Assembly: GCF_015476115.1 (NCBI RefSeq)
Contig: NZ_CP064295.1
Location: forward strand, 4,024,001-4,088,000
Direction: 5' to 3'
Source: Aegicerativicinus sediminis
GTDB lineage: Bacteria > Bacteroidota > Bacteroidia > Flavobacteriales > Flavobacteriaceae
DNA: 64,000 nt
A program made the position numbers and the translations under genes. The stretch's first letter is position 1. Each line of letters starts with the position of its first letter. This document shows positions 1 through 64,000 of this stretch, one piece after another. The notes beneath the pieces are model-generated. The model saw only the letters and a program-made list of their open reading frames with translations. It was not told the DNA's origin and ran no database searches.

Positions 1-1099
1 CCCCAGAATAAACTCCCCTCTTTGTCTCTTCCAATTCTTCAATAATTTTCATAGCAGAAATTTTTGGTGCACCGGTCATACTTCCCATAGGGAAGGTGGA
101 TTCAATAATATCTATTGGATCTATAGTATTGGGAACTTTAGATGTGACAGTAGAAATTAACTGATGAACCTGCTTAAAGGAATAAACTTCACATAATTCT
201 TCTACCTGAACCGTTCCTTTTATAGCCGTATGAGCTAAATCATTCCTAACCAAATCTACAATCATTATATTTTCGCTCAATTCTTTAGGGTTTGTTTTTA
301 AATTCATCTGTAGTTGGATATCCTCATTTTCGTTAGCAGATCGAGGAGCAGTACCCTTAATTGGCTGAGAAATTACTTTTTCACCAATTTTCTTAAGATA
401 GCGTTCAGGGGAAGCCGATATTACGAATTTGTCTTTTACTTTTAAAAAAGAAGCGAATGGTGTTTTTGAAATATCATTTAATGAAAAATAAGCATGAACA
501 GCATCTAATTCTACCCCATCTGAGTAAAATTCCTGACAAAAATTAGCCTCGTAAATATCACCTCTATGAATATGCGCCAACATGCTTTCAACCTTTTGAA
601 GATATGAATCTTTATGAATGCGTAATTTTATTTTAATCTGCTCATCTAAGCAAAAGCTGGGTATGACAGTTTGTAAAATTGAATTAAAATCATGGGTTAT
701 ATCTGTATCATGGACGGTTAAATATTGAAATTCTATTTGTTCCTTCGAAAGGAAAATCAATTTCTTTGGTTGGAAAAAAAAGATATCGGGGAAATTAAGT
801 CCATCATAATTATCAGAAACCAAATTTTCAATATCATTTTTCAGATCATAACCTAAATATCCTATAATGAAGTCATTAACCTCTTTCCTGAAATTTCTTA
901 GCTTATTAAAAGCCTCCTTAAAGTCACCGCTAAATATGGTGTTTGCCCCAACAGCCAATATTGCTTCATAACTACTATAAGGTTGCTGGTATTGGTTGGA
1001 ATCTAACAAAACACAAAAATCATCCCCGGCTCCCCAATAGAGCAACTTTTGCTTTATTGTTTCAGGCTGCTCAATTTTAAAAGTTTTACTTATTCTCAA
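1..1099 (-). CDS. pabB: Chorismate-binding enzyme, aminodeoxychorismate synthase component I-like (C-terminus off window)
   Basis: This open frame runs off the left edge and lacks roughly the last 60-70 residues. The visible ~366 codons show the chorismate-binding (anthranilate synthase I/PabB) fold: IKGTAPR, ELSENIMIVDLVRNDL and FPMGSMTGAPK are the family's conserved active-site segments. It would make 4-amino-4-deoxychorismate for folate synthesis. The compact size and lack of a long TrpE-type N-terminal domain favour PabB over TrpE, but the Trp-binding region cannot be judged with certainty. An in-frame stop lies at 1118-1120 and no ATG follows it, so TTG at 1099 is the likely start. It is divergent from the TPR lipoprotein at 1272. 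Confidence 0.85.
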   Translation of the reverse strand, partial: MRISKTFKIEQPETIKQKLLYWGAGDDFCVLLDSNQYQQPYSSYEAILAVGANTIFSGDFKEAFNKLRNFRKEVNDFIIGYLGYDLKNDIENLVSDNYDGLNFPDIFFFQPKKLIFLSKEQIEFQYLTVHDTDITHDFNSILQTVIPSFCLDEQIKIKLRIHKDSYLQKVESMLAHIHRGDIYEANFCQEFYSDGVELDAVHAYFSLNDISKTPFASFLKVKDKFVISASPERYLKKIGEKVISQPIKGTAPRSANENEDIQLQMNLKTNPKELSENIMIVDLVRNDLAHTAIKGTVQVEELCEVYSFKQVHQLISTVTSKVPNTIDPIDIIESTFPMGSMTGAPKISAMKIIEELEETKRGVYSG

Positions 1100-1271
1100 G
1101 GTTGAAAATTGAATGATTTAAAAGTATTAAGATTATATCATTTGAAGAAGAAGATTTTTAGACGACCCGAATACAATCATTTAAAAATTCCTTTAAAAAA
1201 TTGAATTTCAACCTACTAATGAGTACTAGTTAGGATTTTTTATAACTTTAATACTTCAATCTAACAGCCTT

Positions 1272-2993
1272 ATGAAATTATATCCCCTATTCGCCTTTTT
1301 GGCAATTATCCTTATTTCTTGTAAATCTAATGAAAAGGAAAGCCAACCAACAATTGAAACCCCTCCTGAACCCTCGCTAGGTTGTGTTCCAGCGGTTACC
1401 GATGCCGAGTGGTATAAAATTGATAATAAGGCGCCATTATTAGATGGTATGGACGTTATCGAATATCCCATCACCACCAATGATACTTTAGCCCAGGCAT
1501 ATTTTAATCAAGGTTTGGCGTTGGCGTATGGCTTTAATCATGCAGAAGCAGCACGTTCTTTTTATTATGCCACAAAATTAGACCCTGAATGTTCAATGTG
1601 TTTTTTCGGTTACGCCTATGTTCTAGGACCTAATTATAATGCCGGGATGGAAGAAGACAATTATGAACGTGCCTATGAAGCAATTCAAAAAGCGAAATCT
1701 TTAGGTAAAAATGCAACCAAAAAAGAGCAGGAATTTATAAATGCCTTAGCCGTGAGGTATGTGGCCGAACCTCCTGAAGATAGAATGTATTTAGACGTTA
1801 ATTATTCTAAGGCCATGAAAGATTTATTTAACCAATACCCAGATGATTCGGAGATTAGTACGTTATATGCTGAATCGATTATGAATTTACATCCTTGGGA
1901 TTTGTATGACAAAGATGGATTAGCTAAGGAATGGACACCAGAAATTGTTGAACTTTTGGAAAGATTAATCACAATGAATCCAAATCATCCCGGGGCACAT
2001 CATTTTTATATACATGCCACAGAAGCTTCCAATGAACCCGAATTGGCCAATGAGTCGGCTAAAGTTTTTGACGATGGCTTAGTTCCAGGCTCTGGTCATT
2101 TACTCCACATGCCTTCCCATACCTACATAAGAACAGGCGAATACCATAAGGGAACTGTATCTAATATTGCAGCTGTTAAAGCAGATAGTACCTATGTAAC
2201 CCTTTGTCATGCCCAAGGAGCCTACCCTCTTGCCTATTATCCACACAATTATCACTTTATGGCGGCAACAGCGACCTTAGAAGGAAATAAAAAATATGCC
2301 ATACTTGGCGCAAAGAAAGTTTCTGATCATGTTCATCCAACAATCATGCAAGACCCTCGCTGGGGTACTCTCCAACATTATTATACAATTCCTTATTATG
2401 TTGCAGTAAAATTCGGTCAATGGGATTCTATTCTAAAAATGGACATGCCCAGTTATAATTTGCCATATCCATTAGCCATAAAATCTTATGCGGAAGGAAT
2501 GGCATACCTCAAAACAGGTAATTTGGAAATGGCGGAAAAGAAATTAGCTGACATAGATTCTATCTCAGGGTTGGCAGAACTAAAGGATATAACAGTATGG
2601 GAAATAAATAATGTGTCTGATCTTGTGAACATTTCCAAAAAGGTATTGAAAGCTGAAATTTTGGCAAGTGGAGGAAAATTTGAAGAAAGTATATCCTTAT
2701 TTATGGAAGCTATTTCAATGGAAGACACCTTAAATTACAACGAACCTCCAGATTGGTTTTTTTCAGTAAGACATCATTTGGGAGCCATTCAACTTAAAGC
2801 CAGTAAGTTTAAAGAAGCGATTAAAACCTACAATGAGGACCTTGCAATTTATCCAAAAAACGGTTGGGCATTAGTAGGTCTTAAAAATGCCTACGAACAT
2901 TTGGGAAAAATACAAGAGAAAGAAAAAGTGGAAGCTCAATTAAAGGAGGCCTTTGCATTTGCAGATACCCCAATTGAAGCTTCCACCTTTTGA
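1272..2993 (+). CDS. TPR lipoprotein with conserved Cys/His motifs
   Basis: A 573-residue exported protein with a lipoprotein signal (MKLYPLF...LISC, acylated Cys17). The body is helical and TPR-like throughout, with clear repeats near residues 75-125 and at the C-terminus (about 520-560). It carries CSMC at 107-110 followed by a LGPNYN segment, and a dense set of histidines: H239, H243, H244, H248, H276, H279 and H283 (HLLHMPSH). These motifs recur in a widespread family of uncharacterised TPR proteins, to my recollection. The His cluster suggests metal binding or catalysis, which is inference. It converges on lpdA with a 9-bp gap and no terminator hairpin between them. A weak -7-like TAACTTTA precedes it. 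Confidence 0.8.
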   Translation: MKLYPLFAFLAIILISCKSNEKESQPTIETPPEPSLGCVPAVTDAEWYKIDNKAPLLDGMDVIEYPITTNDTLAQAYFNQGLALAYGFNHAEAARSFYYATKLDPECSMCFFGYAYVLGPNYNAGMEEDNYERAYEAIQKAKSLGKNATKKEQEFINALAVRYVAEPPEDRMYLDVNYSKAMKDLFNQYPDDSEISTLYAESIMNLHPWDLYDKDGLAKEWTPEIVELLERLITMNPNHPGAHHFYIHATEASNEPELANESAKVFDDGLVPGSGHLLHMPSHTYIRTGEYHKGTVSNIAAVKADSTYVTLCHAQGAYPLAYYPHNYHFMAATATLEGNKKYAILGAKKVSDHVHPTIMQDPRWGTLQHYYTIPYYVAVKFGQWDSILKMDMPSYNLPYPLAIKSYAEGMAYLKTGNLEMAEKKLADIDSISGLAELKDITVWEINNVSDLVNISKKVLKAEILASGGKFEESISLFMEAISMEDTLNYNEPPDWFFSVRHHLGAIQLKASKFKEAIKTYNEDLAIYPKNGWALVGLKNAYEHLGKIQEKEKVEAQLKEAFAFADTPIEASTF

Positions 2994-3002
2994 TATGTTG
3001 GG

Positions 3003-4403
3003 TTAGATATGAAGCGCTCTATCTTCGGTCGCCGCTAATGCGGCTTCCTTAATAGCCTCAGCAAATGTTGGGTGGGCATGTGACATGCGCGCAATATCTT
3101 CTGCACTAGCCCTATATTCCATAGCTACCACAGCCTCGGCAATCAAATCTGCTGCTCTTGCACCAATCATATGCACTCCTAAAATTTCATCAGTTTTTTC
3201 GTCTGCCAATATCTTGATGAATCCATCCAAATCCATACTGGCTCTACTTCTTCCCAACGCACGCATCGGGAATTGGCCTGTTTTAAAAACAATGCCTTTT
3301 TCCTTAAGCTGTTCTTCAGTTTGTCCGACAAAAGCAACCTCTGGCCAGGTATAAACTACCCCAGGGATTAAATTATAATCTATATGAGGCTTTTGTCCCG
3401 CTATGATTTCTGCAACCAAAACACCTTCTTCGGAGGCTTTATGTGCTAACATTGCTCCCTTTACAACATCACCAATCGCATAAATATTAGAGGCAGATGT
3501 TTGGAGGTGACTATTTACTTCAATTCGGCCTCTATCGTCTAATTTCACACCAGCTGCTTCAACATTTAATCCATCTGTATATGGACGTCTTCCAACAGAA
3601 ACTAGGCAATAGTCCCCCTTAAATTCAACCTCTTCTCCTTTCTTGTTATCTGCCTTTACAACTACTTCATCACCCTTGCGATCAACAGATTTTACTTTAT
3701 GTGATACATTAAGAGCAAACTTCTGTTTTTTAAGAACCTTGGTTAATTCTTTAGAAAGTCCTGCATCCATAGTTGGAATAATACGATCCATGTATTCAAC
3801 AACTGTAACGTCAGAACCCAATCTTTTATATACCTGCCCTAATTCTAGACCAATTACACCTCCACCAATTACCAATAAATGTTTAGGTATCTCCTTTAGA
3901 TTCAAGGCTTCCGTGGAAGTAATTATGCGTTCCTTATCTATTTTGATAAAAGGTAAGCTAGATGGCTTACTACCAGTGGCTATTATTACCTTTTTAGCTT
4001 CAATTTCTTCCTTCTCCTCTCCATTGATAATAATATGAGTTGCATCTTTAAAAGAACCTACACCTCGGTAAACATCAATTTTATTTTTATTCATCAAGAA
4101 ATCGATACCAGAGGTTGTTTGATCAACAACAGCTTGTTTCCGTGCAATCATCTTTTCAAGATTCACCTTTACCTCACCAGGGATTTCAATACCATGCTCA
4201 TCAAAATGACGAACAGCATCTTCATAATGGTGTGAAGAGTCTAATAATGCTTTACTAGGAATACATCCCACATTCAAACAAGTTCCCCCAAGTGTATTGT
4301 ATTTCTCTATTATGGCAGTTTTCATACCAAGTTGTGAGCATCTAATTGCTGCAACATAACCACCAGGTCCTGAGCCAATAACGGCTACATCATATGATTT
4401 CAT
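3003..4403 (-). CDS. lpdA: Dihydrolipoyl dehydrogenase (E3)
   Basis: Reoxidises dihydrolipoamide to lipoamide with FAD and NAD+ as the E3 subunit of pyruvate, 2-oxoglutarate or branched-chain 2-oxoacid dehydrogenase complexes, or of glycine cleavage. The 466 residues match the family's usual length. Visible features are the FAD site GSGPGGY (about 11-17), the redox disulfide GGTCLNVGC (C42/C47), the NAD site GGGVIGLELG (about 180-189), the second FAD motif IYAIGDV, and the C-terminal HPTFAE with the catalytic H444/E449 pair. No E1/E2 genes are adjacent, so this is a free-standing E3. Its promoter (4460-4489) is one of the two best in the window. Confidence 0.97.
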   Translation of the reverse strand: MKSYDVAVIGSGPGGYVAAIRCSQLGMKTAIIEKYNTLGGTCLNVGCIPSKALLDSSHHYEDAVRHFDEHGIEIPGEVKVNLEKMIARKQAVVDQTTSGIDFLMNKNKIDVYRGVGSFKDATHIIINGEEKEEIEAKKVIIATGSKPSSLPFIKIDKERIITSTEALNLKEIPKHLLVIGGGVIGLELGQVYKRLGSDVTVVEYMDRIIPTMDAGLSKELTKVLKKQKFALNVSHKVKSVDRKGDEVVVKADNKKGEEVEFKGDYCLVSVGRRPYTDGLNVEAAGVKLDDRGRIEVNSHLQTSASNIYAIGDVVKGAMLAHKASEEGVLVAEIIAGQKPHIDYNLIPGVVYTWPEVAFVGQTEEQLKEKGIVFKTGQFPMRALGRSRASMDLDGFIKILADEKTDEILGVHMIGARAADLIAEAVVAMEYRASAEDIARMSHAHPTFAEAIKEAALAATEDRALHI

Positions 4404-4459
4404 AAATGAAGTATTCTAAATTTAAATTTCACCCGCAATTGGGCCTTAAAAATTACACG

Positions 4460-4489
4460 CAAAAATACGAATGTTTATTGGTAGGACAA
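4460..4489 (-). promoter_or_regulatory. Promoter of lpdA
   Basis: On the minus strand TTG (4489-4487) is followed after exactly 19 nt by TATTTTTG (4467-4460). This matches the Bacteroidetes housekeeping promoter, -33 TTG/TTTG and -7 TAnnTTTG. Transcription should begin near 4454, giving a leader of about 50 nt. Confidence 0.75.
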
Positions 4490-4528
4490 GACCAATTTCC
4501 ACCTATCGAGCAGCTTTCGAAAGATTTT

Positions 4529-5155
4529 CTATACTGAAAAGCCCATCAATTTTCCGAGCCCTACGATGATTACCCAACCGCCATAAAATATATGTTCTAC
4601 TGCGACCAAAAAAGTTGAGCGGTATTTTTTATAGGTAAGAGCAAATAAAACACCACCAATAAATGTGACTAATAAAACCAAAAAGTTTTTAAAAAGTAAA
4701 TGAGCAAGTGAGAATAATATTGCGTTAATAAGAATCATATAATTTGAATCCTTAAAATATCGTTCATAACGATTAAAGAAAAATGTTCTAAATAAAATTT
4801 CTTGAGGGTAGGCCGAAAAGATTGCGTATAAACTTAAAATCAGTAATAGACTCAAAGTATTATTAAGTGCCAAATCGAACAATAAGTTGGGGCCGATAAG
4901 ATATACATAGAGTACGGTAATGGGAATTATAACCCCTAATTTAATAATGGTTTCCTTAAAGAATAAAAACCACCTTACCCTGGGAGATAATTTAATCTTA
5001 ATTTTTTCAATGCGAAAAAGAATAAAACAAACGTAGAGAAAACCGATTACACCAATACTTATTTTAAGCCAGAATGGGTAAGAAAATGCAAAACTGATAG
5101 GTATAAGGAGAAAAATAATGATAAATTCGGCAAGTTTATAGAGTTTAGAATTCAT
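4529..5155 (-). CDS. CPBP-family intramembrane protease-like protein
   Basis: A 208-residue protein with about six hydrophobic segments. It has the CPBP (Rce1/Abi) motifs: PQEILFR, where the family usually has EExxxR, then FSLAHLLF (motif 2 His) and VEHIFYG (motif 3 His). Family members are membrane glutamic-type proteases, used for CAAX processing in eukaryotes and for bacteriocin maturation or immunity in bacteria. The first, catalytic Glu of motif 1 is Gln here, so activity is uncertain. The gene starts 2 nt after the Lrp-family regulator stops, which suggests one transcript. Confidence 0.8.
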   Translation of the reverse strand: MNSKLYKLAEFIIIFLLIPISFAFSYPFWLKISIGVIGFLYVCFILFRIEKIKIKLSPRVRWFLFFKETIIKLGVIIPITVLYVYLIGPNLLFDLALNNTLSLLLILSLYAIFSAYPQEILFRTFFFNRYERYFKDSNYMILINAILFSLAHLLFKNFLVLLVTFIGGVLFALTYKKYRSTFLVAVEHIFYGGWVIIVGLGKLMGFSV

Positions 5156-5157
5156 CT

Positions 5158-5610
5158 CTACAATGGAATAACTGTACTTTGTTTAACCTCATTTATAACG
5201 AAAGAACTATGTGTGCTCGCTATATGATTAATAGCGGTTAGTTTGTTAATCATAAAGGCACGAAACTCATGCATATCTTTTACCAAGACTTTTAACAAAT
5301 AGTCATAATTTCCACTCGTATGATAGCACTCGAGCACCTCAGGGAGTTTAGAAATTTCATTTTCAAAAGTTACAACATTATTCTGGGAATGCTGCAGCAA
5401 CTTTATCTGACAAAAAACTACAAAATCCCTATTCACCGACTGGGGATCTAGAAGAGCTACATATTTCTTTAAAACGCCATCGTTTTCTAGCTTTCGAATC
5501 CTTTCAAAAACTGCTGTGATTGAAAGCCCTAATTTTAAGGAAAGCTGTTTGTTAGTTTGTTTAGCATTTCTTTGAAGTTCATTCAAAAGCTTAAAATCCA
5601 AAGCGTCCAT
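5158..5610 (-). CDS. Lrp/AsnC family transcriptional regulator
   Basis: A 150-residue Lrp/AsnC protein: N-terminal winged helix-turn-helix (MDALDFKLLNELQRNAK, then LSITAVFERIRKLENDGVLKKY) and a C-terminal RAM ligand-binding domain (ECYHTSGNYDYLLKV, residues about 95-110). The frame is open further upstream from a TTG at 5652, but the ATG at 5610 gives the canonical family N-terminus and length. It is divergent from the methionine-gamma-lyase-like gene, and the shared upstream region holds a perfect Lrp-type palindrome at 5684-5698. It probably controls that gene and itself in response to an amino acid; the ligand cannot be read from the sequence. Confidence 0.93.
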   Translation of the reverse strand: MDALDFKLLNELQRNAKQTNKQLSLKLGLSITAVFERIRKLENDGVLKKYVALLDPQSVNRDFVVFCQIKLLQHSQNNVVTFENEISKLPEVLECYHTSGNYDYLLKVLVKDMHEFRAFMINKLTAINHIASTHSSFVINEVKQSTVIPL

Positions 5611-5683
5611 ACCTAAAATTTTTCTCAATTTACAATCTTTAAAGCATATCAAAAAAATATTTTTTTAATAAATATCATATTAT

Positions 5684-5698
5684 TAGAATATTATTCTA
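5684..5698. promoter_or_regulatory. Predicted Lrp-family operator
   Basis: TAGAATATTATTCTA is a 15-bp perfect inverted repeat (arms TAGAAT/ATTCTA around ATT). It fits every position of the E. coli Lrp SELEX consensus YAGHAWATTWTDCTR. It lies between the lrp-type gene (start 5610) and the PLP-enzyme gene (start 5763), in A/T-tract-rich DNA typical of Lrp sites. Confidence 0.65.
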
Positions 5699-5762
5699 TA
5701 TATAATGTATATGATTGTTTTTAATTCTTAATTTATGGAAATTTGTGTAAAATAATTCCATT

Positions 5763-6983
5763 ATGAAATCAAATAAAGCAGCCAATAACATTCAAGATTT
5801 ACAATATTTTGGAGAATTCGGAGGAGTTAACCCTTCAATATCCGATTCATCAACCTATACCTTTTTATCAGCAAAAACAATGTTCGATACTTTCGAAGGA
5901 AATGCCGACGGTTGTTATCTATACTCAAGACATTCTTCCCCTTCAAATTTATATCTGGGTAAAGCTTTAGCTGCAATGGAAGGTACTGAAGCCGCCACAG
6001 TAACTGCCTCCGGAATGGGGGCCATCACCGCAGCAATAATGCAAATTTGCCAACAAGGTGATCATCTGGTGTGCAGTAGAACCATTTATGGGGGAACCTA
6101 TGCTTACCTCAAAAATTTCCTTCCGAAATTTGGAGTAAAGACAACATTTGTAGATATAACCGACTTGAATGCAGTTGAACATGCCATAACTGACAAAACC
6201 AAATTAATTTATTGTGAATCTGTTAGTAATCCATTATTAGAAGTTGCTGATTTGAGAAGCCTTTCATCAATTTCAAAAAATAGTGGCCTTAAATTAATGG
6301 TAGACAACACTTTTTCACCCCTTTCCATTAACCCTGGAAATTTTGGGGCAGATGTTATCATACACAGCCTAACTAAATTTATTAATGGTACTTCAGATAC
6401 AGTTGCTGGGGTCATCTGTGGCACAAGAGAGTTTATTGATGAATTAAGAAATGTTAATGACGGTGCATGCATGCTACTTGGATCCACAATGGATAGTTTG
6501 AGGTCCGCTTCGGTTTTGAAAAATTTAAGGACTCTACACATCAGAATGATACAGCACAGCAAAAATGCCTCATACTTGGCAGAAAAATTTGAATCTTTAG
6601 GTTTAAAGACAGTTTATCCAGGATTGAAAAGTCACCCATCACACGATTTATTCAAATCTTTAATGAATACAGAATATGGTTTTGGAGGCATGTTAACAAT
6701 CGATGTCGGATCTATTGAAAAGGCAAATGAGCTTATGGAACTCATGCAAGAACGCAACCTAGGATACCTAGCCGTAAGTCTCGGTTTTTACAAAACATTA
6801 TTTAGTGCGCCCGGCACCTCTACTTCTTCTGAAATACCCTTAGAGGAACAAAAATCAATGGGACTGAGTGATGGATTAATACGCTTTTCAATTGGCTTGG
6901 ATGCTGATATTGAACGCACATACAAAACAATGAAAAAATGCATGCTAGATTTGAATATTCTTGAACCGGTAAATTCTTTATAA
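5763..6983 (+). CDS. Cys/Met-metabolism PLP enzyme, methionine gamma-lyase type
   Basis: A 406-residue fold-type I PLP enzyme of the Cys/Met metabolism family. Visible residues: Y54/R56 (YSR), SGMGA (83-87), Y109 in IYGGTYAYL, D181 in VDNTF, and the Schiff-base K205 in HSLTKFINGTSD. The likely reaction is alpha,gamma-elimination of methionine to methanethiol, 2-oxobutyrate and ammonia, though cystathionine gamma-lyase or synthase activity is possible. The Cys that methionine gamma-lyases carry just after the YG pair is Gly here, and RHSSPSN replaces the usual RxxNPT, so substrate assignment is uncertain. It is divergent from the Lrp-like regulator and followed by an NhaC-family transporter, which suggests inducible amino-acid catabolism. 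Confidence 0.82.
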   Translation: MKSNKAANNIQDLQYFGEFGGVNPSISDSSTYTFLSAKTMFDTFEGNADGCYLYSRHSSPSNLYLGKALAAMEGTEAATVTASGMGAITAAIMQICQQGDHLVCSRTIYGGTYAYLKNFLPKFGVKTTFVDITDLNAVEHAITDKTKLIYCESVSNPLLEVADLRSLSSISKNSGLKLMVDNTFSPLSINPGNFGADVIIHSLTKFINGTSDTVAGVICGTREFIDELRNVNDGACMLLGSTMDSLRSASVLKNLRTLHIRMIQHSKNASYLAEKFESLGLKTVYPGLKSHPSHDLFKSLMNTEYGFGGMLTIDVGSIEKANELMELMQERNLGYLAVSLGFYKTLFSAPGTSTSSEIPLEEQKSMGLSDGLIRFSIGLDADIERTYKTMKKCMLDLNILEPVNSL

Positions 6984-7059
6984 ATATAATTTGATTTTCA
7001 ATTGGTTATCCCGGTATAGTGAAAGCACTGAAGTCTTTCATTTGCACAAGCCTGTGTAA

Positions 7060-7077
7060 AATTGTAACATTACAATT
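7060..7077. repeat. Inverted repeat upstream of the NhaC-family gene
   Basis: AATTGTAA-CA-TTACAATT has two perfect 8-bp arms separated by 2 nt. It ends 21 nt before the transporter ATG. It could be an operator or a small hairpin in the leader. It does not match the Lrp consensus. Confidence 0.5.
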
Positions 7078-7098
7078 CTAAACATTTAAACCGCTTAG

Positions 7099-8601
7099 AT
7101 GGAAAGCCAAGACATCAAACCAAGACATCCTGAAGACGAACACATTGTAGAGAATAAAGAATTAAATATTTGGGAAGCTCTGATCCCAGTATTTGCTCTA
7201 ATTGCAATGTTATTTTATAATGTTTTCTTCGTTTACGGCGATGATGCCTTGGGAGGCAGTAACCAATTTATTTTATTGTTAGGTGCGGCGGTTGCTGCAA
7301 TTGTTGGCTTTTTTAATAAAGTTTCTTATGAGCAAATGCTTGAAGAAGTGGCAGAAAATATAAAGTCCACTTCTGGCGCCATATTAATCTTATTAATGGT
7401 TGGGGCTCTAGCCGGAACTTGGTTGATAAGCGGAATCATTCCTTCGATGATTTATTATGGCTTACAAATTTTAAATCCAACTATATTTTTGGCAGCCTGC
7501 GTTGTTATTTGTGCCATTATTTCTATTGCAACCGGAAGTAGCTGGACCACTTCTGCAACTGTCGGTATTGCATTAATAGGTATAGGTAATACACTAGGGA
7601 TATCTGCCGGCATGACGGCTGGGGCTGTACTATCTGGAGCTTATTTCGGGGATAAGATGTCTCCTTTAAGCGATACGACTAATTTAGCCCCTGCTATGGC
7701 AGGAGCCGGACTATTTGAACATATTAGATATATGTCTTTAACTACAGTTCCAACTATAGCGGTTACATTAATCGTTTTTATAATTATCGGTTTAAATTTA
7801 GATGTGCAGGGTACAGCCAATATCTCGGATAAATTAGCAGCAATTGATGGTTCTTTTAATATTTCACCATGGCTATTTTTAGTACCTATAGCAGTTATTT
7901 TAATGATTATTAAAAAAACTTCTCCCCTTATAGCTCTTTTGATAGGAACTTTGTTAGGGGGGGTCGCAGCTCTTATCGCACAGCCTGAAATTGTAACTAG
8001 TATTTCAGGAGAGGAAGCTTTAACCTTTAATTCAGCATACAAAGGAATCATGGATGCCATTACTGTTGGCGGTTCAGTCGAAACCAGCAGTGCCGAATTA
8101 AATGATTTATTTAGTTCTTCCGGAATGGAAGGAATGCTTGGTACAATTTGGCTAATTATTTGCGCCATGGTTTTTGGCGGTGTTATGGACGCAATCGGTG
8201 CTTTAGCAAGAATTAGCAAGGCATTACTAAGCTTAGCTTCTTCAACATTTGGACTTTTCGCAAGTACCGTAGCTAGTTGTTTAGCACTTAATGCAACAGC
8301 CTCTGATCAATATTTAGCGATTGTAGTGCCCGGCAAAATGTTTAAAAAAGCATATGATGACAAAGGGTTGGCACCTGTTAATCTCAGTAGAACATTGGAG
8401 GATTCGGGTACTGTAACTTCAACCCTAGTCCCATGGAATACCTGTGGAGCATATCAAAGCGGAGTATTGGGGGTTAGTGTTGCTGATTATTTTATTTATG
8501 CAATTTTTAACTGGTTAAGCCCATTTATGACATTAACCTTTGCTGCATTTAGAATAAAAATTAAACAAGTGACAAATTCATTTGGATCTAAAGTTGCCTA
8601 A
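7099..8601 (+). CDS. NhaC-family Na+/H+ antiporter
   Basis: A 500-residue membrane protein with about 11-12 transmembrane segments after a charged ~25-residue cytoplasmic N-terminus. NhaC hallmarks include ATGSSWTTSATVG, GDKMSPLSDTTNLAPAMAG and the late SRTLEDSGTVTSTLVPWNTCG. Family members exchange Na+ for H+ or couple ion exchange to organic solutes (MleN; MetT-type methionine carriers are in the same superfamily). It lies 115 bp downstream of the PLP-enzyme gene in the same direction, so amino-acid or product transport linked to that enzyme is a fair inference. No strong hairpin follows until 8825. Confidence 0.9.
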   Translation: MESQDIKPRHPEDEHIVENKELNIWEALIPVFALIAMLFYNVFFVYGDDALGGSNQFILLLGAAVAAIVGFFNKVSYEQMLEEVAENIKSTSGAILILLMVGALAGTWLISGIIPSMIYYGLQILNPTIFLAACVVICAIISIATGSSWTTSATVGIALIGIGNTLGISAGMTAGAVLSGAYFGDKMSPLSDTTNLAPAMAGAGLFEHIRYMSLTTVPTIAVTLIVFIIIGLNLDVQGTANISDKLAAIDGSFNISPWLFLVPIAVILMIIKKTSPLIALLIGTLLGGVAALIAQPEIVTSISGEEALTFNSAYKGIMDAITVGGSVETSSAELNDLFSSSGMEGMLGTIWLIICAMVFGGVMDAIGALARISKALLSLASSTFGLFASTVASCLALNATASDQYLAIVVPGKMFKKAYDDKGLAPVNLSRTLEDSGTVTSTLVPWNTCGAYQSGVLGVSVADYFIYAIFNWLSPFMTLTFAAFRIKIKQVTNSFGSKVA

Positions 8602-8740
8602 ATTGAGAATTCGTCAATTTAAACCAATTGATATTTTAAATATGTAAAATAGAGGGGGTTAATTTTTAGTCTATAAGGAAATTCTATAAATGAATAAAAG
8701 AATGGAATAATGGGCTACAATTTTAATTACTTAAAACCGT

Positions 8741-8855
8741 TATTTTTGTTCGAACCCTAAGAGGTTAATGGCTAATTCAAATTTAAATCCAACGACATTT
8801 CGACCCAAATGTACTGTTGTGAACAAAAAAAGCTACCATTTTGGTAGCTTTTTTT
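8741..8855 (+). ncRNA. Candidate small RNA between nhaC-type and ankyrin genes
   Basis: A plus-strand TATTTTTG (8741-8748, TAnnTTTG type) lies about 85 nt before the strong terminator at 8825-8855. The intervening ~100 nt has no convincing ORF: one from ATG 8768 runs straight through the terminator. No TTG lies 19 nt upstream of the -7. Alternatively this is just the 3' end of the nhaC-type transcript. Confidence 0.25.
8825..8855. terminator. Bidirectional terminator
   Basis: A perfect 14-bp stem with GCTACCA/TGGTAGC at its core, a TTT loop, and A7/T7 tracts on either side. It serves the ankyrin gene on the minus strand and plus-strand transcription from the nhaC side. Confidence 0.9.
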
Positions 8856-9324
8856 ATGAAACTAAGTTCACTATTTCTTTAAATCCTTTAGATAGGGCGT
8901 AATCTTTTGCCGTCATACCCTTTGCATCAACCAAATTCTTTTTGGCTCCATTATCAACCAAAAATTTCGTCATTTCGACTTGATTAAATGAGGCTGCAAA
9001 AATAAGAGCTGTAAAACCTATTGAGTTTTTTGGATTTAGATCTGCGCCATTATAAATTAATTTTTTTGCAACATCTATATTCCCTTTAAATGCCACGCCC
9101 ATTAATGCGGTATTTCCCGCAGCATCCGTATTATTAACATTAGCCCCATGCTTGAGCAAAACATCCAGTACATCAGGAAAATTAAAATAGGTTGCTAAAA
9201 TTAAGGGAGTTGAACCTCTTTGATCCTTGAGATTTATGTATTCTGGATTCTGCTGCAATATATCGTCTACCAATTCGGAATTGCCTTGCTTTAAGGCATC
9301 AAAAAACTGAGAGGAATTACACAT
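8854..9324 (-). CDS. Ankyrin repeat protein
   Basis: A 156-residue protein made almost entirely of ankyrin repeats: GSTPLILATYFNFPDVLDVLLKHGA, GNTALMGVAFKGNIDVAKKLIYNGA and GFTALIFAASFNQVEMTKFLVDNGA, with partial repeats at both ends. It has no signal peptide and is probably a cytoplasmic protein-interaction scaffold. The stop codon touches the T-tract of the terminator. A terminator-like hairpin lies about 110 nt upstream in its possible leader. The partner is unknown. Confidence 0.88.
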   Translation of the reverse strand: MCNSSQFFDALKQGNSELVDDILQQNPEYINLKDQRGSTPLILATYFNFPDVLDVLLKHGANVNNTDAAGNTALMGVAFKGNIDVAKKLIYNGADLNPKNSIGFTALIFAASFNQVEMTKFLVDNGAKKNLVDAKGMTAKDYALSKGFKEIVNLVS

Positions 9325-9434
9325 TTGAAATATGGATTTATAAATTATATCTTAAAGGCAAAATTAATTTTAATCCATCTTATTTCTACGATTATTGAAT
9401 GGATTCAAGCTATAGTTTAATAAATGAATCAAAT

Positions 9435-9467
9435 AAAAAAGTCTCGATGGGAACGAGACTTTTTTTT
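9435..9467. terminator. Terminator-like hairpin in a divergent leader
   Basis: AAAAAA-GTCTCG-atgggaa-CGAGAC-TTTTTTTT can act in either direction. It lies between two divergent start codons, so it ends no annotated gene. It must terminate a small RNA or attenuate the ankyrin leader. Confidence 0.65.
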
Positions 9468-9526
9468 CACTGTAATCTAACCAACCTATCAATCAATTCC
9501 ATGAGGAACGAGAGAATTTCTCTTTG

Positions 9527-9555
9527 TTTAGTGGAAACAAATTTGTTTAACTAAA
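9527..9555. repeat. Palindrome upstream of the DUF2007-type gene
   Basis: AAACAAATTTGTTT (9535-9548) is a perfect 14-bp palindrome. It is flanked by TTTAG/CTAAA arms that extend it to 29 bp with a bulge. It is either an operator or an RNA stem. Confidence 0.45.
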
Positions 9556-9665
9556 TTACAAAAAAATTAAACATAAGAAACAATTTTGCTAAATTTTAAC
9601 GTTTATAAAAAACCAATTAAAATTTGTCAATAGAAATTTCGTAACTTAACTTTAAATATTAGATC

Positions 9666-9905
9666 ATGGATCATACCGAATTTATAAAAGTTTTTTCCGG
9701 AAGTTTTATCATTTCACAATTGGTACTGGAGCGTCTTAAAGAGGCCGGTATCGAAGGTATAGTAAAAGACGAATCTGAATCTGGTCGATTAGCAGGTTTT
9801 GGTTCTTCCATCCAAGGTTTTCAGGAGATTTATGTACACCAAAGTGAACTAGAAACAGCCAAACCTATCGTGGAAGAAATTAAAAAAGATACCGAAGTTT
9901 CCTGA
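9666..9905 (+). CDS. DUF2007-like small protein
   Basis: A 79-residue cytoplasmic protein resembling the DUF2007 (putative signal-transducing) family: FIKVFSGSFIISQLVLERLKEAGIEG, then a Gly-rich turn and IYVHQSELETAKPIVEEI, giving a beta-alpha-beta pattern. The function of the family is unknown. It converges on the ABC-F gene with an 11-bp gap. Confidence 0.75.
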   Translation: MDHTEFIKVFSGSFIISQLVLERLKEAGIEGIVKDESESGRLAGFGSSIQGFQEIYVHQSELETAKPIVEEIKKDTEVS

Positions 9906-9916
9906 AAATCAGAATT

Positions 9917-11551
<1,635 letters not shown>

Positions 11552-11563
11552 TTAAAATTTTTG

Positions 11564-11571
11564 CAAAAGTA
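11564..11571 (-). promoter_or_regulatory. -7 element for the ABC-F gene
   Basis: TACTTTTG on the minus strand fits TAnnTTTG and lies 22 nt before the ATG. No TTG is found at the ideal 19-nt spacing. Confidence 0.5.
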
Positions 11572-11656
11572 GAAAATTCTAACGGTGATAAGAAATTAAG
11601 GTATGCACACAACAAGTTTTAACAGCGTATTAACAGCTTGAAAGGGGCATGAAGTC

Positions 11657-11664
11657 TACATTTG
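11657..11664 (+). promoter_or_regulatory. -7 element for the thioredoxin-fold lipoprotein gene
   Basis: TACATTTG fits TAnnTTTG and lies 35 nt before the ATG. A TTG is 16 nt upstream, shorter than ideal. Confidence 0.45.
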
Positions 11665-11698
11665 CCACAGTAAAATAGTAGTTGACCCGTACCTAATT

Positions 11699-13135
11699 AT
11701 GATGAAATTCTGGACCGGATTCTTAGCAGTCCTGATATTTTATTCTTGTAATTTTTCCGAAAAGGAAGTCTCAAAGACTTATTTCGGCGGCCAGATAATC
11801 AATCCCAAAACCGATTATGTGCTGTTTTACCAATTGCTTAATTCTAATTATAAAGTCAAGGACACTTTTAGGTTAGATGCTAACAATAAATTTTTTCACA
11901 CTTTTGAGAATCTTCCCCCAGGTCTTTATTCTTTTGATCATGGCAATGAATTTCAGAATGTTTATTTAGACCCAAATGACAGTATATGGTTTAGGTTGAA
12001 TACAAACGATTTTGATGAATCTCTGGTTTTCAGCGGTAACGGTTCTAAAAAGAATAATTATTTATTGAAGCTTTATATGGATCATGAAAATATGCTGAGA
12101 TCCTTACGGCAGTCCTCCAAAATGGAACCTGAAGATTATTTAAGATTTATAGATTCCATTAGAAAGGAAGAAATTGAAGATTTAAAATCTTTTGTTACAG
12201 ACAAGCCACAGACTGAAGGTTTCTATGAGATTGCAAAGGCCAATATTGATTTTTCATTTTATAAACACAAAGAATATTATCCTTTTGGACATTATGGATC
12301 AAGGGCACTAACCCATTACCAAGATCTTCCCTCAGATTTTTATGCCTATCGTGATTCAATCAACTTTAACGATGAAAAATTGAGTGAGGTTAGGTATTAT
12401 TTATCGTATTTGGAAGATTATTTTATGAATGCCTCCCTTGAAGAAATTTATCAAAACGAGCACAATCATATTGTTTTTGACCAAAAATCACTTTCATACA
12501 ATTTAAGGCAATTGGAACTCATTGATAGCATAATTGATCACAAGAATATTAAAAATTACATACTTCAAAAAAAGGCAGTAGATTATATCCGGAATGTTGA
12601 TGATGACCTCAAAAATATTTCCATTGCCAATAAATATTTTGCTTTAAGCTCTGAGGATCAGACTGTAAAGGATTTAGTGAAACAATTAGTAGATGCCAAA
12701 GCCGCACTTAAACCTGGTAATCTCCTTCCTAATGTTGAATTATATAATTTAAATGGGGACAGTGTAAATTTACATGATCTAACTAGAGATAAAATTACAT
12801 TGATCTATTTTTGGTATGTAGATTTTAAAAGTCAAGGTATCGGTAACCATGACAAAGCCTCTGAAATAAAAGAACAATATCCTGGACTTAATATAGTTTC
12901 AATCGATTATAGCAGAGAACCCCTAAATCATTGGCAAAGTCAAATGAAAAATTGGCCCATAAAGCATTTAACCGAAATGAAATTTAAAGATCCTATAAAA
13001 GGCAATCTAACCTTGGATGCGGGTCTAAACAAAATTATTTTGGTAAATAAAAAAGGGAAAATTTTAAATTCTAACCTAAGACTTTATTCGAAAGAATTAG
13101 CGACAGTTTTAGAACGACTAACTAAAATTAATTAG
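11699..13135 (+). CDS. Thioredoxin-fold lipoprotein without CxxC
   Basis: A 478-residue lipoprotein (MMKFWTGF...YSC). It has an N-terminal beta domain (about 25-115) like those preceding TlpA domains in Bacteroidetes, a long helical middle, and a C-terminal AhpC/TlpA-like thioredoxin fold (about 340-478: [42 protein letters not shown]). The position of the catalytic CxxC is taken by DFKSQ, so thiol-disulfide chemistry is not expected; a binding or structural role is inferred. Its stop overlaps the convergent transaldolase stop by 4 bp. Confidence 0.8.
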
Positions 13136-13788
13136 TTATTACCCTTTTTATAATCCGCCAAAAATTTCTCTAAACCTATGTCGGTAAGTGGATGACTTAA
13201 TAATCCAGTAATTGAACTTAGTGGACCCGTCATTACATCTGCTCCTAACTTTGCACAATCTATCACATGCATTGTATGTCTAATTGAAGCAGCTAAAATT
13301 TGTGTTTCGAAATCGTAGTTATCATAAATATGTCTTATTTCAGAGATAAGATGTAACCCATCTGTTGAAATATCATCTAATCTTCCTAGAAATGGAGAAA
13401 CATAAGTGGCTCCAGCTTTAGCAGCCAATAACGCCTGTCCTGGAGAAAAAACCAAAGTTACATTAGTTTTTACACCTTTATCAGTGAAGTATTTACATGC
13501 TTTTACGCCATCCTTAATCATTGGCAATTTCACAACAATTTGTTCATGTAAATCGGCCAAGGCTTCTCCTTCCCTTATCATTCCCTCAAAATCGGTTGCA
13601 ATAACCTCAGCAGAAACATCACCATCAACAATTTTACAAATGTTCACATAATGTTTCATGATATTATCGGTACCGGTTATACCTTCCTTTGCCATTAGGG
13701 ATGGGTTGGTTGTAACACCATCCAAAATTCCCATATCTTGGGCTTCACGTATCTGATCTAAATTAGCGGTATCAATAAAAAACTTCAT
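13132..13788 (-). CDS. Transaldolase / fructose-6-phosphate aldolase (TalC/FSA type)
   Basis: A 218-residue small transaldolase: [27 protein letters not shown], the Schiff-base K87 in [29 protein letters not shown] and the RLDDIS turn. The short length places it with the TalC/FSA group rather than the ~320-residue TalB type. In most Bacteroidetes these act as transaldolases in the pentose phosphate pathway; the FSA reaction (dihydroxyacetone plus glyceraldehyde 3-phosphate) cannot be excluded. A TAATTTTG -7 element lies 40 nt upstream. Confidence 0.93.
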
Positions 13789-13827
13789 TTCTTAATAATT
13801 TGATTTGTGATTGGAAAATTAACTGTG

Positions 13828-13835
13828 CAAAATTA
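13828..13835 (-). promoter_or_regulatory. -7 element for the transaldolase gene
   Basis: TAATTTTG on the minus strand fits TAnnTTTG, 40 nt from the ATG at 13788. Confidence 0.5.
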
Positions 13836-13880
13836 CAATTATTAGGCACTATTACTCGTAATTTTTTAAAATATATTCAT

Positions 13881-14684
13881 TTATAACTTGTAATGGTTTA
13901 ATAACATCCTTTCGTATATTCGATCTGGAAGGATGCGCTTCAGTACTATGGAAAACTTTTGTAAAAAAGAGCCTACTTTATAATGAATGTTTGGTTTTTC
14001 CGAGGTAATTATCTTTTCAATTTGACGGGCAACTAAAATAGGGTCTTCACCATCATCGACATGTTCATTTATAGACTTTAGTATATTTCCATAAGGCAAT
14101 TCATAAGGAGAATTTTTTAAAACCGGTGCATGATATCTACCAGCAGCGATGTTGGTAGCAAAATCTCCAGGAGCAAGACTTACAACATTGATATTAAAAT
14201 CTTTTAATTCCATGCTCAAGGATTCAGTTATAATTTCTAAAGCACCTTTATTGGCGCTATAAATACCCCTATATGGCAATCCCATATAACCTGCCAAGGA
14301 AGTAATATTAATTATGGTTCCACCATTATTCTTTCGCATAGACGGCAAAACGGATTTCATAACATTTAAGGGACCAAAAAAATTAGTATTGAAATTCCTT
14401 CTGATTTCCTCATCCGGAATTTCCTCAATAGGTCCAGTTATTCCTGCACCTGCATTATTGACAAGAACATCAATTCTTCCCTCCTTCTTTAAAACTTCAT
14501 CAATACAATTATAAATGGAGGCAACATCATTTACGTCCATTCTTAAAAGAGGAAACACCTCAGTTCCATGTTTTTCTGGTGTACGACTACTCCCATATAC
14601 CTTATAACCTTTTGTGGTTAAATATATGGCCATCGTTTTACCAATGCCTGATGACGCTCCAGTAATTAAAATAACTTTATCCAT
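13881..14684 (-). CDS. Short-chain dehydrogenase/reductase
   Basis: A classical SDR of 267 residues from the ATG at 14684, where MDKVILITGASSGIG puts the TGxxxGIG cofactor motif at the usual place. The frame is open for 20 more codons upstream (to 14744), but those residues look like leader. It has NNAGAG, ITSLAG and the catalytic YSANK. NADP(H) is likely, with SSRTPE after beta-2. The C-terminal tail (HYKVGSFLQKFSIVLKRILPDRIYERML) resembles membrane-peripheral SDRs. The substrate cannot be told. Confidence 0.88.
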   Translation of the reverse strand: MDKVILITGASSGIGKTMAIYLTTKGYKVYGSSRTPEKHGTEVFPLLRMDVNDVASIYNCIDEVLKKEGRIDVLVNNAGAGITGPIEEIPDEEIRRNFNTNFFGPLNVMKSVLPSMRKNNGGTIINITSLAGYMGLPYRGIYSANKGALEIITESLSMELKDFNINVVSLAPGDFATNIAAGRYHAPVLKNSPYELPYGNILKSINEHVDDGEDPILVARQIEKIITSEKPNIHYKVGSFLQKFSIVLKRILPDRIYERMLLNHYKL

Positions 14685-14771
14685 GATGCTAACATTATCT
14701 AAAATATAGGAAAGTTTTAGAATTTTCAGTCTCGGTATCTTCAAATTACCTAAAAATAGGGCATAAAAAAA

Positions 14772-14866
14772 GGCAAGCTACCTACATCACACCGCTACGA
14801 CCGCTTACCTTTGCTGCGTTCCCGCCCTGGAGGATTCAGCAGGAGCTGGTTGTGTAGGACTTGCCG
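14772..14866 (-). ncRNA. ffs: Signal recognition particle RNA (bacterial small type)
   Basis: Reading the minus strand, GGCAAG at the 5' end pairs with CTTGCC at the 3' end, directly before a T7 tract (14771-14765). The apical domain carries the SRP signature CAGGG-CGGGAA-CGCAGCAAAGG, which includes the GGAA loop and the conserved AGCA side for Ffh binding. The length of about 95 nt fits the small bacterial SRP RNA. It pairs with Ffh for co-translational membrane targeting. It lies in the SDR/glutamine-cyclotransferase intergenic region and has its own promoter. Confidence 0.93.
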
Positions 14867-14870
14867 GGTG

Positions 14871-14900
14871 CAAAGATACAATCTTTTAATAGTTTACCAA
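14871..14900 (-). promoter_or_regulatory. Promoter of the SRP RNA gene
   Basis: TTG (14900-14898), exactly 19 nt, then TATCTTTG (14878-14871). This is a textbook Bacteroidetes -33/-7 pair, placing the start at about 14866, where the RNA's closing stem begins. Confidence 0.8.
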
Positions 14901-14954
14901 TGATTTTTCAAACTGAATTTAAATAAATACCTTGGCCAAAAATTGAATATTGCC

Positions 14955-15980
14955 ATGCCCTCGCACAAATTTTTTATCATTACTATTTGCGCTATTTTCA
15001 TAAATTGCGGCGGAACCGATAATACCAAGTATTTCAGATTAAGCACCAATGGAACAAAAAATACCTTCCAACTTGGTGACACACTGAAATTGAATGTCCA
15101 GGTATTAAAGGATAAAAGTCCTTCTGATATTACTTACTTTCTCAATGAAGAGAAAATTAGCCCTAATTACGTTTTAGAAAATGTTCGTTTAGGACAAAAT
15201 CAAATAAAGGCAATTGTAAATTCAGACGAATCGTCCGAAACTTTAGAAAGTTCCATTACCATTTTAAATAATAAATCCCCCAGGATTCCATCATTTGAAG
15301 TGGTTAATGTGTATCCTCACGATATAACTTCCTATACTCAAGGCCTAGAATTCCATCAGGACACTTTGTACGAAAGCACAGGACAATATGGTGAGTCTAA
15401 ATTGCGTAAACTAAATTTTGAAACTGGTGAGGTTTACAAAGAAATTAAATTGGATGATTCAAAATTTGGTGAGGGATTAACGATTTTAAATAACAAAATT
15501 TATCAGTTGACATGGCGTTCTAATATCGGTTATGTATACGACATTAGTACATTCGACAGAATCCAATCGTTCACCTACCACACCAGTAAAGAAGGATGGG
15601 GACTATGCAACGACGGTAAAATGCTATACAAATCTGATGGCACCGATAATATTTGGAATCTCAATCCAGTAAATTTAAAGGAAGAAGGTAAAATTGAAGT
15701 TTACACCAATAAAGGTAGGATTGAAAGTTTAAATGAACTGGAGTGGGTAAAAGGGAAAATTTACGCCAATATTTACCAAAGGAATGGTGTTGCGGTAATT
15801 GATCCAACTAACGGTGCGGTCGAAGCAGTTATCGATTGTTCATCCTTAAAAGAAAAGGTGAGTCAACATCCCAAATTAGACGTTCTTAATGGTATTGCAT
15901 ACCACCCTGTTAGAAATACATTTTTTGTTACAGGAAAGCGTTGGGACAAACTCTTTGAAATACGATTAATAGACAATTAA
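14955..15980 (+). CDS. Glutaminyl-peptide cyclotransferase (glutamine cyclotransferase family) lipoprotein
   Basis: A 341-residue lipoprotein from ATG 14955 (MPSHKFFIITI...INC); a TTG 12 nt earlier would spoil the signal peptide. After an Ig-like N-terminal stretch, residues about 110-341 match the plant/bacterial glutamine cyclotransferase beta-propeller: YTQGLEF, LYESTGQYGESKL, FGEGLTILNNKIYQLTW, GWGLCNDG, LNELEWVKGKIYANIY and LNGIAYHP. These enzymes convert N-terminal Gln to pyroglutamate on exported proteins. The thioesterase gene follows after 4 bp, so the two are probably co-transcribed. Confidence 0.92.
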   Translation: MPSHKFFIITICAIFINCGGTDNTKYFRLSTNGTKNTFQLGDTLKLNVQVLKDKSPSDITYFLNEEKISPNYVLENVRLGQNQIKAIVNSDESSETLESSITILNNKSPRIPSFEVVNVYPHDITSYTQGLEFHQDTLYESTGQYGESKLRKLNFETGEVYKEIKLDDSKFGEGLTILNNKIYQLTWRSNIGYVYDISTFDRIQSFTYHTSKEGWGLCNDGKMLYKSDGTDNIWNLNPVNLKEEGKIEVYTNKGRIESLNELEWVKGKIYANIYQRNGVAVIDPTNGAVEAVIDCSSLKEKVSQHPKLDVLNGIAYHPVRNTFFVTGKRWDKLFEIRLIDN

Positions 15981-15984
15981 TTAA

Positions 15985-16371
15985 ATGAACGTATTTGAAC
16001 AGGAAATCAAGGTTACGAAGGAACACTTAGACAGTTTAAATCACGTTAATAATGTTCAATACGTTCAATGGGTACAAGATATGGCTGCCGCACATTGGGT
16101 ACGACAGTCCAATAAGGAACTTAATGAACAGTATTTTTGGGTATTAATTGACCATCATATCCACTATAAAGGACAAGCGGTTTTAGGTGATGTTGTGACA
16201 GCTAAGACTTATGTTGAAAAATCAGAAGGTGTCATCTCTCACAGAGTGGTTGAATTTTATAAAAAGGAAGACATCCTTATCTGTAAAAGTGAAACTCAGT
16301 GGTGCCTAATTTCAAGAAGCAACCTTAGGCCAAATCGAATCCCAAATCTCATTGTAGATCTTTTTAGTTAA
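15985..16371 (+). CDS. Acyl-CoA thioesterase, 4HBT hotdog family
   Basis: A 128-residue single hotdog domain of the 4-hydroxybenzoyl-CoA thioesterase/YbgC group: the EHLDSLNHVNNVQYVQWVQD helix signature (about 12-31), IDHHIHYKGQAVLGDVV, and KSETQWCLIS at the end. It probably hydrolyses acyl-CoA or acyl-ACP in the cytoplasm; specificity is unknown. It begins 4 bp after the cyclotransferase stop. Confidence 0.88.
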   Translation: MNVFEQEIKVTKEHLDSLNHVNNVQYVQWVQDMAAAHWVRQSNKELNEQYFWVLIDHHIHYKGQAVLGDVVTAKTYVEKSEGVISHRVVEFYKKEDILICKSETQWCLISRSNLRPNRIPNLIVDLFS

Positions 16372-16459
16372 ACTTTCTTAATTCAGCTGTTAAAGGTTGC
16401 TAATTAATGAATTAACAGTTAATAAATGATGTTAATTTATTTCACCAACCAATCTTCAA

Positions 16460-17203
16460 ATGAATATAAAATTTCCTGCCGCTATTATTTTCCTACTATC
16501 TAATATTGGAATTGCCCAAACAATAAATGGAATCATTTATGACGAAGAAACAACAATTAACGGTGCAAAACTTCAAAATCTAACAACTAACCAATTAACC
16601 TATACCAACGACCTTGGGGAATTTGTGTTTTCTGCTAGCCTTAATGACACCTTATTTGTAACCTCTCTTTTTCATGTTTCACAGAAAATAATAATAAGCG
16701 AGGATTTAATTGGACAGCCAATCGTAATTGAATTAAAAAAGAAGGTAAATGAACTGGAACAAGCTATGATTCTTGATCGTAGAAATAAGAAATTCAATTC
16801 AGAAAATAACACGACAGGGATGGGACAACAATTAGCACTAGATATGAAAAATAATCCACATCTTTATAACACATATGCGAACCAAGGTGTAGATTTTTTA
16901 TACTTAGCAAAACTTTTTGGTAAATTATTATCAAAGAACAAGTATAAAGCCGATGAAATAAAGATCATTACCTACCAACAATTAGACAGTCTCCTTTCAA
17001 ATGACAAGATCCTAAATTATAAAAATCTTAAGGAGGGTTTTGATATACCGGAAGCTTACTTTGGCTTATTCACCGATTATTGTATTTCAAAGAATTATAA
17101 TAATGAACTATTACACAAGGAGAATCGCTTAGTTTTTATCGACTCAATTTATTCCTCAGCCAAACAATTTAAAAAGACTCTCCTCCAAGAGAATAAAAAT
17201 TGA
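16460..17203 (+). CDS. Secreted protein with CarboxypepD_reg-like domain
   Basis: A 247-residue protein with a Sec signal peptide (cleavage near GIAQ-T). A carboxypeptidase-regulatory-like beta domain (about 20-100: TINGIIYDEETTINGAKLQN, TYTNDLGEFVF) is followed by a helical C-terminal half of unknown type (about 110-247). In Bacteroidetes such domains occur in periplasmic and surface proteins, including TonB-dependent receptor N-termini, but no receptor barrel follows here. The function is unknown. Confidence 0.78.
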   Translation: MNIKFPAAIIFLLSNIGIAQTINGIIYDEETTINGAKLQNLTTNQLTYTNDLGEFVFSASLNDTLFVTSLFHVSQKIIISEDLIGQPIVIELKKKVNELEQAMILDRRNKKFNSENNTTGMGQQLALDMKNNPHLYNTYANQGVDFLYLAKLFGKLLSKNKYKADEIKIITYQQLDSLLSNDKILNYKNLKEGFDIPEAYFGLFTDYCISKNYNNELLHKENRLVFIDSIYSSAKQFKKTLLQENKN

Positions 17204-17291
17204 ATTTAGGTTTATAACAAGCTAGGACTATTTCGCAATCATTTCTATTAAAGTTATATTTTTACCTTATAATTAGGTGTATCTCCATTCT

Positions 17292-18860
17292 ATGAAAAAC
17301 ATCCTCTCCTCTATCTTTCTACTTTTTATTCTAATGTTTTGGAGTTCTTGTAGGGATGACCTCGAATTTGAAACTAGCACGGGAGGCCTAAGATTTTCTC
17401 GTGATACAATCTATTTGGATACTGTTTTTTCCAATATTGGATCGAGCACTTACAATTTAAAAGTTTACAACTCTTCAAATAAAGATGTTGTTATTCCTAA
17501 TATATCCTTAGCAAGGGGGCAATCTTCAAACTATAGGTTAAATGTGGATGGAATGGCAGGAAAATCATTCGACAATGTTGAATTGTTGGCGAAAGATAGT
17601 TTATACATTTTTGTGGAAACAACAATTGATATTCAAAACGAAGCTAATAATCCAAAAGAGTTTTTGTACACAGATCAAATTGAATTTCATCATTCGAGTG
17701 ATTTTCAAAAAGTAGAACTGGTTACCTTAGTAAAAGACGCCTACTTTATATATCCAAATAAATCACTTGACCCTTCAACTGGTAATTCCATTGTAGAAAC
17801 TTTGACTTTTGATGTTGATGGAGATGGTATTGATGATGAAACGGAAGTCCAGGGTAGGTTCCTCAATGACAATGAATTACATTTTACTAATGATAAACCA
17901 TATGTTATTTATGGTTATGCGGCTGTCGGTAATGGAAAAACCCTGGAGATTGATGCAGGATCGCGTATTCATTTTCACGCAAACTCTGGATTGATTATTA
18001 CTAAAGGTGCATCATTATGGATTAATGGGGCCTTGAGTATAGACCAAGTCCAACTCGAGAACGAAGTAATTTTTGAAGGAGATCGTTTAGAACCTGAATT
18101 TGCAAATACTCCCGGTCAATGGGGTACAATTTGGCTTTTTAATGGCAGCACCAACAATCAAATCAATTACACCACAATAAAAAATGGTGGAATCGGATTA
18201 TTGGTTGAGGGTAACCAATCTGAAGACTTCAAATTAAATATCGCTAATAGCCAAATATATAATTCTGCTTACTTCGGGTTACTGGGCCGAGCTACCTCCA
18301 TAAAAGGGGAAAATCTTGTAATCAACAAATCAGGTCAATCCTCGTTTGCTGGATTGGTTGGCGGACATTACGATTTTACGCATTGTACATTTGCAAATTA
18401 TTGGTCTGATAGTTTCAGACAGTTTCCAGCCGTTTATTTGAACAACTATTTTGCGGATGAGGATGAAAATATAATTACCAACGATTTAAACTCTACACGC
18501 TTTAAAAACTGTATTATTTATGGCAATGATAACCCAGAATTAATTTTGGACCCCAAAAGCTCTAGTTCCTTTGATGTAAAATTTTCTGCTTGTTTAATAA
18601 AGTTTGATGACCCAAATAATGTATTCTCAGACCCGTGGCATGACTTTGGCAATACCGATTTCTACGAAAACATCTTTTTAAACTTAAATCCCAATTTCAA
18701 AAATCCAACGGAAAACCAACTTCAAATTGGTGAAGAAAGTGATGCAAATGGCCATGGTTCGATTGAATTTTCGACACTGGTTCCTTATGATATTTTAGGT
18801 AAAACTAGGGTTGATAGCCCGGATTTAGGAGCATATCAACATATTATTTTTATGGATTAA
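17292..18860 (+). CDS. Right-handed parallel beta-helix lipoprotein
   Basis: A 522-residue lipoprotein; ATG 17292 gives MKNILSSIFLLFILMFWSSC, while an in-frame GTG at 17277 is less likely. A beta-sandwich-like N-terminal part (about 35-150) is followed by a calcium-type Asp loop DVDGDGIDDETE (DNA about 17811-17846). A parallel beta-helix then gives repeated turns (about 200-480: GLIITKGASLWINGALS, QWGTIWLFNGS, GGIGLLVEG). It resembles surface-exposed polysaccharide-binding or lyase-like proteins, but no catalytic motif was recognised. Confidence 0.8.
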   Translation: MKNILSSIFLLFILMFWSSCRDDLEFETSTGGLRFSRDTIYLDTVFSNIGSSTYNLKVYNSSNKDVVIPNISLARGQSSNYRLNVDGMAGKSFDNVELLAKDSLYIFVETTIDIQNEANNPKEFLYTDQIEFHHSSDFQKVELVTLVKDAYFIYPNKSLDPSTGNSIVETLTFDVDGDGIDDETEVQGRFLNDNELHFTNDKPYVIYGYAAVGNGKTLEIDAGSRIHFHANSGLIITKGASLWINGALSIDQVQLENEVIFEGDRLEPEFANTPGQWGTIWLFNGSTNNQINYTTIKNGGIGLLVEGNQSEDFKLNIANSQIYNSAYFGLLGRATSIKGENLVINKSGQSSFAGLVGGHYDFTHCTFANYWSDSFRQFPAVYLNNYFADEDENIITNDLNSTRFKNCIIYGNDNPELILDPKSSSSFDVKFSACLIKFDDPNNVFSDPWHDFGNTDFYENIFLNLNPNFKNPTENQLQIGEESDANGHGSIEFSTLVPYDILGKTRVDSPDLGAYQHIIFMD

Positions 18861-18915
18861 TCAGCAATAGTTTAAATCCTTATATTTAACGTAGACTGAT
18901 TTAAAAGTGTCAATT

Positions 18916-19293
18916 ATGCTTGGACTAATTTTTGAAATCGCTTGTATATGCGCTGGCATTCTGTTGGCTATTACCACACTAGATAGGCTCGACGGAAAAA
19001 GCAATTTTTTCAATAAAGTTGCCGAAAAACTTACCCCATTTTCTGCCATTATTGGAATAGTTACAATGATTTTGGGGATTCTGTTTCTACTAAAATTTCA
19101 TTGTATTTTATTCAGTTTAACAGGTATTGCATGTGGCTTATTGCTTCTACCACAGAGACTCTCCAAAATACCAGGCATTGGTGACTTTTTATTTAAATTA
19201 TCAAATAGCATACAACCATACAAAGTATTTGTAGGCGATATTGCATTGGTTCTTGGAGTGTTAGGCTTATTTAATTTGAATCCGTTCTGCTAA
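18916..19293 (+). CDS. Small integral membrane protein
   Basis: A 125-residue protein with about four hydrophobic segments (about 3-22, 43-62, 65-80 and 103-122) separated by short charged loops. ATG 18916 is preferred over GTG 18907. TATATTTA, one mismatch from the -7 consensus, lies about 40 nt upstream. The family was not recognised. It converges on glyA with a 4-bp gap and no terminator. Confidence 0.65.
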   Translation: MLGLIFEIACICAGILLAITTLDRLDGKSNFFNKVAEKLTPFSAIIGIVTMILGILFLLKFHCILFSLTGIACGLLLLPQRLSKIPGIGDFLFKLSNSIQPYKVFVGDIALVLGVLGLFNLNPFC

Positions 19294-19297
19294 AAAA

Positions 19298-20572
19298 TTA
19301 ACCTACAAATAAGGGTCGCTCCCCCATTAATGCATTAACTTTTTCAGCAACCTGCTCAATTTTTGTATCGTTTGTGTGATTACAGATTACCTCATCAATC
19401 AGCTCAACTATTAAATCCATATCTGATTCCTTTAATCCACGGGTGGTAACGGCTGCTGTACCAATCCTAATACCAGACGTTACAAATGGTGATTTATCAT
19501 CAAAAGGCACCATATTTTTGTTTACAGTAATATCTGCTTTTACAAGAGCCTGCTCTGCATCCTTACCAGAAATATCCTTATTTCTAAGGTCAATTAACAT
19601 CATGTGATTATCGGTTCCATCAGAAATAATATTATAACCTTTGGATACTAAAGCCTCTGCCATTCTATTTGCATTTTTCTTCACCTGAACCACATAATGC
19701 ATGAAGTCATCTGTTAATGCCTCTCCAAAAGCTATCGCCTTAGCTGCAATTATATGCTCCAATGGGCCACCTTGATTTCCTGGGAAAACAGCTGAATCTA
19801 ATAATGATGACATTTTTTTGAGGGAACCATTTTTCAATGTTAACCCAAATGGATTGTCAAAATCTTTACCAATCATTATCATACCACCTCTAGGGCCACG
19901 CAATGTTTTATGGGTAGTAGTTGTTACAATATGGCAATGGGGAAGAGGATCATTTAAAACTCCCTTTGCTATTAAGCCAGCCGGATGTGAAATGTCGGCC
20001 ATTAAAATAGCATTAACACTATCAGCAATTTCTCTAAACCTTTTAAAATCAAGATCCCTCGAGTAGGCAGATGCCCCAGCAATAATCAATTGTGGTTTTT
20101 CTTTTAAAGCAATTTCTTGAATTTTATCGTAATTGAGTGTCCCTGTTTCCTTCTCAACACCATAAAATACAGGGGAATACAATTTACCAGAAAAATTTAC
20201 AGGAGAGCCATGGGTAAGATGTCCTCCGTGCGAAAGATCAAAACCTAAAATTTTATCTCCGGGTTGAAGGCAGGCAGCAAATACAGCAGTATTAGCTTGA
20301 CTTCCAGAATGTGGTTGAACATTAACCCATTCTGCCCCAAACAAAGTTTTTGCCCTTTCAATCGCTATTTGTTCAACTTCGTCCACAACCTCACAACCTC
20401 CATAATATCTCTTACCCGGATATCCTTCAGCATATTTATTTGTAAGAACTGATCCCGCAGCTTCCATAACCTGCTGGCTAACGAAGTTTTCTGATGCGAT
20501 TAATTCTAAACCGTTTAACTGACGTTCTTTTTCAGCGGCAATAAGTTCAAAAATCTGCTCGTCTCTTTGCAT
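19298..20572 (-). CDS. glyA: Serine hydroxymethyltransferase
   Basis: A 424-residue PLP enzyme that interconverts serine and glycine with tetrahydrofolate, the main one-carbon source. Visible family segments: [48 protein letters not shown], the Schiff-base Lys in [13 protein letters not shown] and [11 protein letters not shown]. The frame is open to a TTG at 20587, but ATG 20572 gives the standard N-terminus [20 protein letters not shown] -7 element lies 27 nt upstream of the ATG. Confidence 0.97.
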
Positions 20573-20598
20573 AATTTTAGGTTTCAAAAAAATTTTTT

Positions 20599-20606
20599 CA
20601 AAAATA
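20599..20606 (-). promoter_or_regulatory. -7 element for glyA
   Basis: TATTTTTG on the minus strand places the transcript start near 20593. This excludes nothing downstream and supports ATG 20572 over TTG 20587. Confidence 0.5.
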
Positions 20607-20731
20607 GAAAATACATTGTTTTAATACTTAACAAAATCTATAATGGTAGAATGAAATTATTAGAAGTTATCAACCAAATTTCACATTTTACATTTTAATC
20701 CAATTCTTTTAGGAGAATAAAAAAATTTATG

Positions 20732-20739
20732 TAGGTTTG
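20732..20739 (+). promoter_or_regulatory. -7 element for the fumarylacetoacetase gene
   Basis: TAGGTTTG fits TAnnTTTG and lies 36 nt before the ATG at 20776. Confidence 0.5.
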
Positions 20740-20775
20740 AAATTATACTTAACTATTAATTAATAACCAAAAACT

Positions 20776-22056
20776 ATGTCTGTATCAGCGAATAATCCTG
20801 ATAGAACCTCTTGGTTGCATGTGAGTAAAAATTCCGATTTTCCTATACAGAATATTCCGTTTGGGGTATTTCTTACAAGAGATGATATTATAACCATTGG
20901 AACCCGCATAGGTGATACCGCTATTGATCTTGGGGCCTTACACCAACTAGGCTATTTTGATGGTATTGCATTAACAGATGATATTTTTCTGCAGGATTCT
21001 TTAAACGACTTTATCGCAGATGGTCGAAAAACATGGAGAGCCGTTCGAAATAGAATTGCAGAAATTTTTGATAGCAATAACAAAACGCTAAAAAACAATA
21101 CTAAACATAAGGAACGTATTCTTTTCAGGTTAGATGAAATTGAAATGCAGTTACCAGTACAGATTGGGGATTATACCGATTTTTACTCAAGTATTGAACA
21201 TGCTACCAATGTGGGAAGCATGTTTAGGGATCCAGATAACGCCTTATTACCCAACTGGCTTCATATTCCGGTGGGTTATCATGGTCGTAGTTCCTCAATA
21301 ATTCCTTCCGGAATACCGGTACACCGACCACAAGGACAAATTTTACCTCCTAATAGTGATACTCCAATTTTTTCACCTTCAAAAATGGTGGATTTTGAAT
21401 TGGAAATGGCTTTCATAACTACTGATGCTAATGATCTTGGTGAACCTATCCCTATCGGGGAGGCCGAGGAATATATTTTCGGCCTGGTAATGTTGAATGA
21501 TTGGTCTGCAAGAGATATACAAAAATGGGAATATGTGCCCTTAGGCCCATTTTTGGCGAAGAATTTTGCTTCATCAATTTCCCCGTGGATTGTAACTCTG
21601 GATGCCCTAGAACCTTTTAGAGTCCCGGGTCCAAAGCCTCTTAAAAAGCAACTTCCTTATCTTCAGTATAAAGGAAGCAAAAGTTACGATATACATTTAG
21701 AAGTGGCCATAAGACCTAAATCCGCTAAAGAATTAGTTGTAAGTAAGACGAATTTCAAATATATGTACTGGAATATGTCTCAGCAATTGGCTCATCATAC
21801 TATTAATGGATGCCCTGTAAATTCAGGCGATATGATGGGAAGTGGAACAATTTCAGGGCCTACCCCGGATTCTTATGGATCTATGCTTGAATTGACTTGG
21901 AAAGGTGAAAAACCTATCATTTTAAAGGATGGTAAGCAACGTACATTTATAGAAGATTTCGACACAGTAATTATGAGGGGCCATTGTGAAAAAGATGGAA
22001 CAAGAATTGGCTTTGGAGAAATCTCCACTCAGTTACTTCCTGTATTCAAAAAGTAA
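20776..22056 (+). CDS. fahA: Fumarylacetoacetase
   Basis: A 426-residue enzyme splitting fumarylacetoacetate to fumarate and acetoacetate, the last step of tyrosine/homogentisate breakdown. It has the FAH N-terminal SH3-like domain (about 15-115) and the catalytic domain with DYTDFYSSIEHATNVG, PVGYHGRSSS, DFELEMAF (metal-binding acidic residues), LNDWSARDIQKWEY and GSGTISGP. The length matches the full-length eukaryote-like FAH. The other tyrosine-pathway genes are not in the window. A hairpin terminator follows at 22083. Confidence 0.96.
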   Translation: MSVSANNPDRTSWLHVSKNSDFPIQNIPFGVFLTRDDIITIGTRIGDTAIDLGALHQLGYFDGIALTDDIFLQDSLNDFIADGRKTWRAVRNRIAEIFDSNNKTLKNNTKHKERILFRLDEIEMQLPVQIGDYTDFYSSIEHATNVGSMFRDPDNALLPNWLHIPVGYHGRSSSIIPSGIPVHRPQGQILPPNSDTPIFSPSKMVDFELEMAFITTDANDLGEPIPIGEAEEYIFGLVMLNDWSARDIQKWEYVPLGPFLAKNFASSISPWIVTLDALEPFRVPGPKPLKKQLPYLQYKGSKSYDIHLEVAIRPKSAKELVVSKTNFKYMYWNMSQQLAHHTINGCPVNSGDMMGSGTISGPTPDSYGSMLELTWKGEKPIILKDGKQRTFIEDFDTVIMRGHCEKDGTRIGFGEISTQLLPVFKK

Positions 22057-22082
22057 TTTCCCAGACAAATTTCTTCTTACAG

Positions 22083-22110
22083 CCCTTAAGTTTTTAAGGG
22101 TTTTTCTTTT
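22083..22110 (+). terminator. Terminator of fahA
   Basis: CCCTTAA-gttt-TTAAGGG followed by TTTTTCTTTT, 26 nt after the fahA stop. Confidence 0.88.
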
Positions 22111-22213
22111 GACCTAAATCAACAACAATCATCATAATTTATCACTTAAACGTAAATTTAAGGCATTTTATCGATGTAAAAAGAAATAATTATTATATTA
22201 GCTGCATTAATCC

Positions 22214-22244
22214 AAACCCTCTTGCATTAGTCTGAGGGTTTTTT
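22214..22244 (+). terminator. Orphan terminator
   Basis: AAACCCTC-12 nt-GAGGGTTT then T-rich sequence. It lies 104 nt beyond the fahA terminator with no gene between. TATATTAG (22194-22201), one mismatch from the -7 consensus, precedes it, so a very short RNA or a backup terminator is possible. Confidence 0.7.
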
Positions 22245-22303
22245 GTTGTCTATTTGGCATCATATTTGGAATTAACAACAAACTAACCCTAAATCTTAAA
22301 ATT

Positions 22304-23470
22304 ATGAAACGATTACTACTCCTACTAGTATTTATTTCACTTGTTGTTTCTTGTAGCGGACGCAAACATGTGGAGCGGGCCTTACATAGTGGAAATTACG
22401 ACCACGCCATCAATGAAGCCTTAGACAAGCTAAAAACAAACAAAAATGCTAGAAGAAAACAAGAATATGTTGCAATGCTTGGAGATGCTTTTATTAAGGC
22501 TGAAGAACGCGACCTTGCAGAAATCTCTCACCTAAAAAGAGATGGAAATCCAGAACTATACAGAACGATATATGAGATTTATGCCTCTCTTGACAGACGA
22601 CAAGATATCATAAAACCAATTTTACCTTTAGAATATAATGGCCAGCCATTAGAGTTAAGGTTTTCCAACTTTGACGGTGAATTAATTGATTATCGAGAAA
22701 AAACGGCTGAATATATGTATAATCAAGCTGTTGGCATGCTAAAAAGTAATGACAAAGGGGTAATTCGCGAGGCTTTCAAATTACTGCAATATGTAGATCG
22801 AATAAATCCCAACTATAAAAACGTTCGTGCGCATATGGATGAGGCCTATGCCAGAGGAACTGATCATGTGTATGTTAAAATAAGTAATCTCACGGATCAA
22901 ATGATTCCTGAAAAATTAGAACAAAATTTATTGAATTTTGATTCCTATGGCTTGGATGACTTTTGGACAGCTTTTCACTCTAATACTGATGAAAATTTGG
23001 TATATGATTATAATATGGATTTAGAATTACGTAGAATCAATATTGCTCCAGAACAAATCTCCCAAAGAATCGTACTTAGGGAGAAAGAAATTAAAGATGG
23101 TTATAGAATAAAAAAAGATAGTTCAGGGAAAGAAATTAAGGTGGATAAATTTGTGAAGGTAAAAGCCGGATTGATAGAATTCAATCAAAATAAAGCGACC
23201 CAAATATTGGCTAATGTTAGTTTTTATGACAACAAAACCCAAAACCTAATAAATTCTTTTCCCTTAGAAAGTGAATTCATATTTACTAATACATATGCCA
23301 GCTATACTGGCGATAAAAGAGCGCTTACTAGTGAGGATATAAGTCATATCAATAATCGACAAGTTCCATTCCCTTCTAATGAACAAATGGTTTATGATAC
23401 TGGACAAAACCTTAAACTTAAATTAAAAGATATTATCCGAAACTATCGTGTAGGAATTGCTATGAGATAG
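22304..23470 (+). CDS. Uncharacterised lipoprotein with TPR-like N-terminus
   Basis: A 388-residue lipoprotein (MKRLLLLLVFISLVVSC). The first ~175 residues are helical, with short TPR-like units (HSGNYDHAINEALDKLKTN, YNQAVGMLKSND...REAFKLLQYVDRINPNY). The second half (about 185-388) is beta-rich and ends in a helix. The pattern fits periplasmic proteins that handle cell-envelope partners, but I do not recognise a named family. A terminator at 23478 ends its transcript and separates it from the convergent DUF4242 gene. Confidence 0.75.
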   Translation: MKRLLLLLVFISLVVSCSGRKHVERALHSGNYDHAINEALDKLKTNKNARRKQEYVAMLGDAFIKAEERDLAEISHLKRDGNPELYRTIYEIYASLDRRQDIIKPILPLEYNGQPLELRFSNFDGELIDYREKTAEYMYNQAVGMLKSNDKGVIREAFKLLQYVDRINPNYKNVRAHMDEAYARGTDHVYVKISNLTDQMIPEKLEQNLLNFDSYGLDDFWTAFHSNTDENLVYDYNMDLELRRINIAPEQISQRIVLREKEIKDGYRIKKDSSGKEIKVDKFVKVKAGLIEFNQNKATQILANVSFYDNKTQNLINSFPLESEFIFTNTYASYTGDKRALTSEDISHINNRQVPFPSNEQMVYDTGQNLKLKLKDIIRNYRVGIAMR

Positions 23471-23477
23471 AAAAATT

Positions 23478-23503
23478 AAAAGCCCTTTTTAAAGGGCTTT
23501 TTT
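23478..23503. terminator. Bidirectional terminator
   Basis: AAAAGCCCTTT-tt-AAAGGGCTTTTTT lies between two convergent lipoprotein genes. Confidence 0.9.
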
Positions 23504-23527
23504 AATATCATACTTTCAAGGTAAAAA

Positions 23528-24184
23528 TTACTCTCCTCTTACTATCTCTATAACTTCTTTAGGCACTAAACCATGTGCTTCTGTATGTGTTTTTATGACA
23601 CTCTCAGAGTTGGGAGATTCAGACAGGCAATACACCATACCATTTTTTTCATCAACCCAATAATTAATAAAATTTACATTATTTTCCTCTTGAAATTCAA
23701 GATCCTTTTGGTGCGCCTCAGCCACTGCGTCGGCTGTTACGTTTCCGGCTCCCAACTCATGTATATCCAAAAATAATTTAGTTTTGCCCGTTAGGCCTGC
23801 TTTCATACCATCCGTTACAAGAACCACATCATTAGGTTCTAAACCATGGGCATGTTTGTGGGTTTCTGTTATTGCATCGGGACTTGGCGATTGTGAAACA
23901 CAATAAACATTTCCATTTTTTTCATCAACCCAATATTCAATAAATTTTACACCATATTTATCTTGTGTTGCCAAATCTTTGGTATGGGCATCAGCTACGG
24001 CCTCCGCTGAAACATTACCTTCACCCAAATGGTGAACATCGATATACATATTTCTTTCTATAGGTTTTTGAGCTACTTCCAATACGGTATCGGGCTCCTC
24101 AATCACTATCCCCTCAGTTTCTTTTACTTCCTTGCAAGAAAAATTAAAAATAGTGAGTAGGAGCAATGGAGTTAAAATCTTCAT
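23528..24184 (-). CDS. Tandem DUF4242 lipoprotein (possible nickel-binding fold)
   Basis: A 218-residue lipoprotein (MKILTPLLLLTIFNFSC) with two tandem copies of a ~75-residue domain (about 45-125 and 135-214). Each runs LDIHELG/VDVHHLGxGNVxAxAVAxAHxKDL, then NYWVDEKNGxVYCLSxSP, then HxxAHGLxP. This matches DUF4242, whose Streptomyces member SCO4226 is a nickel-binding ferredoxin-like protein. The conserved His, Asp and Cys recur in both copies. It is probably a periplasmic or outer-membrane-anchored metal or small-molecule binder. It lies downstream of ytxJ in the same direction. Confidence 0.85.
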   Translation of the reverse strand: MKILTPLLLLTIFNFSCKEVKETEGIVIEEPDTVLEVAQKPIERNMYIDVHHLGEGNVSAEAVADAHTKDLATQDKYGVKFIEYWVDEKNGNVYCVSQSPSPDAITETHKHAHGLEPNDVVLVTDGMKAGLTGKTKLFLDIHELGAGNVTADAVAEAHQKDLEFQEENNVNFINYWVDEKNGMVYCLSESPNSESVIKTHTEAHGLVPKEVIEIVRGE

Positions 24185-24271
24185 TATTAAAGGTTAAATT
24201 GGTTGTTGCTATGAAGTTAATTAAAATTTTGTTCCATCCCAATAAAATAAAGTTGATCAATAAAAATTGGC

Positions 24272-24658
24272 TTATGCTATTTGTAGGGGCAACTGGGAAA
24301 TGTCACTATGGGAGGCGTGCATATCTACCTTACCATCCCTAATAATTAATAATTGAGGTGATTCATGCCTGACATGCAATCTATCTGCAACAATCCTAGC
24401 CAATTGGCGATTGGCTATAACATCTAAATAGTAAAATTTAAGTTCAGTATTGTTTTCTAAATAAGATTTCTCAAACTGTTTTTTGGCCATTGAGCTAGTA
24501 AAGCATCTAATTGAGTGCTTAAAAAGCATCTGGGTGCCATTATGCGAATCTTGAATAATGGAATTTAATTGATTTTCAGTCGAGAATTCAGTCCAATTAA
24601 ATTCATTACGAATAGTTTTAGTTGAATCAGTATTAAAAAGCTTTTTAAAAAGCGCCAT
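24272..24658 (-). CDS. ytxJ: Bacillithiol-system redox protein YtxJ
   Basis: A 128-residue monothiol thioredoxin-fold protein: MLFKHSIRCFTSSMAKKQFE carries C52 where YtxJ/DUF2847 proteins have their active Cys, then FYYLDVIANRQLARIVADRLHVRHESPQLLIIRDGK (cis-Pro loop). The family is proposed to reduce bacillithiol-mixed disulfides. This implies that the organism uses bacillithiol, which is common in Flavobacteriia. A 26-codon ORF (24757-24677) ends 18 nt upstream. Confidence 0.9.
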   Translation of the reverse strand: MALFKKLFNTDSTKTIRNEFNWTEFSTENQLNSIIQDSHNGTQMLFKHSIRCFTSSMAKKQFEKSYLENNTELKFYYLDVIANRQLARIVADRLHVRHESPQLLIIRDGKVDMHASHSDISQLPLQIA

Positions 24659-24823
24659 AAATCAATAATTTTTTAATTAAAAAATCCTTAGTAGGTCAAC
24701 ATTTTCAAACCTTACAAACTGACGAAAGGTCAGGTTATTACTCTTATTTTCAGACATTTTGTCCTTTGATTTTGAGTGGTAAGATATTTGACAAATTATA
24801 AGAAAAAACACAACGATAAGAAA

Positions 24824-27433
24824 ATGAATTTTAATAATTATACCATAAAATCGCAGGAAGCCATACAAAAGGCACAACAAATTGCCCAGGCTTATAGTCA
24901 TCAGCAAATTGAAAATGAGCACATTTTTAAAGCTATTTTTGAGGTTGATGAGAACGTTCTTCCATACATTCTAAAAAAATTACAGGTAAATGTACCTGTC
25001 CTTGAGAAGGCATTGGATAAACAATTGGAAAGCTATTCAAAAGTATCTGGAGGAGAAATAATGCTATCTAGGGAGGCTAGTAAAATGCTAAACGAAGCCT
25101 CAATTTTAGCTCAGAACATGAAGGACGAATATGTTTCAATAGAACATATTTTGATTGCAATCTTCAAATCTAACAGCAAAATTGCCCAAATGCTAAAAGA
25201 TCAAGGAGCAACCGAGAAACAGCTTAAAGCTGCTATTGAAGAATTGCGTAAGGGGGATAGGGTTACGAGCCAGAGTCAAGAAGACACCTACAACTCTTTA
25301 AATAAGTATGCAAAGAACCTAAATGAATTGGCTAGAGATGGAAAATTGGACCCAGTTATTGGAAGAGATGAAGAAATTCGTCGCGTACTTCAAATTTTAT
25401 CAAGAAGAACCAAGAATAACCCAATTTTAGTAGGTGAGCCAGGTACTGGTAAAACTGCAATTGCAGAAGGATTAGCACATCGTATTATTGATGGGGACAT
25501 TCCTGAAAATTTAAAGGAAAAACAAATTTTTGCCTTAGATATGGGCGCCTTAATTGCAGGCGCAAAATACAAAGGTGAATTTGAGGAGCGTCTAAAGGCG
25601 GTTGTAAAAGAGGTTACAACAAGTGAAGGCGATATTGTACTATTCATAGACGAAATCCACACATTGGTTGGTGCCGGTGGTGGACAAGGCGCTATGGATG
25701 CCGCTAATATTTTAAAACCTGCTCTCGCTAGAGGTGAATTAAGAGCAATAGGGGCCACAACTTTAGATGAATATCAAAAATATTTTGAAAAGGATAAGGC
25801 TTTAGAAAGAAGATTCCAAAAAGTTATGGTCAATGAACCTGATACCGAAAGCGCCATTTCTATTCTTAGGGGTATAAAAGAAAAGTATGAAAACCACCAC
25901 AAAGTTAGAATTAAAGATGAGGCTATTATCGGAGCTGTGGAATTATCTGAACGCTATATAACAAACCGGTTTCTACCTGATAAAGCCATTGATTTAATGG
26001 ACGAGGCTGCTTCTAAAATTAGAATGGAAATAAATTCCAAGCCAGAAGAGTTGGACGTTTTAGATCGCAAGATCATGCAGTTAGAAATTGAGATTGAAGC
26101 GATAAAGCGCGAAAAAGATGAGGCTAAATTAAAAGTCCTTCAGGCGGAATTGGCAAATCTTAAAGAAGATCGGAATGAAATATATGCCAAGTGGAAAAGT
26201 GAAAAAGAAGTGGTCGATAAAATTCAGTCTACAAAACTGGACATTGAAAATTTCCGTCTAGAAGCTGAAAAAGCAGAAAGGGAAGGCAACTATGGTAAAG
26301 TAGCGGAAATCCGGTATGGCAAAATCAAGGAAGCTCAAGAGGAATTAGATAAACTTCAGAAAGAATTACAAGACAATCAATCTGGCAATTCTTTGATAAA
26401 AGAGGAGGTGACCTATGAGGATATTGCTGAAGTGGTTGCCAAATGGACTGGAATACCAGTTACAAAAATGCTTCAAAGCGATCGAGAAAAACTTTTGAAA
26501 CTTGAAGATGAACTTCACAAAAGAGTTATCGGACAAGAAGAGGCTATTATGGCGGTAAGCGACGCAGTAAGACGAAGCAGGGCAGGTCTTCAAAATCCAC
26601 AAAAACCAATTGGTACCTTTTTATTTTTGGGTACAACTGGTGTTGGTAAAACAGAATTGGCAAAGGCCTTGGCGGAATATCTTTTCAACGATGAAAATGC
26701 TATTACGAGAATAGATATGAGTGAATATCAAGAACGCCATGCTGTTAGCAGGTTGGTTGGTGCACCTCCAGGTTATGTTGGGTATGACGAAGGTGGACAA
26801 TTAACTGAGGCGGTTAGAAGAAAACCTTATTCAGTTGTTCTGTTAGACGAGATTGAGAAAGCACATCCAGATACATTTAATATTCTCCTTCAAGTTTTAG
26901 ATGAAGGTAGATTAACAGACAATAAAGGTAGAGTTGCAGACTTTAAGAATACCATAATTATAATGACATCCAATATGGGAAGTCACATAATACAAGAAAA
27001 ATTTGAAGCAACCAAAGATATAGAATCTGCAATGGAAGCAGCAAAAGTTGAAGTTCTTGGTTTATTAAAACAAAGTGTACGTCCAGAGTTTCTAAATAGA
27101 ATTGATGAAACAATCATGTTTACGCCATTAACGAAAGAAAACATTTTAGAAATCGTAAAACTTCAATTAGAAGGACTCAAAAAAATGCTTTCCCATCAGG
27201 GAATTACATTTGATGCAACGGAGGAGGCAATTAGTTATTTGGCTGAAAAAGGCTATCATCCTGAATATGGTGCCCGACCAGTTAAGAGAGTAATACAAAA
27301 GGATGTATTGAATTTACTAAGTAAAGAATTGTTATCTGGAAAGGTTACCCATGACAGTATCATTTTGCTAGATGAATTTGATGACAACCTTGTATTTAGA
27401 AACCAAGACAACCTAGTTGCGGAAAATATTTAA
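24824..27433 (+). CDS. clpB: ATP-dependent chaperone ClpB
   Basis: An 869-residue AAA+ disaggregase that works with DnaK to rescue aggregated proteins. It has two Clp_N repeats (about 1-145), NBD1 with GEPGTGKT and [14 protein letters not shown], the coiled-coil M domain (about 400-525, Lys/Glu rich), NBD2 with [16 protein letters not shown] and [13 protein letters not shown], and the C-terminal domain ending [12 protein letters not shown] 24824 ([15 protein letters not shown]) is the standard start; the frame is open 16 codons further. A small CTGAC-GTCAG hairpin (24719-24733) lies in the upstream region, and the 3' region is strongly structured. Confidence 0.97.
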
Positions 27434-27436
27434 AAG

Positions 27437-27474
27437 TTACATTAGGCGACTAATGTAAATTGTCCGAAAGGACG
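27437..27474 (+). other. Two tetraloop hairpins directly after clpB
   Basis: Hairpin 1 is TTACATTAG-GCGA-CTAATGTAA (27437-27458), a perfect 9-bp stem with a GNRA loop. Hairpin 2 is TGTCC-GAAA-GGACG (27461-27474), again with a GNRA loop. They start 4 nt after the clpB stop and are followed by a terminator hairpin at 27503. This may be a structured 3' UTR or a 3'-derived small RNA. Confidence 0.6.
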
Positions 27475-27502
27475 TTCATAATAATTTGATTGGTTAGTGT
27501 GA

Positions 27503-27539
27503 GGCAGTTCAAGCAATTATGTTTGGACTGTCTTTTTTT
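27503..27539 (+). terminator. Terminator of clpB
   Basis: GGCAGTTCAAGC pairs with GTTTGGACTGTC (12 bp including G-U pairs) around a short loop, followed by T7. Confidence 0.82.
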
Positions 27540-27718
27540 ATATTCCATTTTGAAAAATTTTAACCAATTCTAGGCAATAATTATAATCTTTTAAGAGTTT
27601 ATCAGATTGATAAATTTGTATCTTGTCCCTCGACAAAACACCCCTAATCTGCGATAAAGTGTAAAAAAATTACTAGTATAACAATAATCATTTCAAATTA
27701 ATTTAACCTACACTCCCC

Positions 27719-28381
27719 ATGAAGATTAATAGATATATAGATCAGACCCTTTTATCCCCGACTGCAACGGAAGGAGACATCATTGCCTTGTGCAATGATG
27801 CCAAAAGATATGAGTTTCAAACAGTTTGTGTCCATGGATGTTATGTTCCACTTGCTTCCCAATTATTGAAAAACTCTATCGTAAAAGTTTGTACAGTTAT
27901 TGGCTTTCCACTTGGTTCATCGTCTACTGAAGCAAAGGTTTTTGAAGCGACAAATGCCATAACCAATGGTGCCGACGAAATTGATATGGTGATAAATATG
28001 GGATTTTTAAGAAGTCGGAATTATGTCTCTCTTCTTAAGGATATTAGCGATGTAAAGGCGGCTATAGGCAAACACCCTTTAAAAGTTATTCTTGAAATTT
28101 CTAATTTATCTAAGAATGAAATTATAAGAGCCTGTGAGATTTGCCTGGATGCTAATGCTGATTTCATTAAAACTTCCACTGGTTTTTCGAAAGGTGGCGC
28201 AACACTTACAGCTGTGAAAATTATCAGAAAAACGGTTAAAGATAGAGCCAAAATTAAGGCCTCTGGCGGAATTCGTGATTATGAAACAGCCATGAAATAT
28301 ATCGATTTAGGTGTTGAAAGAATAGGGACTTCATCTGGAGTAGAAATTGTTTCAGAAGCAGCGGTAGTCGATACAGTATAA
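27719..28381 (+). CDS. deoC: Deoxyribose-phosphate aldolase
   Basis: A 220-residue TIM-barrel class I aldolase: 2-deoxyribose 5-phosphate to glyceraldehyde 3-phosphate and acetaldehyde, in deoxynucleoside catabolism. It has YIDQTLL, VCTVIGFPLG, the catalytic D90 (EIDMVINMG), the Schiff-base K151 (FIKTSTGF) and K180 in IKASGGIRD. The length fits the short DeoC type. No other nucleoside-catabolism gene is adjacent. A TAAATTTG (27609-27616) about 100 nt upstream could be its -7 element. Confidence 0.95.
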   Translation: MKINRYIDQTLLSPTATEGDIIALCNDAKRYEFQTVCVHGCYVPLASQLLKNSIVKVCTVIGFPLGSSSTEAKVFEATNAITNGADEIDMVINMGFLRSRNYVSLLKDISDVKAAIGKHPLKVILEISNLSKNEIIRACEICLDANADFIKTSTGFSKGGATLTAVKIIRKTVKDRAKIKASGGIRDYETAMKYIDLGVERIGTSSGVEIVSEAAVVDTV

Positions 28382-28450
28382 TTCGGATTTCTAAACTTAT
28401 AACGTAAAGATAAAAGTCTTAATTTTAAAAGCCAATAAAACAATTATAAC

Positions 28451-28999
28451 ATGGCCTTTAAATTTACAAGACATTTATTTTTTTTAGTAATTCTTACCAC
28501 AATTTACGGTTGTGCCCAAAACCACAGTGAATTATCCTCGGATACAACCCAACCTATTTCTAAAGACATCACAACATACTATTTTATTCGTCATGCAGAA
28601 AAGGACCGTTCGAATCCTAACAATTCAGATCCAAGCTTAACTGAACAAGGTCTAAAAAGAGCAGAGAAATGGGCAAATACTTTAAAAAATGTTGATTTTG
28701 ATGCTATTTATTCATCGGATTACACTCGAACCAAGCAAACAGCTCAGCCATTGGCAAACCAAAATAATTTGGAAATTCAATTATACGATGCCAAAAACTT
28801 AAACGATGAGAAATTTCAAAAGGAAACTACAGGCAAAACAGTAATGGTGGTTGGGCACAGCAATACTACTCCCCAATTTGCCAATGCGTTATTAGGGGAA
28901 GAGAAATATTCAGAAATGGATGATTCAGATAATGCGGGACTTTATATTGTCACAATAATCAACGGAGAGAGAAGCACACAACTACTGTCTATCGATTAA
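28451..28999 (+). CDS. Histidine phosphatase superfamily lipoprotein (SixA-like)
   Basis: A 182-residue protein with a signal peptide and probable lipobox (TIYGC). The phosphatase core has FIRHAEKDR (phospho-accepting His), DAIYSSDYTRTKQTAQPLA, and VMVVGHSNTTPQFANALLG (second catalytic His). It would remove phosphate from a small molecule or peptide outside the inner membrane. It follows deoC in the same direction (70 bp) and overlaps the convergent DUF6503 gene by 18 bp. Confidence 0.87.
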   Translation: MAFKFTRHLFFLVILTTIYGCAQNHSELSSDTTQPISKDITTYYFIRHAEKDRSNPNNSDPSLTEQGLKRAEKWANTLKNVDFDAIYSSDYTRTKQTAQPLANQNNLEIQLYDAKNLNDEKFQKETTGKTVMVVGHSNTTPQFANALLGEEKYSEMDDSDNAGLYIVTIINGERSTQLLSID

Positions 29000-29749
29000 C
29001 TCAACTGAAATATTTTGGTTCTCAATTTTAGACAATAGGTCTAATTGTCCAGCTTCAAAAAGACTATCTAATTCGGTTAAAGCTATTTCTTTTTTAGGCT
29101 TATAATTATTATAATCGTTAAAAATAACACCGCTTATATTTCTTTGATTGATTGCCTCCCTAAACCGGATTCCCCCACCGTCGGTGTAATATAAATAAGC
29201 CATGTAATCTATTAAATGTGTCTCACAATTGAACCAATACAGAAATTCATCATTATGGTCTTCTCCACCACCCACTTCATCAAACGTAACCTTTACCAAA
29301 TCGTAACAATGACCTTTAATAGTAGTAGACCCCAAATAATCTGAGTTAACTGCCTTATCCTTTAAACTAAGTGGCAATACCAAAAAATAATGTACCGCAT
29401 TAACCGAATTTTGGTATTTAACTGCCATTGAATCTGGAACATTCACAATTGAATCATTTATAAAACGATGAAATCTTTCATTAGTTAATACATCTAAAAC
29501 TGTTCCAGTAGAGTCCTGGAATTCACGCTCAAATTTAAACCGTCCATTATTACGTTTAGCTCTATACAAGCGATCTCTAAAATTAAATTCAATAGTACTA
29601 TTTTCTATTAAGGCACTACCTGATGCTTTAAAAGCATTATCAATAATTTGTTCAGATTTCGATTTTGTTTTATCTGTTGACTTACAACCTACTATAAAAA
29701 TCAGACAGGAAAGAATTAGTGCAGCAATCAAATATTGTCTATAATTCAC
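28982..29749 (-). CDS. DUF6503-like lipoprotein
   Basis: A 255-residue lipoprotein. The open frame extends to 30022, but a minus-strand -7 element at 29777-29770 implies that transcription begins near 29763. GTG 29749 then gives MNYRQYLIAALILSCLIFIVGC, an ideal lipoprotein signal. The body (STIEFNFRDRLYRAKRNNG, VLTNERFHRFINDS, VKVTFDEVGGGEDHNDEF, YYTDGGGIRFREA) matches the Bacteroidetes DUF6503 family, of unknown function. Its predicted lipoprotein-carrier-like beta fold is inference. It is divergent from smpB; their promoters lie about 50 bp apart. Confidence 0.8.
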   Translation of the reverse strand: MNYRQYLIAALILSCLIFIVGCKSTDKTKSKSEQIIDNAFKASGSALIENSTIEFNFRDRLYRAKRNNGRFKFEREFQDSTGTVLDVLTNERFHRFINDSIVNVPDSMAVKYQNSVNAVHYFLVLPLSLKDKAVNSDYLGSTTIKGHCYDLVKVTFDEVGGGEDHNDEFLYWFNCETHLIDYMAYLYYTDGGGIRFREAINQRNISGVIFNDYNNYKPKKEIALTELDSLFEAGQLDLLSKIENQNISVELIDRQ

Positions 29750-29769
29750 TTTTAAAATTTTACTTTTCA

Positions 29770-29777
29770 CAAAGATA
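29770..29777 (-). promoter_or_regulatory. -7 element for the DUF6503 gene
   Basis: TATCTTTG on the minus strand fits TAnnTTTG. It decides against the longer frame and for GTG 29749. Confidence 0.55.
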
Positions 29778-29826
29778 CAAATGGCGGATATCATTCCGTT
29801 CAGGTTTATAATGCAATAACAATTTG

Positions 29827-29834
29827 TATTTTTG
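29827..29834 (+). promoter_or_regulatory. -7 element for smpB
   Basis: TATTTTTG ends 6 nt before the smpB ATG at 29841. This implies a leaderless or nearly leaderless mRNA. Confidence 0.55.
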
Positions 29835-29840
29835 CACACC

Positions 29841-30296
29841 ATGCAAAACAAGGTTAACATAAAAAATAAACGTGCCAAATTCGAATATGAAATTTTGGAC
29901 ACATATACCGCTGGGATTGTTTTGTCGGGAACTGAAATTAAGTCTATAAGAAATAGTAGAGCCTCGATTGCTGAAAGCTTTTGTGAATTTAATGATAAGG
30001 AAGAATTATTTGTGATTAACATGACTATTGAAGAATATAGTCACGGTACACATTACAACCACAGACCAAAAGCTGAGCGCAAACTTCTGTTAAATAGAAG
30101 AGAATTGAAAAATCTACAAAAAGATGTTTCAACTAAAGGCTTAACCATTGTTCCACTTCGCTTGTATATTAATGAAAATGGCTTGGCAAAATTAGAAATT
30201 GCATTGGCTCGTGGTAAAAAACTATACGACAAACGAGATTCTATTAAAGATAGGGAAAGTAAAAGAAGACTAGATAGAATTAATAAATCATTTTAG
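29841..30296 (+). CDS. smpB: SsrA-binding protein SmpB
   Basis: A 151-residue tmRNA-binding protein for trans-translation, rescuing stalled ribosomes. It has KRAKFEYEILDTYTAGIVLSGTEIKSIR, YSHGTHYNHRPKAERKLLLNRRE and the basic C-terminal tail (KLYDKRDSIKDRESKRRLDR) that enters the decoding centre. ATG 29841 gives the family N-terminus; a TTG at 29832 is open but lies within the -7 element. It overlaps the convergent M20 peptidase stop by 4 bp. tmRNA itself is not in the window. Confidence 0.96.
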   Translation: MQNKVNIKNKRAKFEYEILDTYTAGIVLSGTEIKSIRNSRASIAESFCEFNDKEELFVINMTIEEYSHGTHYNHRPKAERKLLLNRRELKNLQKDVSTKGLTIVPLRLYINENGLAKLEIALARGKKLYDKRDSIKDRESKRRLDRINKSF

Positions 30297-31819
30297 TCAG
30301 TAATCGACGTTTGTAAAATAGAGGTAATAGTCTTAATACCATTTATATAATTACCATACCGGAGATTTTCATTAGGGCTATGTTGATTATTGTCTAAATT
30401 AACCGTAGGCACGCCAACTGCAGGTATCCCCAAGACTTGAACGAATGGAGAAATAGGAACCGAACCTCCCATTGTTCTAATTTCTATTGGTTCCTCACCA
30501 AAAGCGCTCTTTATAGATTTTCGTAACCATCTCCCAGCTTCAGAATCCATATTGGTTCTGAATGCAGCATAAGCCAAGGAAGCATCAAATTTTGCAATTT
30601 TAGAAAATTGCTCTCTTTCAATTTCAGTAGGCTCATTATCAACCAAATGGTAACCTTGTTTAACAATATGTTGCTTTACCAAATCTATCATTCGTCTTCC
30701 ATCGCTTTCCCTGACTAATCGAATATTAAGTTCTGCTATAGCTGTGGCAGGTATAATTGTTCTTGTTTCCTTACCTACCCAACCCGATTTTAATCCAAGT
30801 ATACTCAAAGAGGGGTATTGTAATGACTCTTGGTAGTTACTACCAATATTATCTGTAGATGCAATGCCCAATCGTTTTTTGATAGCTTCTTCATCATCAG
30901 GAACCCTGGCTAATATAATTTTCTCGTCATTTGAAATTGTAATTCCATCATACCAACCGTTAATGGCAACTCTCCCATCCTCATACATCATCGATGACAG
31001 TAATTGTGACAACCTTAAAGCGGGATTTGGAGCATAATTGCCATAATGACCACTATGTTGCGGAGCAATCGGTCCAAAAACCTCTATAGACATTGTTGCA
31101 ATTCCTCTTGCCCCATAAGCCAAGGTAGGCTTATTGGTAATATGTAATGGTCCATCAAAAATAAGAAGTATGTCAGCAATTAATTTGTCCTTATACAGTT
31201 CAACTGCGGATGGAAGGTTAGGAGAACCTTGTTCCTCTTCAAAATCTAAAATCACCTTAATATTGAATTCAGGCTCAATATTATTTGCCTTAAGAATATC
31301 AATCGCCTTTAAAAACATCATTAATGGCCCTTTATCATCGGAAACAGATCTAGCAAAAATGCGATAATCCGGAATCATAAGATCCGCGTCAGTTGGAGTT
31401 TCAATCTCTTCCCAATTTACTCCTGAAAGTTTTTTCAAGACCGCTTTATATGGATTTTCCTGAAACCATTTGGAGGTATCAACGGCCTGACCGTCCATAT
31501 GAAAATACAACAATACTGTTTTTTTGGCCTTACTAAAATCCATTTCCCCCAGCAATAGAGGTGTAGCGGTGGTTTTTAGGATTTCAGTCGAAAATCCTCT
31601 CTTGTCTAAAGCTTTAGTTGCCCAATGTATATTGTTTTCCACCTGTTCTGGGTAAACCGCATCATTTGCAACAGAAAGCATTTCAAAAAATTCTGGTAAA
31701 GACTCAAAACCGTATTTCCCAGAAAGTCGATCTAATTGATTGACATCTAATTTTTGGGCAAAACTAATTGAACCATAAAACATCATAATTCCGACGGCAA
31801 TAATCTTCGATGTTTTCAT
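30293..31819 (-). CDS. Secreted M20-family metallopeptidase
   Basis: A 508-residue dizinc peptidase with a Sec signal peptide (MKTSKIIAVGIMMFYGSISFAQ), starting at ATG 31819 although the frame is open to 31906 within pcm. Metal and catalytic motifs: LYFHMDGQAVD, SDDKGPLMMFL (bridging Asp), DFEEEQGSP (Glu pair), and QHSPNENLR near the C-terminus; the dimerisation lid holds GHYGNYAPNP. M20 peptidases with this layout cleave dipeptides or remove N-terminal residues. It lies 16 nt after pcm, probably in one operon. Confidence 0.92.
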   Translation of the reverse strand: MKTSKIIAVGIMMFYGSISFAQKLDVNQLDRLSGKYGFESLPEFFEMLSVANDAVYPEQVENNIHWATKALDKRGFSTEILKTTATPLLLGEMDFSKAKKTVLLYFHMDGQAVDTSKWFQENPYKAVLKKLSGVNWEEIETPTDADLMIPDYRIFARSVSDDKGPLMMFLKAIDILKANNIEPEFNIKVILDFEEEQGSPNLPSAVELYKDKLIADILLIFDGPLHITNKPTLAYGARGIATMSIEVFGPIAPQHSGHYGNYAPNPALRLSQLLSSMMYEDGRVAINGWYDGITISNDEKIILARVPDDEEAIKKRLGIASTDNIGSNYQESLQYPSLSILGLKSGWVGKETRTIIPATAIAELNIRLVRESDGRRMIDLVKQHIVKQGYHLVDNEPTEIEREQFSKIAKFDASLAYAAFRTNMDSEAGRWLRKSIKSAFGEEPIEIRTMGGSVPISPFVQVLGIPAVGVPTVNLDNNQHSPNENLRYGNYINGIKTITSILQTSITD

Positions 31820-31835
31820 CAAGTATTTTTTAAAT

Positions 31836-32477
31836 TTAATTTTTATCCTCCAACAAGGGCACAAATCGAAACTCACCGAATTCATGTTTCTCAAAATCCT
31901 TTTCACTTTTACGGATAAAGAGGGTCATAGTTTGCACTTTTTTACCTAGCGGTATCACTAATCGCCCACCAATTTCCAATTGACTAAGTAAGGCCTTTGG
32001 TACTCCGGGAGCACCAGCAGTTACAATTATTCCCTTAAATGGTGCTTCTTCCGGCATACCCTTATACCCATCTCCGAAAACTAATTTTTTAGCTCGATAG
32101 CCAATGGATGGAAGAAATTTACTCGTTTTCTTAAACAATTCCTGCTGACGTTCAATACTGTATACCTTCGCTCCCATTTCTAATAATACTGCTGTTTGAT
32201 AACCGCTTCCAGTACCAATTTCAAGGATTTTATCCCCAGGCGAAATTTGCAGGAGTTCTGTTTGATAAGCTACGGTATACGGTTGGGAAATTGTTTGATT
32301 TGCGGCAATTGGGAAAGCCTTATCCTGGTATGCATGATCTAAAAAGCCAGAATCCATGAACAAATGTCTTGGAATCTTTCCAATGGCATCCAAAACATTT
32401 TGATCCTTAATACCTTTAGATTCCACAATTTTAACCAATTGCTGACGCAGACCCTTATGTTTAAACGTATCTGTCAA
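31836..32477 (-). CDS. pcm: Protein-L-isoaspartate O-methyltransferase
   Basis: A 213-residue SAM-dependent enzyme that methylates isoaspartyl residues for protein repair. It has PRHLFM, AFPIAANQTISQPYTVAYQTELL, the SAM motif I LEIGTGSGYQTAVL and GRLVIPLGKKVQTMTL. The likely start is TTG 32477, because no ATG is available near the conserved N-terminus. The M20 peptidase follows at once, a pairing that suggests handling of damaged or isoaspartyl peptides (inference). Confidence 0.93.
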   Translation of the reverse strand: MTDTFKHKGLRQQLVKIVESKGIKDQNVLDAIGKIPRHLFMDSGFLDHAYQDKAFPIAANQTISQPYTVAYQTELLQISPGDKILEIGTGSGYQTAVLLEMGAKVYSIERQQELFKKTSKFLPSIGYRAKKLVFGDGYKGMPEEAPFKGIIVTAGAPGVPKALLSQLEIGGRLVIPLGKKVQTMTLFIRKSEKDFEKHEFGEFRFVPLLEDKN

Positions 32478-32599
32478 TGAAGATTATTTTGATTATAAAT
32501 ATAAAATATCATTATTAAGCAGGAAACTAAAATATCCGATTAAGTTATTTACATGGTTTATCTATCTAGGATGAGACCATTTTACTGACCAAAAATTTT

Positions 32600-32607
32600 T
32601 AGATTTG
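32600..32607 (+). promoter_or_regulatory. -7 element for the Gfo/Idh/MocA gene
   Basis: TAGATTTG fits TAnnTTTG and lies 18 nt before the ATG at 32625. Confidence 0.5.
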
Positions 32608-32624
32608 TTGAAAACATTATTGAA

Positions 32625-33584
32625 ATGCTCAAAGCAGGTGTTTTAGGCGCTGGCCATTTAGGCAAAATCCATTTGAGATTACTCAACCAATCAGATAAAT
32701 ACGAATTAATTGGCTTTTATGATCCCGATGCCAATCAAGCAAAAAAGGTTGTTGAAGAGTTTGGCTATGTATACTTCCCATCGATGGATGATTTAATTGA
32801 TGCCGTAGATATGGTTGACATAGTTACCCCTACTCTTTCGCATTATGATTGTGCAAAGAATGCAATTGCAAAGGGAAAACATATCTTCATAGAGAAGCCA
32901 ATTACCAATACTGTAGATGAGGCGGAGCACATTAGGCAATTACTTGCAGACCATGGTTTAAGGGGCCAAGTAGGCCATGTTGAACGCTTTAACCCTGCCT
33001 TTAAGGCTGTTAAGGATAAAATTGACACCCCGATGTTTATTGAAACCCACCGTTTAGCCGAATTTAACCCTAGAGGAACCGATGTCCCTGTTGTATTAGA
33101 CTTAATGATACATGATATAGACATTATTTTAAGCGTAGTTCAATCTGAAGTAGTGTCGGTGTCTGCAAGTGGTGTTTCAGTAATAAGCGAAACTCCTGAT
33201 ATCGCTAATGCGCGCTTAGAATTTGAAAATGGCTGTGTTGCTAATTTAACCGCAAGTCGAATAAGCCTGAAAAACATGCGTAAAACTAGATTCTTTCAAA
33301 AAGACGCCTACATTTCGGTAGACTTTCTTGAGAAAAAGTGTGAAGTTGTTAAAATGAAAGATGCACCCAAAGAACCTGGTGATTTTGATATGATTCTTCG
33401 TAATGCAGAGGGACTTTCGAAGCAAATTTATTTCGATAACCCAGAAATATTGCCAAACAATGCAATTTTGGAGGAATTGGAAAGTTTTGCAGAAGCTATA
33501 AGGATGGACCGCCCACCAATAGTTACGTTAGAAGATGGCACCAAAGCGCTAAAAATTGCAAATCTTATCATTTCTCAATTTTAG
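32625..33584 (+). CDS. Gfo/Idh/MocA family oxidoreductase
   Basis: A 319-residue NAD(P)-dependent enzyme: Rossmann GAGHLGKIHLRLL (7-19), the family motif EKPITNTVDEA (about 90-100), and the C-terminal alpha/beta domain with DLMIHDIDIILS holding the HD pair. Homologues act on sugars, inositols or UDP-sugars; the substrate is not evident. It is a single-gene unit with its own -7 element. Confidence 0.9.
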   Translation: MLKAGVLGAGHLGKIHLRLLNQSDKYELIGFYDPDANQAKKVVEEFGYVYFPSMDDLIDAVDMVDIVTPTLSHYDCAKNAIAKGKHIFIEKPITNTVDEAEHIRQLLADHGLRGQVGHVERFNPAFKAVKDKIDTPMFIETHRLAEFNPRGTDVPVVLDLMIHDIDIILSVVQSEVVSVSASGVSVISETPDIANARLEFENGCVANLTASRISLKNMRKTRFFQKDAYISVDFLEKKCEVVKMKDAPKEPGDFDMILRNAEGLSKQIYFDNPEILPNNAILEELESFAEAIRMDRPPIVTLEDGTKALKIANLIISQF

Positions 33585-33683
33585 GATTTCCTAATTCAAT
33601 ATTCTCACACCAGATTATAACATAATATAAACATTTAACACTGCATTAATTTGTACATTCTGCCAACATCTAACAAATAATTT

Positions 33684-35615
33684 ATGAAAACACCGAAAAT
33701 TTACTTTCCAATTATTATTGCGATTCTCATGTTTGGTTGCCAACAGTCTGATAAGTATCAAAGTGATTCTGGTAAAGAGTTAGGAAACCTATTTATTTCC
33801 AAAGCAAAACCCCAACCAGGTGATTCACTTACCTTAAAGTATTCTGGGGAATCAGATAAATTAAATGCCTTGTATTACTATTATGCTGGCAATAATTTTT
33901 ATCCTGTGGATTTAGAATTCAGTACTTCGGAAGGTGTTAACTCTAGTCGTTTTAAAATTCCAGATTCTGCAAGGTTTATAGCCTTTGTATATAAAAATGG
34001 AGAAGAATACGACACCAATGAGAACAGTGGATATTTATTTCCTTTATATGACGAAAGTGGCGAATTATTATCCGGTTCTATGGGAGATGTGGCAACTTAT
34101 TACGCGCGATATGGCGAACAGCAAGGCCTTGAAATTGAGCAGGATACTATTTTATCCATTTATGAGAAAGAAATTGCAAGAAACTCTGATAAGCTGGAAT
34201 CTTGGTATAACACCTACCTTCAGATGCTAAATATGAAAGATAAACAGAAAGGCAAAAAATTAATACAAGAAAAGTTAGCCGTATATAATTCTCAATCGGA
34301 GCTGGCTGAAAGTGAATTAAGTCAAATGGCTTTTCTTTATCAATTAGTTGGTGAAGATTCTTTAGCAACGGAGGTTCGGAATTCGGCAATTTCTAAATAT
34401 CCATCGGGAAATTTTGCCTTCAGTGAGTTCTATCAAAAGTTAAATGCAGAAAAGGATGTTGAGAAAAAAGAAGCAATGTATTTGGAAAACAAAACTCGCT
34501 TTACAGATTCTCGTCAAAAAGCTACTTTAATTCGGGTACTTGCCATGAGTTATGCTAATTCGAGCAAATTTGAAAAATTTGAAGAAATAATGGCTGAAAT
34601 GCCCGACGATGATTCACAAAAAGCTTCAATATACAACAGTGTTGCCTGGCCAATGGCTGAGAAAGGTGAGAACTTAGATTTCGCTTCAAAGGTGTCTAAG
34701 CAATCATTAAATGTAATCGAAAAGGCAAAGGGTTTAACTGAAAATAAACCAATTTATATGACCGAAAGTCAATATAAGCAGAACCTTGATGCACAATATA
34801 ATATGTTCGCGGATACTTATGCTTTAATATCTTACAAGCAAGGGAATTATAAGGAGGCTGTTGAGTATCAGAAACAAGCCGTTGGCGAGGGTAATAATGC
34901 AGATATAAACGAACGTTATATACAATTTTTGGTTGCTGACAAACAATTCAAAAAAGCTGAAGAAGCATCCATGGAGTTCATTTCAGAAGACCAATCAACT
35001 GCAAAAATCAAGGATTATTTTAAGGAGGCTTATGTTGCAAACAATGGTTCGGAACAAGGTTTTAAAGAAGTTTTAGATAGCCTTGAAAAGAAGGCTGAAG
35101 AAAAGGCGATAGCTAAACTTCGCAAAGAAATTATTGATGAAGAAGCGCCAAAGTTTAATTTACTTAATTTGGAAGGGAAGGAAGTTGCCTTAAATGACTT
35201 TGAAGGTAAAATTCTTATTATCGACTTTTGGGCAACTTGGTGCGGTCCATGTATAGCATCATTTCCAGGTATGCAAATGGCAGTGAACAAATATAAGGAT
35301 GACCCCAATGTAGAATTTGTTTTTATTGATTCATGGGAATCTCTTAGCCCTGAAAAACGTGAGAAAGAGGTAAGAAACTTTATTGAAAGCAATAAATACA
35401 CCTTTAATGTGCTTATGGACACACCTGTTGAGGAAGGAAGTCGATCATATGAGGTCATTGAAGATTATAAAGTTAAAGGCATCCCAACGAAATTTATTGT
35501 TGGACCCGATGGACGTATAAAATTTAAAGCTATCGGTTTTATGGGCAGTGATGAAGGAATAGTCCATGAACTTGATAGAATGATAAACTTAATAAGGGAA
35601 GACGTATCCTCTTAG
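33684..35615 (+). CDS. TlpA-like thioredoxin lipoprotein with TPR region
   Basis: A 643-residue lipoprotein (MKTPKIYFPIIIAILMFGC). N-terminal beta region (about 30-125), long TPR-like helical middle (about 150-480), and C-terminal TlpA/ResA domain (about 485-640: APKFNLLNLEGKEVALNDFEGK, WATWCGPC, KGIPTKFIVGPDGRI). The CxxC and cis-Pro are intact, so it should act as a periplasm-facing thiol-disulfide reductase, possibly for cytochrome maturation or oxidative damage repair. A good terminator follows. It differs from the 11699 protein, which has lost the CxxC. Confidence 0.88.
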   Translation: MKTPKIYFPIIIAILMFGCQQSDKYQSDSGKELGNLFISKAKPQPGDSLTLKYSGESDKLNALYYYYAGNNFYPVDLEFSTSEGVNSSRFKIPDSARFIAFVYKNGEEYDTNENSGYLFPLYDESGELLSGSMGDVATYYARYGEQQGLEIEQDTILSIYEKEIARNSDKLESWYNTYLQMLNMKDKQKGKKLIQEKLAVYNSQSELAESELSQMAFLYQLVGEDSLATEVRNSAISKYPSGNFAFSEFYQKLNAEKDVEKKEAMYLENKTRFTDSRQKATLIRVLAMSYANSSKFEKFEEIMAEMPDDDSQKASIYNSVAWPMAEKGENLDFASKVSKQSLNVIEKAKGLTENKPIYMTESQYKQNLDAQYNMFADTYALISYKQGNYKEAVEYQKQAVGEGNNADINERYIQFLVADKQFKKAEEASMEFISEDQSTAKIKDYFKEAYVANNGSEQGFKEVLDSLEKKAEEKAIAKLRKEIIDEEAPKFNLLNLEGKEVALNDFEGKILIIDFWATWCGPCIASFPGMQMAVNKYKDDPNVEFVFIDSWESLSPEKREKEVRNFIESNKYTFNVLMDTPVEEGSRSYEVIEDYKVKGIPTKFIVGPDGRIKFKAIGFMGSDEGIVHELDRMINLIREDVSS

Positions 35616-35636
35616 CATAGTAAACAATTTTAATTA

Positions 35637-35666
35637 AAAGCCACTTAGTTTTCAAAGTGGCTTTTT
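35637..35666 (+). terminator. Terminator after the TlpA-like gene
   Basis: AAAAGCCACTT-7 nt-AAGTGGCTTTTT, 22 nt after the stop. Confidence 0.9.
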
Positions 35667-35807
35667 CTTTAAATATAACTTGTTGCTTAAAAGAGTGTAT
35701 GTGTTAATTAACGATCTACTCTGAGGTTTGTAATATTCTTACGAAATTTGTCAAACAAACAATAAGAGATAATCTTTCAACCTCAACCATTAGAAAATAA
35801 AATTAAA

Positions 35808-36698
35808 ATGAAAAACGTAGCAGTTATTGGAGCTGGCACAATGGGAAATGGCATTGCGCACACCTTTGCGCAAAACGGTTTTAAAGTTCAATTAATTGAT
35901 ATCAATGACGCAAATTTGAAAAAGGGTATGGCAACGATTGAATCTAACCTCAATCGTATGCTTTCCAAGGGCAGCATTAATGAAGAACAAAAAGAGGCTA
36001 CATTAGCAAATATTGCAACCTACAGTAATTTAAACGAAGGTATAGAATATGCCAGTTTAGTAGTAGAGGCGGCTACTGAAAATATCGATTTAAAATGCTC
36101 TATTTTTAAGCAGTTAGACGAGATGTGTCCTGAGGATACTATTCTTGCAACTAATACCTCATCAATCTCAATCACAAAAATAGGAGCTTCAACTTCTAGA
36201 CCTGATAAGGTCATAGGCATGCATTTTATGAATCCGGTACCCATAATGAAATTGGTTGAGATTATTAGGGGCTATAACACTTCCGATGATACTACTAAAA
36301 CAATTATGGAATTATCTGAAAAACTTCAAAAAGTTCCTGTTGAGGTAAATGATTATCCAGGATTTGTGGCAAACAGAATTTTAATGCCAATGATTAACGA
36401 ATCCATAGAAGCCCTTTATAATGGAGTTGCTGGAGTAAAGGAAATTGATATAGTAATGAAATTAGGCATGGCCCATCCAATGGGTCCGTTACAATTGGCT
36501 GATTTTATAGGATTAGATGTTTGTCTTTCTATTTTACATGTAATGTATGACGGTTTTAAAAACCCTAAATATGCGCCATGTCCATTGTTGGTTAATATGG
36601 TTCAGGCAGGTAAATTAGGAGTTAAATCAGGTGAAGGGTTTTATGATTATAGTGATTCTAAGAAAGCTGAAAAAATTTCAAAAATGTTTAGCTCTTAA
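35808..36698 (+). CDS. hbd: 3-hydroxybutyryl-CoA dehydrogenase
   Basis: A 296-residue monofunctional 3-hydroxyacyl-CoA dehydrogenase: GAGTMGNGIAHTFAQ (NAD site, 8-22), NTSSISITKIG, the catalytic His in GMHFMNPVPIMKLVEII, DYPGFVANRILMPMINE and MGPLQLADFIGLDVCL. It oxidises 3-hydroxybutyryl-CoA or works in reverse for butyrate/PHB-type chemistry. No thiolase or crotonase is adjacent. The length is typical of Hbd/PaaH. Confidence 0.93.
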   Translation: MKNVAVIGAGTMGNGIAHTFAQNGFKVQLIDINDANLKKGMATIESNLNRMLSKGSINEEQKEATLANIATYSNLNEGIEYASLVVEAATENIDLKCSIFKQLDEMCPEDTILATNTSSISITKIGASTSRPDKVIGMHFMNPVPIMKLVEIIRGYNTSDDTTKTIMELSEKLQKVPVEVNDYPGFVANRILMPMINESIEALYNGVAGVKEIDIVMKLGMAHPMGPLQLADFIGLDVCLSILHVMYDGFKNPKYAPCPLLVNMVQAGKLGVKSGEGFYDYSDSKKAEKISKMFSS

Positions 36699-36894
36699 TA
36701 TTAAGTCTACTATAATCGATTAGAAACTTTTGCGTCGAAGTTGGTACTGAAATTGCCTTAATACAAAAATTTGAAGTTTGGTTTAGGACAATTTTAAAAA
36801 CCCAAATCAATGGTAATACAAATTCTTAGATTCAATTTAAAATACTTCAATATTGAATATAATGATCTTTAGTTAAGAAGCGGAATAATAATAT

Positions 36895-36902
36895 AGGAGG
36901 AG
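36895..36902 (+). promoter_or_regulatory. Unusually strong Shine-Dalgarno
   Basis: AGGAGGAG lies just before the yggS ATG (GGAGG, 6 nt, ATG). Most genes in this window have no such site, as expected for Flavobacteriia. Confidence 0.6.
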
Positions 36903-36906
36903 TAAA

Positions 36907-37575
36907 ATGTCAATTACAAATAATTTAGTCAAGTTAAAAAACGAATTAGCAAATAATGTGACTCTTGTTGCCGTTAGTAAAACAAAACCATTATTAGATA
37001 TTCAGGAAGCTTATGATACAGGCCATCGTCATTTTGGAGAGAACAAAATTCAGGAGATGGTAGAAAAATATGAACAGTTACCTAAAGATATAAAATGGCA
37101 TATGATCGGGCATGTGCAAAGGAATAAAGTAAAATACATGACCGACTTTGTACATCTCATCCATGGTGTAGATAGTTTTAAGCTTTTAAAAGAAATAAAC
37201 AAACAAGCCATTAAAAGTGAACGCATAATAGACTGTTTGTTTCAAATTAAAATAGCCAAGGAAGATTCAAAATTTGGAATGGATAAAGCAGACGTTTTAA
37301 ACGTTATTTCCTCAGCTGAATTTGCGGAACTTAAAGCCGTTAATATTAAGGGGTTGATGGGAATGGCAACTTTTACAGAAAATGAATCGGTAATCAAAGA
37401 AGAGTTTACCTATCTAAAAGACACCTTTGAAGAATTCAAGGAATTATCCAAATCTAATTTTAATATGGAGATCCTCTCTATGGGAATGAGTGGAGATTAC
37501 CAACTTGCTATAGAATGTGGAAGTAATATGGTAAGAATAGGCAGTACTATTTTTGGTGAACGAAATTACAATTAG
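36907..37575 (+). CDS. YggS/PROSC family PLP homeostasis protein
   Basis: A 222-residue single-domain alanine-racemase-fold PLP binder: LVAVSKTKP (PLP Lys), HFGENKIQEM, IKWHMIGHVQRNKVK, LMGMATF and SMGMSGDYQLAIECGSNMVRIGSTIFG. It has no known catalytic turnover; the family buffers pyridoxal phosphate and affects amino-acid and keto-acid pools. A strong Shine-Dalgarno precedes the ATG, rare here. Confidence 0.94.
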   Translation: MSITNNLVKLKNELANNVTLVAVSKTKPLLDIQEAYDTGHRHFGENKIQEMVEKYEQLPKDIKWHMIGHVQRNKVKYMTDFVHLIHGVDSFKLLKEINKQAIKSERIIDCLFQIKIAKEDSKFGMDKADVLNVISSAEFAELKAVNIKGLMGMATFTENESVIKEEFTYLKDTFEEFKELSKSNFNMEILSMGMSGDYQLAIECGSNMVRIGSTIFGERNYN

Positions 37576-37601
37576 AGGTATTTGCCTGCGAAAAATTCAA
37601 T

Positions 37602-37609
37602 TATATTTG
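37602..37609 (+). promoter_or_regulatory. -7 element for the exonuclease gene
   Basis: TATATTTG fits TAnnTTTG, and TTTG lies 17 nt upstream (37581-37584). Transcription would begin near 37615, so the start codon must lie in the following ~50 nt. Confidence 0.5.
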
Positions 37610-37649
37610 ATTTAATGGACGTAGGTAGTTAACGCATTAAAAAAGACCG

Positions 37650-39014
37650 ATTTACGCAATTTTAGACATAGAGACCACAGGCGGAAAGTACAATCAAGAA
37701 GGTATTACAGAAATTGCAATCTATAAATTTGATGGACATGAAGTGGTAGACCAGTTTATTAGTTTGGTTAATCCTGAAAGAGAAATTCAACCTTTCGTGA
37801 CCAACTTAACTGGAATTAATAGTACCATGTTAAAATCTGCACCTAAATTCTACGAGGTTGCCAAACGTATTATAGAAATAACTGAAGATTGTGTATTGGT
37901 TGCTCATAACGCAAGTTTTGATTACAGAATCCTTAGAACCGAATTTAAACGACTAGGTTACAGTTACAAACGAAAATCGTTATGTACTGTGGAATTAGCC
38001 AAGACACTTATTCCAGGGCAACCTTCCTACAGTTTAGGTAAGTTGGCAAGGTCTCTAGGTATCCCGGTAAGTGATCGACATAGGGCTCAGGGAGATGCCC
38101 TTGCGACGGTTAAACTCTTCAAAATGTTGCTTACAAAGGATTTAGAAAAATATATTGTGAAAGATGCCATAAACGTTGAATCCGCATACAGTCTAAAAAA
38201 GGCTCATAAAGACATTATTGACGCATTGCCTATTTTAATTGGTGTGTTTTACATCCATGATACTAATGGTGAGATAATATATGTTGGCAGAAGTAATAAC
38301 ATCAAGCAAAAAATCAACCAGATTTTAACTGACATTGATCCATTTTCCCAGAAAATTCAACAATTAATTGCTACAGTAACTTATGACAGCTGTGGCAATG
38401 AGATGATATCACATTTGGTATATCATGAAGAGATAAAAAAGAATAATCCACTTTTCAATAAGACAGCAACTCCGGCAAAACCTAAATTTGCTCTTTACAC
38501 TTCAACAGATAGTGCTGGCTATCATAATTTATATTTAGACGCCTATTCCCAAAAGAAGAATCCCATAACCAGTTTTAATGATAAAAGGTCTGGAAACTAT
38601 TGGTTAAACACTTTTATCGAAAAATACCAACTATGCATGGACTTATGTGGTATAAAAGCTACTGAAACTGGTTGTTTTAACTACCATGTTAATCAGTGTA
38701 ATGGTGCTTGTATTGGAGATGAGGGACCGAATGAGTATAATAAAAGATTTCAGTTATTTCTAGACGATTATAAACTTCATGGTAGATCTTTAGCAATTGT
38801 GGATAAAGGACGAGAGATTGGAGAAAAAGGGATTATCTATTTAGAGAATAACGCCGTTAAAGGATATGGTTTTATTGATTTGAATTATCAGCTAAAAAAT
38901 AAATCAATTCTAGAAAGAATCATTTCAGAAATTGAACCAAGAAATTCTAATCTTTTTTTAATACAAGCCTATTTACGTAAGAATAAAAATTATAAAATAA
39001 TCGAATTAGAATGA
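37650..39014 (+). CDS. DEDDh exonuclease fused to GIY-YIG (UvrC/Cho-like) domain, atypical start
   Basis: A ~454-residue protein. The DnaQ-type exonuclease (1-165) has ILDIETTGG (Exo I), VLVAHNASFDYRILRTEF (Exo II) and HRAQGDALAT (Exo III); a UvrC-type GIY-YIG domain (about 195-290) has GVFYIHD...IIYVGRSNNIKQKI and HEEIKKNNPLFN; the C-terminal region is Cys-containing. The fusion resembles bacterial DnaQ-Cho proteins implicated in DNA repair. No ATG, GTG or TTG lies between the in-frame stop (37638-37640) and Exo I. ATT 37650, giving (M)YAILDIETTGG, is the best start; GTG 37743 would delete Exo I. A frameshift in the A6 run (37639-37644) is the alternative. Confidence 0.75.
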   Translation: MYAILDIETTGGKYNQEGITEIAIYKFDGHEVVDQFISLVNPEREIQPFVTNLTGINSTMLKSAPKFYEVAKRIIEITEDCVLVAHNASFDYRILRTEFKRLGYSYKRKSLCTVELAKTLIPGQPSYSLGKLARSLGIPVSDRHRAQGDALATVKLFKMLLTKDLEKYIVKDAINVESAYSLKKAHKDIIDALPILIGVFYIHDTNGEIIYVGRSNNIKQKINQILTDIDPFSQKIQQLIATVTYDSCGNEMISHLVYHEEIKKNNPLFNKTATPAKPKFALYTSTDSAGYHNLYLDAYSQKKNPITSFNDKRSGNYWLNTFIEKYQLCMDLCGIKATETGCFNYHVNQCNGACIGDEGPNEYNKRFQLFLDDYKLHGRSLAIVDKGREIGEKGIIYLENNAVKGYGFIDLNYQLKNKSILERIISEIEPRNSNLFLIQAYLRKNKNYKIIELE

Positions 39015-39126
39015 AAGACAAGCCCACCTCCTGCTCCTTCTAACCTACTTTTTAATATTCAATCTCCAAGCCTAGTTTAGTTCAGAACAAAGAAATGTTA
39101 CTCGACCCGATTTTAACTTATAGGTA

Positions 39127-39149
39127 TTTAAAATAGATTCTATTTTAAA
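39127..39149. repeat. 23-bp perfect inverted repeat upstream of the K+ channel operon
   Basis: Arms TTTAAAATAGA and TCTATTTTAAA flank a single T. It lies 60 bp upstream of the channel gene's -7 element, where an operator or activator site would sit. Confidence 0.55.
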
Positions 39150-39208
39150 GTGCTCGATAAATTAAAAGGAAAGAACAGCTTTATAATACTTGAAAAAATT
39201 TAAAATCT

Positions 39209-39216
39209 TATTTTTG
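39209..39216 (+). promoter_or_regulatory. -7 element for the K+ channel operon
   Basis: TATTTTTG ends 5 nt before the ATG at 39222. This implies a leaderless message. Confidence 0.5.
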
Positions 39217-39221
39217 GAGAT

Positions 39222-40097
39222 ATGCCAACACCAAAAAAACAAGATTGGAGAGATCGTCTTCATGAAATTATTTATGAGGCTGACACTCCTGAAGGTAAAC
39301 TGTTCGATGTTATACTGCTGATAGCTATTATCGCAAGTATCATACTAGTGATGCTAGAAAGCATAAAGCATATAGATCAACGTTGGCATTCCGTCCTAGA
39401 TGCAGGCGAATGGATAATTACAATATTGTTTTCGTTTGAGTATATCGCAAGAATAATTTGTGTTAGGAAACCGATGAAATATGTCACTAGTTTTTACGGC
39501 GTCATTGATTTACTCTCAACCATACCTAAATATCTTTCGCTAATAATTGCAGGTACCCATGCTCTCGTAGCCTTAAGAGCATTAAGATTATTAAGAGTGT
39601 TTAGGATTTTGAAACTTGCTCGATTTCTCGGAGCATCTAATTACCTGATAAATGCCCTTAAAGCAAGCCGAGCTAAAATCTTGGTATTTCTATTCGCGGT
39701 AATGATTCTGGCAGTAATTTTTGGCACCATAATGTATTTGGTTGAGGGAGAGGAAAATGGATTTAGTAACATCCCTAAAAGTGTTTATTGGTGCATTGTT
39801 ACCCTTACAACGGTTGGCTTTGGCGATATTGCACCGGTCACTCCATTAGGGCAGTTTATTGCCACCATAATAATGATTTTGGGTTACGGTATTATAGCAG
39901 TACCAACGGGCATAGTAGCATCTGAATACACCTCACAAACGAATTCCTCAAAAGGTCAAAAACCTAATGATGCTGCCCTAAACCCTATGTCATCCGTACA
40001 ATTAAATTCTCAATCTTGCCCAAATTGTTTGGCTGACAATCATAAGGATGGAGCTGAATATTGCTACAATTGCGGGTATAAACTAAGCAATGACTAA
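39222..40097 (+). CDS. Voltage-gated K+ channel-like protein with C-terminal zinc ribbon
   Basis: A 291-residue six-TM channel. S1-S3 span about 28-110, the S4 sensor is ALRALRLLRVFRILKLARF (about 117-135, five or more Arg/Lys at regular spacing), the pore helix and filter are TLTTVGFGD (194-202), and S6 is about 208-232. The filter reads GFGD rather than the commoner GYGD; both occur in K+ channels. The C-terminus has a CPNC...CYNCG zinc ribbon (C266, C269, C281, C284), an unusual addition that may be regulatory. The last 8 bp overlap miaA, so expression is coupled. Confidence 0.9.
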   Translation: MPTPKKQDWRDRLHEIIYEADTPEGKLFDVILLIAIIASIILVMLESIKHIDQRWHSVLDAGEWIITILFSFEYIARIICVRKPMKYVTSFYGVIDLLSTIPKYLSLIIAGTHALVALRALRLLRVFRILKLARFLGASNYLINALKASRAKILVFLFAVMILAVIFGTIMYLVEGEENGFSNIPKSVYWCIVTLTTVGFGDIAPVTPLGQFIATIIMILGYGIIAVPTGIVASEYTSQTNSSKGQKPNDAALNPMSSVQLNSQSCPNCLADNHKDGAEYCYNCGYKLSND

Positions 40098-41007
40098 GTT
40101 TTTAATTATAGTTGTAGGCCCAACGGGAATTGGTAAAACTGCTCTATCAATTCAACTTGCAAAACATTTTAACACCGAAATTCTTTCCTCAGATTCTAGG
40201 CAATTTTATAAAGAAATGAAGATAGGGACCGCCGTTCCTTCAGACCTAGAGTTGAATGCGGCACCTCATCATTTTATTCAGCATATTTCAATAAAGGACA
40301 AATATTCAGTTGGAGATTTTGAGCGTGAAGCTATTGAAAGAATTGGAAGGCTTTTTAGGGTACATGATATTTTGATAATGGCCGGTGGTTCTGGGCTTTA
40401 CATTGAAGCAGTAGTAAAAGGACTGGACAATTTTCCTGAGGTTGATCCAAAAATCCGGAAGGATTTAATGAAGATTTTGGAGAACCAAGGCTTATTACCT
40501 CTACAACAAAAGCTTAATGAATTGGACCCGTATTACTATCAAAATGCTGATATAAATAACCCACATAGAATTGTAAGAGCTTTGGAAATATGCCTTGGAA
40601 CCCGAAAGCCATATTCGTCCTTTCTTACGGGATCACCAATTGAAAGAAATTTCACCCCTATTTATATAGGCCTAACTGGGGAAAGAGAAGATATCTATAA
40701 TAGGATCAATAAAAGAGTGGATCAGATGATTAGAGAAGGGCTAATTGATGAAGTGGGGGAGCTATTGCAACACAAAAATTTAAATGCATTAAACACGGTT
40801 GGCTACAAAGAATTATTTGAATATTTAGACGAGAAAACAGACCTTGAAACCGCTATTTCCGAAATTAAGAAAAACTCTAGACGTTATGCAAAACGACAAC
40901 TAACTTGGTTAAGGAAAAACGACGCTGTTCATTGGTTTAACTACAAAACAAGTTATTCAGAAATAGTCGAATATATTGAAAAATTGATTTCACATGAAGA
41001 CTTTTAA
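40090..41007 (+). CDS. miaA: tRNA dimethylallyltransferase
   Basis: A 305-residue enzyme adding the dimethylallyl group to A37 of tRNAs reading UNN codons. It has P-loop VVGPTGIGKTALS (8-20), SSDSRQFYKEMKIGTA, PHHFIQHIS, MAGGSGLYIEAVVKGLD, NPHRIVRALEI and GYKELFEYL. The ATG lies inside the channel gene's end (8-bp overlap) and its own end overlaps the next gene by 14 bp, a tight three-gene operon. Confidence 0.96.
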   Translation: MTKFLIIVVGPTGIGKTALSIQLAKHFNTEILSSDSRQFYKEMKIGTAVPSDLELNAAPHHFIQHISIKDKYSVGDFEREAIERIGRLFRVHDILIMAGGSGLYIEAVVKGLDNFPEVDPKIRKDLMKILENQGLLPLQQKLNELDPYYYQNADINNPHRIVRALEICLGTRKPYSSFLTGSPIERNFTPIYIGLTGEREDIYNRINKRVDQMIREGLIDEVGELLQHKNLNALNTVGYKELFEYLDEKTDLETAISEIKKNSRRYAKRQLTWLRKNDAVHWFNYKTSYSEIVEYIEKLISHEDF

Positions 41008-41491
41008 AATAAGCTCCTTTTTAATTTTTATTCACCTAATCATGTTTGGCCAAACCAAAAATGATTTCCTTGAAATAAATAAGCAAATTTGGGAGCCATT
41101 TTCCCAGGCTTATGCAATGAAGGATATCTCACTTTTTGGAGGCATTCACCACGAAGATTTTATCAGAGTGAGCGGGAATAATAAATCGATAAAGGATAAA
41201 TCAAAATATATTAATCAATTAGCTGAAAATTGGACGGATGACGAACGGACTTTGAAGATTGAATTCCGGTTTACTGAGCGAATTTCTTCTGAAGGTAGGG
41301 CTTCGGAAAGGGGTATCTATAAATTAACCGTTACAACTGGCATAAATGATCCACAATTCTATTTTGGAAAATTTCATGTCATACTCACTAAAGAAACTAA
41401 GTGGAAGCTCTTAATGGATTATGATTCTAACGAATATGGAACTATAGGGAAAGAAGACTTCCTTGCAGCAAACGATATTAACAGGTATTAA
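40994..41491 (+). CDS. Secreted NTF2-like (DUF4440-type) protein
   Basis: A 165-residue protein with a Sec signal peptide (MKTFKISSFLIFIHLIMFGQ). The body is a single NTF2-like/SnoaL alpha+beta cone (INKQIWEPFSQAYAMKD...FGGIHHEDFIRVSG...GIYKLTV...YFGKFHVILTKETKWKLLMDYDS). No catalytic role can be read. It starts inside miaA (14-bp overlap). A bidirectional terminator follows directly. Confidence 0.8.
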   Translation: MKTFKISSFLIFIHLIMFGQTKNDFLEINKQIWEPFSQAYAMKDISLFGGIHHEDFIRVSGNNKSIKDKSKYINQLAENWTDDERTLKIEFRFTERISSEGRASERGIYKLTVTTGINDPQFYFGKFHVILTKETKWKLLMDYDSNEYGTIGKEDFLAANDINRY

Positions 41492-41519
41492 AAACCCCAG
41501 CCTAAAGGCTGGAGTTTTT
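41490..41519. terminator. Bidirectional terminator
   Basis: CCAGCC-taaa-GGCTGG, with one mismatch and one further C-G pair outside it, flanked by A5 and T5. It separates the miaA operon from the convergent two-component genes. Confidence 0.9.
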
Positions 41520-41538
41520 ATCCCACTTTATGTGAATT

Positions 41539-42252
41539 TTATTCTTCGTCTTTATTTATAACCAATCTGAAACCTTCTCCGTGTATATTTAGGATTTCAA
41601 CATTAGGATCAGGCTTTAAGTACTTACGCAATTTGGCGATATAAACATCCATACTCCTAGAAGTAAAATAATTATCGTCTCTCCAAATCTTAGTAAGAGC
41701 CAATTCCCGTGGCATTAGATCATTTTCATGTAATGCTAATAACCTCAAAAGTTCATTTTCCTTTGGTGACAATTTTACTGGCTCTCCACCATCAAATTTT
41801 AAGAATCTGAGCTTTGAATTTAAATCAAACCGACCAATCTTAAATTCGAATTGCTTACTATCCGCAATGGAATCGTTTGCCTTTCTTTGGATTATAGCCT
41901 TTATTTTCATTAAAAGCACCTCACTATCAAAAGGTTTGTTGAGATAATCATCGGCGCCAACTTTATAACCTTTCAAGACATCTTCTTTCATTGCCTTGGC
42001 AGTTAAGAATATAATCGGCACTTCAGAATTCTTTTCTCTAATTTCTTTAGCTAACGTAAAACCATCCTTATAAGGCATCATGACGTCTAAAATGCACAGA
42101 TCATAATCGTCTTTTTTAAACTTTTCGAAGCCTTCCATACCGTTTTTAGCATGAGTAACATCGTAGTCGTTCATGGTTAAATAATCCTTCAACACGGTCC
42201 CGAAATTGGGATCATCTTCAACTAACAGAATTCTCTTGTTTTGTTCTTCCAT
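41539..42252 (-). CDS. OmpR-family response regulator
   Basis: A 237-residue regulator. The receiver domain (7-120) has the acidic pair D13/D14, phosphorylation site D56 (CILDVMMP), the TAKA Thr and the Lys in DDYLNKPF. The OmpR/PhoB winged helix (about 140-232) shows VKLSPKENELLRLLALHEND and RSMDVYIAKLRKYL. It starts 3 nt after the kinase gene ends, so the pair is co-transcribed. It resembles RprY-type regulators of Bacteroidetes; target genes are unknown. Confidence 0.94.
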   Translation of the reverse strand: MEEQNKRILLVEDDPNFGTVLKDYLTMNDYDVTHAKNGMEGFEKFKKDDYDLCILDVMMPYKDGFTLAKEIREKNSEVPIIFLTAKAMKEDVLKGYKVGADDYLNKPFDSEVLLMKIKAIIQRKANDSIADSKQFEFKIGRFDLNSKLRFLKFDGGEPVKLSPKENELLRLLALHENDLMPRELALTKIWRDDNYFTSRSMDVYIAKLRKYLKPDPNVEILNIHGEGFRLVINKDEE

Positions 42253-42255
42253 AAT

Positions 42256-43824
42256 TTATGATATTAACGGTAATTTAATGGTAAATACACTACCTTTTCC
42301 TTTTTCACTTTCTACTGATATATGACCATGGTGGTCTTCTACAATCCTTTTTACATAGGCCAAACCTAGACCGTGTCCCTTAACGTTGTGCACGTTGCCG
42401 GTGTGTTCTCTATAGAACTTTTCAAACACGCGTTTTGCAACTTGTTTAGACATTCCATTTCCTTGATCAGCTATTTTAATGAGAATATTATTTCCAACAT
42501 TCTCTGTATAAATGTCAATTTTTGGTTCATCGCTAGAATACTTAACGGCATTGTCCATAATATTTACAAGCACGTTTGTAAAATGCGATTCATTTGCTAA
42601 AACCGAAGATTTAGGGGCGTCTAAATGCGATTTTATATAGCCATTTCTATCTTCAACAATCAACTCCACATGGCTCATGGCATCCTCAATTAAGTCGTGT
42701 ATCTTAACACGTTCCTTACTAATATTTAATTCGTTTTTTTCCAATTTAGAAATCCTGAGGACATTCTCTACTTGAGCATGCATTCTTTTGTTTTCATCTC
42801 GAATCATTCCCAAATACCTCGAAACTTTATCTGGATCCGACATTATCTTCGGATTTCTTATAGAATCTAAGGCCAAATTGATAGTAGCTATTGGAGTTTT
42901 AAATTCATGGGTCATATTATTGATAAAGTCCGTCTTAATCTGTGAAATCTGTCTTTGTCTTATCAGTTGGTAAATGGCACTACTATATGCCAAAATTATA
43001 ACTGAAGTAAAAATTATAGACAACACTATCATTCCCATTATAGTTGAAAACAAAAATTGTCTGCGATTGGGAAAGTTCACATAAAGCGTATAATTACTCT
43101 CGTTATTGTTATCTAAGAAAACTGGTACCCCAAGAGTCGAATCCGTAGAGAATTCAAAATTATTTGATTGCACCTTGGTCGCTAAATCCCTATCAAAAAT
43201 GGCAAACTCATAATCAATTTCAATTCCATTGCCAATTAATTGTTTGCCCAATAAGTCATCAACTTCATCCGTTGATATTCGCTTATATATCGGATAATTC
43301 TTGAAGCGATCCCTAAATGTAGTTTCAAACAATTTTCTATCCAATTCGGGCAACTCCCTAAATTCCTGCAATTTTTTTTCAGAATCTAGCTGAAATTCAG
43401 AATTGAGGTCAGTCCTATCAAAGACCTGAGAGTATTTCATGTTGGTAAAGCGGCTTATGTTTACACTGTCTAAACCTATGTCAAAGAACAATGACGGAAC
43501 CTTAAAATTTTCCTCAATAATATTGTTTTCGTAATAGGTCATTTGATTAGACCTTTCATCATAATCCCAAATACTAATACCTCTAATGGTACTATCAGGA
43601 TCCTTGCCATTCTCCAAAAGCTCCAAAAATTTACTACTAAATTCATGGAACTCCTTATTTTCTAAATCACGAGAAACAACACTTAAAGAGCGTTTAACAT
43701 TTAAGGTGAATTGCCTTTCTTCATTTTTTAAAGAGCGATTAATAAAATATGCCTGCACGAAAATAATTCCGATCAACGACAAACTCATTAACACCACCAG
43801 CAGAATGAAAAGCTTTTTGCCCAT
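42256..43824 (-). CDS. Membrane sensor histidine kinase
   Basis: A 522-residue kinase: TM1 (about 5-27), a periplasmic sensor of about 225 residues, TM2 (about 258-284), the DHp helix with phosphorylated H306 (FINNMTHEFKTPIATINLAL), N box (NIMDNAVKYS), G1 (KIADQGNGMSK), F box (VFEKFYREH) and G2 (GHGLGLAYV). The architecture resembles RprX. The -7 element ends 4 nt before the ATG, which suggests leaderless translation. Confidence 0.93.
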   Translation of the reverse strand: MGKKLFILLVVLMSLSLIGIIFVQAYFINRSLKNEERQFTLNVKRSLSVVSRDLENKEFHEFSSKFLELLENGKDPDSTIRGISIWDYDERSNQMTYYENNIIEENFKVPSLFFDIGLDSVNISRFTNMKYSQVFDRTDLNSEFQLDSEKKLQEFRELPELDRKLFETTFRDRFKNYPIYKRISTDEVDDLLGKQLIGNGIEIDYEFAIFDRDLATKVQSNNFEFSTDSTLGVPVFLDNNNESNYTLYVNFPNRRQFLFSTIMGMIVLSIIFTSVIILAYSSAIYQLIRQRQISQIKTDFINNMTHEFKTPIATINLALDSIRNPKIMSDPDKVSRYLGMIRDENKRMHAQVENVLRISKLEKNELNISKERVKIHDLIEDAMSHVELIVEDRNGYIKSHLDAPKSSVLANESHFTNVLVNIMDNAVKYSSDEPKIDIYTENVGNNILIKIADQGNGMSKQVAKRVFEKFYREHTGNVHNVKGHGLGLAYVKRIVEDHHGHISVESEKGKGSVFTIKLPLIS

Positions 43825-43828
43825 CGCC

Positions 43829-43836
43829 CAAATTTA
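43829..43836 (-). promoter_or_regulatory. -7 element for the kinase/regulator operon
   Basis: TAAATTTG on the minus strand fits TAnnTTTG and is almost on top of the ATG (43824). Just upstream is a tandem 8-mer AAATGTTA x2 that overlaps the -7 element. Confidence 0.5.
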
Positions 43837-43902
43837 ACATTTTAACATTTAGGAATTTTGGCCTTTAACCAATCCTTAACATATGAGAAAATTCCTTTAA
43901 TA

Positions 43903-44484
43903 TTAGGATTCTAGAAGCTTTTGGTGCAATTTCTCAACTTGAATTTTGGTATCCTCTATTGTAGTGTTTTCTATTATATAATCAGAAAGGGGAATTTTTA
44001 CGTCATCGGCCATCTGGTTATTCATAATTGAAATAACCTTTTCCCTTGTAGAATTGTCCCTTTTCATTACGCGTTCAAGTCTTTTTTGTTTATCAGAAAC
44101 AACAAGGATAATAGCATCATATTCATGTTGTCGATTATGTTCAAAAATGATTGCTGCTTCTTTAATAATATACGGTGAAGTTTGTTTGGTGAGCCATTTT
44201 TCAAAATGTTCCTTTACTTTAGGATGAACAATATTGTTGATTTTTTTCAATTCCACTTCATCATTAAAAACTTTTGCCGCAAGAAAATTACGGTTCAATT
44301 CCCCGTTAGAATATGCCTGATCTCCAAACTTTTCAATTAATTGGCGCTTGATAACCTTGGAGGTATTCATCAGGTTCTTAGCCTCCAAATCTGCAACATA
44401 AACCGGCACACCCAGTTCCCGGAACATATTTGCCACAGTAGTTTTACCACTACCAATTCCTCCCGTTAAGCCAATAATTTTCAT
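43903..44484 (-). CDS. coaE: Dephospho-CoA kinase
   Basis: A 193-residue P-loop kinase for the last step of CoA synthesis: GLTGGIGSGKTTVANMF (5-21), VYVADLEAKNLM (catalytic Asp), FGDQAYSNGELNR, IVHPKV and KEAAIIFEHN. The first 4 bp overlap the ybbR-like gene. coaBC lies about 6 kb away on the same strand. Confidence 0.96.
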   Translation of the reverse strand: MKIIGLTGGIGSGKTTVANMFRELGVPVYVADLEAKNLMNTSKVIKRQLIEKFGDQAYSNGELNRNFLAAKVFNDEVELKKINNIVHPKVKEHFEKWLTKQTSPYIIKEAAIIFEHNRQHEYDAIILVVSDKQKRLERVMKRDNSTREKVISIMNNQMADDVKIPLSDYIIENTTIEDTKIQVEKLHQKLLES

Positions 44485-45446
44485 TTGGTAAGTATAAATT
44501 CAACTTTATCCTGTCTAAGGCGAACATTTTTTACCAATTCTGGCACCTTAATTAAACGAGGCGTAAAGAATGATTTTTGTGTATTTTTTATTTCATCGTA
44601 ATTACACTCAATTGCAAAGTCGTCAACCGTTACCTCATTGTATTTTGATAATTGAACGTAAAAGGAAACAGGTATAGACTTAGGAAAATAGTTAATCTTA
44701 ATATTCTTTGGTAAGTTCTTAACGATAACCGGAATTTCTAAAATGCCTTCTGTAAATTTCTCAATTTTTGCCTTTACCGTCACTGAAGTCGGTTCAATTT
44801 TATAAACTGCCTCCTTCTTTATATCTAATTCTATAGTCTCAGAAATGTCGGTGCTTAAATTAGCTTTTTTAACAGGTTTTGTCTCTACCATCGCTACTTC
44901 TTTAAGTGCCTCCTTACCTCCTATTACTTTAACTGAATCAGGCACTGCCTTAAGAGAATCACCAAAATTATATCCGGGGCTAAGCTTAATTTCGGATATT
45001 ACCTTTACTGGTATCATTTTAGATTTCAGCACAGAAAACGGAATAATTATACTATCTGGTTCAATGGCCAATTTATCAATGCTATAGCTAAAATATTGAT
45101 TGAATATTTCATCGTTCAAATCTGGAGTCCATAGGTATTCATCACCATGCATCTTTAAATCCTCTTGAGCATCCAGAGTTAATATTGGTTTTTTTAAATA
45201 ATAAGGCAAAAGCCTGAATCCGACTCCCTCAACTTCTATTTCAATTTCCTTAGGAGTTTCTAAATCGATCACGATGTCACTAGGCAAGTTATCATAGGCC
45301 AATTGAAGCCGAACCGTTTCGTGATATATCTTTGAAAATTTGGTTAATAATAGAAAAATAAAGGAAAGAATTAAAAACAGTCCAAACATATGCAGCCTTC
45401 TGTTATGGAAGGACTGAAATAATTTGGAGCGTATTTTATTAACCAT
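44481..45446 (-). CDS. YbbR-like domain membrane protein
   Basis: A 321-residue protein with one N-terminal membrane anchor (about 19-38, HMFGLFLILSFIFLLLTKF) and a periplasm-facing region of repeated beta-rich YbbR-like domains (PKEIEIEVEGVGFRLL; VIPFSVLKSKMIPVKV; PDSVKVIGGKEAL). In Firmicutes YbbR (CdaR) regulates the c-di-AMP cyclase; no cyclase gene is visible here, so that role is not claimed. It overlaps its neighbours on both sides (8 and 4 bp). Confidence 0.85.
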   Translation of the reverse strand: MVNKIRSKLFQSFHNRRLHMFGLFLILSFIFLLLTKFSKIYHETVRLQLAYDNLPSDIVIDLETPKEIEIEVEGVGFRLLPYYLKKPILTLDAQEDLKMHGDEYLWTPDLNDEIFNQYFSYSIDKLAIEPDSIIIPFSVLKSKMIPVKVISEIKLSPGYNFGDSLKAVPDSVKVIGGKEALKEVAMVETKPVKKANLSTDISETIELDIKKEAVYKIEPTSVTVKAKIEKFTEGILEIPVIVKNLPKNIKINYFPKSIPVSFYVQLSKYNEVTVDDFAIECNYDEIKNTQKSFFTPRLIKVPELVKNVRLRQDKVEFILTK

Positions 45447-46449
45447 GATTGAAAAATAGTTGGGGAAACTCTTCTTCCGGGTTCTTTCCCATCAAATTTA
45501 ATGCAATACTTGATTTAAAAAAACCTAAACCGTAACCAAAAAATTGCAAATACATTGCAACCATAGAATAACATGAAATTTTCATGCTTTTTGTCCTTAT
45601 TAAAGCCACAAAGAAAACCATGAAAGTATAGATGCCAAATAAGACCAATGGCGAATGTATTCCGAATATAGCTAAGGATACAGAAGCTATAAACCCTAAC
45701 ACAAAAAGTGTCGGAAACCAAAATATCAGTTTGGAAGACTCTGGATGCCATTTGTTCAATATTGGCCTAACCAAGCCAAACTTGTTAACCTGCTTCCAAA
45801 ATTTACCAAAATCCACCCTGCGTTTATGGTACACAAAGGCCTCAGAAATCAATCGGGTTTTGAACCCTAGTTTTTTTAACCGAATGGATAAATCCGGATC
45901 TTCTCCCGGATGTATAATTCCAAAACCTTTAGTAGCCTCAAATGCTTCCTTGGAAATTCCCATGTTGAAACTCCTTGGCTCAAAATTAACTATATGGTTC
46001 TTATTTCCTCTAACACCACCGGTAGTGATAAAAGAAGTCATAACAAAATTGATCGCTTTTTGAATTTCAGAAAAACTTTCATGTGCACCATCAGGACCAC
46101 CAAAGCAGTCTACATAATCCTCTTTAAGAGATGTATGAACCTTCTGCAAATATTGTGTAGGCAAAATACAATCTGAATCTAGAATTATAAAATAATTCCC
46201 TGTGGCACGAGCCATTCCATAATTTCTTGAATCCCCAGGGCCAGAATTTGATTTTTCTAAATATACTATGTTTAACTGATCTTTAAAAGTAGAACAAACT
46301 TCTTTGGAAGAATTTGTAGATCCATCCTCAACGATTATAATTTCATAGGGGTTTTCAAATGAAAGAAGACAAAAACTTTCCAACAATTCCTTTATTTCAT
46401 CGGGACGATTAAATACCGGAATTACAAAGGAAAATTGTAGTGACTTCAT
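45439..46449 (-). CDS. Family 2 glycosyltransferase, membrane-anchored
   Basis: A 336-residue GT-A fold glycosyltransferase: FVIPVFNRPDEIKELLESF, IIIVEDGSTNSS, ILDSDC (DxD-like metal site) and GFGIIHPGEDPDLSIRLKKLG. Two or more TM segments near the C-terminus (about 245-290) anchor it to the inner membrane. It probably transfers a sugar to a lipid or surface polymer. It overlaps the ybbR-like gene by 8 bp. Confidence 0.9.
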   Translation of the reverse strand: MKSLQFSFVIPVFNRPDEIKELLESFCLLSFENPYEIIIVEDGSTNSSKEVCSTFKDQLNIVYLEKSNSGPGDSRNYGMARATGNYFIILDSDCILPTQYLQKVHTSLKEDYVDCFGGPDGAHESFSEIQKAINFVMTSFITTGGVRGNKNHIVNFEPRSFNMGISKEAFEATKGFGIIHPGEDPDLSIRLKKLGFKTRLISEAFVYHKRRVDFGKFWKQVNKFGLVRPILNKWHPESSKLIFWFPTLFVLGFIASVSLAIFGIHSPLVLFGIYTFMVFFVALIRTKSMKISCYSMVAMYLQFFGYGLGFFKSSIALNLMGKNPEEEFPQLFFNHG

Positions 46450-46500
46450 TGTAATCGCTGCATCAGAAATAACATTTTATTTTATAGTTTTTGAGAACTA

Positions 46501-47319
46501 CTATTTATCCTCCAAAAAAGATTCCATTACCTCATTACTGACGCCCATATTACTGAAGCCACCATCATTATATAAATTCTGAAGAGTAACTTTTTTAGTT
46601 AAATCACTAAATAGGGTGACTGTATAATTTGCGCAATCCAAAGCGGTTGCGTTGCCGAGAGGAGACATTTTATCCGCGTATGCAATAAATCCATCAAAAC
46701 CTTTAACACCTTGTCCAGCAGTTGTTGGAGTTGGTGACTGGGAAATTGTATTTACTCTTACTTTTTTGTCTTTTCCGAAGAAATAACCAAAACTACGGGC
46801 AATGCTTTCTAAATAAGCTTTGTTGTCAGCCATATCATTATAATCTGGGAAAACACGTTGTGCCGCCATGTAGGTCAAGGCAACAATACTACCCCACTCA
46901 TTCATTGCATCTTGCTTATAAAGTACTTGCATTACTTTGTGAAAGGACAAGGCTGAAACATCATGACCTTTTTGAGTCCAATCATAATTTTGATCCGTAT
47001 AGGCTCTACCTTTTCTAACATTTACCGACATACCAATGGAATGAAGCACGAAATCTAACTTTCCTCCTAATATTTCCATGGATTGTTGAACCAGTTTTTC
47101 CAAATCTTCTAGATTGGTAGCATCGGCAGGAACAATCTCTGACCCTGTTTTTTCCGCTAAATCTTTAATTTGTCCCATTCTCATTGCGATTGGAGCATTC
47201 GTCAACACAAAAGAACCACCTTCTTCGTGCACTCTTTCTGCAGTTTTCCAAGCAATAGAATTTTCGTCTAAAGCACCAAAAATGATTCCTTTTTTCCCTT
47301 TAAGTAAATTGTATGCCAT
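46501..47319 (-). CDS. fabI: Enoyl-ACP reductase
   Basis: A 272-residue SDR-type enoyl-[ACP] reductase completing each fatty-acid elongation cycle with NADH. It has KGIIFGALDENSIAWKTAE, LDFVLHSIGMS, the catalytic Tyr/Lys pair spaced as Y-x6-K in YNDMADNK, and PTPTTAGQGVKGFD. The NK instead of AK before the helix is seen in divergent FabI of this phylum, to my recollection. Its promoter -7 element is TATCTTTG at 47367-47360; the leader contains a tandem ATCTAATC repeat. Confidence 0.93.
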   Translation of the reverse strand: MAYNLLKGKKGIIFGALDENSIAWKTAERVHEEGGSFVLTNAPIAMRMGQIKDLAEKTGSEIVPADATNLEDLEKLVQQSMEILGGKLDFVLHSIGMSVNVRKGRAYTDQNYDWTQKGHDVSALSFHKVMQVLYKQDAMNEWGSIVALTYMAAQRVFPDYNDMADNKAYLESIARSFGYFFGKDKKVRVNTISQSPTPTTAGQGVKGFDGFIAYADKMSPLGNATALDCANYTVTLFSDLTKKVTLQNLYNDGGFSNMGVSNEVMESFLEDK

Positions 47320-47359
47320 TCCTAAAATGTTATGATTAGATGATTAGATATGAATAAAG

Positions 47360-47367
47360 CAAAGATA
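47360..47367 (-). promoter_or_regulatory. -7 element for fabI
   Basis: TATCTTTG on the minus strand lies in the recN-fabI gap, 40 nt before the ATG. Confidence 0.5.
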
Positions 47368-47370
47368 GTA

Positions 47371-49023
47371 TTAATTCAATAATTCCTTTGCATGGGCAAT
47401 AGCGGAGTTTGAAGATTTGGGGCCACCTAGCATTGAAGCGATTTCAGTTATACGCTCTTCCGCTGAAAGTTTTTTCAAGAATGTTGAAGTAACATTATCT
47501 ACCTCAGTTTTAAACACTTTAAAATGATGGTCTCCCTTAGCCGCAATTTGGGGTAAGTGGGTAATGGAAAAAACCTGCATAAATTTGCTCATCTCTTTCA
47601 TTGTAACCCCCATTTTATCAGAAATTTCGCCTGAAACACCCGTATCTATCTCATCAAAAATTATGGTTGGGAGTTTAATATATTGCGAAATTATGGCCTT
47701 CATGGCTAACATAATTCTAGACAACTCACCGCCAGAAGCAGCCTTTTTCAATTCTAGGTAGTTGCCACCTTTATTTGCAGTAAATAAAAATTCCAAAGTA
47801 TCCGACCCGTTATGAAAAAATTGATCAGTTTGTCGAAGAACAACTTTAAAATCCGAATTCGGCATTCCCAAAGAACTTAATATATTTTTGAGTTTCGATA
47901 TCAGATCGGGCAATACTGAACTTCTATTTTCACTAATAGTTCTGCTCAATTTCTCTAATTCCTTTTGAAGAACTTCCTTTTGGAATTCTTTTAATTTTAA
48001 GCTTTCATCGATGGAATCAGACTCAAGAATTTTAGAGTCTAAGCTATTCTGAATACCGATAAGTTCTGAAACTTCAGTTACCTGATGTTTGTGCATTAAT
48101 GTATTAATCAAAGAAATTCGATCATTTACCAATTGTAAACGGTTAGGGTCCGTTTCTAAAGTATCCATTAATTCCGCAACTTCTGAGGAGACATCTTCTA
48201 ACTCTAAGTAAATACTTTGAATGCGCTCCAAAATGGCTTGGAAATTATTATTATATCCGGCAATTTTATTGATTTCAAACTTTGCATTCCTCAATAAATT
48301 AAGAATCCCCATCTCCTCCTCAGATAAAATCTTACTGGTTGTACTGAGATGCTCTAAAATACTCTCTGCATTTTGCAATACATCCAATTCATTTTCTAAC
48401 TCTTCAAGTTCGCCATTATTTAGTTTGGCTTCCAAAAGCTCATTTAGGAGAAAGGTATTATAGTCATATTCCTTAATTAAATCTGACTTTGTCCTTCTTA
48501 ATCCTTCTATTTCTTTATTCAGTTTTTTGAAATCCACCAACCGACGACTGTAATCAACCAAAAGATTAGAGTTATCGGCTAATGCATCGATCAATCGGAA
48601 TTGAAAATCGTCGTCTGTTAATTCTAAAGTTTGATGCTGCGAATGAATATCCAACAACTGCTCACCTAAGAGTTGCATTGAACTAAGGTTAACCGGGGTA
48701 TCATTTACAAATGAGCGAGACTTACCCGAAGGCAATATTTCTCTTCTGAAAATGGTATTTGGTTCATAATCTAAATCTTCTTCTTTAAAAATTGGCTTTA
48801 ATTGGTAAGATTCAATGTTAAACGTTGCCTCAATAATACACTTTTTCGAATCATCTTTTATGGCACTTAAATCAGCTCTCTTGCCTAAAACCAAGGACAA
48901 CCCCTCCAATAAAATAGATTTCCCCGCACCTGTTTCCCCAGTAATTATATTAAAGCCTGGTTGAAAATTAACCGACAAATCATCTATGAGGGCATAATTT
49001 TTTATGGTTAAGGATTTAAGCAT
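47371..49023 (-). CDS. recN: DNA repair protein RecN
   Basis: A 550-residue SMC-like ATPase for double-strand break repair. N-terminal Walker A FNIITGETGAGKSILLEGLSL (about 25-45), long coiled coils (about 150-370), then the signature KKAASGGELSRIMLA, Walker B PTIIFDEIDTGVSG and ITHLPQIAAKGDHHF. Length and order fit RecN. TACCTTTA, one mismatch from the -7 consensus, precedes it. Confidence 0.95.
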   Translation of the reverse strand: MLKSLTIKNYALIDDLSVNFQPGFNIITGETGAGKSILLEGLSLVLGKRADLSAIKDDSKKCIIEATFNIESYQLKPIFKEEDLDYEPNTIFRREILPSGKSRSFVNDTPVNLSSMQLLGEQLLDIHSQHQTLELTDDDFQFRLIDALADNSNLLVDYSRRLVDFKKLNKEIEGLRRTKSDLIKEYDYNTFLLNELLEAKLNNGELEELENELDVLQNAESILEHLSTTSKILSEEEMGILNLLRNAKFEINKIAGYNNNFQAILERIQSIYLELEDVSSEVAELMDTLETDPNRLQLVNDRISLINTLMHKHQVTEVSELIGIQNSLDSKILESDSIDESLKLKEFQKEVLQKELEKLSRTISENRSSVLPDLISKLKNILSSLGMPNSDFKVVLRQTDQFFHNGSDTLEFLFTANKGGNYLELKKAASGGELSRIMLAMKAIISQYIKLPTIIFDEIDTGVSGEISDKMGVTMKEMSKFMQVFSITHLPQIAAKGDHHFKVFKTEVDNVTSTFLKKLSAEERITEIASMLGGPKSSNSAIAHAKELLN

Positions 49024-49080
49024 AAATCAACAACGTTTGATGTGAATTAAAGGTAAGCCTAAATTAGTTGAACAAGAAAA

Positions 49081-49974
49081 TTAGTAACTAATATTTCTCC
49101 ATTTCGAAGCGTGTGTTGGAGCAATTCGATTAAGATTATCCATCACGGTTGTAATTGTAATAGAAGGACCATCACTAAAAATTTCTTCAATTTCTGACGC
49201 TTTCGCATCAAAAAATACCCGCAACAAAAAACTATTTGGCCTTCTATTGTTCATGGTACGCAAATCTGCGATGGCATCGGCTATAGATTGTTTGCCTTCT
49301 TTAGCATCTGTACTCATCTCATCCAAGCCAAGCCTATGATATTTGTACATAGCATCCCTAAATTCTTTATACTGATTTGATAGCATTTGGTCGATTAACA
49401 TAAATCTTGTCTGCTGCCCATCTTCAGCTTTCCAACCCTTGTAGTTGTTCTGTTGAGTATAATTAAGAATTGTTTGTGCTTGCTTAAAATAAGTTTCTCC
49501 ACCCATTAGTTCAAAGGTATCAGCGTCTATACCCAAAATCATATTAATATGGAAGGTTAACACAGATATCAAATTAGATTCGTATTGTGAAGGGTTATAT
49601 ACCAAATTCTGAAATTCTAAATACTGAAATGTAAAATCCCTATCATTAAAATTGTAAATAGGAGTTGTATAAGTTGAATTAAAAACTGGTCTTGAGGATT
49701 GAATTTGCAAAGTTGCCCTAAAAATATCCGAGCTATAATCTTGAATGGTCACCACCATACTACAATCAATTCGCTCTTGGGGCTTTGCGTTTTTATTTGT
49801 CCACTGTGTGTTATTTATAAACTCATTTAATTGTCTCTCTAAGGTCTTAAAAATTTGATTTTGTTCATTACCCGTTTGCATGGCATTAACGACCAATTTG
49901 CAATTAAGTTCTTGCCCATAACAAAATGTGCTAAAACCGATGGCTATGAAAAAAAGCACTAATTTATATAACAT
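49081..49974 (-). CDS. PorD-like / DUF4835 family exported protein
   Basis: A 297-residue protein with a Sec signal peptide (ending CYGQ). The body contains IFKTLERQLNEFINNTQWT, IDCSMVVTIQDYSSDIFRATLQIQSSRPVFNSTY and LLRVFFDAKASEIEEIF, matching the conserved Bacteroidetes DUF4835 family, named PorD in type IX secretion literature as I recall. The role in secretion is unproven here. It overlaps the upstream coaBC end by 11 bp, in the usual Flavobacteria position before recN. Confidence 0.85.
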   Translation of the reverse strand: MLYKLVLFFIAIGFSTFCYGQELNCKLVVNAMQTGNEQNQIFKTLERQLNEFINNTQWTNKNAKPQERIDCSMVVTIQDYSSDIFRATLQIQSSRPVFNSTYTTPIYNFNDRDFTFQYLEFQNLVYNPSQYESNLISVLTFHINMILGIDADTFELMGGETYFKQAQTILNYTQQNNYKGWKAEDGQQTRFMLIDQMLSNQYKEFRDAMYKYHRLGLDEMSTDAKEGKQSIADAIADLRTMNNRRPNSFLLRVFFDAKASEIEEIFSDGPSITITTVMDNLNRIAPTHASKWRNISY

Positions 49975-51175
49975 AAGAAGTAACTATAAGTTTAATTAAG
50001 TCTTCCGCAACCTCCATTTTTGATTTTAAACCTTCCTCGAAAACATCGCCTTGCGCCGTTATAAATGTAACTTTATTTGTTAAGGTTCCAAAACCCGCAC
50101 CATCATCATTTAAAGAATTTAGTACAATTAGGTCTAAATTTTTATTAGCCAGTTTTTTCTTTGCGTTGTATAACTCATTTTCTGTTTCCAATGCAAAACC
50201 AACCAAAAACTTTTCTTTTTTAATTTCTCCCAAAGAAGCAAGGATGTCTTTAGTCTTTACTAGTTCTATACTAAACGTGGAATCTTGCTTTTTTATTTTT
50301 TGTTTGGAAACAGTTTTTGGACGGTAATCGGCAACCGCGGCTGATAAAATAGCAATGTCCGATTCGCCAAAATATTTATGAACGTTTTGATACATTTCCT
50401 CGGCACCCATCACATCCACAATGGTAAGATTTTTATGGCTAAGGGATTCTGAAGTTGGTCCAGAAACTAAAATTACCCTAGCTCCAAATTTTAATGCCGC
50501 CTCTGCAATCGCATACCCCATTTTACCACTGCTATGATTACCAATGAACCTTACTGGATCAATGGCCTCATAAGTAGGTCCGGCCGTAATTAAAACGGTT
50601 ATGCCGTTTAGCGCTAAATTACTGGATATTGAGTTCTCAATAAATTCAACAATTTCTTCTGGCTCTGCCATTCTGCCTTCACCGACCAAACCACTCGCCA
50701 ATTCTCCCGTTCCTGGAGGTATCAATATATTGCCAAATTCTTGTAATCTTTCAATGGAGGTCTTAGTAGATTCATGCTTGTACATATCTAAGTCCATTGC
50801 TGGAGCAAAATAAATTGGGCATTTGGCGGAAAGGTAAGTTGCCATCAATAAATTGTCGCAAATACCATTGGCCATTTTGGCTAAAGTATTAGCCGTCGTT
50901 GGCGCAATTACAAAAAAATCAGCCCAGAGACCTAATTCAACATGGTTGTTCCATACCTCATTTTCATCTTCCTCTGAAGTAAATGATGAATAAACTGGAT
51001 TTTTTGAGAGTGTGGATAAAGTAAGTGGAGTTATAAAATCTTTGGCTGAAGGTGTCATTACCACCTTAACTTCAGCCCCACACTTAATAAAAAGCCTAAC
51101 TAAAGATGCCGTTTTATAAGCGGCAATGCCTGCCGTAATACCTAACAGTATGCGCTTGCCGCTTAAAAAAGACAT
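49964..51175 (-). CDS. coaBC: Bifunctional phosphopantothenoylcysteine decarboxylase / phosphopantothenate-cysteine ligase
   Basis: A 403-residue fusion for two steps of CoA synthesis. CoaC (about 1-185): GITAGIAAYKTASLVRLF, the active His in WNNHVELGLWADF, APTTANTLAKMANGICDNLL and FAPAMDLDM. CoaB (about 190-403): VLITAGPTYEAIDPVRFIGNHSSGKMGYAIAE and ILSAAVADYRP. Both halves look complete. It sits 6 bp after rpoZ. Confidence 0.96.
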   Translation of the reverse strand: MSFLSGKRILLGITAGIAAYKTASLVRLFIKCGAEVKVVMTPSAKDFITPLTLSTLSKNPVYSSFTSEEDENEVWNNHVELGLWADFFVIAPTTANTLAKMANGICDNLLMATYLSAKCPIYFAPAMDLDMYKHESTKTSIERLQEFGNILIPPGTGELASGLVGEGRMAEPEEIVEFIENSISSNLALNGITVLITAGPTYEAIDPVRFIGNHSSGKMGYAIAEAALKFGARVILVSGPTSESLSHKNLTIVDVMGAEEMYQNVHKYFGESDIAILSAAVADYRPKTVSKQKIKKQDSTFSIELVKTKDILASLGEIKKEKFLVGFALETENELYNAKKKLANKNLDLIVLNSLNDDGAGFGTLTNKVTFITAQGDVFEEGLKSKMEVAEDLIKLIVTSYVI

Positions 51176-51181
51176 TTAGTT

Positions 51182-51511
51182 TTATGCTTGTTGAGTATCG
51201 TCAGTAAAGCGATAGTAAATTTTATCCTCTAACCACTCTTGGATGGCTAAGGCATGCGGTTTAGGAAGTTTCTCGTAAAACTTGGAAACTTCTATCTGCT
51301 CCTTGTTCTCGAAAATCTCTTCCAAACTGTCATTATAAGTTGCAAATTCTTCTAATTTATCAATTAGTTCGCGTCTAATTTCAGTATTGATCTGTTCTGC
51401 CCTTTTCGATATCACAGAGATAGCCTCGTAAATGTTATTGGTAGGTTCATCCAAAACATTTCTGTCATAAGTAACAGTAGTAACAGGCGCATTTGTTTTT
51501 TTAAGATCCAT
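51182..51511 (-). CDS. rpoZ: RNA polymerase omega subunit (Bacteroidetes type)
   Basis: A 109-residue protein. The omega core is NNIYEAISVISKRAEQINTEIRRELIDKLEEF (about 25-56), with a C-terminal extension typical of the Bacteroidetes form. The gene order bamD-rpoZ-coaBC supports the call. It assists assembly of the beta-prime subunit. Confidence 0.9.
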   Translation of the reverse strand: MDLKKTNAPVTTVTYDRNVLDEPTNNIYEAISVISKRAEQINTEIRRELIDKLEEFATYNDSLEEIFENKEQIEVSKFYEKLPKPHALAIQEWLEDKIYYRFTDDTQQA

Positions 51512-51521
51512 CTTTTAATAA

Positions 51522-52337
51522 TTAACTTTTAGTATTGTATTGTGCCATGGCAGCCTCCATATTGCTACTCATTTCTACCAAAGCATCTTTGTATTTTGTC
51601 TCTGGATAATACCGCAATAAAGCATCGTAATAAGTTTTTGCAGTATCCAATCTATTTTTTTTCTTGTACTCTATACTATTAATTGCCAACTGATATGCAG
51701 AATCGAAACGATAGTACATTGCATCCTCACGAAAACTAGAACCGGGATATTCAAAAAGAAAATCCTCAAAAGCAGCTATTGATGCTTCATAATCAGAAGA
51801 ATCAAAATTAGCAGTTGTATTGTATTGCTTCGCAATTTCAAAAGCCTTCTTCTGAAGTTTATAATCTAATTCGTTCACCAATTTATTTGCCTCTTCAAGA
51901 TATTCTGAATCTGGGTATTGGTTAACGAATAACTGTAATTTATCTATGGCTTCGTGTGTTTCTTTTTGTTCTTTACTATAAATAGGAGAAAGTTCATAAT
52001 AACTTTTGGCACCTAAAAATGCTGCCTCTTCCGCCTTTTCACTTTTAGGGTAGGATTCGGCAAAACGTTCGAATTGATAACCTGCAAGGTGATAATCCTT
52101 CATTTCATAGAAGGTTTTAGCATATAAATACATCAACCTTTCCGCTTGTGGTTTACCTCTATAACTAGGCACAATTTGGGCAAACAATCTATTCGCCTTA
52201 GAGTATTTGCCTTGGTCGTATAAATCTGAACCGAATTTATACTTTTCAGCAATATCCTCAGATTTCAAGACCTTTTGGAAATCGCTACATGAAGTTAAAA
52301 CGGTGATTCCTAATAATAAAAGAAAAAAATTCCTCAT
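51522..52337 (-). CDS. bamD: Outer membrane assembly lipoprotein BamD
   Basis: A 271-residue lipoprotein (MRNFFLLLLGITVLTSC) with five TPR-like repeats: YDQGKYSKANRLFAQIVPSYRG, YHLAGYQFERFAESYPKSEKAEEAAFLGAKSYYEL, QLFVNQYPDSEYLEEANKL, EDFLFEYPGSSFREDAMYYRFDSAYQLA and YYDALLRYYPETKYKDA. It is part of the BAM complex that folds outer-membrane barrels, and is co-transcribed with rpoZ and coaBC (10-bp spacing). Confidence 0.95.
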   Translation of the reverse strand: MRNFFLLLLGITVLTSCSDFQKVLKSEDIAEKYKFGSDLYDQGKYSKANRLFAQIVPSYRGKPQAERLMYLYAKTFYEMKDYHLAGYQFERFAESYPKSEKAEEAAFLGAKSYYELSPIYSKEQKETHEAIDKLQLFVNQYPDSEYLEEANKLVNELDYKLQKKAFEIAKQYNTTANFDSSDYEASIAAFEDFLFEYPGSSFREDAMYYRFDSAYQLAINSIEYKKKNRLDTAKTYYDALLRYYPETKYKDALVEMSSNMEAAMAQYNTKS

Positions 52338-52505
52338 TCAATTCAGTTCGTTGCTTCTTTATTTCTTGCCTCTAAAAATGCAACTATTTCATTCACAAAA
52401 AACAAGACGCAAAATTAGTGATTATTCCCTTATTTCAAAAACTATTTTACACGGCAAAATATCCAATGATTTTGACGTGGGTAAATGTTTAAAATAAGAT
52501 TAACG

Positions 52506-53393
52506 TTAATTTATATAATTTAATTTTTTAAGTGCAGTACGGATTTCTACTTTTAAAGAGTCTGTTGCCGGCACCAAAGGCAATCTTACTGTGTCTCTAC
52601 AATATCCCAATTGGCTTAAAACACCTTTTATACCAGCTGGATTGTTTTCTTTAAATATAAGTGAAGTTAAATCCATTAAATCAAAATGATATTTATAAGC
52701 TTCGGTGGCTTTTCCTACTAAACCTAGGTTAACCATGGATGTAAATTCTTTTGGCAAGCCTTGCCCGATTACCGAAATAACCCCTGCTCCACCAGCCAAT
52801 ATTACTCCTAAAGCCAAATCATCATCTCCAGACAAAATCAAAAAATCTTCAGGCTTATGTTGTAATAACTTTAAATACTGTGCCACATTATTACCTGCTT
52901 CTTTAACAGCAACTATATTATCAACGTCCTTTGCCAGTCGTAAAGTGGTTTCAGGAAGCATGTTAGAGGAAGTCCTACCAGGAACGTTATAAAGGATTAC
53001 AGGAATTGGCGAAGCCTTGCCAACCGCCTTGAAATGCTGATAAATACCTTCTTGTTGAGGTTTGCTATAATAAGGTGATACCGAAAGCAAGCCCTCCATC
53101 AAACTTAAATCTGTTGTCTTTATTTCCTCTATGACCGCTTGGGTATTATTTCCACCAATTCCATAAACCATGGGAACACGGTTATTGTTCGCTTCGTTTA
53201 TTGTAGCGACCAACTGTTTCTTCTCCTCCCGAGTTGTCGTAACACTTTCGCCCGTTGTACCACATATAACAATATAATCTACTCCATTCTTTATGTTGTA
53301 ATCCACTATTGAAGCCAGAGCCTCATGATCAATTGAGAAATCTTCTTTAAAGGGGGTTACAATGGCTATACCTGTGCCATAAAACTGTTTCAT
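52506..53393 (-). CDS. dapA: 4-hydroxy-tetrahydrodipicolinate synthase
   Basis: A 295-residue class I aldolase of lysine/diaminopimelate synthesis: CGTTGESVT (44-52), Y135 and R140 in ILYNVPGRT, and the Schiff-base K164 in AVKEAG. It condenses pyruvate with aspartate semialdehyde. It follows the DUF6913-like gene by 20 bp, and a 168-bp gap with no evident hairpin separates it from bamD. Confidence 0.96.
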   Translation of the reverse strand: MKQFYGTGIAIVTPFKEDFSIDHEALASIVDYNIKNGVDYIVICGTTGESVTTTREEKKQLVATINEANNNRVPMVYGIGGNNTQAVIEEIKTTDLSLMEGLLSVSPYYSKPQQEGIYQHFKAVGKASPIPVILYNVPGRTSSNMLPETTLRLAKDVDNIVAVKEAGNNVAQYLKLLQHKPEDFLILSGDDDLALGVILAGGAGVISVIGQGLPKEFTSMVNLGLVGKATEAYKYHFDLMDLTSLIFKENNPAGIKGVLSQLGYCRDTVRLPLVPATDSLKVEIRTALKKLNYIN

Positions 53394-53413
53394 CGGTTTG
53401 TTAATTAGATAAT

Positions 53414-53965
53414 TTATAGTTGTTCAGCATTGATTTTTGACTCTGGTAAGAGCTTGTTCAACACTCTTAAATATTTAAGCAATTCTTTAGTAAAAAGATC
53501 AAATTGGTTTGTTTCTAAATCTATTATTAAATCGTAAAGCCGAGGATCTTCTGTCGATAATCCTACCTTTAAATTAGCCGTCGATTTTGCCGTTATTAGA
53601 TCTAACTCAAGTTCTGGCTTTTTATAATAGGAAATCAAAAGGTCGAAAGGTTGGTTTAAAAATGTCTCCAATTCGGTATTCGCAATATTCCCTTTCCAAC
53701 CAATATCCTTTGCATTAAAATAAGAATCCCATAATTTGTCAATCATAGGTTCGTCATGAGAATATGCAATAATCTTAACCCGATTTGGGCGTAAATCAAT
53801 TGATTTAAAAAAATTCCGAAACTGTTCAAAATTTGAAAACTCATCTAAATGCAAGATTACCCCAACCGAACTTACCTTGTTGTCATTAACAGAAGGTATG
53901 CGGGTTGCGAGCAATCTTTCGATATATTTTTGATTTGATCTAGCCTTAAAAGCCTTTAAAACCAT
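53414..53965 (-). CDS. DUF6913-like protein
   Basis: A 183-residue cytoplasmic protein of the Bacteroidetes family I recall as DUF6913, conserved upstream of dapA. Features: VGVILHLDEFSNFEQFRNFF, VKIIAYSHDEP, PFDLLISYYKKPELELDLITAKSTANLKVGLS and YDLIIDLE, giving an alternating beta/alpha pattern. The function is unknown. Its promoter overlaps head-on with that of the 5'-nucleotidase domain gene (53975-53992). Confidence 0.78.
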   Translation of the reverse strand: MVLKAFKARSNQKYIERLLATRIPSVNDNKVSSVGVILHLDEFSNFEQFRNFFKSIDLRPNRVKIIAYSHDEPMIDKLWDSYFNAKDIGWKGNIANTELETFLNQPFDLLISYYKKPELELDLITAKSTANLKVGLSTEDPRLYDLIIDLETNQFDLFTKELLKYLRVLNKLLPESKINAEQL

Positions 53966-53974
53966 CTATCTTTA

Positions 53975-53992
53975 TACATTTGTGCAAATGTA
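53975..53992. promoter_or_regulatory. Overlapping divergent -7 elements
   Basis: TACATTTG-TG-CAAATGTA holds one TAnnTTTG element on each strand, facing in opposite directions. The plus element serves the nucleotidase gene (start 54035) and the minus element serves the DUF6913-like gene (start 53965). Confidence 0.55.
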
Positions 53993-54034
53993 GTAAACTA
54001 CAAAAGTTAATTGCTAATTCATTTCAATTTATAC

Positions 54035-54787
54035 GTGAAATTTCGAATCACTATTCTTTTAATCCTATCACTGGCATTCATCTCATGCGAACGCCACCTC
54101 TTCATAGGAAAAATTGTCGGTAAACAAATAAATATAAATGACTCTATCTCTAGCGATCCCAATATTGAAGCATATGTTAAACCATATCGAGAAAACATTG
54201 AAAAGGATCTCAATGAGGTTATAACATATTCCGATGGAAATTACACCAAAAATGATGGAAAGCTAAACACTGCAATTGGAAATTTAATTGCTGATGCCGT
54301 TTATGAAGAATCCAATCCAATTTATAATTCTAGGACTGGAAAAAACATAGATTTTGTAATGCTTAACCATGGAGGTATGAGAGCCGATTTGCCAAAGGGG
54401 CCAATAACTAAGAGAAATGTATACGAAATAATGCCATTTGAAAATTCTATGGTTGTTACAGAATTATCAGGAGATGAAATCAAAGACCTTTTGGGTTATC
54501 TCGTTGGAGTGAAAAGAGCCCATCCCATTTCTAAGTTACAAATCGTATTAGATAAGGATGGTAAAATGGTTAATGCCAATGTGGATGGTCATCCCATTGA
54601 TTATAACCGAACCTACAATGTAGCAACGAATGATTTTTTATATAATGGAGGCGACCATATGGATTTCTTCAAAAGAGGAACAAATTTTATTGCCTTAGAC
54701 TATAAAATTCGAAATATTTTATTGGATTATTTTCAAAAGGCAGACACTTTAAAGCCACGAAAAGACAACCGATTTATCCAACAATAA
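54035..54787 (+). CDS. 5'-nucleotidase C-terminal domain lipoprotein
   Basis: A 250-residue lipoprotein from GTG 54035 (MKFRITILLILSLAFISC); the frame is open to TTG 54011. It contains only the substrate-binding domain of UshA-type 5'-nucleotidases: KLNTAIGNLIADAVYEE, MLNHGGMRADLPKGPIT, GDEIKDLLGYL and NVATNDFLYNGGDHMDFF. The partner metallophosphatase domain is the next gene, 1 bp away. Together they would rebuild a full periplasmic nucleotidase in two chains. Confidence 0.9.
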   Translation: MKFRITILLILSLAFISCERHLFIGKIVGKQININDSISSDPNIEAYVKPYRENIEKDLNEVITYSDGNYTKNDGKLNTAIGNLIADAVYEESNPIYNSRTGKNIDFVMLNHGGMRADLPKGPITKRNVYEIMPFENSMVVTELSGDEIKDLLGYLVGVKRAHPISKLQIVLDKDGKMVNANVDGHPIDYNRTYNVATNDFLYNGGDHMDFFKRGTNFIALDYKIRNILLDYFQKADTLKPRKDNRFIQQ

Positions 54788-54788
54788 C

Positions 54789-55703
54789 ATGAAAAGAAGA
54801 CATTTTGTACAACAAGGAATCGGTGCAGCCGCATTTTTAGGATTAGGAGGTTTTACCACAAGTGCCTTTAATGCAACATCTAAGCATATTACCATACTAC
54901 ATACCAATGACGTGCACAGTCATATTGATCCTTTTGGTCCAAATGACGGTCGTAATGCAAATCAAGGAGGGGTTGCTAGAAGAACAGTTCTAATAGAGCA
55001 AATTAGAAAAGAAAACCCAAACACCTTATTGTTAGATGCAGGAGATATATTCCAAGGAACACCATACTTTAATTATTATGGTGGAGAATTAGAATTTAAG
55101 TTGATGAGCATGATGAAATATGACGCCTCAACCATAGGAAATCATGATTTTGACAATGGTGTAGATGGGTTATATGCTCAATTGCCCCATGCCAATTTCG
55201 AATTTGTTTGTGCCAATTACGATTTTAGCAATACCGTTATGGATGGTCATGTGAGGCCTTATAAAATCTTTGAGTTAGACGGGATTAAGATTGGGGTTTT
55301 TGGTCTAGGAATTGAACTCCAAGGCTTGGTTAACAAGTTTCTATATAAAGAAACAGTCTATCTAGATCCTATTGAAATCACCCAAGATATGACGCGTATT
55401 TTAAAGGAGGAGAAAAAATGCGATTTGGTGATCTGTCTTTCCCACCTAGGGTATTACTATAAAGATTCAGAATTTAAGAAAGTAAGTGATCTTTCACTTG
55501 CCTCACAAACAAAGAATATAGATTTAATAATTGGGGGTCACACTCATACGTTTTTAAAAAAACCGACGGTAACTGAAAACCTGACGGGGAATAAAATGCT
55601 AATAAATCAGGTTGGGTGTTATGGCATTAACTTGGGTAGAATAGATTTCTATTTGGATGCCAATAAAAATAAATCTGCAAATGGAACTTCTATAATTGTA
55701 TAG
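54789..55703 (+). CDS. 5'-nucleotidase metallophosphatase domain, Tat-exported
   Basis: A 304-residue calcineurin-like phosphatase with a twin-arginine-type signal (MKRRHFVQQGIGAAAFLGL). Dimetal motifs: ILHTNDVHSHID, LLDAGDIFQGTPYF, IGNHDFDNG, VICLSHLG and IIGGHTHT. It lacks the C-terminal nucleotide-binding domain, which is encoded by the gene just upstream. It probably removes phosphate from extracytoplasmic nucleotides. Confidence 0.92.
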   Translation: MKRRHFVQQGIGAAAFLGLGGFTTSAFNATSKHITILHTNDVHSHIDPFGPNDGRNANQGGVARRTVLIEQIRKENPNTLLLDAGDIFQGTPYFNYYGGELEFKLMSMMKYDASTIGNHDFDNGVDGLYAQLPHANFEFVCANYDFSNTVMDGHVRPYKIFELDGIKIGVFGLGIELQGLVNKFLYKETVYLDPIEITQDMTRILKEEKKCDLVICLSHLGYYYKDSEFKKVSDLSLASQTKNIDLIIGGHTHTFLKKPTVTENLTGNKMLINQVGCYGINLGRIDFYLDANKNKSANGTSIIV

Positions 55704-55711
55704 ATTATCGA

Positions 55712-56458
55712 CTAAAATTTTGGGTGCTCCAATGCTTCACTTTCTCTAAATTCCTGAATTTCTTCATATTCCATTCGCGATTGAATAATGTAGAAAAGCA
55801 GAGCTAGCATAAGGAATAAGGAACAAAGCACATTTAATGCATTGTAGTCATTTGCAACATAGAAATATGCCAACTGTATTATTTCTGCAAAGACTATAAA
55901 AATAGATCCCAATAATAAATTCATTGATTTTTTATCGTCGCGATAAATGAAATTTATTAAACTAACCGATAATAAAATCATTATCACCGAATTGTATGTC
56001 ATCTCAAGTAAGTAGGAAGACGTGTCAAGGCTATCCTTAGTGGTTCCTGTTACGGAATACACACAAAATACATCTAGAACCCCTAAAATAATTAGGTGAA
56101 AAGGAAATTGCCTAAAGACACTTTTAACATTAATTGTTCGTAGGATATTCAAAGTTAGAAAGACATAAGCCAACATATTGAGGCCGTTGCCTATAAAATA
56201 TATTAGTGAATTGTCTTCCCATTCAAAATAAGACCATCCAAGCAATCCAATCATATTAATGAGTTCAGCCAAGGCTATCATAGAAAGGAATAACAAGAAT
56301 AACGGTTTCCGTTTTTTAACAAGAACAAAATACAGCCCCGTTAACGCAACCATAATTAGTGTACGAACTGCGTAGGCGTACATCTCCAGTTGTAGTACCT
56401 GGAACACTATAAAACTTAGCGCCAGGCATATAAGTAATGAAATCAATATTTTTTTCAT
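55712..56458 (-). CDS. Polytopic membrane protein of unknown function
   Basis: A 248-residue protein with about seven or eight transmembrane helices (5-22, 28-46, 52-70, 84-102, 118-136, 153-171, 183-200, 206-226) and a charged C-terminal tail (QSRMEYEEIQEFRESEALEHPKF). The layout recalls YhhN/lysoplasmalogenase-like proteins, but no motif confirms that. It has its own promoter with an inverted repeat upstream and converges on the nucleotidase gene with an 8-bp gap. Confidence 0.75.
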   Translation of the reverse strand: MKKILISLLICLALSFIVFQVLQLEMYAYAVRTLIMVALTGLYFVLVKKRKPLFLLFLSMIALAELINMIGLLGWSYFEWEDNSLIYFIGNGLNMLAYVFLTLNILRTINVKSVFRQFPFHLIILGVLDVFCVYSVTGTTKDSLDTSSYLLEMTYNSVIMILLSVSLINFIYRDDKKSMNLLLGSIFIVFAEIIQLAYFYVANDYNALNVLCSLFLMLALLFYIIQSRMEYEEIQEFRESEALEHPKF

Positions 56459-56485
56459 TAGTCTAGATTTGGGGCTTGACTAGAG

Positions 56486-56493
56486 CAAATATA
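56486..56493 (-). promoter_or_regulatory. -7 element for the membrane-protein gene
   Basis: TATATTTG on the minus strand fits TAnnTTTG, 27 nt from the ATG at 56458. Confidence 0.5.
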
Positions 56494-56512
56494 AATATAT
56501 TTTACAAATAAA

Positions 56513-56535
56513 CGATAAAAAAATACATTTTATCG
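56513..56535. repeat. Inverted repeat at the -33/upstream position
   Basis: CGATAAAA-7 nt-TTTTATCG lies 19-42 bp upstream of the -7 element. It is a candidate regulator site for the membrane-protein gene. Confidence 0.45.
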
Positions 56536-56606
56536 ATATTTATTTTATTTTTGTAGGAATTTACTTGTTTTTAAATAATTTTTTACTTATTCTAAAGTGT
56601 TCCTTT

Positions 56607-56912
56607 TTATACATATCTCTCTATAGGAACTACTATAGCCTTTATTGGGTTATCAGTTTCCAGCCTTTTGTTAAACTCTTTAACCAAGGTAAAAAAATCA
56701 TCTATTTTGTTTTCATCTGTAAATGAAAAATACATGGTGCTTTCATTTCCACCAGTAATACTTGGGAACCAACTTGAGGAATCCAAGATTGAGGGGACTT
56801 CTTTATATCCGTCAATTTCTGACTGACTAAAGCGATCGATATGGCTTTGAGCCAAGAGTTTTCGTGCTTGCGACTGAAACTCCTCAACTACGGTAACAAT
56901 CAAAAGTTTCAT
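56607..56912 (-). CDS. Small, possibly PII-like protein at the end of an RND efflux operon
   Basis: A 101-residue cytoplasmic protein. It begins MKLLIVTVVEEFQSQARKLL, followed by GYKEV and a segment ending TMYFSFTDENKIDDFFTLVKEF, then KAIVVPIERYV: a beta-alpha-beta-beta-alpha-beta order like PII/CutA-type ferredoxin folds. Small PII-like or DUF3240-type proteins are known next to metal-type RND pumps, so a regulatory role in efflux is inferred. Its ATG shares the A of the pump's stop (TAATG), so translation is coupled. Confidence 0.65.
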   Translation of the reverse strand: MKLLIVTVVEEFQSQARKLLAQSHIDRFSQSEIDGYKEVPSILDSSSWFPSITGGNESTMYFSFTDENKIDDFFTLVKEFNKRLETDNPIKAIVVPIERYV

Positions 56913-59900
56913 TAGTTATGATTTTTACGTTCAATTAAATAATACACGAGAGGCACTACCAATAAGGTCAATACTGTAGATGCAATTGTCCCACCCATCA
57001 AACTTATAGCTAAACCTTGGAATATAGGGTCAAACAAAATAACGAATGCCCCAATAACTACGGTTCCCGCTGTTAACAAAATTGGTGTGGTTCTAACTGC
57101 TCCAGCCTCAATTACTGCCTGTTTCAATGGTACGCCATCATTCAAACGAAGGTTTACAAAATCTATAAGCAATACCGAGTTCCTAACCATTATACCTGCC
57201 AACGCAATCATACCTATAAATGAAGTAGCTGTAAAAAATGCTCCTAATATCCAATGTCCCAATACAATGCCCACCATTGAAAGAGGTATCGCAACCATCA
57301 TAACCACTGGAGCTTTAAAATTTTGAAACCATCCAACTATTAACATATAAATAATTACAATAACACCGAGAAAGGCTAATCCCAAATCACGGAATACTTC
57401 CAAGGTAATTTGCCACTCACCATCCCATTTTACGGTATAATCTTGTTCTAATTCAGGTTGTTTAATATATAATTCATTTATAGTATAACCTTCTGGAAGC
57501 TTTATATTTTCCAGCTTGTCGGTCATGCCAAGTATAGCGTAAACTGGACTTTCAAGTTTTCCTGCCATATCTGCCATCACATAAACAACCCTTTTCTGGT
57601 TTTTCCTATATATACTTTTAGCAGCCGTGGTTTCATTAATCTCTACCAAATCGCTTATAGAAACCATATTCCCACCTCTTGCTTTTATCTGAACTCTAGA
57701 AATATCCTGTAGAGTTGATTTTTCCTTTTCTTCCAAAGTCAAAACAATTCCAACCTGTTCTGAAGCGTCCTGATCAAACAAATGCGATACGGCTCGATTA
57801 CCTAGAGCCATATTCAAGGTATGTGTTATTTGTTGTGGCGAAATGCCAAATAGCATTGCCTTTTCCCTATCTATATTGAAAAAATAATCCTTTTGATCAG
57901 CTTCGACCATCCAATCTACATCTACAACATCTTCCGTATTATTTAAAATGCTTTGAACCTCATTTGCAAGTCGCATTTGTTCATCATAATCTGGACCATA
58001 AATTTCTGCTACAATAGTTGATAGGACAGGAGGGCCTGGTGGAACCTCAACTATTTTTACGTTTGCTCCATATTTAATGGCTATTTCCTGAATTCTTGGT
58101 CGAAATTGCTTAGCAATATCATGACTCTGTTCTTTGCGATCATGTTTATCAATTAAATTTACTTGAATATCCGCTACATTACTTCCGCCCCTTAAATCGT
58201 AATGCCTAACCAATCCATTAAAGGTTATAGGTGCTGAAGTTCCTACATAACTTTGATAATTTTCAACAAGGAGTTGTTCTGCGATATATTGATTTATTTC
58301 CTTGGCAACCAAAGCGGTCCTTTCTAAGGTCGTGCCCTCAGGCATGTCAATTACAACTTGAAATTCATTTTTGTTATCGAATGGCAACATCTTCACCGCA
58401 ACGGTTTTAGTAAAAAACAGTCCAATTGAGGCGATTAAGAGCAAAAAGGTTATTCCAAGAAAAATCCACCTCTTTTTAGGGTTCTCAATCAATGGTTTTT
58501 CAAACTTTTCATACACACGATAAATCCAAGTCTCCTCCATTGTTTTATGTTCTTTCCCATTCCCAGATTTTTTATCTTTTTCTCTCAAAAAAATGTATCC
58601 CAAATAAGGAGTTATTGTTAATGCAACAAAAAGAGACAGTAGCATTGCAATAGAAGCACCTATGGGCATTGGAGACATATACGGCCCCATTAATCCAGAA
58701 ACAAAAGCCATAGGTAAAACAGAGGCTATTACTGTAAATGTTGCAAGAATGGTAGGGTTTCCAACTTCATTAATAGCGTAAAGGGCTGCCTGTTTAAATG
58801 GCAGGCGTTTCATCTTAAAATGTCGATGCATGTTTTCAGCAATTATTATTGAGTCATCCACCACAATACCTGTTACAAATACCAACGCAAAAAGTGTAAT
58901 CCTGTTTAAGGTATAATCCAACATATAATAACTTAAAAGGGTTAATGCGAATGTAATTGGCACTGAAAGAAACACTACCAAGCCACCACGCCAACCCATA
59001 GCCAGCATTACAACCAAGGTAACTGCAATTATTGCTCCTATAAGATGTAATAAAAGTTCCGAAACTTTTTGGGATGCGGTTTCACCATAATTTCTAGTTA
59101 TTTCAACATGAACATCATCAGGGATTAGTGTTTTACGTAATTGATCAATTTTATCAATTACTACATCAGAAATTTTCATAGCGTCTGCGCCTTTGCGCTT
59201 GGCTATTGAAATTGTAACCGCTGGATATTCTGAAGGAAAGGTTTCTACCTTATCATCTGCCTTCCCAAATCCCAGAGACACATATGTCTGGGGCAATTCT
59301 GGACCATCTTGTATCGATGCTATTTGTTTAAGATAAATGGGTTGATTTTGATTTACACCAACGACCAAATTCTCCAAATCACCCTTTGTCTCAAGAAATT
59401 TCCCTGAATTAACTAGAAATTCTGTATCATTATTCCTAAAGCTACCTGAGGAAAGTTGTTGGTTGTTAGTTTTAATCATTTCCGCAACATTTAGGAAATC
59501 TAGACTAGTTGCTGCCATTTTATCCTTGTCTAACACCACCCTCATCTGACGGTCACGTCCACCAATCTTTCTAGTGGCTGAAACATCATTGACTTTTTTA
59601 ATTTCATCAGACAATTCCTGTGCAATTTGCTTAAGATGAAAGTCATCATAGGTTTCACTCCAAAGTGTAAGTCCAAGCATTGGGACATCATCAATAGAAC
59701 GGGTTTTAACCAAAGGAAACGTTACTCCTTCTGGCATTTGGTCCATGTGCTTATTGATTTCATTGTAAAGCTTTACAAAAGATCTCTCTATATCCTCTCC
59801 AACATAAAATTGTACAATTACCATTCCCTGTTCTTTCATAGAAGTTGAATAAACATATTCTACCCCTGGGATGTTTGATATCAATTTTTCTAATGGCTTT

Positions 59901-60106
59901 ATTACCCTAGATTCTACCTCCGTGGGTGTTGCTCCAGGATAGCCTACAAATATGTCAGCCATAGGAACATCTATCTGCGGTTCCTCTTCTCTTGGAATCA
60001 AAAAAGAGCTGTAGACCCCTATGACCATAAACACAATCATAAGGAGTACTGTTAATTTTGAACTTATAAAAGCTTTGGCAATTTTGCCCGCTAATCCATC
60101 TTTCAT
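56912..60106 (-). CDS. RND efflux transporter permease
   Basis: A 1064-residue inner-membrane proton-driven pump. TM1 is near 15-32, followed by periplasmic porter domains, the TM4 proton-relay pair in GIVVDDSIIIAENMHRH, and a second repeat from about residue 540. YPGATPTEVESRVIKPLEKLI and PYLGYIFLREK are AcrB/HAE1-superfamily segments. The substrate (drug or metal) cannot be told. It is coupled to the adaptor upstream (15-bp gap) and the small protein downstream. Confidence 0.95.
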   Translation of the reverse strand: MKDGLAGKIAKAFISSKLTVLLMIVFMVIGVYSSFLIPREEEPQIDVPMADIFVGYPGATPTEVESRVIKPLEKLISNIPGVEYVYSTSMKEQGMVIVQFYVGEDIERSFVKLYNEINKHMDQMPEGVTFPLVKTRSIDDVPMLGLTLWSETYDDFHLKQIAQELSDEIKKVNDVSATRKIGGRDRQMRVVLDKDKMAATSLDFLNVAEMIKTNNQQLSSGSFRNNDTEFLVNSGKFLETKGDLENLVVGVNQNQPIYLKQIASIQDGPELPQTYVSLGFGKADDKVETFPSEYPAVTISIAKRKGADAMKISDVVIDKIDQLRKTLIPDDVHVEITRNYGETASQKVSELLLHLIGAIIAVTLVVMLAMGWRGGLVVFLSVPITFALTLLSYYMLDYTLNRITLFALVFVTGIVVDDSIIIAENMHRHFKMKRLPFKQAALYAINEVGNPTILATFTVIASVLPMAFVSGLMGPYMSPMPIGASIAMLLSLFVALTITPYLGYIFLREKDKKSGNGKEHKTMEETWIYRVYEKFEKPLIENPKKRWIFLGITFLLLIASIGLFFTKTVAVKMLPFDNKNEFQVVIDMPEGTTLERTALVAKEINQYIAEQLLVENYQSYVGTSAPITFNGLVRHYDLRGGSNVADIQVNLIDKHDRKEQSHDIAKQFRPRIQEIAIKYGANVKIVEVPPGPPVLSTIVAEIYGPDYDEQMRLANEVQSILNNTEDVVDVDWMVEADQKDYFFNIDREKAMLFGISPQQITHTLNMALGNRAVSHLFDQDASEQVGIVLTLEEKEKSTLQDISRVQIKARGGNMVSISDLVEINETTAAKSIYRKNQKRVVYVMADMAGKLESPVYAILGMTDKLENIKLPEGYTINELYIKQPELEQDYTVKWDGEWQITLEVFRDLGLAFLGVIVIIYMLIVGWFQNFKAPVVMMVAIPLSMVGIVLGHWILGAFFTATSFIGMIALAGIMVRNSVLLIDFVNLRLNDGVPLKQAVIEAGAVRTTPILLTAGTVVIGAFVILFDPIFQGLAISLMGGTIASTVLTLLVVPLVYYLIERKNHN

Positions 60107-60121
60107 AATCTAGCTAACCTA

Positions 60122-61201
60122 TTATTGTACCGAAACAGGTACGCCGTTATACAATTTACCCTCCGCAGAAACTATATAATTTTCATCAGGCCTCAATCCA
60201 GACAACACTTCCACTGTATCGCCAAATGATTTTCCAATTCTCACCCAACGCAACAAAGCCGTATTGCTTTCACTAACAGTATATATCCCTGAAAGTTGAC
60301 CTTGATTTACAATGGCCGATTTTGGTATAACCACTTTTTCTATACGTGCTTTATTTTCATGAACGGGAAACTGAACGTTAACATACATGCCAGAAAGCAC
60401 TTCTGGATGGCTTTCCACCAATTCAACGGTTGCTAAATATTGACCGCCCGTATTTCGTGCTGAAGTACTTAATTCATTTACAACCCCATTAAGTACAACT
60501 CCATTTGATTTTATATGAACCTTAGTTGTGTCTCCATTCTTAATATTAGTAATCTCACTTTCCGGTATTGATACCTTTGCCTCAAAAGCCTTGGCGCCTT
60601 CAATAGAAATTAGAGGGATACCTGGATTCGCCATAGCCCCTTCATCTATAAATTTATTTGTTATAATACCTGAAAATGGCGCACGAATATTACTATAGGC
60701 AAATTGAGCATCCACCTCCTTTTCCATTTGTTTCGCGACTTCTAGTCTTGCTTGGGCCATTTCGAACTTGGCAGTAATATCATCCAGTTCTTTTTGGGTG
60801 GCACTATTTTCCGCAAATAGATTTTTAAACCGATTATAATCTTTTTGGGCATTAGCATATGCTGCTTTTGCTTCCACAATTGTCGCTTGAGTTTGTGCTC
60901 TTTTTGCGGAAAGATCTGAGTTGTTTATTCTAATAACCAAGTCTCCTTTAGACACCTTATCACCCACTTTTACATAGATTTTTTCTACAAACCCCATAGA
61001 TCTAGTACTAAGATTAGCACTATTAACCGCTTCAATTTTCCCACTAGCTGAAACCCATGATTCATTTTGCTCTGAGGAAACCGATGCTACATGAACAAGA
61101 ACAGGAGTTGGAGAAGTATGCTTGTTTTCCTTTTTACCACCACACGAGAACAGTAGTAGCATAAAAGACATAATTGCAATAATATAGTTGGCTTTTTTCA
61201 T
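60122..61201 (-). CDS. RND periplasmic adaptor (membrane fusion) lipoprotein
   Basis: A 359-residue lipoprotein (MKKANYIIAIMSFMLLLFSC) of the HlyD/AcrA family. It has a lipoyl half-motif GFVEKIYVKVGDKVSKGDLVIRI, an alpha-hairpin with coiled coil (about 100-165), the second lipoyl half (FSGIITNKFIDEGAMANPGIPLISI) and beta-barrel and membrane-proximal domains. It links the pump to the TolC-type channel. It starts 2 bp after the channel gene ends. Confidence 0.94.
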   Translation of the reverse strand: MKKANYIIAIMSFMLLLFSCGGKKENKHTSPTPVLVHVASVSSEQNESWVSASGKIEAVNSANLSTRSMGFVEKIYVKVGDKVSKGDLVIRINNSDLSAKRAQTQATIVEAKAAYANAQKDYNRFKNLFAENSATQKELDDITAKFEMAQARLEVAKQMEKEVDAQFAYSNIRAPFSGIITNKFIDEGAMANPGIPLISIEGAKAFEAKVSIPESEITNIKNGDTTKVHIKSNGVVLNGVVNELSTSARNTGGQYLATVELVESHPEVLSGMYVNVQFPVHENKARIEKVVIPKSAIVNQGQLSGIYTVSESNTALLRWVRIGKSFGDTVEVLSGLRPDENYIVSAEGKLYNGVPVSVQ

Positions 61202-61203
61202 GA

Positions 61204-62499
61204 TTATTTACTTAAAAAATTTAGGTACAACTGTGCATAGTTGTATTGGAAAATGGCTTTGTTTAATTCTAATTGTTTTTGTGCGAATTGAGTTTCAGCA
61301 ATAAGTAAATCAGAGGTTCTCTCCAAACCTTCCTTATAGCGGTTGTTCCTAATTCTCAAAGATTCTTCCGATTGTTCAACGGCTAATTTTGCTAGCCTTA
61401 CGGAATTGTATGCATCCTGCACTAAACGGTTGGTCCGATTAAATTCTGACCGACTTTCCATTTTATATTGATCTAATTCATATTTAGATTTTTCAAAAGA
61501 AGCTTTACTCTTGGCTACTTTTCCAATTTTTTTTGAGCCATCGAATAAATTCCAACTTAATTGTGCCCCCACTATATAACCATTTGCATCGGCTTGAAAG
61601 AATTTGTCGTCATATAATTCAAAACTTCCAAAAGCATTAAGTCTTGGTAAAAAAGCCATTTTATCAGCTTTATAAGCACTTTCATAAGCATCAAGAGCTT
61701 TGCCCAAAGCCAATATATCAGGTCTTTCTTCCGTAAAGACCTTTATGTCCAAAGGAGCATTCATTAAACTTAAACTATCGGCTGGTTGATAAAGAGTAAA
61801 CGTTTCGTCATTAAATAATACAGATAAGTAGTTGGATGCATTTAAAACATTACTTTGAGCCAACTGAAGTTGATTTTCAACTTCTGTATACCTCACTTCC
61901 ACAGCCAATAAATCTGATTTCTGAATCAATCCTTGATTAAAACTATTTTTGGTAATTCGGAGTGTTTCAAACAAAGCCTCTCTAGTCTTCAATAATACAT
62001 TTACTGCCCCTATAGCCAATTGTAATTGCATGTAGGCCTTTTTGGTTTCCATAACCACATATTCCTGAGTTCTTGCTTGATGAAATTCCGATGCTTCCAT
62101 TTTAGCCTTTGCCGCACTTCTTTGAAAAATTCCGTCAAAATTGAGTAGTGGCTGCATTACCTCTATTTTAGTGGCAAAATTTGTTGTTTGGTCAGGATCA
62201 TTCAACAAACTTGGATTGAAGTCATTTTGGGTAAGAATCTCCTGATTTAATTTAGACCCGAATGCCATCAACGGATTAGTTGTAGAAATCCCAGTATAAG
62301 ATGCTTCAATACTGGGTAAGAATATAGCATTAGTTTGGGCATACTCTGCTTTCGATTCCAACACCGATGCATTAACCACCCTAATAACATTGCTATTTTG
62401 GGCAGCTTTATTTACAGCCTCCTCCATACTAAGGATGTGCTGAGCCTGAATGGCCCCGCTTAGCATGATAAAAAGAGTGATTATACTTATATATTTCAT
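61204..62499 (-). CDS. TolC-family outer membrane efflux protein
   Basis: A 431-residue exported protein (MKYISIITLFIMLSGAIQAQ) starting at ATG 62499, with another ATG two codons upstream (62505). It shows two internally related OEP halves rich in coiled-coil helices (about 50-215 and 240-430: EVRYTEVENQLQLAQSNVLNASNYL; ERTSDLLIAETQFAQKQLELNKAIFQYNYAQLYL). It is first in the channel-adaptor-pump-small protein operon. No local regulator gene was found. Confidence 0.93.
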   Translation of the reverse strand: MKYISIITLFIMLSGAIQAQHILSMEEAVNKAAQNSNVIRVVNASVLESKAEYAQTNAIFLPSIEASYTGISTTNPLMAFGSKLNQEILTQNDFNPSLLNDPDQTTNFATKIEVMQPLLNFDGIFQRSAAKAKMEASEFHQARTQEYVVMETKKAYMQLQLAIGAVNVLLKTREALFETLRITKNSFNQGLIQKSDLLAVEVRYTEVENQLQLAQSNVLNASNYLSVLFNDETFTLYQPADSLSLMNAPLDIKVFTEERPDILALGKALDAYESAYKADKMAFLPRLNAFGSFELYDDKFFQADANGYIVGAQLSWNLFDGSKKIGKVAKSKASFEKSKYELDQYKMESRSEFNRTNRLVQDAYNSVRLAKLAVEQSEESLRIRNNRYKEGLERTSDLLIAETQFAQKQLELNKAIFQYNYAQLYLNFLSK

Positions 62500-62518
62500 G
62501 AACATTTCAAATTTTGAA

Positions 62519-62526
62519 CAAATATA
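62519..62526 (-). promoter_or_regulatory. -7 element for the RND operon
   Basis: TATATTTG on the minus strand lies 13-19 nt before the two candidate ATGs, giving a very short leader. Confidence 0.5.
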
Positions 62527-62667
62527 AAGTGGCTGAACAGCTATAGTCAGTCACATTTGTTACCAAACTCAATTGCCAGAAAATATATGATTGGAAAAAA
62601 ATACAATTCAGAAAAGGAAGCTATCTATCTGAATTATAATTATTTAGAATAAAATAAAATTATATTT

Positions 62668-64000
<1,333 letters not shown>

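Follow-up and report, generated by a model that had tools for sequence, protein, structure and literature searches.

A Conserved AUU Start Codon, Almost Always without a Shine-Dalgarno Sequence, Probably Throttles a Putative DNA-Repair Nuclease Encoded behind yggS in Flavobacteriaceae

The Nuclease Gene and Its Surroundings

The window analyzed here, a stretch of 64,000 nt (G000:C1:4024001-4088000) from the single-contig genome of Aegicerativicinus sediminis, carries on its forward strand a nuclease gene downstream of a gene which, from its sequence, we take to encode a YggS-like, PLP-binding protein (Table 1). Past the in-frame TAA at 37638-37640 the frame reads KRPIYAILDIETTGGKYNQEGITEIAIY, with its stop at 39014, and on from the A6 run at 37639-37644, which overlaps this TAA, its codons are AAA AGA CCG ATT TAC GCA ATT TTA GAC ATA GAG (K R P I Y A I L D I E). 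Ahead of the conserved protein body, the stop is followed by only one ATG, GTG, TTG, CTG or ATH codon, the ATT at 37650, and the GTG at 37743 is codon 32 counted from this ATT, downstream of the DxE motif of the exonuclease. Among 57 frames of the window (stop-to-stop, at least 100 codons, largely non-overlapping), the nuclease frame has the longest run from a stop to the first ATG, GTG or TTG, namely 34 codons, and the second-longest run, of 31 codons, lies ahead of an apparent signal peptide.

Table 1. Features of the nuclease locus, in positions of the window
Feature	Position	Strand	Remarks
YggS-like PLP-binding protein gene (presumed from sequence), upstream neighbor	36907..37575	+	ATG start
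TATATTTG, match to TAnnTTTG	37602..37609	+	candidate promoter element
In-frame TAA	37638..37640	+	stop immediately 5′ of the start
Nuclease gene, DEDDh exonuclease and Cho/UvrC-type GIY-YIG region	37650..39014	+	454 codons and stop
ATT, inferred AUU initiation codon	37650..37652	+	aligned with the ATG/TTG/GTG/ATT/ATC/ATA start of orthologs
Codons 2-10	37653..37679	+	few out-of-frame start triplets and weak folding in orthologs with AUH or UUG/GUG starts
RNase_T / DEDDh exonuclease domain	37659..38120	+	Pfam PF00929, E=3.2e-34
GAC ATA GAG = D6-I7-E8, first exonuclease catalytic motif (DxE)	37665..37673	+	D6 and E8 unchanged across the 17-sequence alignment
GTG, first canonical in-frame start codon	37743..37745	+	unlikely start
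GIY-YIG region like the UvrC N-terminal domain	38208..38462	+	PDB 1yd6, E=3.3e-4; NCBIfam Cho over a longer stretch
Four invariant cysteines C329, C342, C350, C354	38634..38711	+	UvrC/Cho-type C4 region, 17-sequence alignment

The protein scores over the cut-off of NCBIfam TIGR00573 (DnaQ-family exonuclease), and its matches among PDB sequences are to DinG/PolC-type exonucleases at about residues 2-168 and to UvrC (1yd6) at residues 187-271. The NCBIfam Cho model matches with E=1.5e-17, yet under its curated cut-off, and the Pfam GIY-YIG model gave no match in the protein at E 0.001. In an alignment of 17 sequences D6, E8, D91, H144, and D149, which are presumably the DEDDh catalytic residues, are invariant together with the four cysteines. 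Thus the features of DnaQ-GIY-YIG fusions are present, i.e., an N-terminal DEDDh exonuclease with all catalytic residues, a GIY-YIG domain, and a C4 region. Since it reaches 216.5 bits with PRK07883, the model of such fusions, against a best cut-off of 495, the nuclease is counted as a relative and not a member of that family. A role in DNA repair is probable from the domains.

Two observations on the protein family can be added here. The GIY-YIG motif of the window, YVGRSNNIKQKI (38265-38320), has Lys at the position where Arg is expected; Arg is found there in 108 of 109 matched orthologs, the Lys of the window being the sole exception (24 of the 133 orthologs were not matched), possibly leaving the endonuclease half weaker in this species. 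The genome also carries, at another locus (L246, G000:C1:3486349), a second full-length paralog, which is 35% identical and begins with ATG; in one species the paralog (L254) has two GGA-N5-TCC motifs of SOS type and no ATG or TTG near its conserved start.

Start Codon Usage among Orthologs

The first-pass annotation had found no ATG, GTG or TTG ahead of the first catalytic motif, and had pointed to the ATT at 37650 as the place where an initiator Met would fit. Both observations hold, as none of the three codons occurs between the TAA and the GTG at 37743, and the ATT sits exactly at the initiator position of the orthologs. The comparison with orthologous starts, which had been suggested as a check, covers 133 distinct starts from 135 loci, mostly one per genus, consisting of an even sample of the family and the first 30 loci. 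In the even sample the protein was matched in 143 of 149 genomes, six of the matched genomes (G082, G088, G130, G140, G152, G159) standing outside the start count; among 60 relatives, 57 showed some match to the protein, other DnaQ-like proteins included. The aligned column holds TTG in 45, ATG in 40, ATT in 37, GTG in four, ATC in three, and ATA in one of the orthologs, and the remaining three rows (AAC, AAT, and TTA at the column) have TTG one codon upstream. An initiation codon is therefore found at the column or one codon upstream in all 133 orthologs, and AUU, AUC or AUA (hereafter AUH) is the start in 41 of them, the window gene included, which corresponds to about a third of the genera. 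The recurrence of the same weak codon class at the same place in 41 orthologs, the other 92 having ATG, TTG or GTG there or, in three of them, TTG one codon upstream, strongly supports the AUU initiation that had been proposed.

A similar distribution is seen in other cuts of the data. Among the 30 best loci, the counterpart of the ATT at 37650 is TTG in 11, ATG in 10, ATT in eight, and ATC in one. In 80 named loci, which are the best 80 of 571 candidates and mostly Flavobacteriaceae by title (Winogradskyella, Psychroserpens, Tamlana, Algibacter, Flavobacterium, and Aquimarina among them), it is TTG in 36, ATG in 19, ATT in 18, ATC in four, and ATA in three, so that 25 of 80 are AUH; these two sets of 80 and 133 share organisms, so their counts are not independent. 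A second genome of the same genus (L002) has an AUH start at the same codon. Eight more genomes of the family carry ATG, GTG or TTG at the start place or one codon upstream, one of them (L309) perhaps being the paralog. Outside the family, the three rows of the 133 that come from neighboring families (L027-L029) have no AUH start, all 41 AUH rows belonging to the family of the window, and the 25 class-level loci that were read out of 27 have ATG, GTG or TTG at the start place or at most five codons upstream, with no AUH required (3 of 16 further loci were unmatched by the regular expression). AUH starts thus appear to be confined to the family in the sample examined. On a FastTree protein tree, from which the first 14 residues were left out, AUG, UUG/GUG, and AUH are exchanged for one another 37 times or more, and exchanges between AUH and the other starts taken together number 21 or more, with no row lacking an initiator.

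The surroundings of the AUH codons leave little room for another start upstream. No ATG, GTG or TTG follows the upstream in-frame stop in 40 of the 41 AUH genes (the exception is L209), 29 of 41 have no ATG, GTG, TTG, CTG or ATH codon of any kind between that stop and the start, and in five a single codon separates the two. Among the named loci, 21 of 25 with an AUH start are without an in-frame upstream ATG or TTG, and L061, L062, L079, and L086 have one further upstream. Programmed frameshifting was also considered; most of the AUH orthologs have their in-frame stop 1-10 codons ahead of the start.

A sequencing or assembly error would be another explanation of the missing start. The A6 run at 37639-37644 could be short of one A, a one-base loss there being the second alternative of the first-pass annotation, or a base of an original ATG could have been miscalled, and the true gene would then start in the usual way. 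Homopolymers are indeed prone to errors, and a single substitution leads from ATG to ATT. However, an AUH codon recurs at the same place in 41 of 133 orthologs, 25 of 80 named loci, and the genus mate L002, and relatives are without ATG there too, while the frame that a lost base would restore meets, by eye, a TAA at 37630-37632 and then no ATG, GTG or TTG. Because the AUH start recurs in other genomes, the loss of a base is rejected, and an error of either kind can be practically discarded.

The GTG at 37743 deserves attention as the first canonical start of the frame, and peptides starting from it had been named as an observation that would count against initiation at the ATT. Translation from this codon would yield an N-terminally shortened protein without DxE, i.e., a regulatory or inactive exonuclease, whereas the AUU start keeps the motif. 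In the 41 AUH orthologs the corresponding codon is GTG in seven and TTG in one, which means that it is not conserved, and D6 and E8, which would be removed, are kept in all 17 aligned sequences. Moreover, codons 2-31 are under purifying selection, with a pN of 0.051, a pS of 0.698, and a ratio of 0.073 over 820 pairs of AUH genes, and form the more constrained part of the gene, the ratio being 0.167 in an ungapped, position-by-position comparison of codons 33-160. Given that codons 2-31 are constrained and the GTG is poorly kept, the protein start lies upstream of 37743, and a start at this GTG is very improbable.

Very little credit can be given to a pseudogene that has lost its start codon. 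The Lys in place of the GIY-YIG Arg, the only such case among the matched orthologs, would be in keeping with decay, but the frame of 454 codons is intact, the DEDDh residues are retained, and codons 2-31 differ from those of the genus mate by two nonsynonymous and 13 synonymous changes. As judged by this comparison of genomes, translation of the nuclease gene begins at the AUU at 37650, and the weak start looks like an inherited brake on the amount of enzyme and not like a sequencing error.

Control genes allow the start usage to be placed in its lineage. The yggS gene was located in 125 of 134 loci and has an ATG in every one of these 125, although this test was lenient, accepting any ATG 8-40 codons before a VSK-type motif. 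Fourteen full-length paralogs of the nuclease start with ATG (10) or TTG (three) or have only a GTG further up (one), and six shorter DnaQ-like proteins all have an ATG start. In infC, read in 28 of 30 loci (L031-L060) of the same order, the start codon is ATA in 24, ATC in two, CTG in one, and another codon in one, with a canonical start in none of the 28. Because infC of the order is without a canonical start, the lineage appears to use AUH initiation routinely.

Sequence Context of the Weak Starts

In Bacteroidia, the Shine-Dalgarno (SD) sequence is generally unused and AUG is avoided near starts, according to two studies (PMC6847099, PMC9976891). The nuclease orthologs follow this pattern in that a 5-mer of SD type occurs at positions -20 to -1 in 1 of 41 AUH, 2 of 52 UUG/GUG, and 3 of 40 ATG genes. 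The sole AUH case is L003, in which the 5-mer lies at -8 to -3, very near the start, and none was found in the same interval of the window gene. An SD 4-mer at -20 to -5 is likewise found in 1 of 41 AUH genes, against 0.5 expected from shuffles. The strong or extended SD which backs the weak codon in sigR, ccpN, and cvfC1 is thus not a trait of the AUH orthologs.

What distinguishes these regions is the scarcity of competing start triplets. Downstream of the start, where expectations were obtained by synonymous resampling near the start, the 41 AUH genes have 0 out-of-frame ATG (24.8 expected), 12 GTG/TTG (38.5), and 13 ATH (37.8); the corresponding values are 3 (30.4), 8 (44.2), and 26 (42.0) in 49 UUG/GUG genes, and 13 (21.5), 20 (28.6), and 36 (32.2) in 40 ATG genes. 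Upstream, at -25 to -1, ATG occurs in 1 of 41 AUH, 1 of 52 UUG/GUG, and 4 of 40 ATG genes, for which shuffling predicts 8.9, 11.7, and 13.5, and GTG/TTG in 1 of 41, 5 of 52, and 16 of 40, with 6.7, 8.6, and 14.1 predicted. Avoidance of AUG is therefore general, though more marked at weak starts, and it is the weak starts that are accompanied by a pronounced scarcity of GUG/UUG and AUH. The same tendency can be followed in a single codon, Tyr2. In genes without an ATG start it is TAT in 1 of 84 cases where codon 3 begins with G and an out-of-frame ATG would arise, and in 6 of 9 where codon 3 does not, while ATG-start genes often have TAT ahead of a G (12 of 35).

Predicted folding of -25 to +36 is weaker than the resampled mean in 38 of 41 AUH, 46 of 49 UUG/GUG, and 32 of 40 ATG genes. 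A conserved RNA element had been entertained for the synonymous conservation of codons 2-7 and was rejected, as this conservation fits the absence of start triplets and the weak folding instead. T at -1 is found in 29 of 41 AUH and 33 of 52 UUG/GUG genes, vs. 8 of 40 ATG genes; the window gene, having G at -1 and C at -3, is without the typical -1 U. Extended pairing of a -1U with A37 of the initiator tRNA was reportedly described by Esposito in 2003, and the excess of T at -1 fits such pairing. Ala3 (37656-37658 in the window) is encoded by GCA in 33 of 41 AUH against 15 of 40 ATG genes. This choice of GCA is not accounted for by the avoidance of start triplets; the second codon of infC, too, is often GCA.

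These contrasts between start classes (T at -1, GAC6, ATA7, TAC2, GCA3, and out-of-frame starts) have Fisher p-values from 6e-5 to 4.3e-10, in which relatives and not evolutionary events are counted, and for which the three orthologs that have TTG one codon upstream were kept in register with the aligned codon. Path-disjoint pairs on the tree gave no significant association of start class with the early features (smallest sign p 0.109), and further tree-pair tests of the start class, with too few pairs, gave none either. Any association of start class with the early synonymous codons is confounded by shared ancestry.

It can be argued from the above that the non-canonical start is simply tolerated, a gene in low demand drifting among weak initiators with neither IF3 control nor selection for low output. 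The frequent exchange of UUG, AUG, and AUH, which amounts to 37 or more changes among three states on the tree, speaks in its favor, as does the use of ATG, GTG or TTG by the 25 class-level orthologs outside the family. On the other hand, ATG is the start in only 40 of 133 orthologs, compared with 125 of 125 for yggS under the lenient test, and the depletion of competing start triplets near weak starts suggests that accurate initiation is selected. We regard such tolerance as quite possible, though short of probable.

Transcription and the Upstream Region

A promoter at 37602 had been taken to confirm that the mRNA begins just upstream of the nuclease gene. This is unsupported by a sigma-70-type promoter and terminator scan, which gave no hit at 37602 and no more hits than shuffled sequence, as well as by the gaps of the orthologs. 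The sequence TATATTTG fits TAnnTTTG, which we take to be the -7 promoter element of Bacteroidetes; between the end of the yggS-like gene and the nuclease gene, this motif occurs in 1 of 40 AUH-start orthologs, and in 1 of 42 and 3 of 38 of the other start classes. The many TAnnTTTG matches of a 150-nt scan lie mostly outside this gap, one match of the window, at 37548, being inside yggS. The distance from the yggS-like end to the nuclease start, located by motif, is 5-140 nt in 40 of 41 AUH orthologs (in one it was not found). Because TAnnTTTG is rare in the gap, cotranscription of the nuclease gene with yggS is the more likely arrangement in most species.

Within the leader, just past TATATTTG, a five-codon ORF (ATG...TAA, 37615-37632) lies in another frame. 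This ORF has no counterpart in the leader of the genus mate as read, which speaks against a leader-peptide mechanism. Short tandem repeats were seen by eye to abut the start codon in several orthologs, such as CTTTTAA in L004, L082, L145, and L151, and ACTGAAT- or TTGATA-like units in L092, L099, L106, and L121; these may serve as unstructured, start-poor leaders.

A survey places a GIY-YIG exonuclease in the SOS regulon of Bacteroidetes (PMC8565304). Neither of the Bacteroidetes SOS (LexA-like) motifs, GGA-N5-TCC and CTAA-N5-TTAG, was found upstream of the window gene. Over 150 nt upstream they occur in 4 and 0 of 133 orthologs, which is close to the 11 and 5 of 798 in the coding background. 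SOS control of the window gene is thus rejected, neither motif being present at the gene, and the exonuclease of the survey may be the second paralog.

A Possible Mechanism of Control

From these observations, we consider it highly probable that a conserved AUU start, almost always without SD, throttles a probable DNA-repair nuclease encoded behind yggS. In most species the nuclease would be translated from the yggS message, and the ribosome would pick the AUU almost always without an SD, presumably aided by a leader that is A-rich, G-poor, and weakly structured, and by the clearing of competing AUG, GUG, and UUG on both sides. The AUU at 37650 would lower the yield, by analogy with AUU and AUA in S. 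aureus reporters, and the weak codon could in this way keep a potentially harmful exo/endonuclease at a low level. Gating of the start by IF3, as in infC and sigR, is plausible. Since IF3 discriminates against AUU, the output would depend on the balance of IF3 and ribosomes, being higher when there is little IF3 activity per ribosome.

It is tempting to extend this to a family-wide, SD-independent gate in Flavobacteriaceae that ties the dose of a repair nuclease to IF3 and the state of translation, with the start region shaped accordingly, but we put this forward tentatively, as a rather unlikely generalization. If true, the absence of competing triplets, the A-rich leader, and the -1 U, which in many species could pair with A37, would be the marks of such shaping. 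Dozens of orthologs in each start class offer a natural test set for the choice of weak codons without SD and for gating by IF3.

Comparison with Known Systems

To our knowledge, few bacterial genes with conserved AUU, AUC or AUA starts have been documented. The AUU start of E. coli pcnB is said to limit its translation; the likeness is that of a nucleic-acid enzyme held scarce by an AUU start, and the difference is that of another protein in another phylum. A conserved AUU start of the nuclease gene, or one in Flavobacteriaceae, was not found reported in the openly licensed PMC literature.

In E. coli and other bacteria, infC starts with AUU, AUC or AUA and is under autocontrol by IF3 (PMC5472188, PMC13009471). 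The nuclease gene resembles it in an AUH start kept across relatives, but its product, a nuclease, allows no direct autocontrol loop, and its start class is not fixed, being exchanged with UUG and AUG among genera. The sigR gene of Streptomyces has a GTC start that is repressed by IF3 (PMC5472188). It shares with the nuclease gene a conserved non-canonical start in a stress-response gene, and differs in the GTC codon, in its extensive ribosome binding site, in encoding a sigma factor, and in an IF3 control that is demonstrated, whereas for the nuclease it is proposed by analogy. In Staphylococcus, cvfC1 (AUU) and ccpN (AUA) are described in PMC13009471 as yielding, in one medium, about 10% as much as AUG. 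They likewise represent non-canonical starts within one lineage, but there an extended SD directs the selection, while here the SD 5-mer is found in 1 of 41 AUH genes.

A close parallel is PncA (BBE22) of Borrelia burgdorferi, which starts with AUU and whose database entries are truncated at a downstream start and lose N-terminal sequence needed for activity (PMC13398362); it concerns a single enzyme, and the nuclease a family-wide comparison. That predicting starts from ATG, GTG, and TTG alone has its limits is pointed out in PMC5472188. For the nuclease, a gene finder confined to these three codons must misplace the start in about a third of the genera examined, and in the window it would lose the catalytic DxE motif. 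As for the protein itself, the Cho-like+Exo or PRK07883 fusions and the C4 region of UvrC/Cho are described in PMC1564403; these fusions likewise have a DEDDh exonuclease followed by a Cho/UvrC-type GIY-YIG and C4 region, and the nuclease differs in scoring far under the NCBIfam cut-offs.

Taken together, conserved non-canonical starts are of a known kind. What appears to be new is their occurrence in this gene and this lineage, almost without SD support and at a site where AUG, UUG, and AUH replace one another across a family. The staphylococcal and Streptomyces cases, as described in the papers cited, lean on a strong SD, whereas the nuclease gene keeps its weak starts in a phylum that is generally SD-less.
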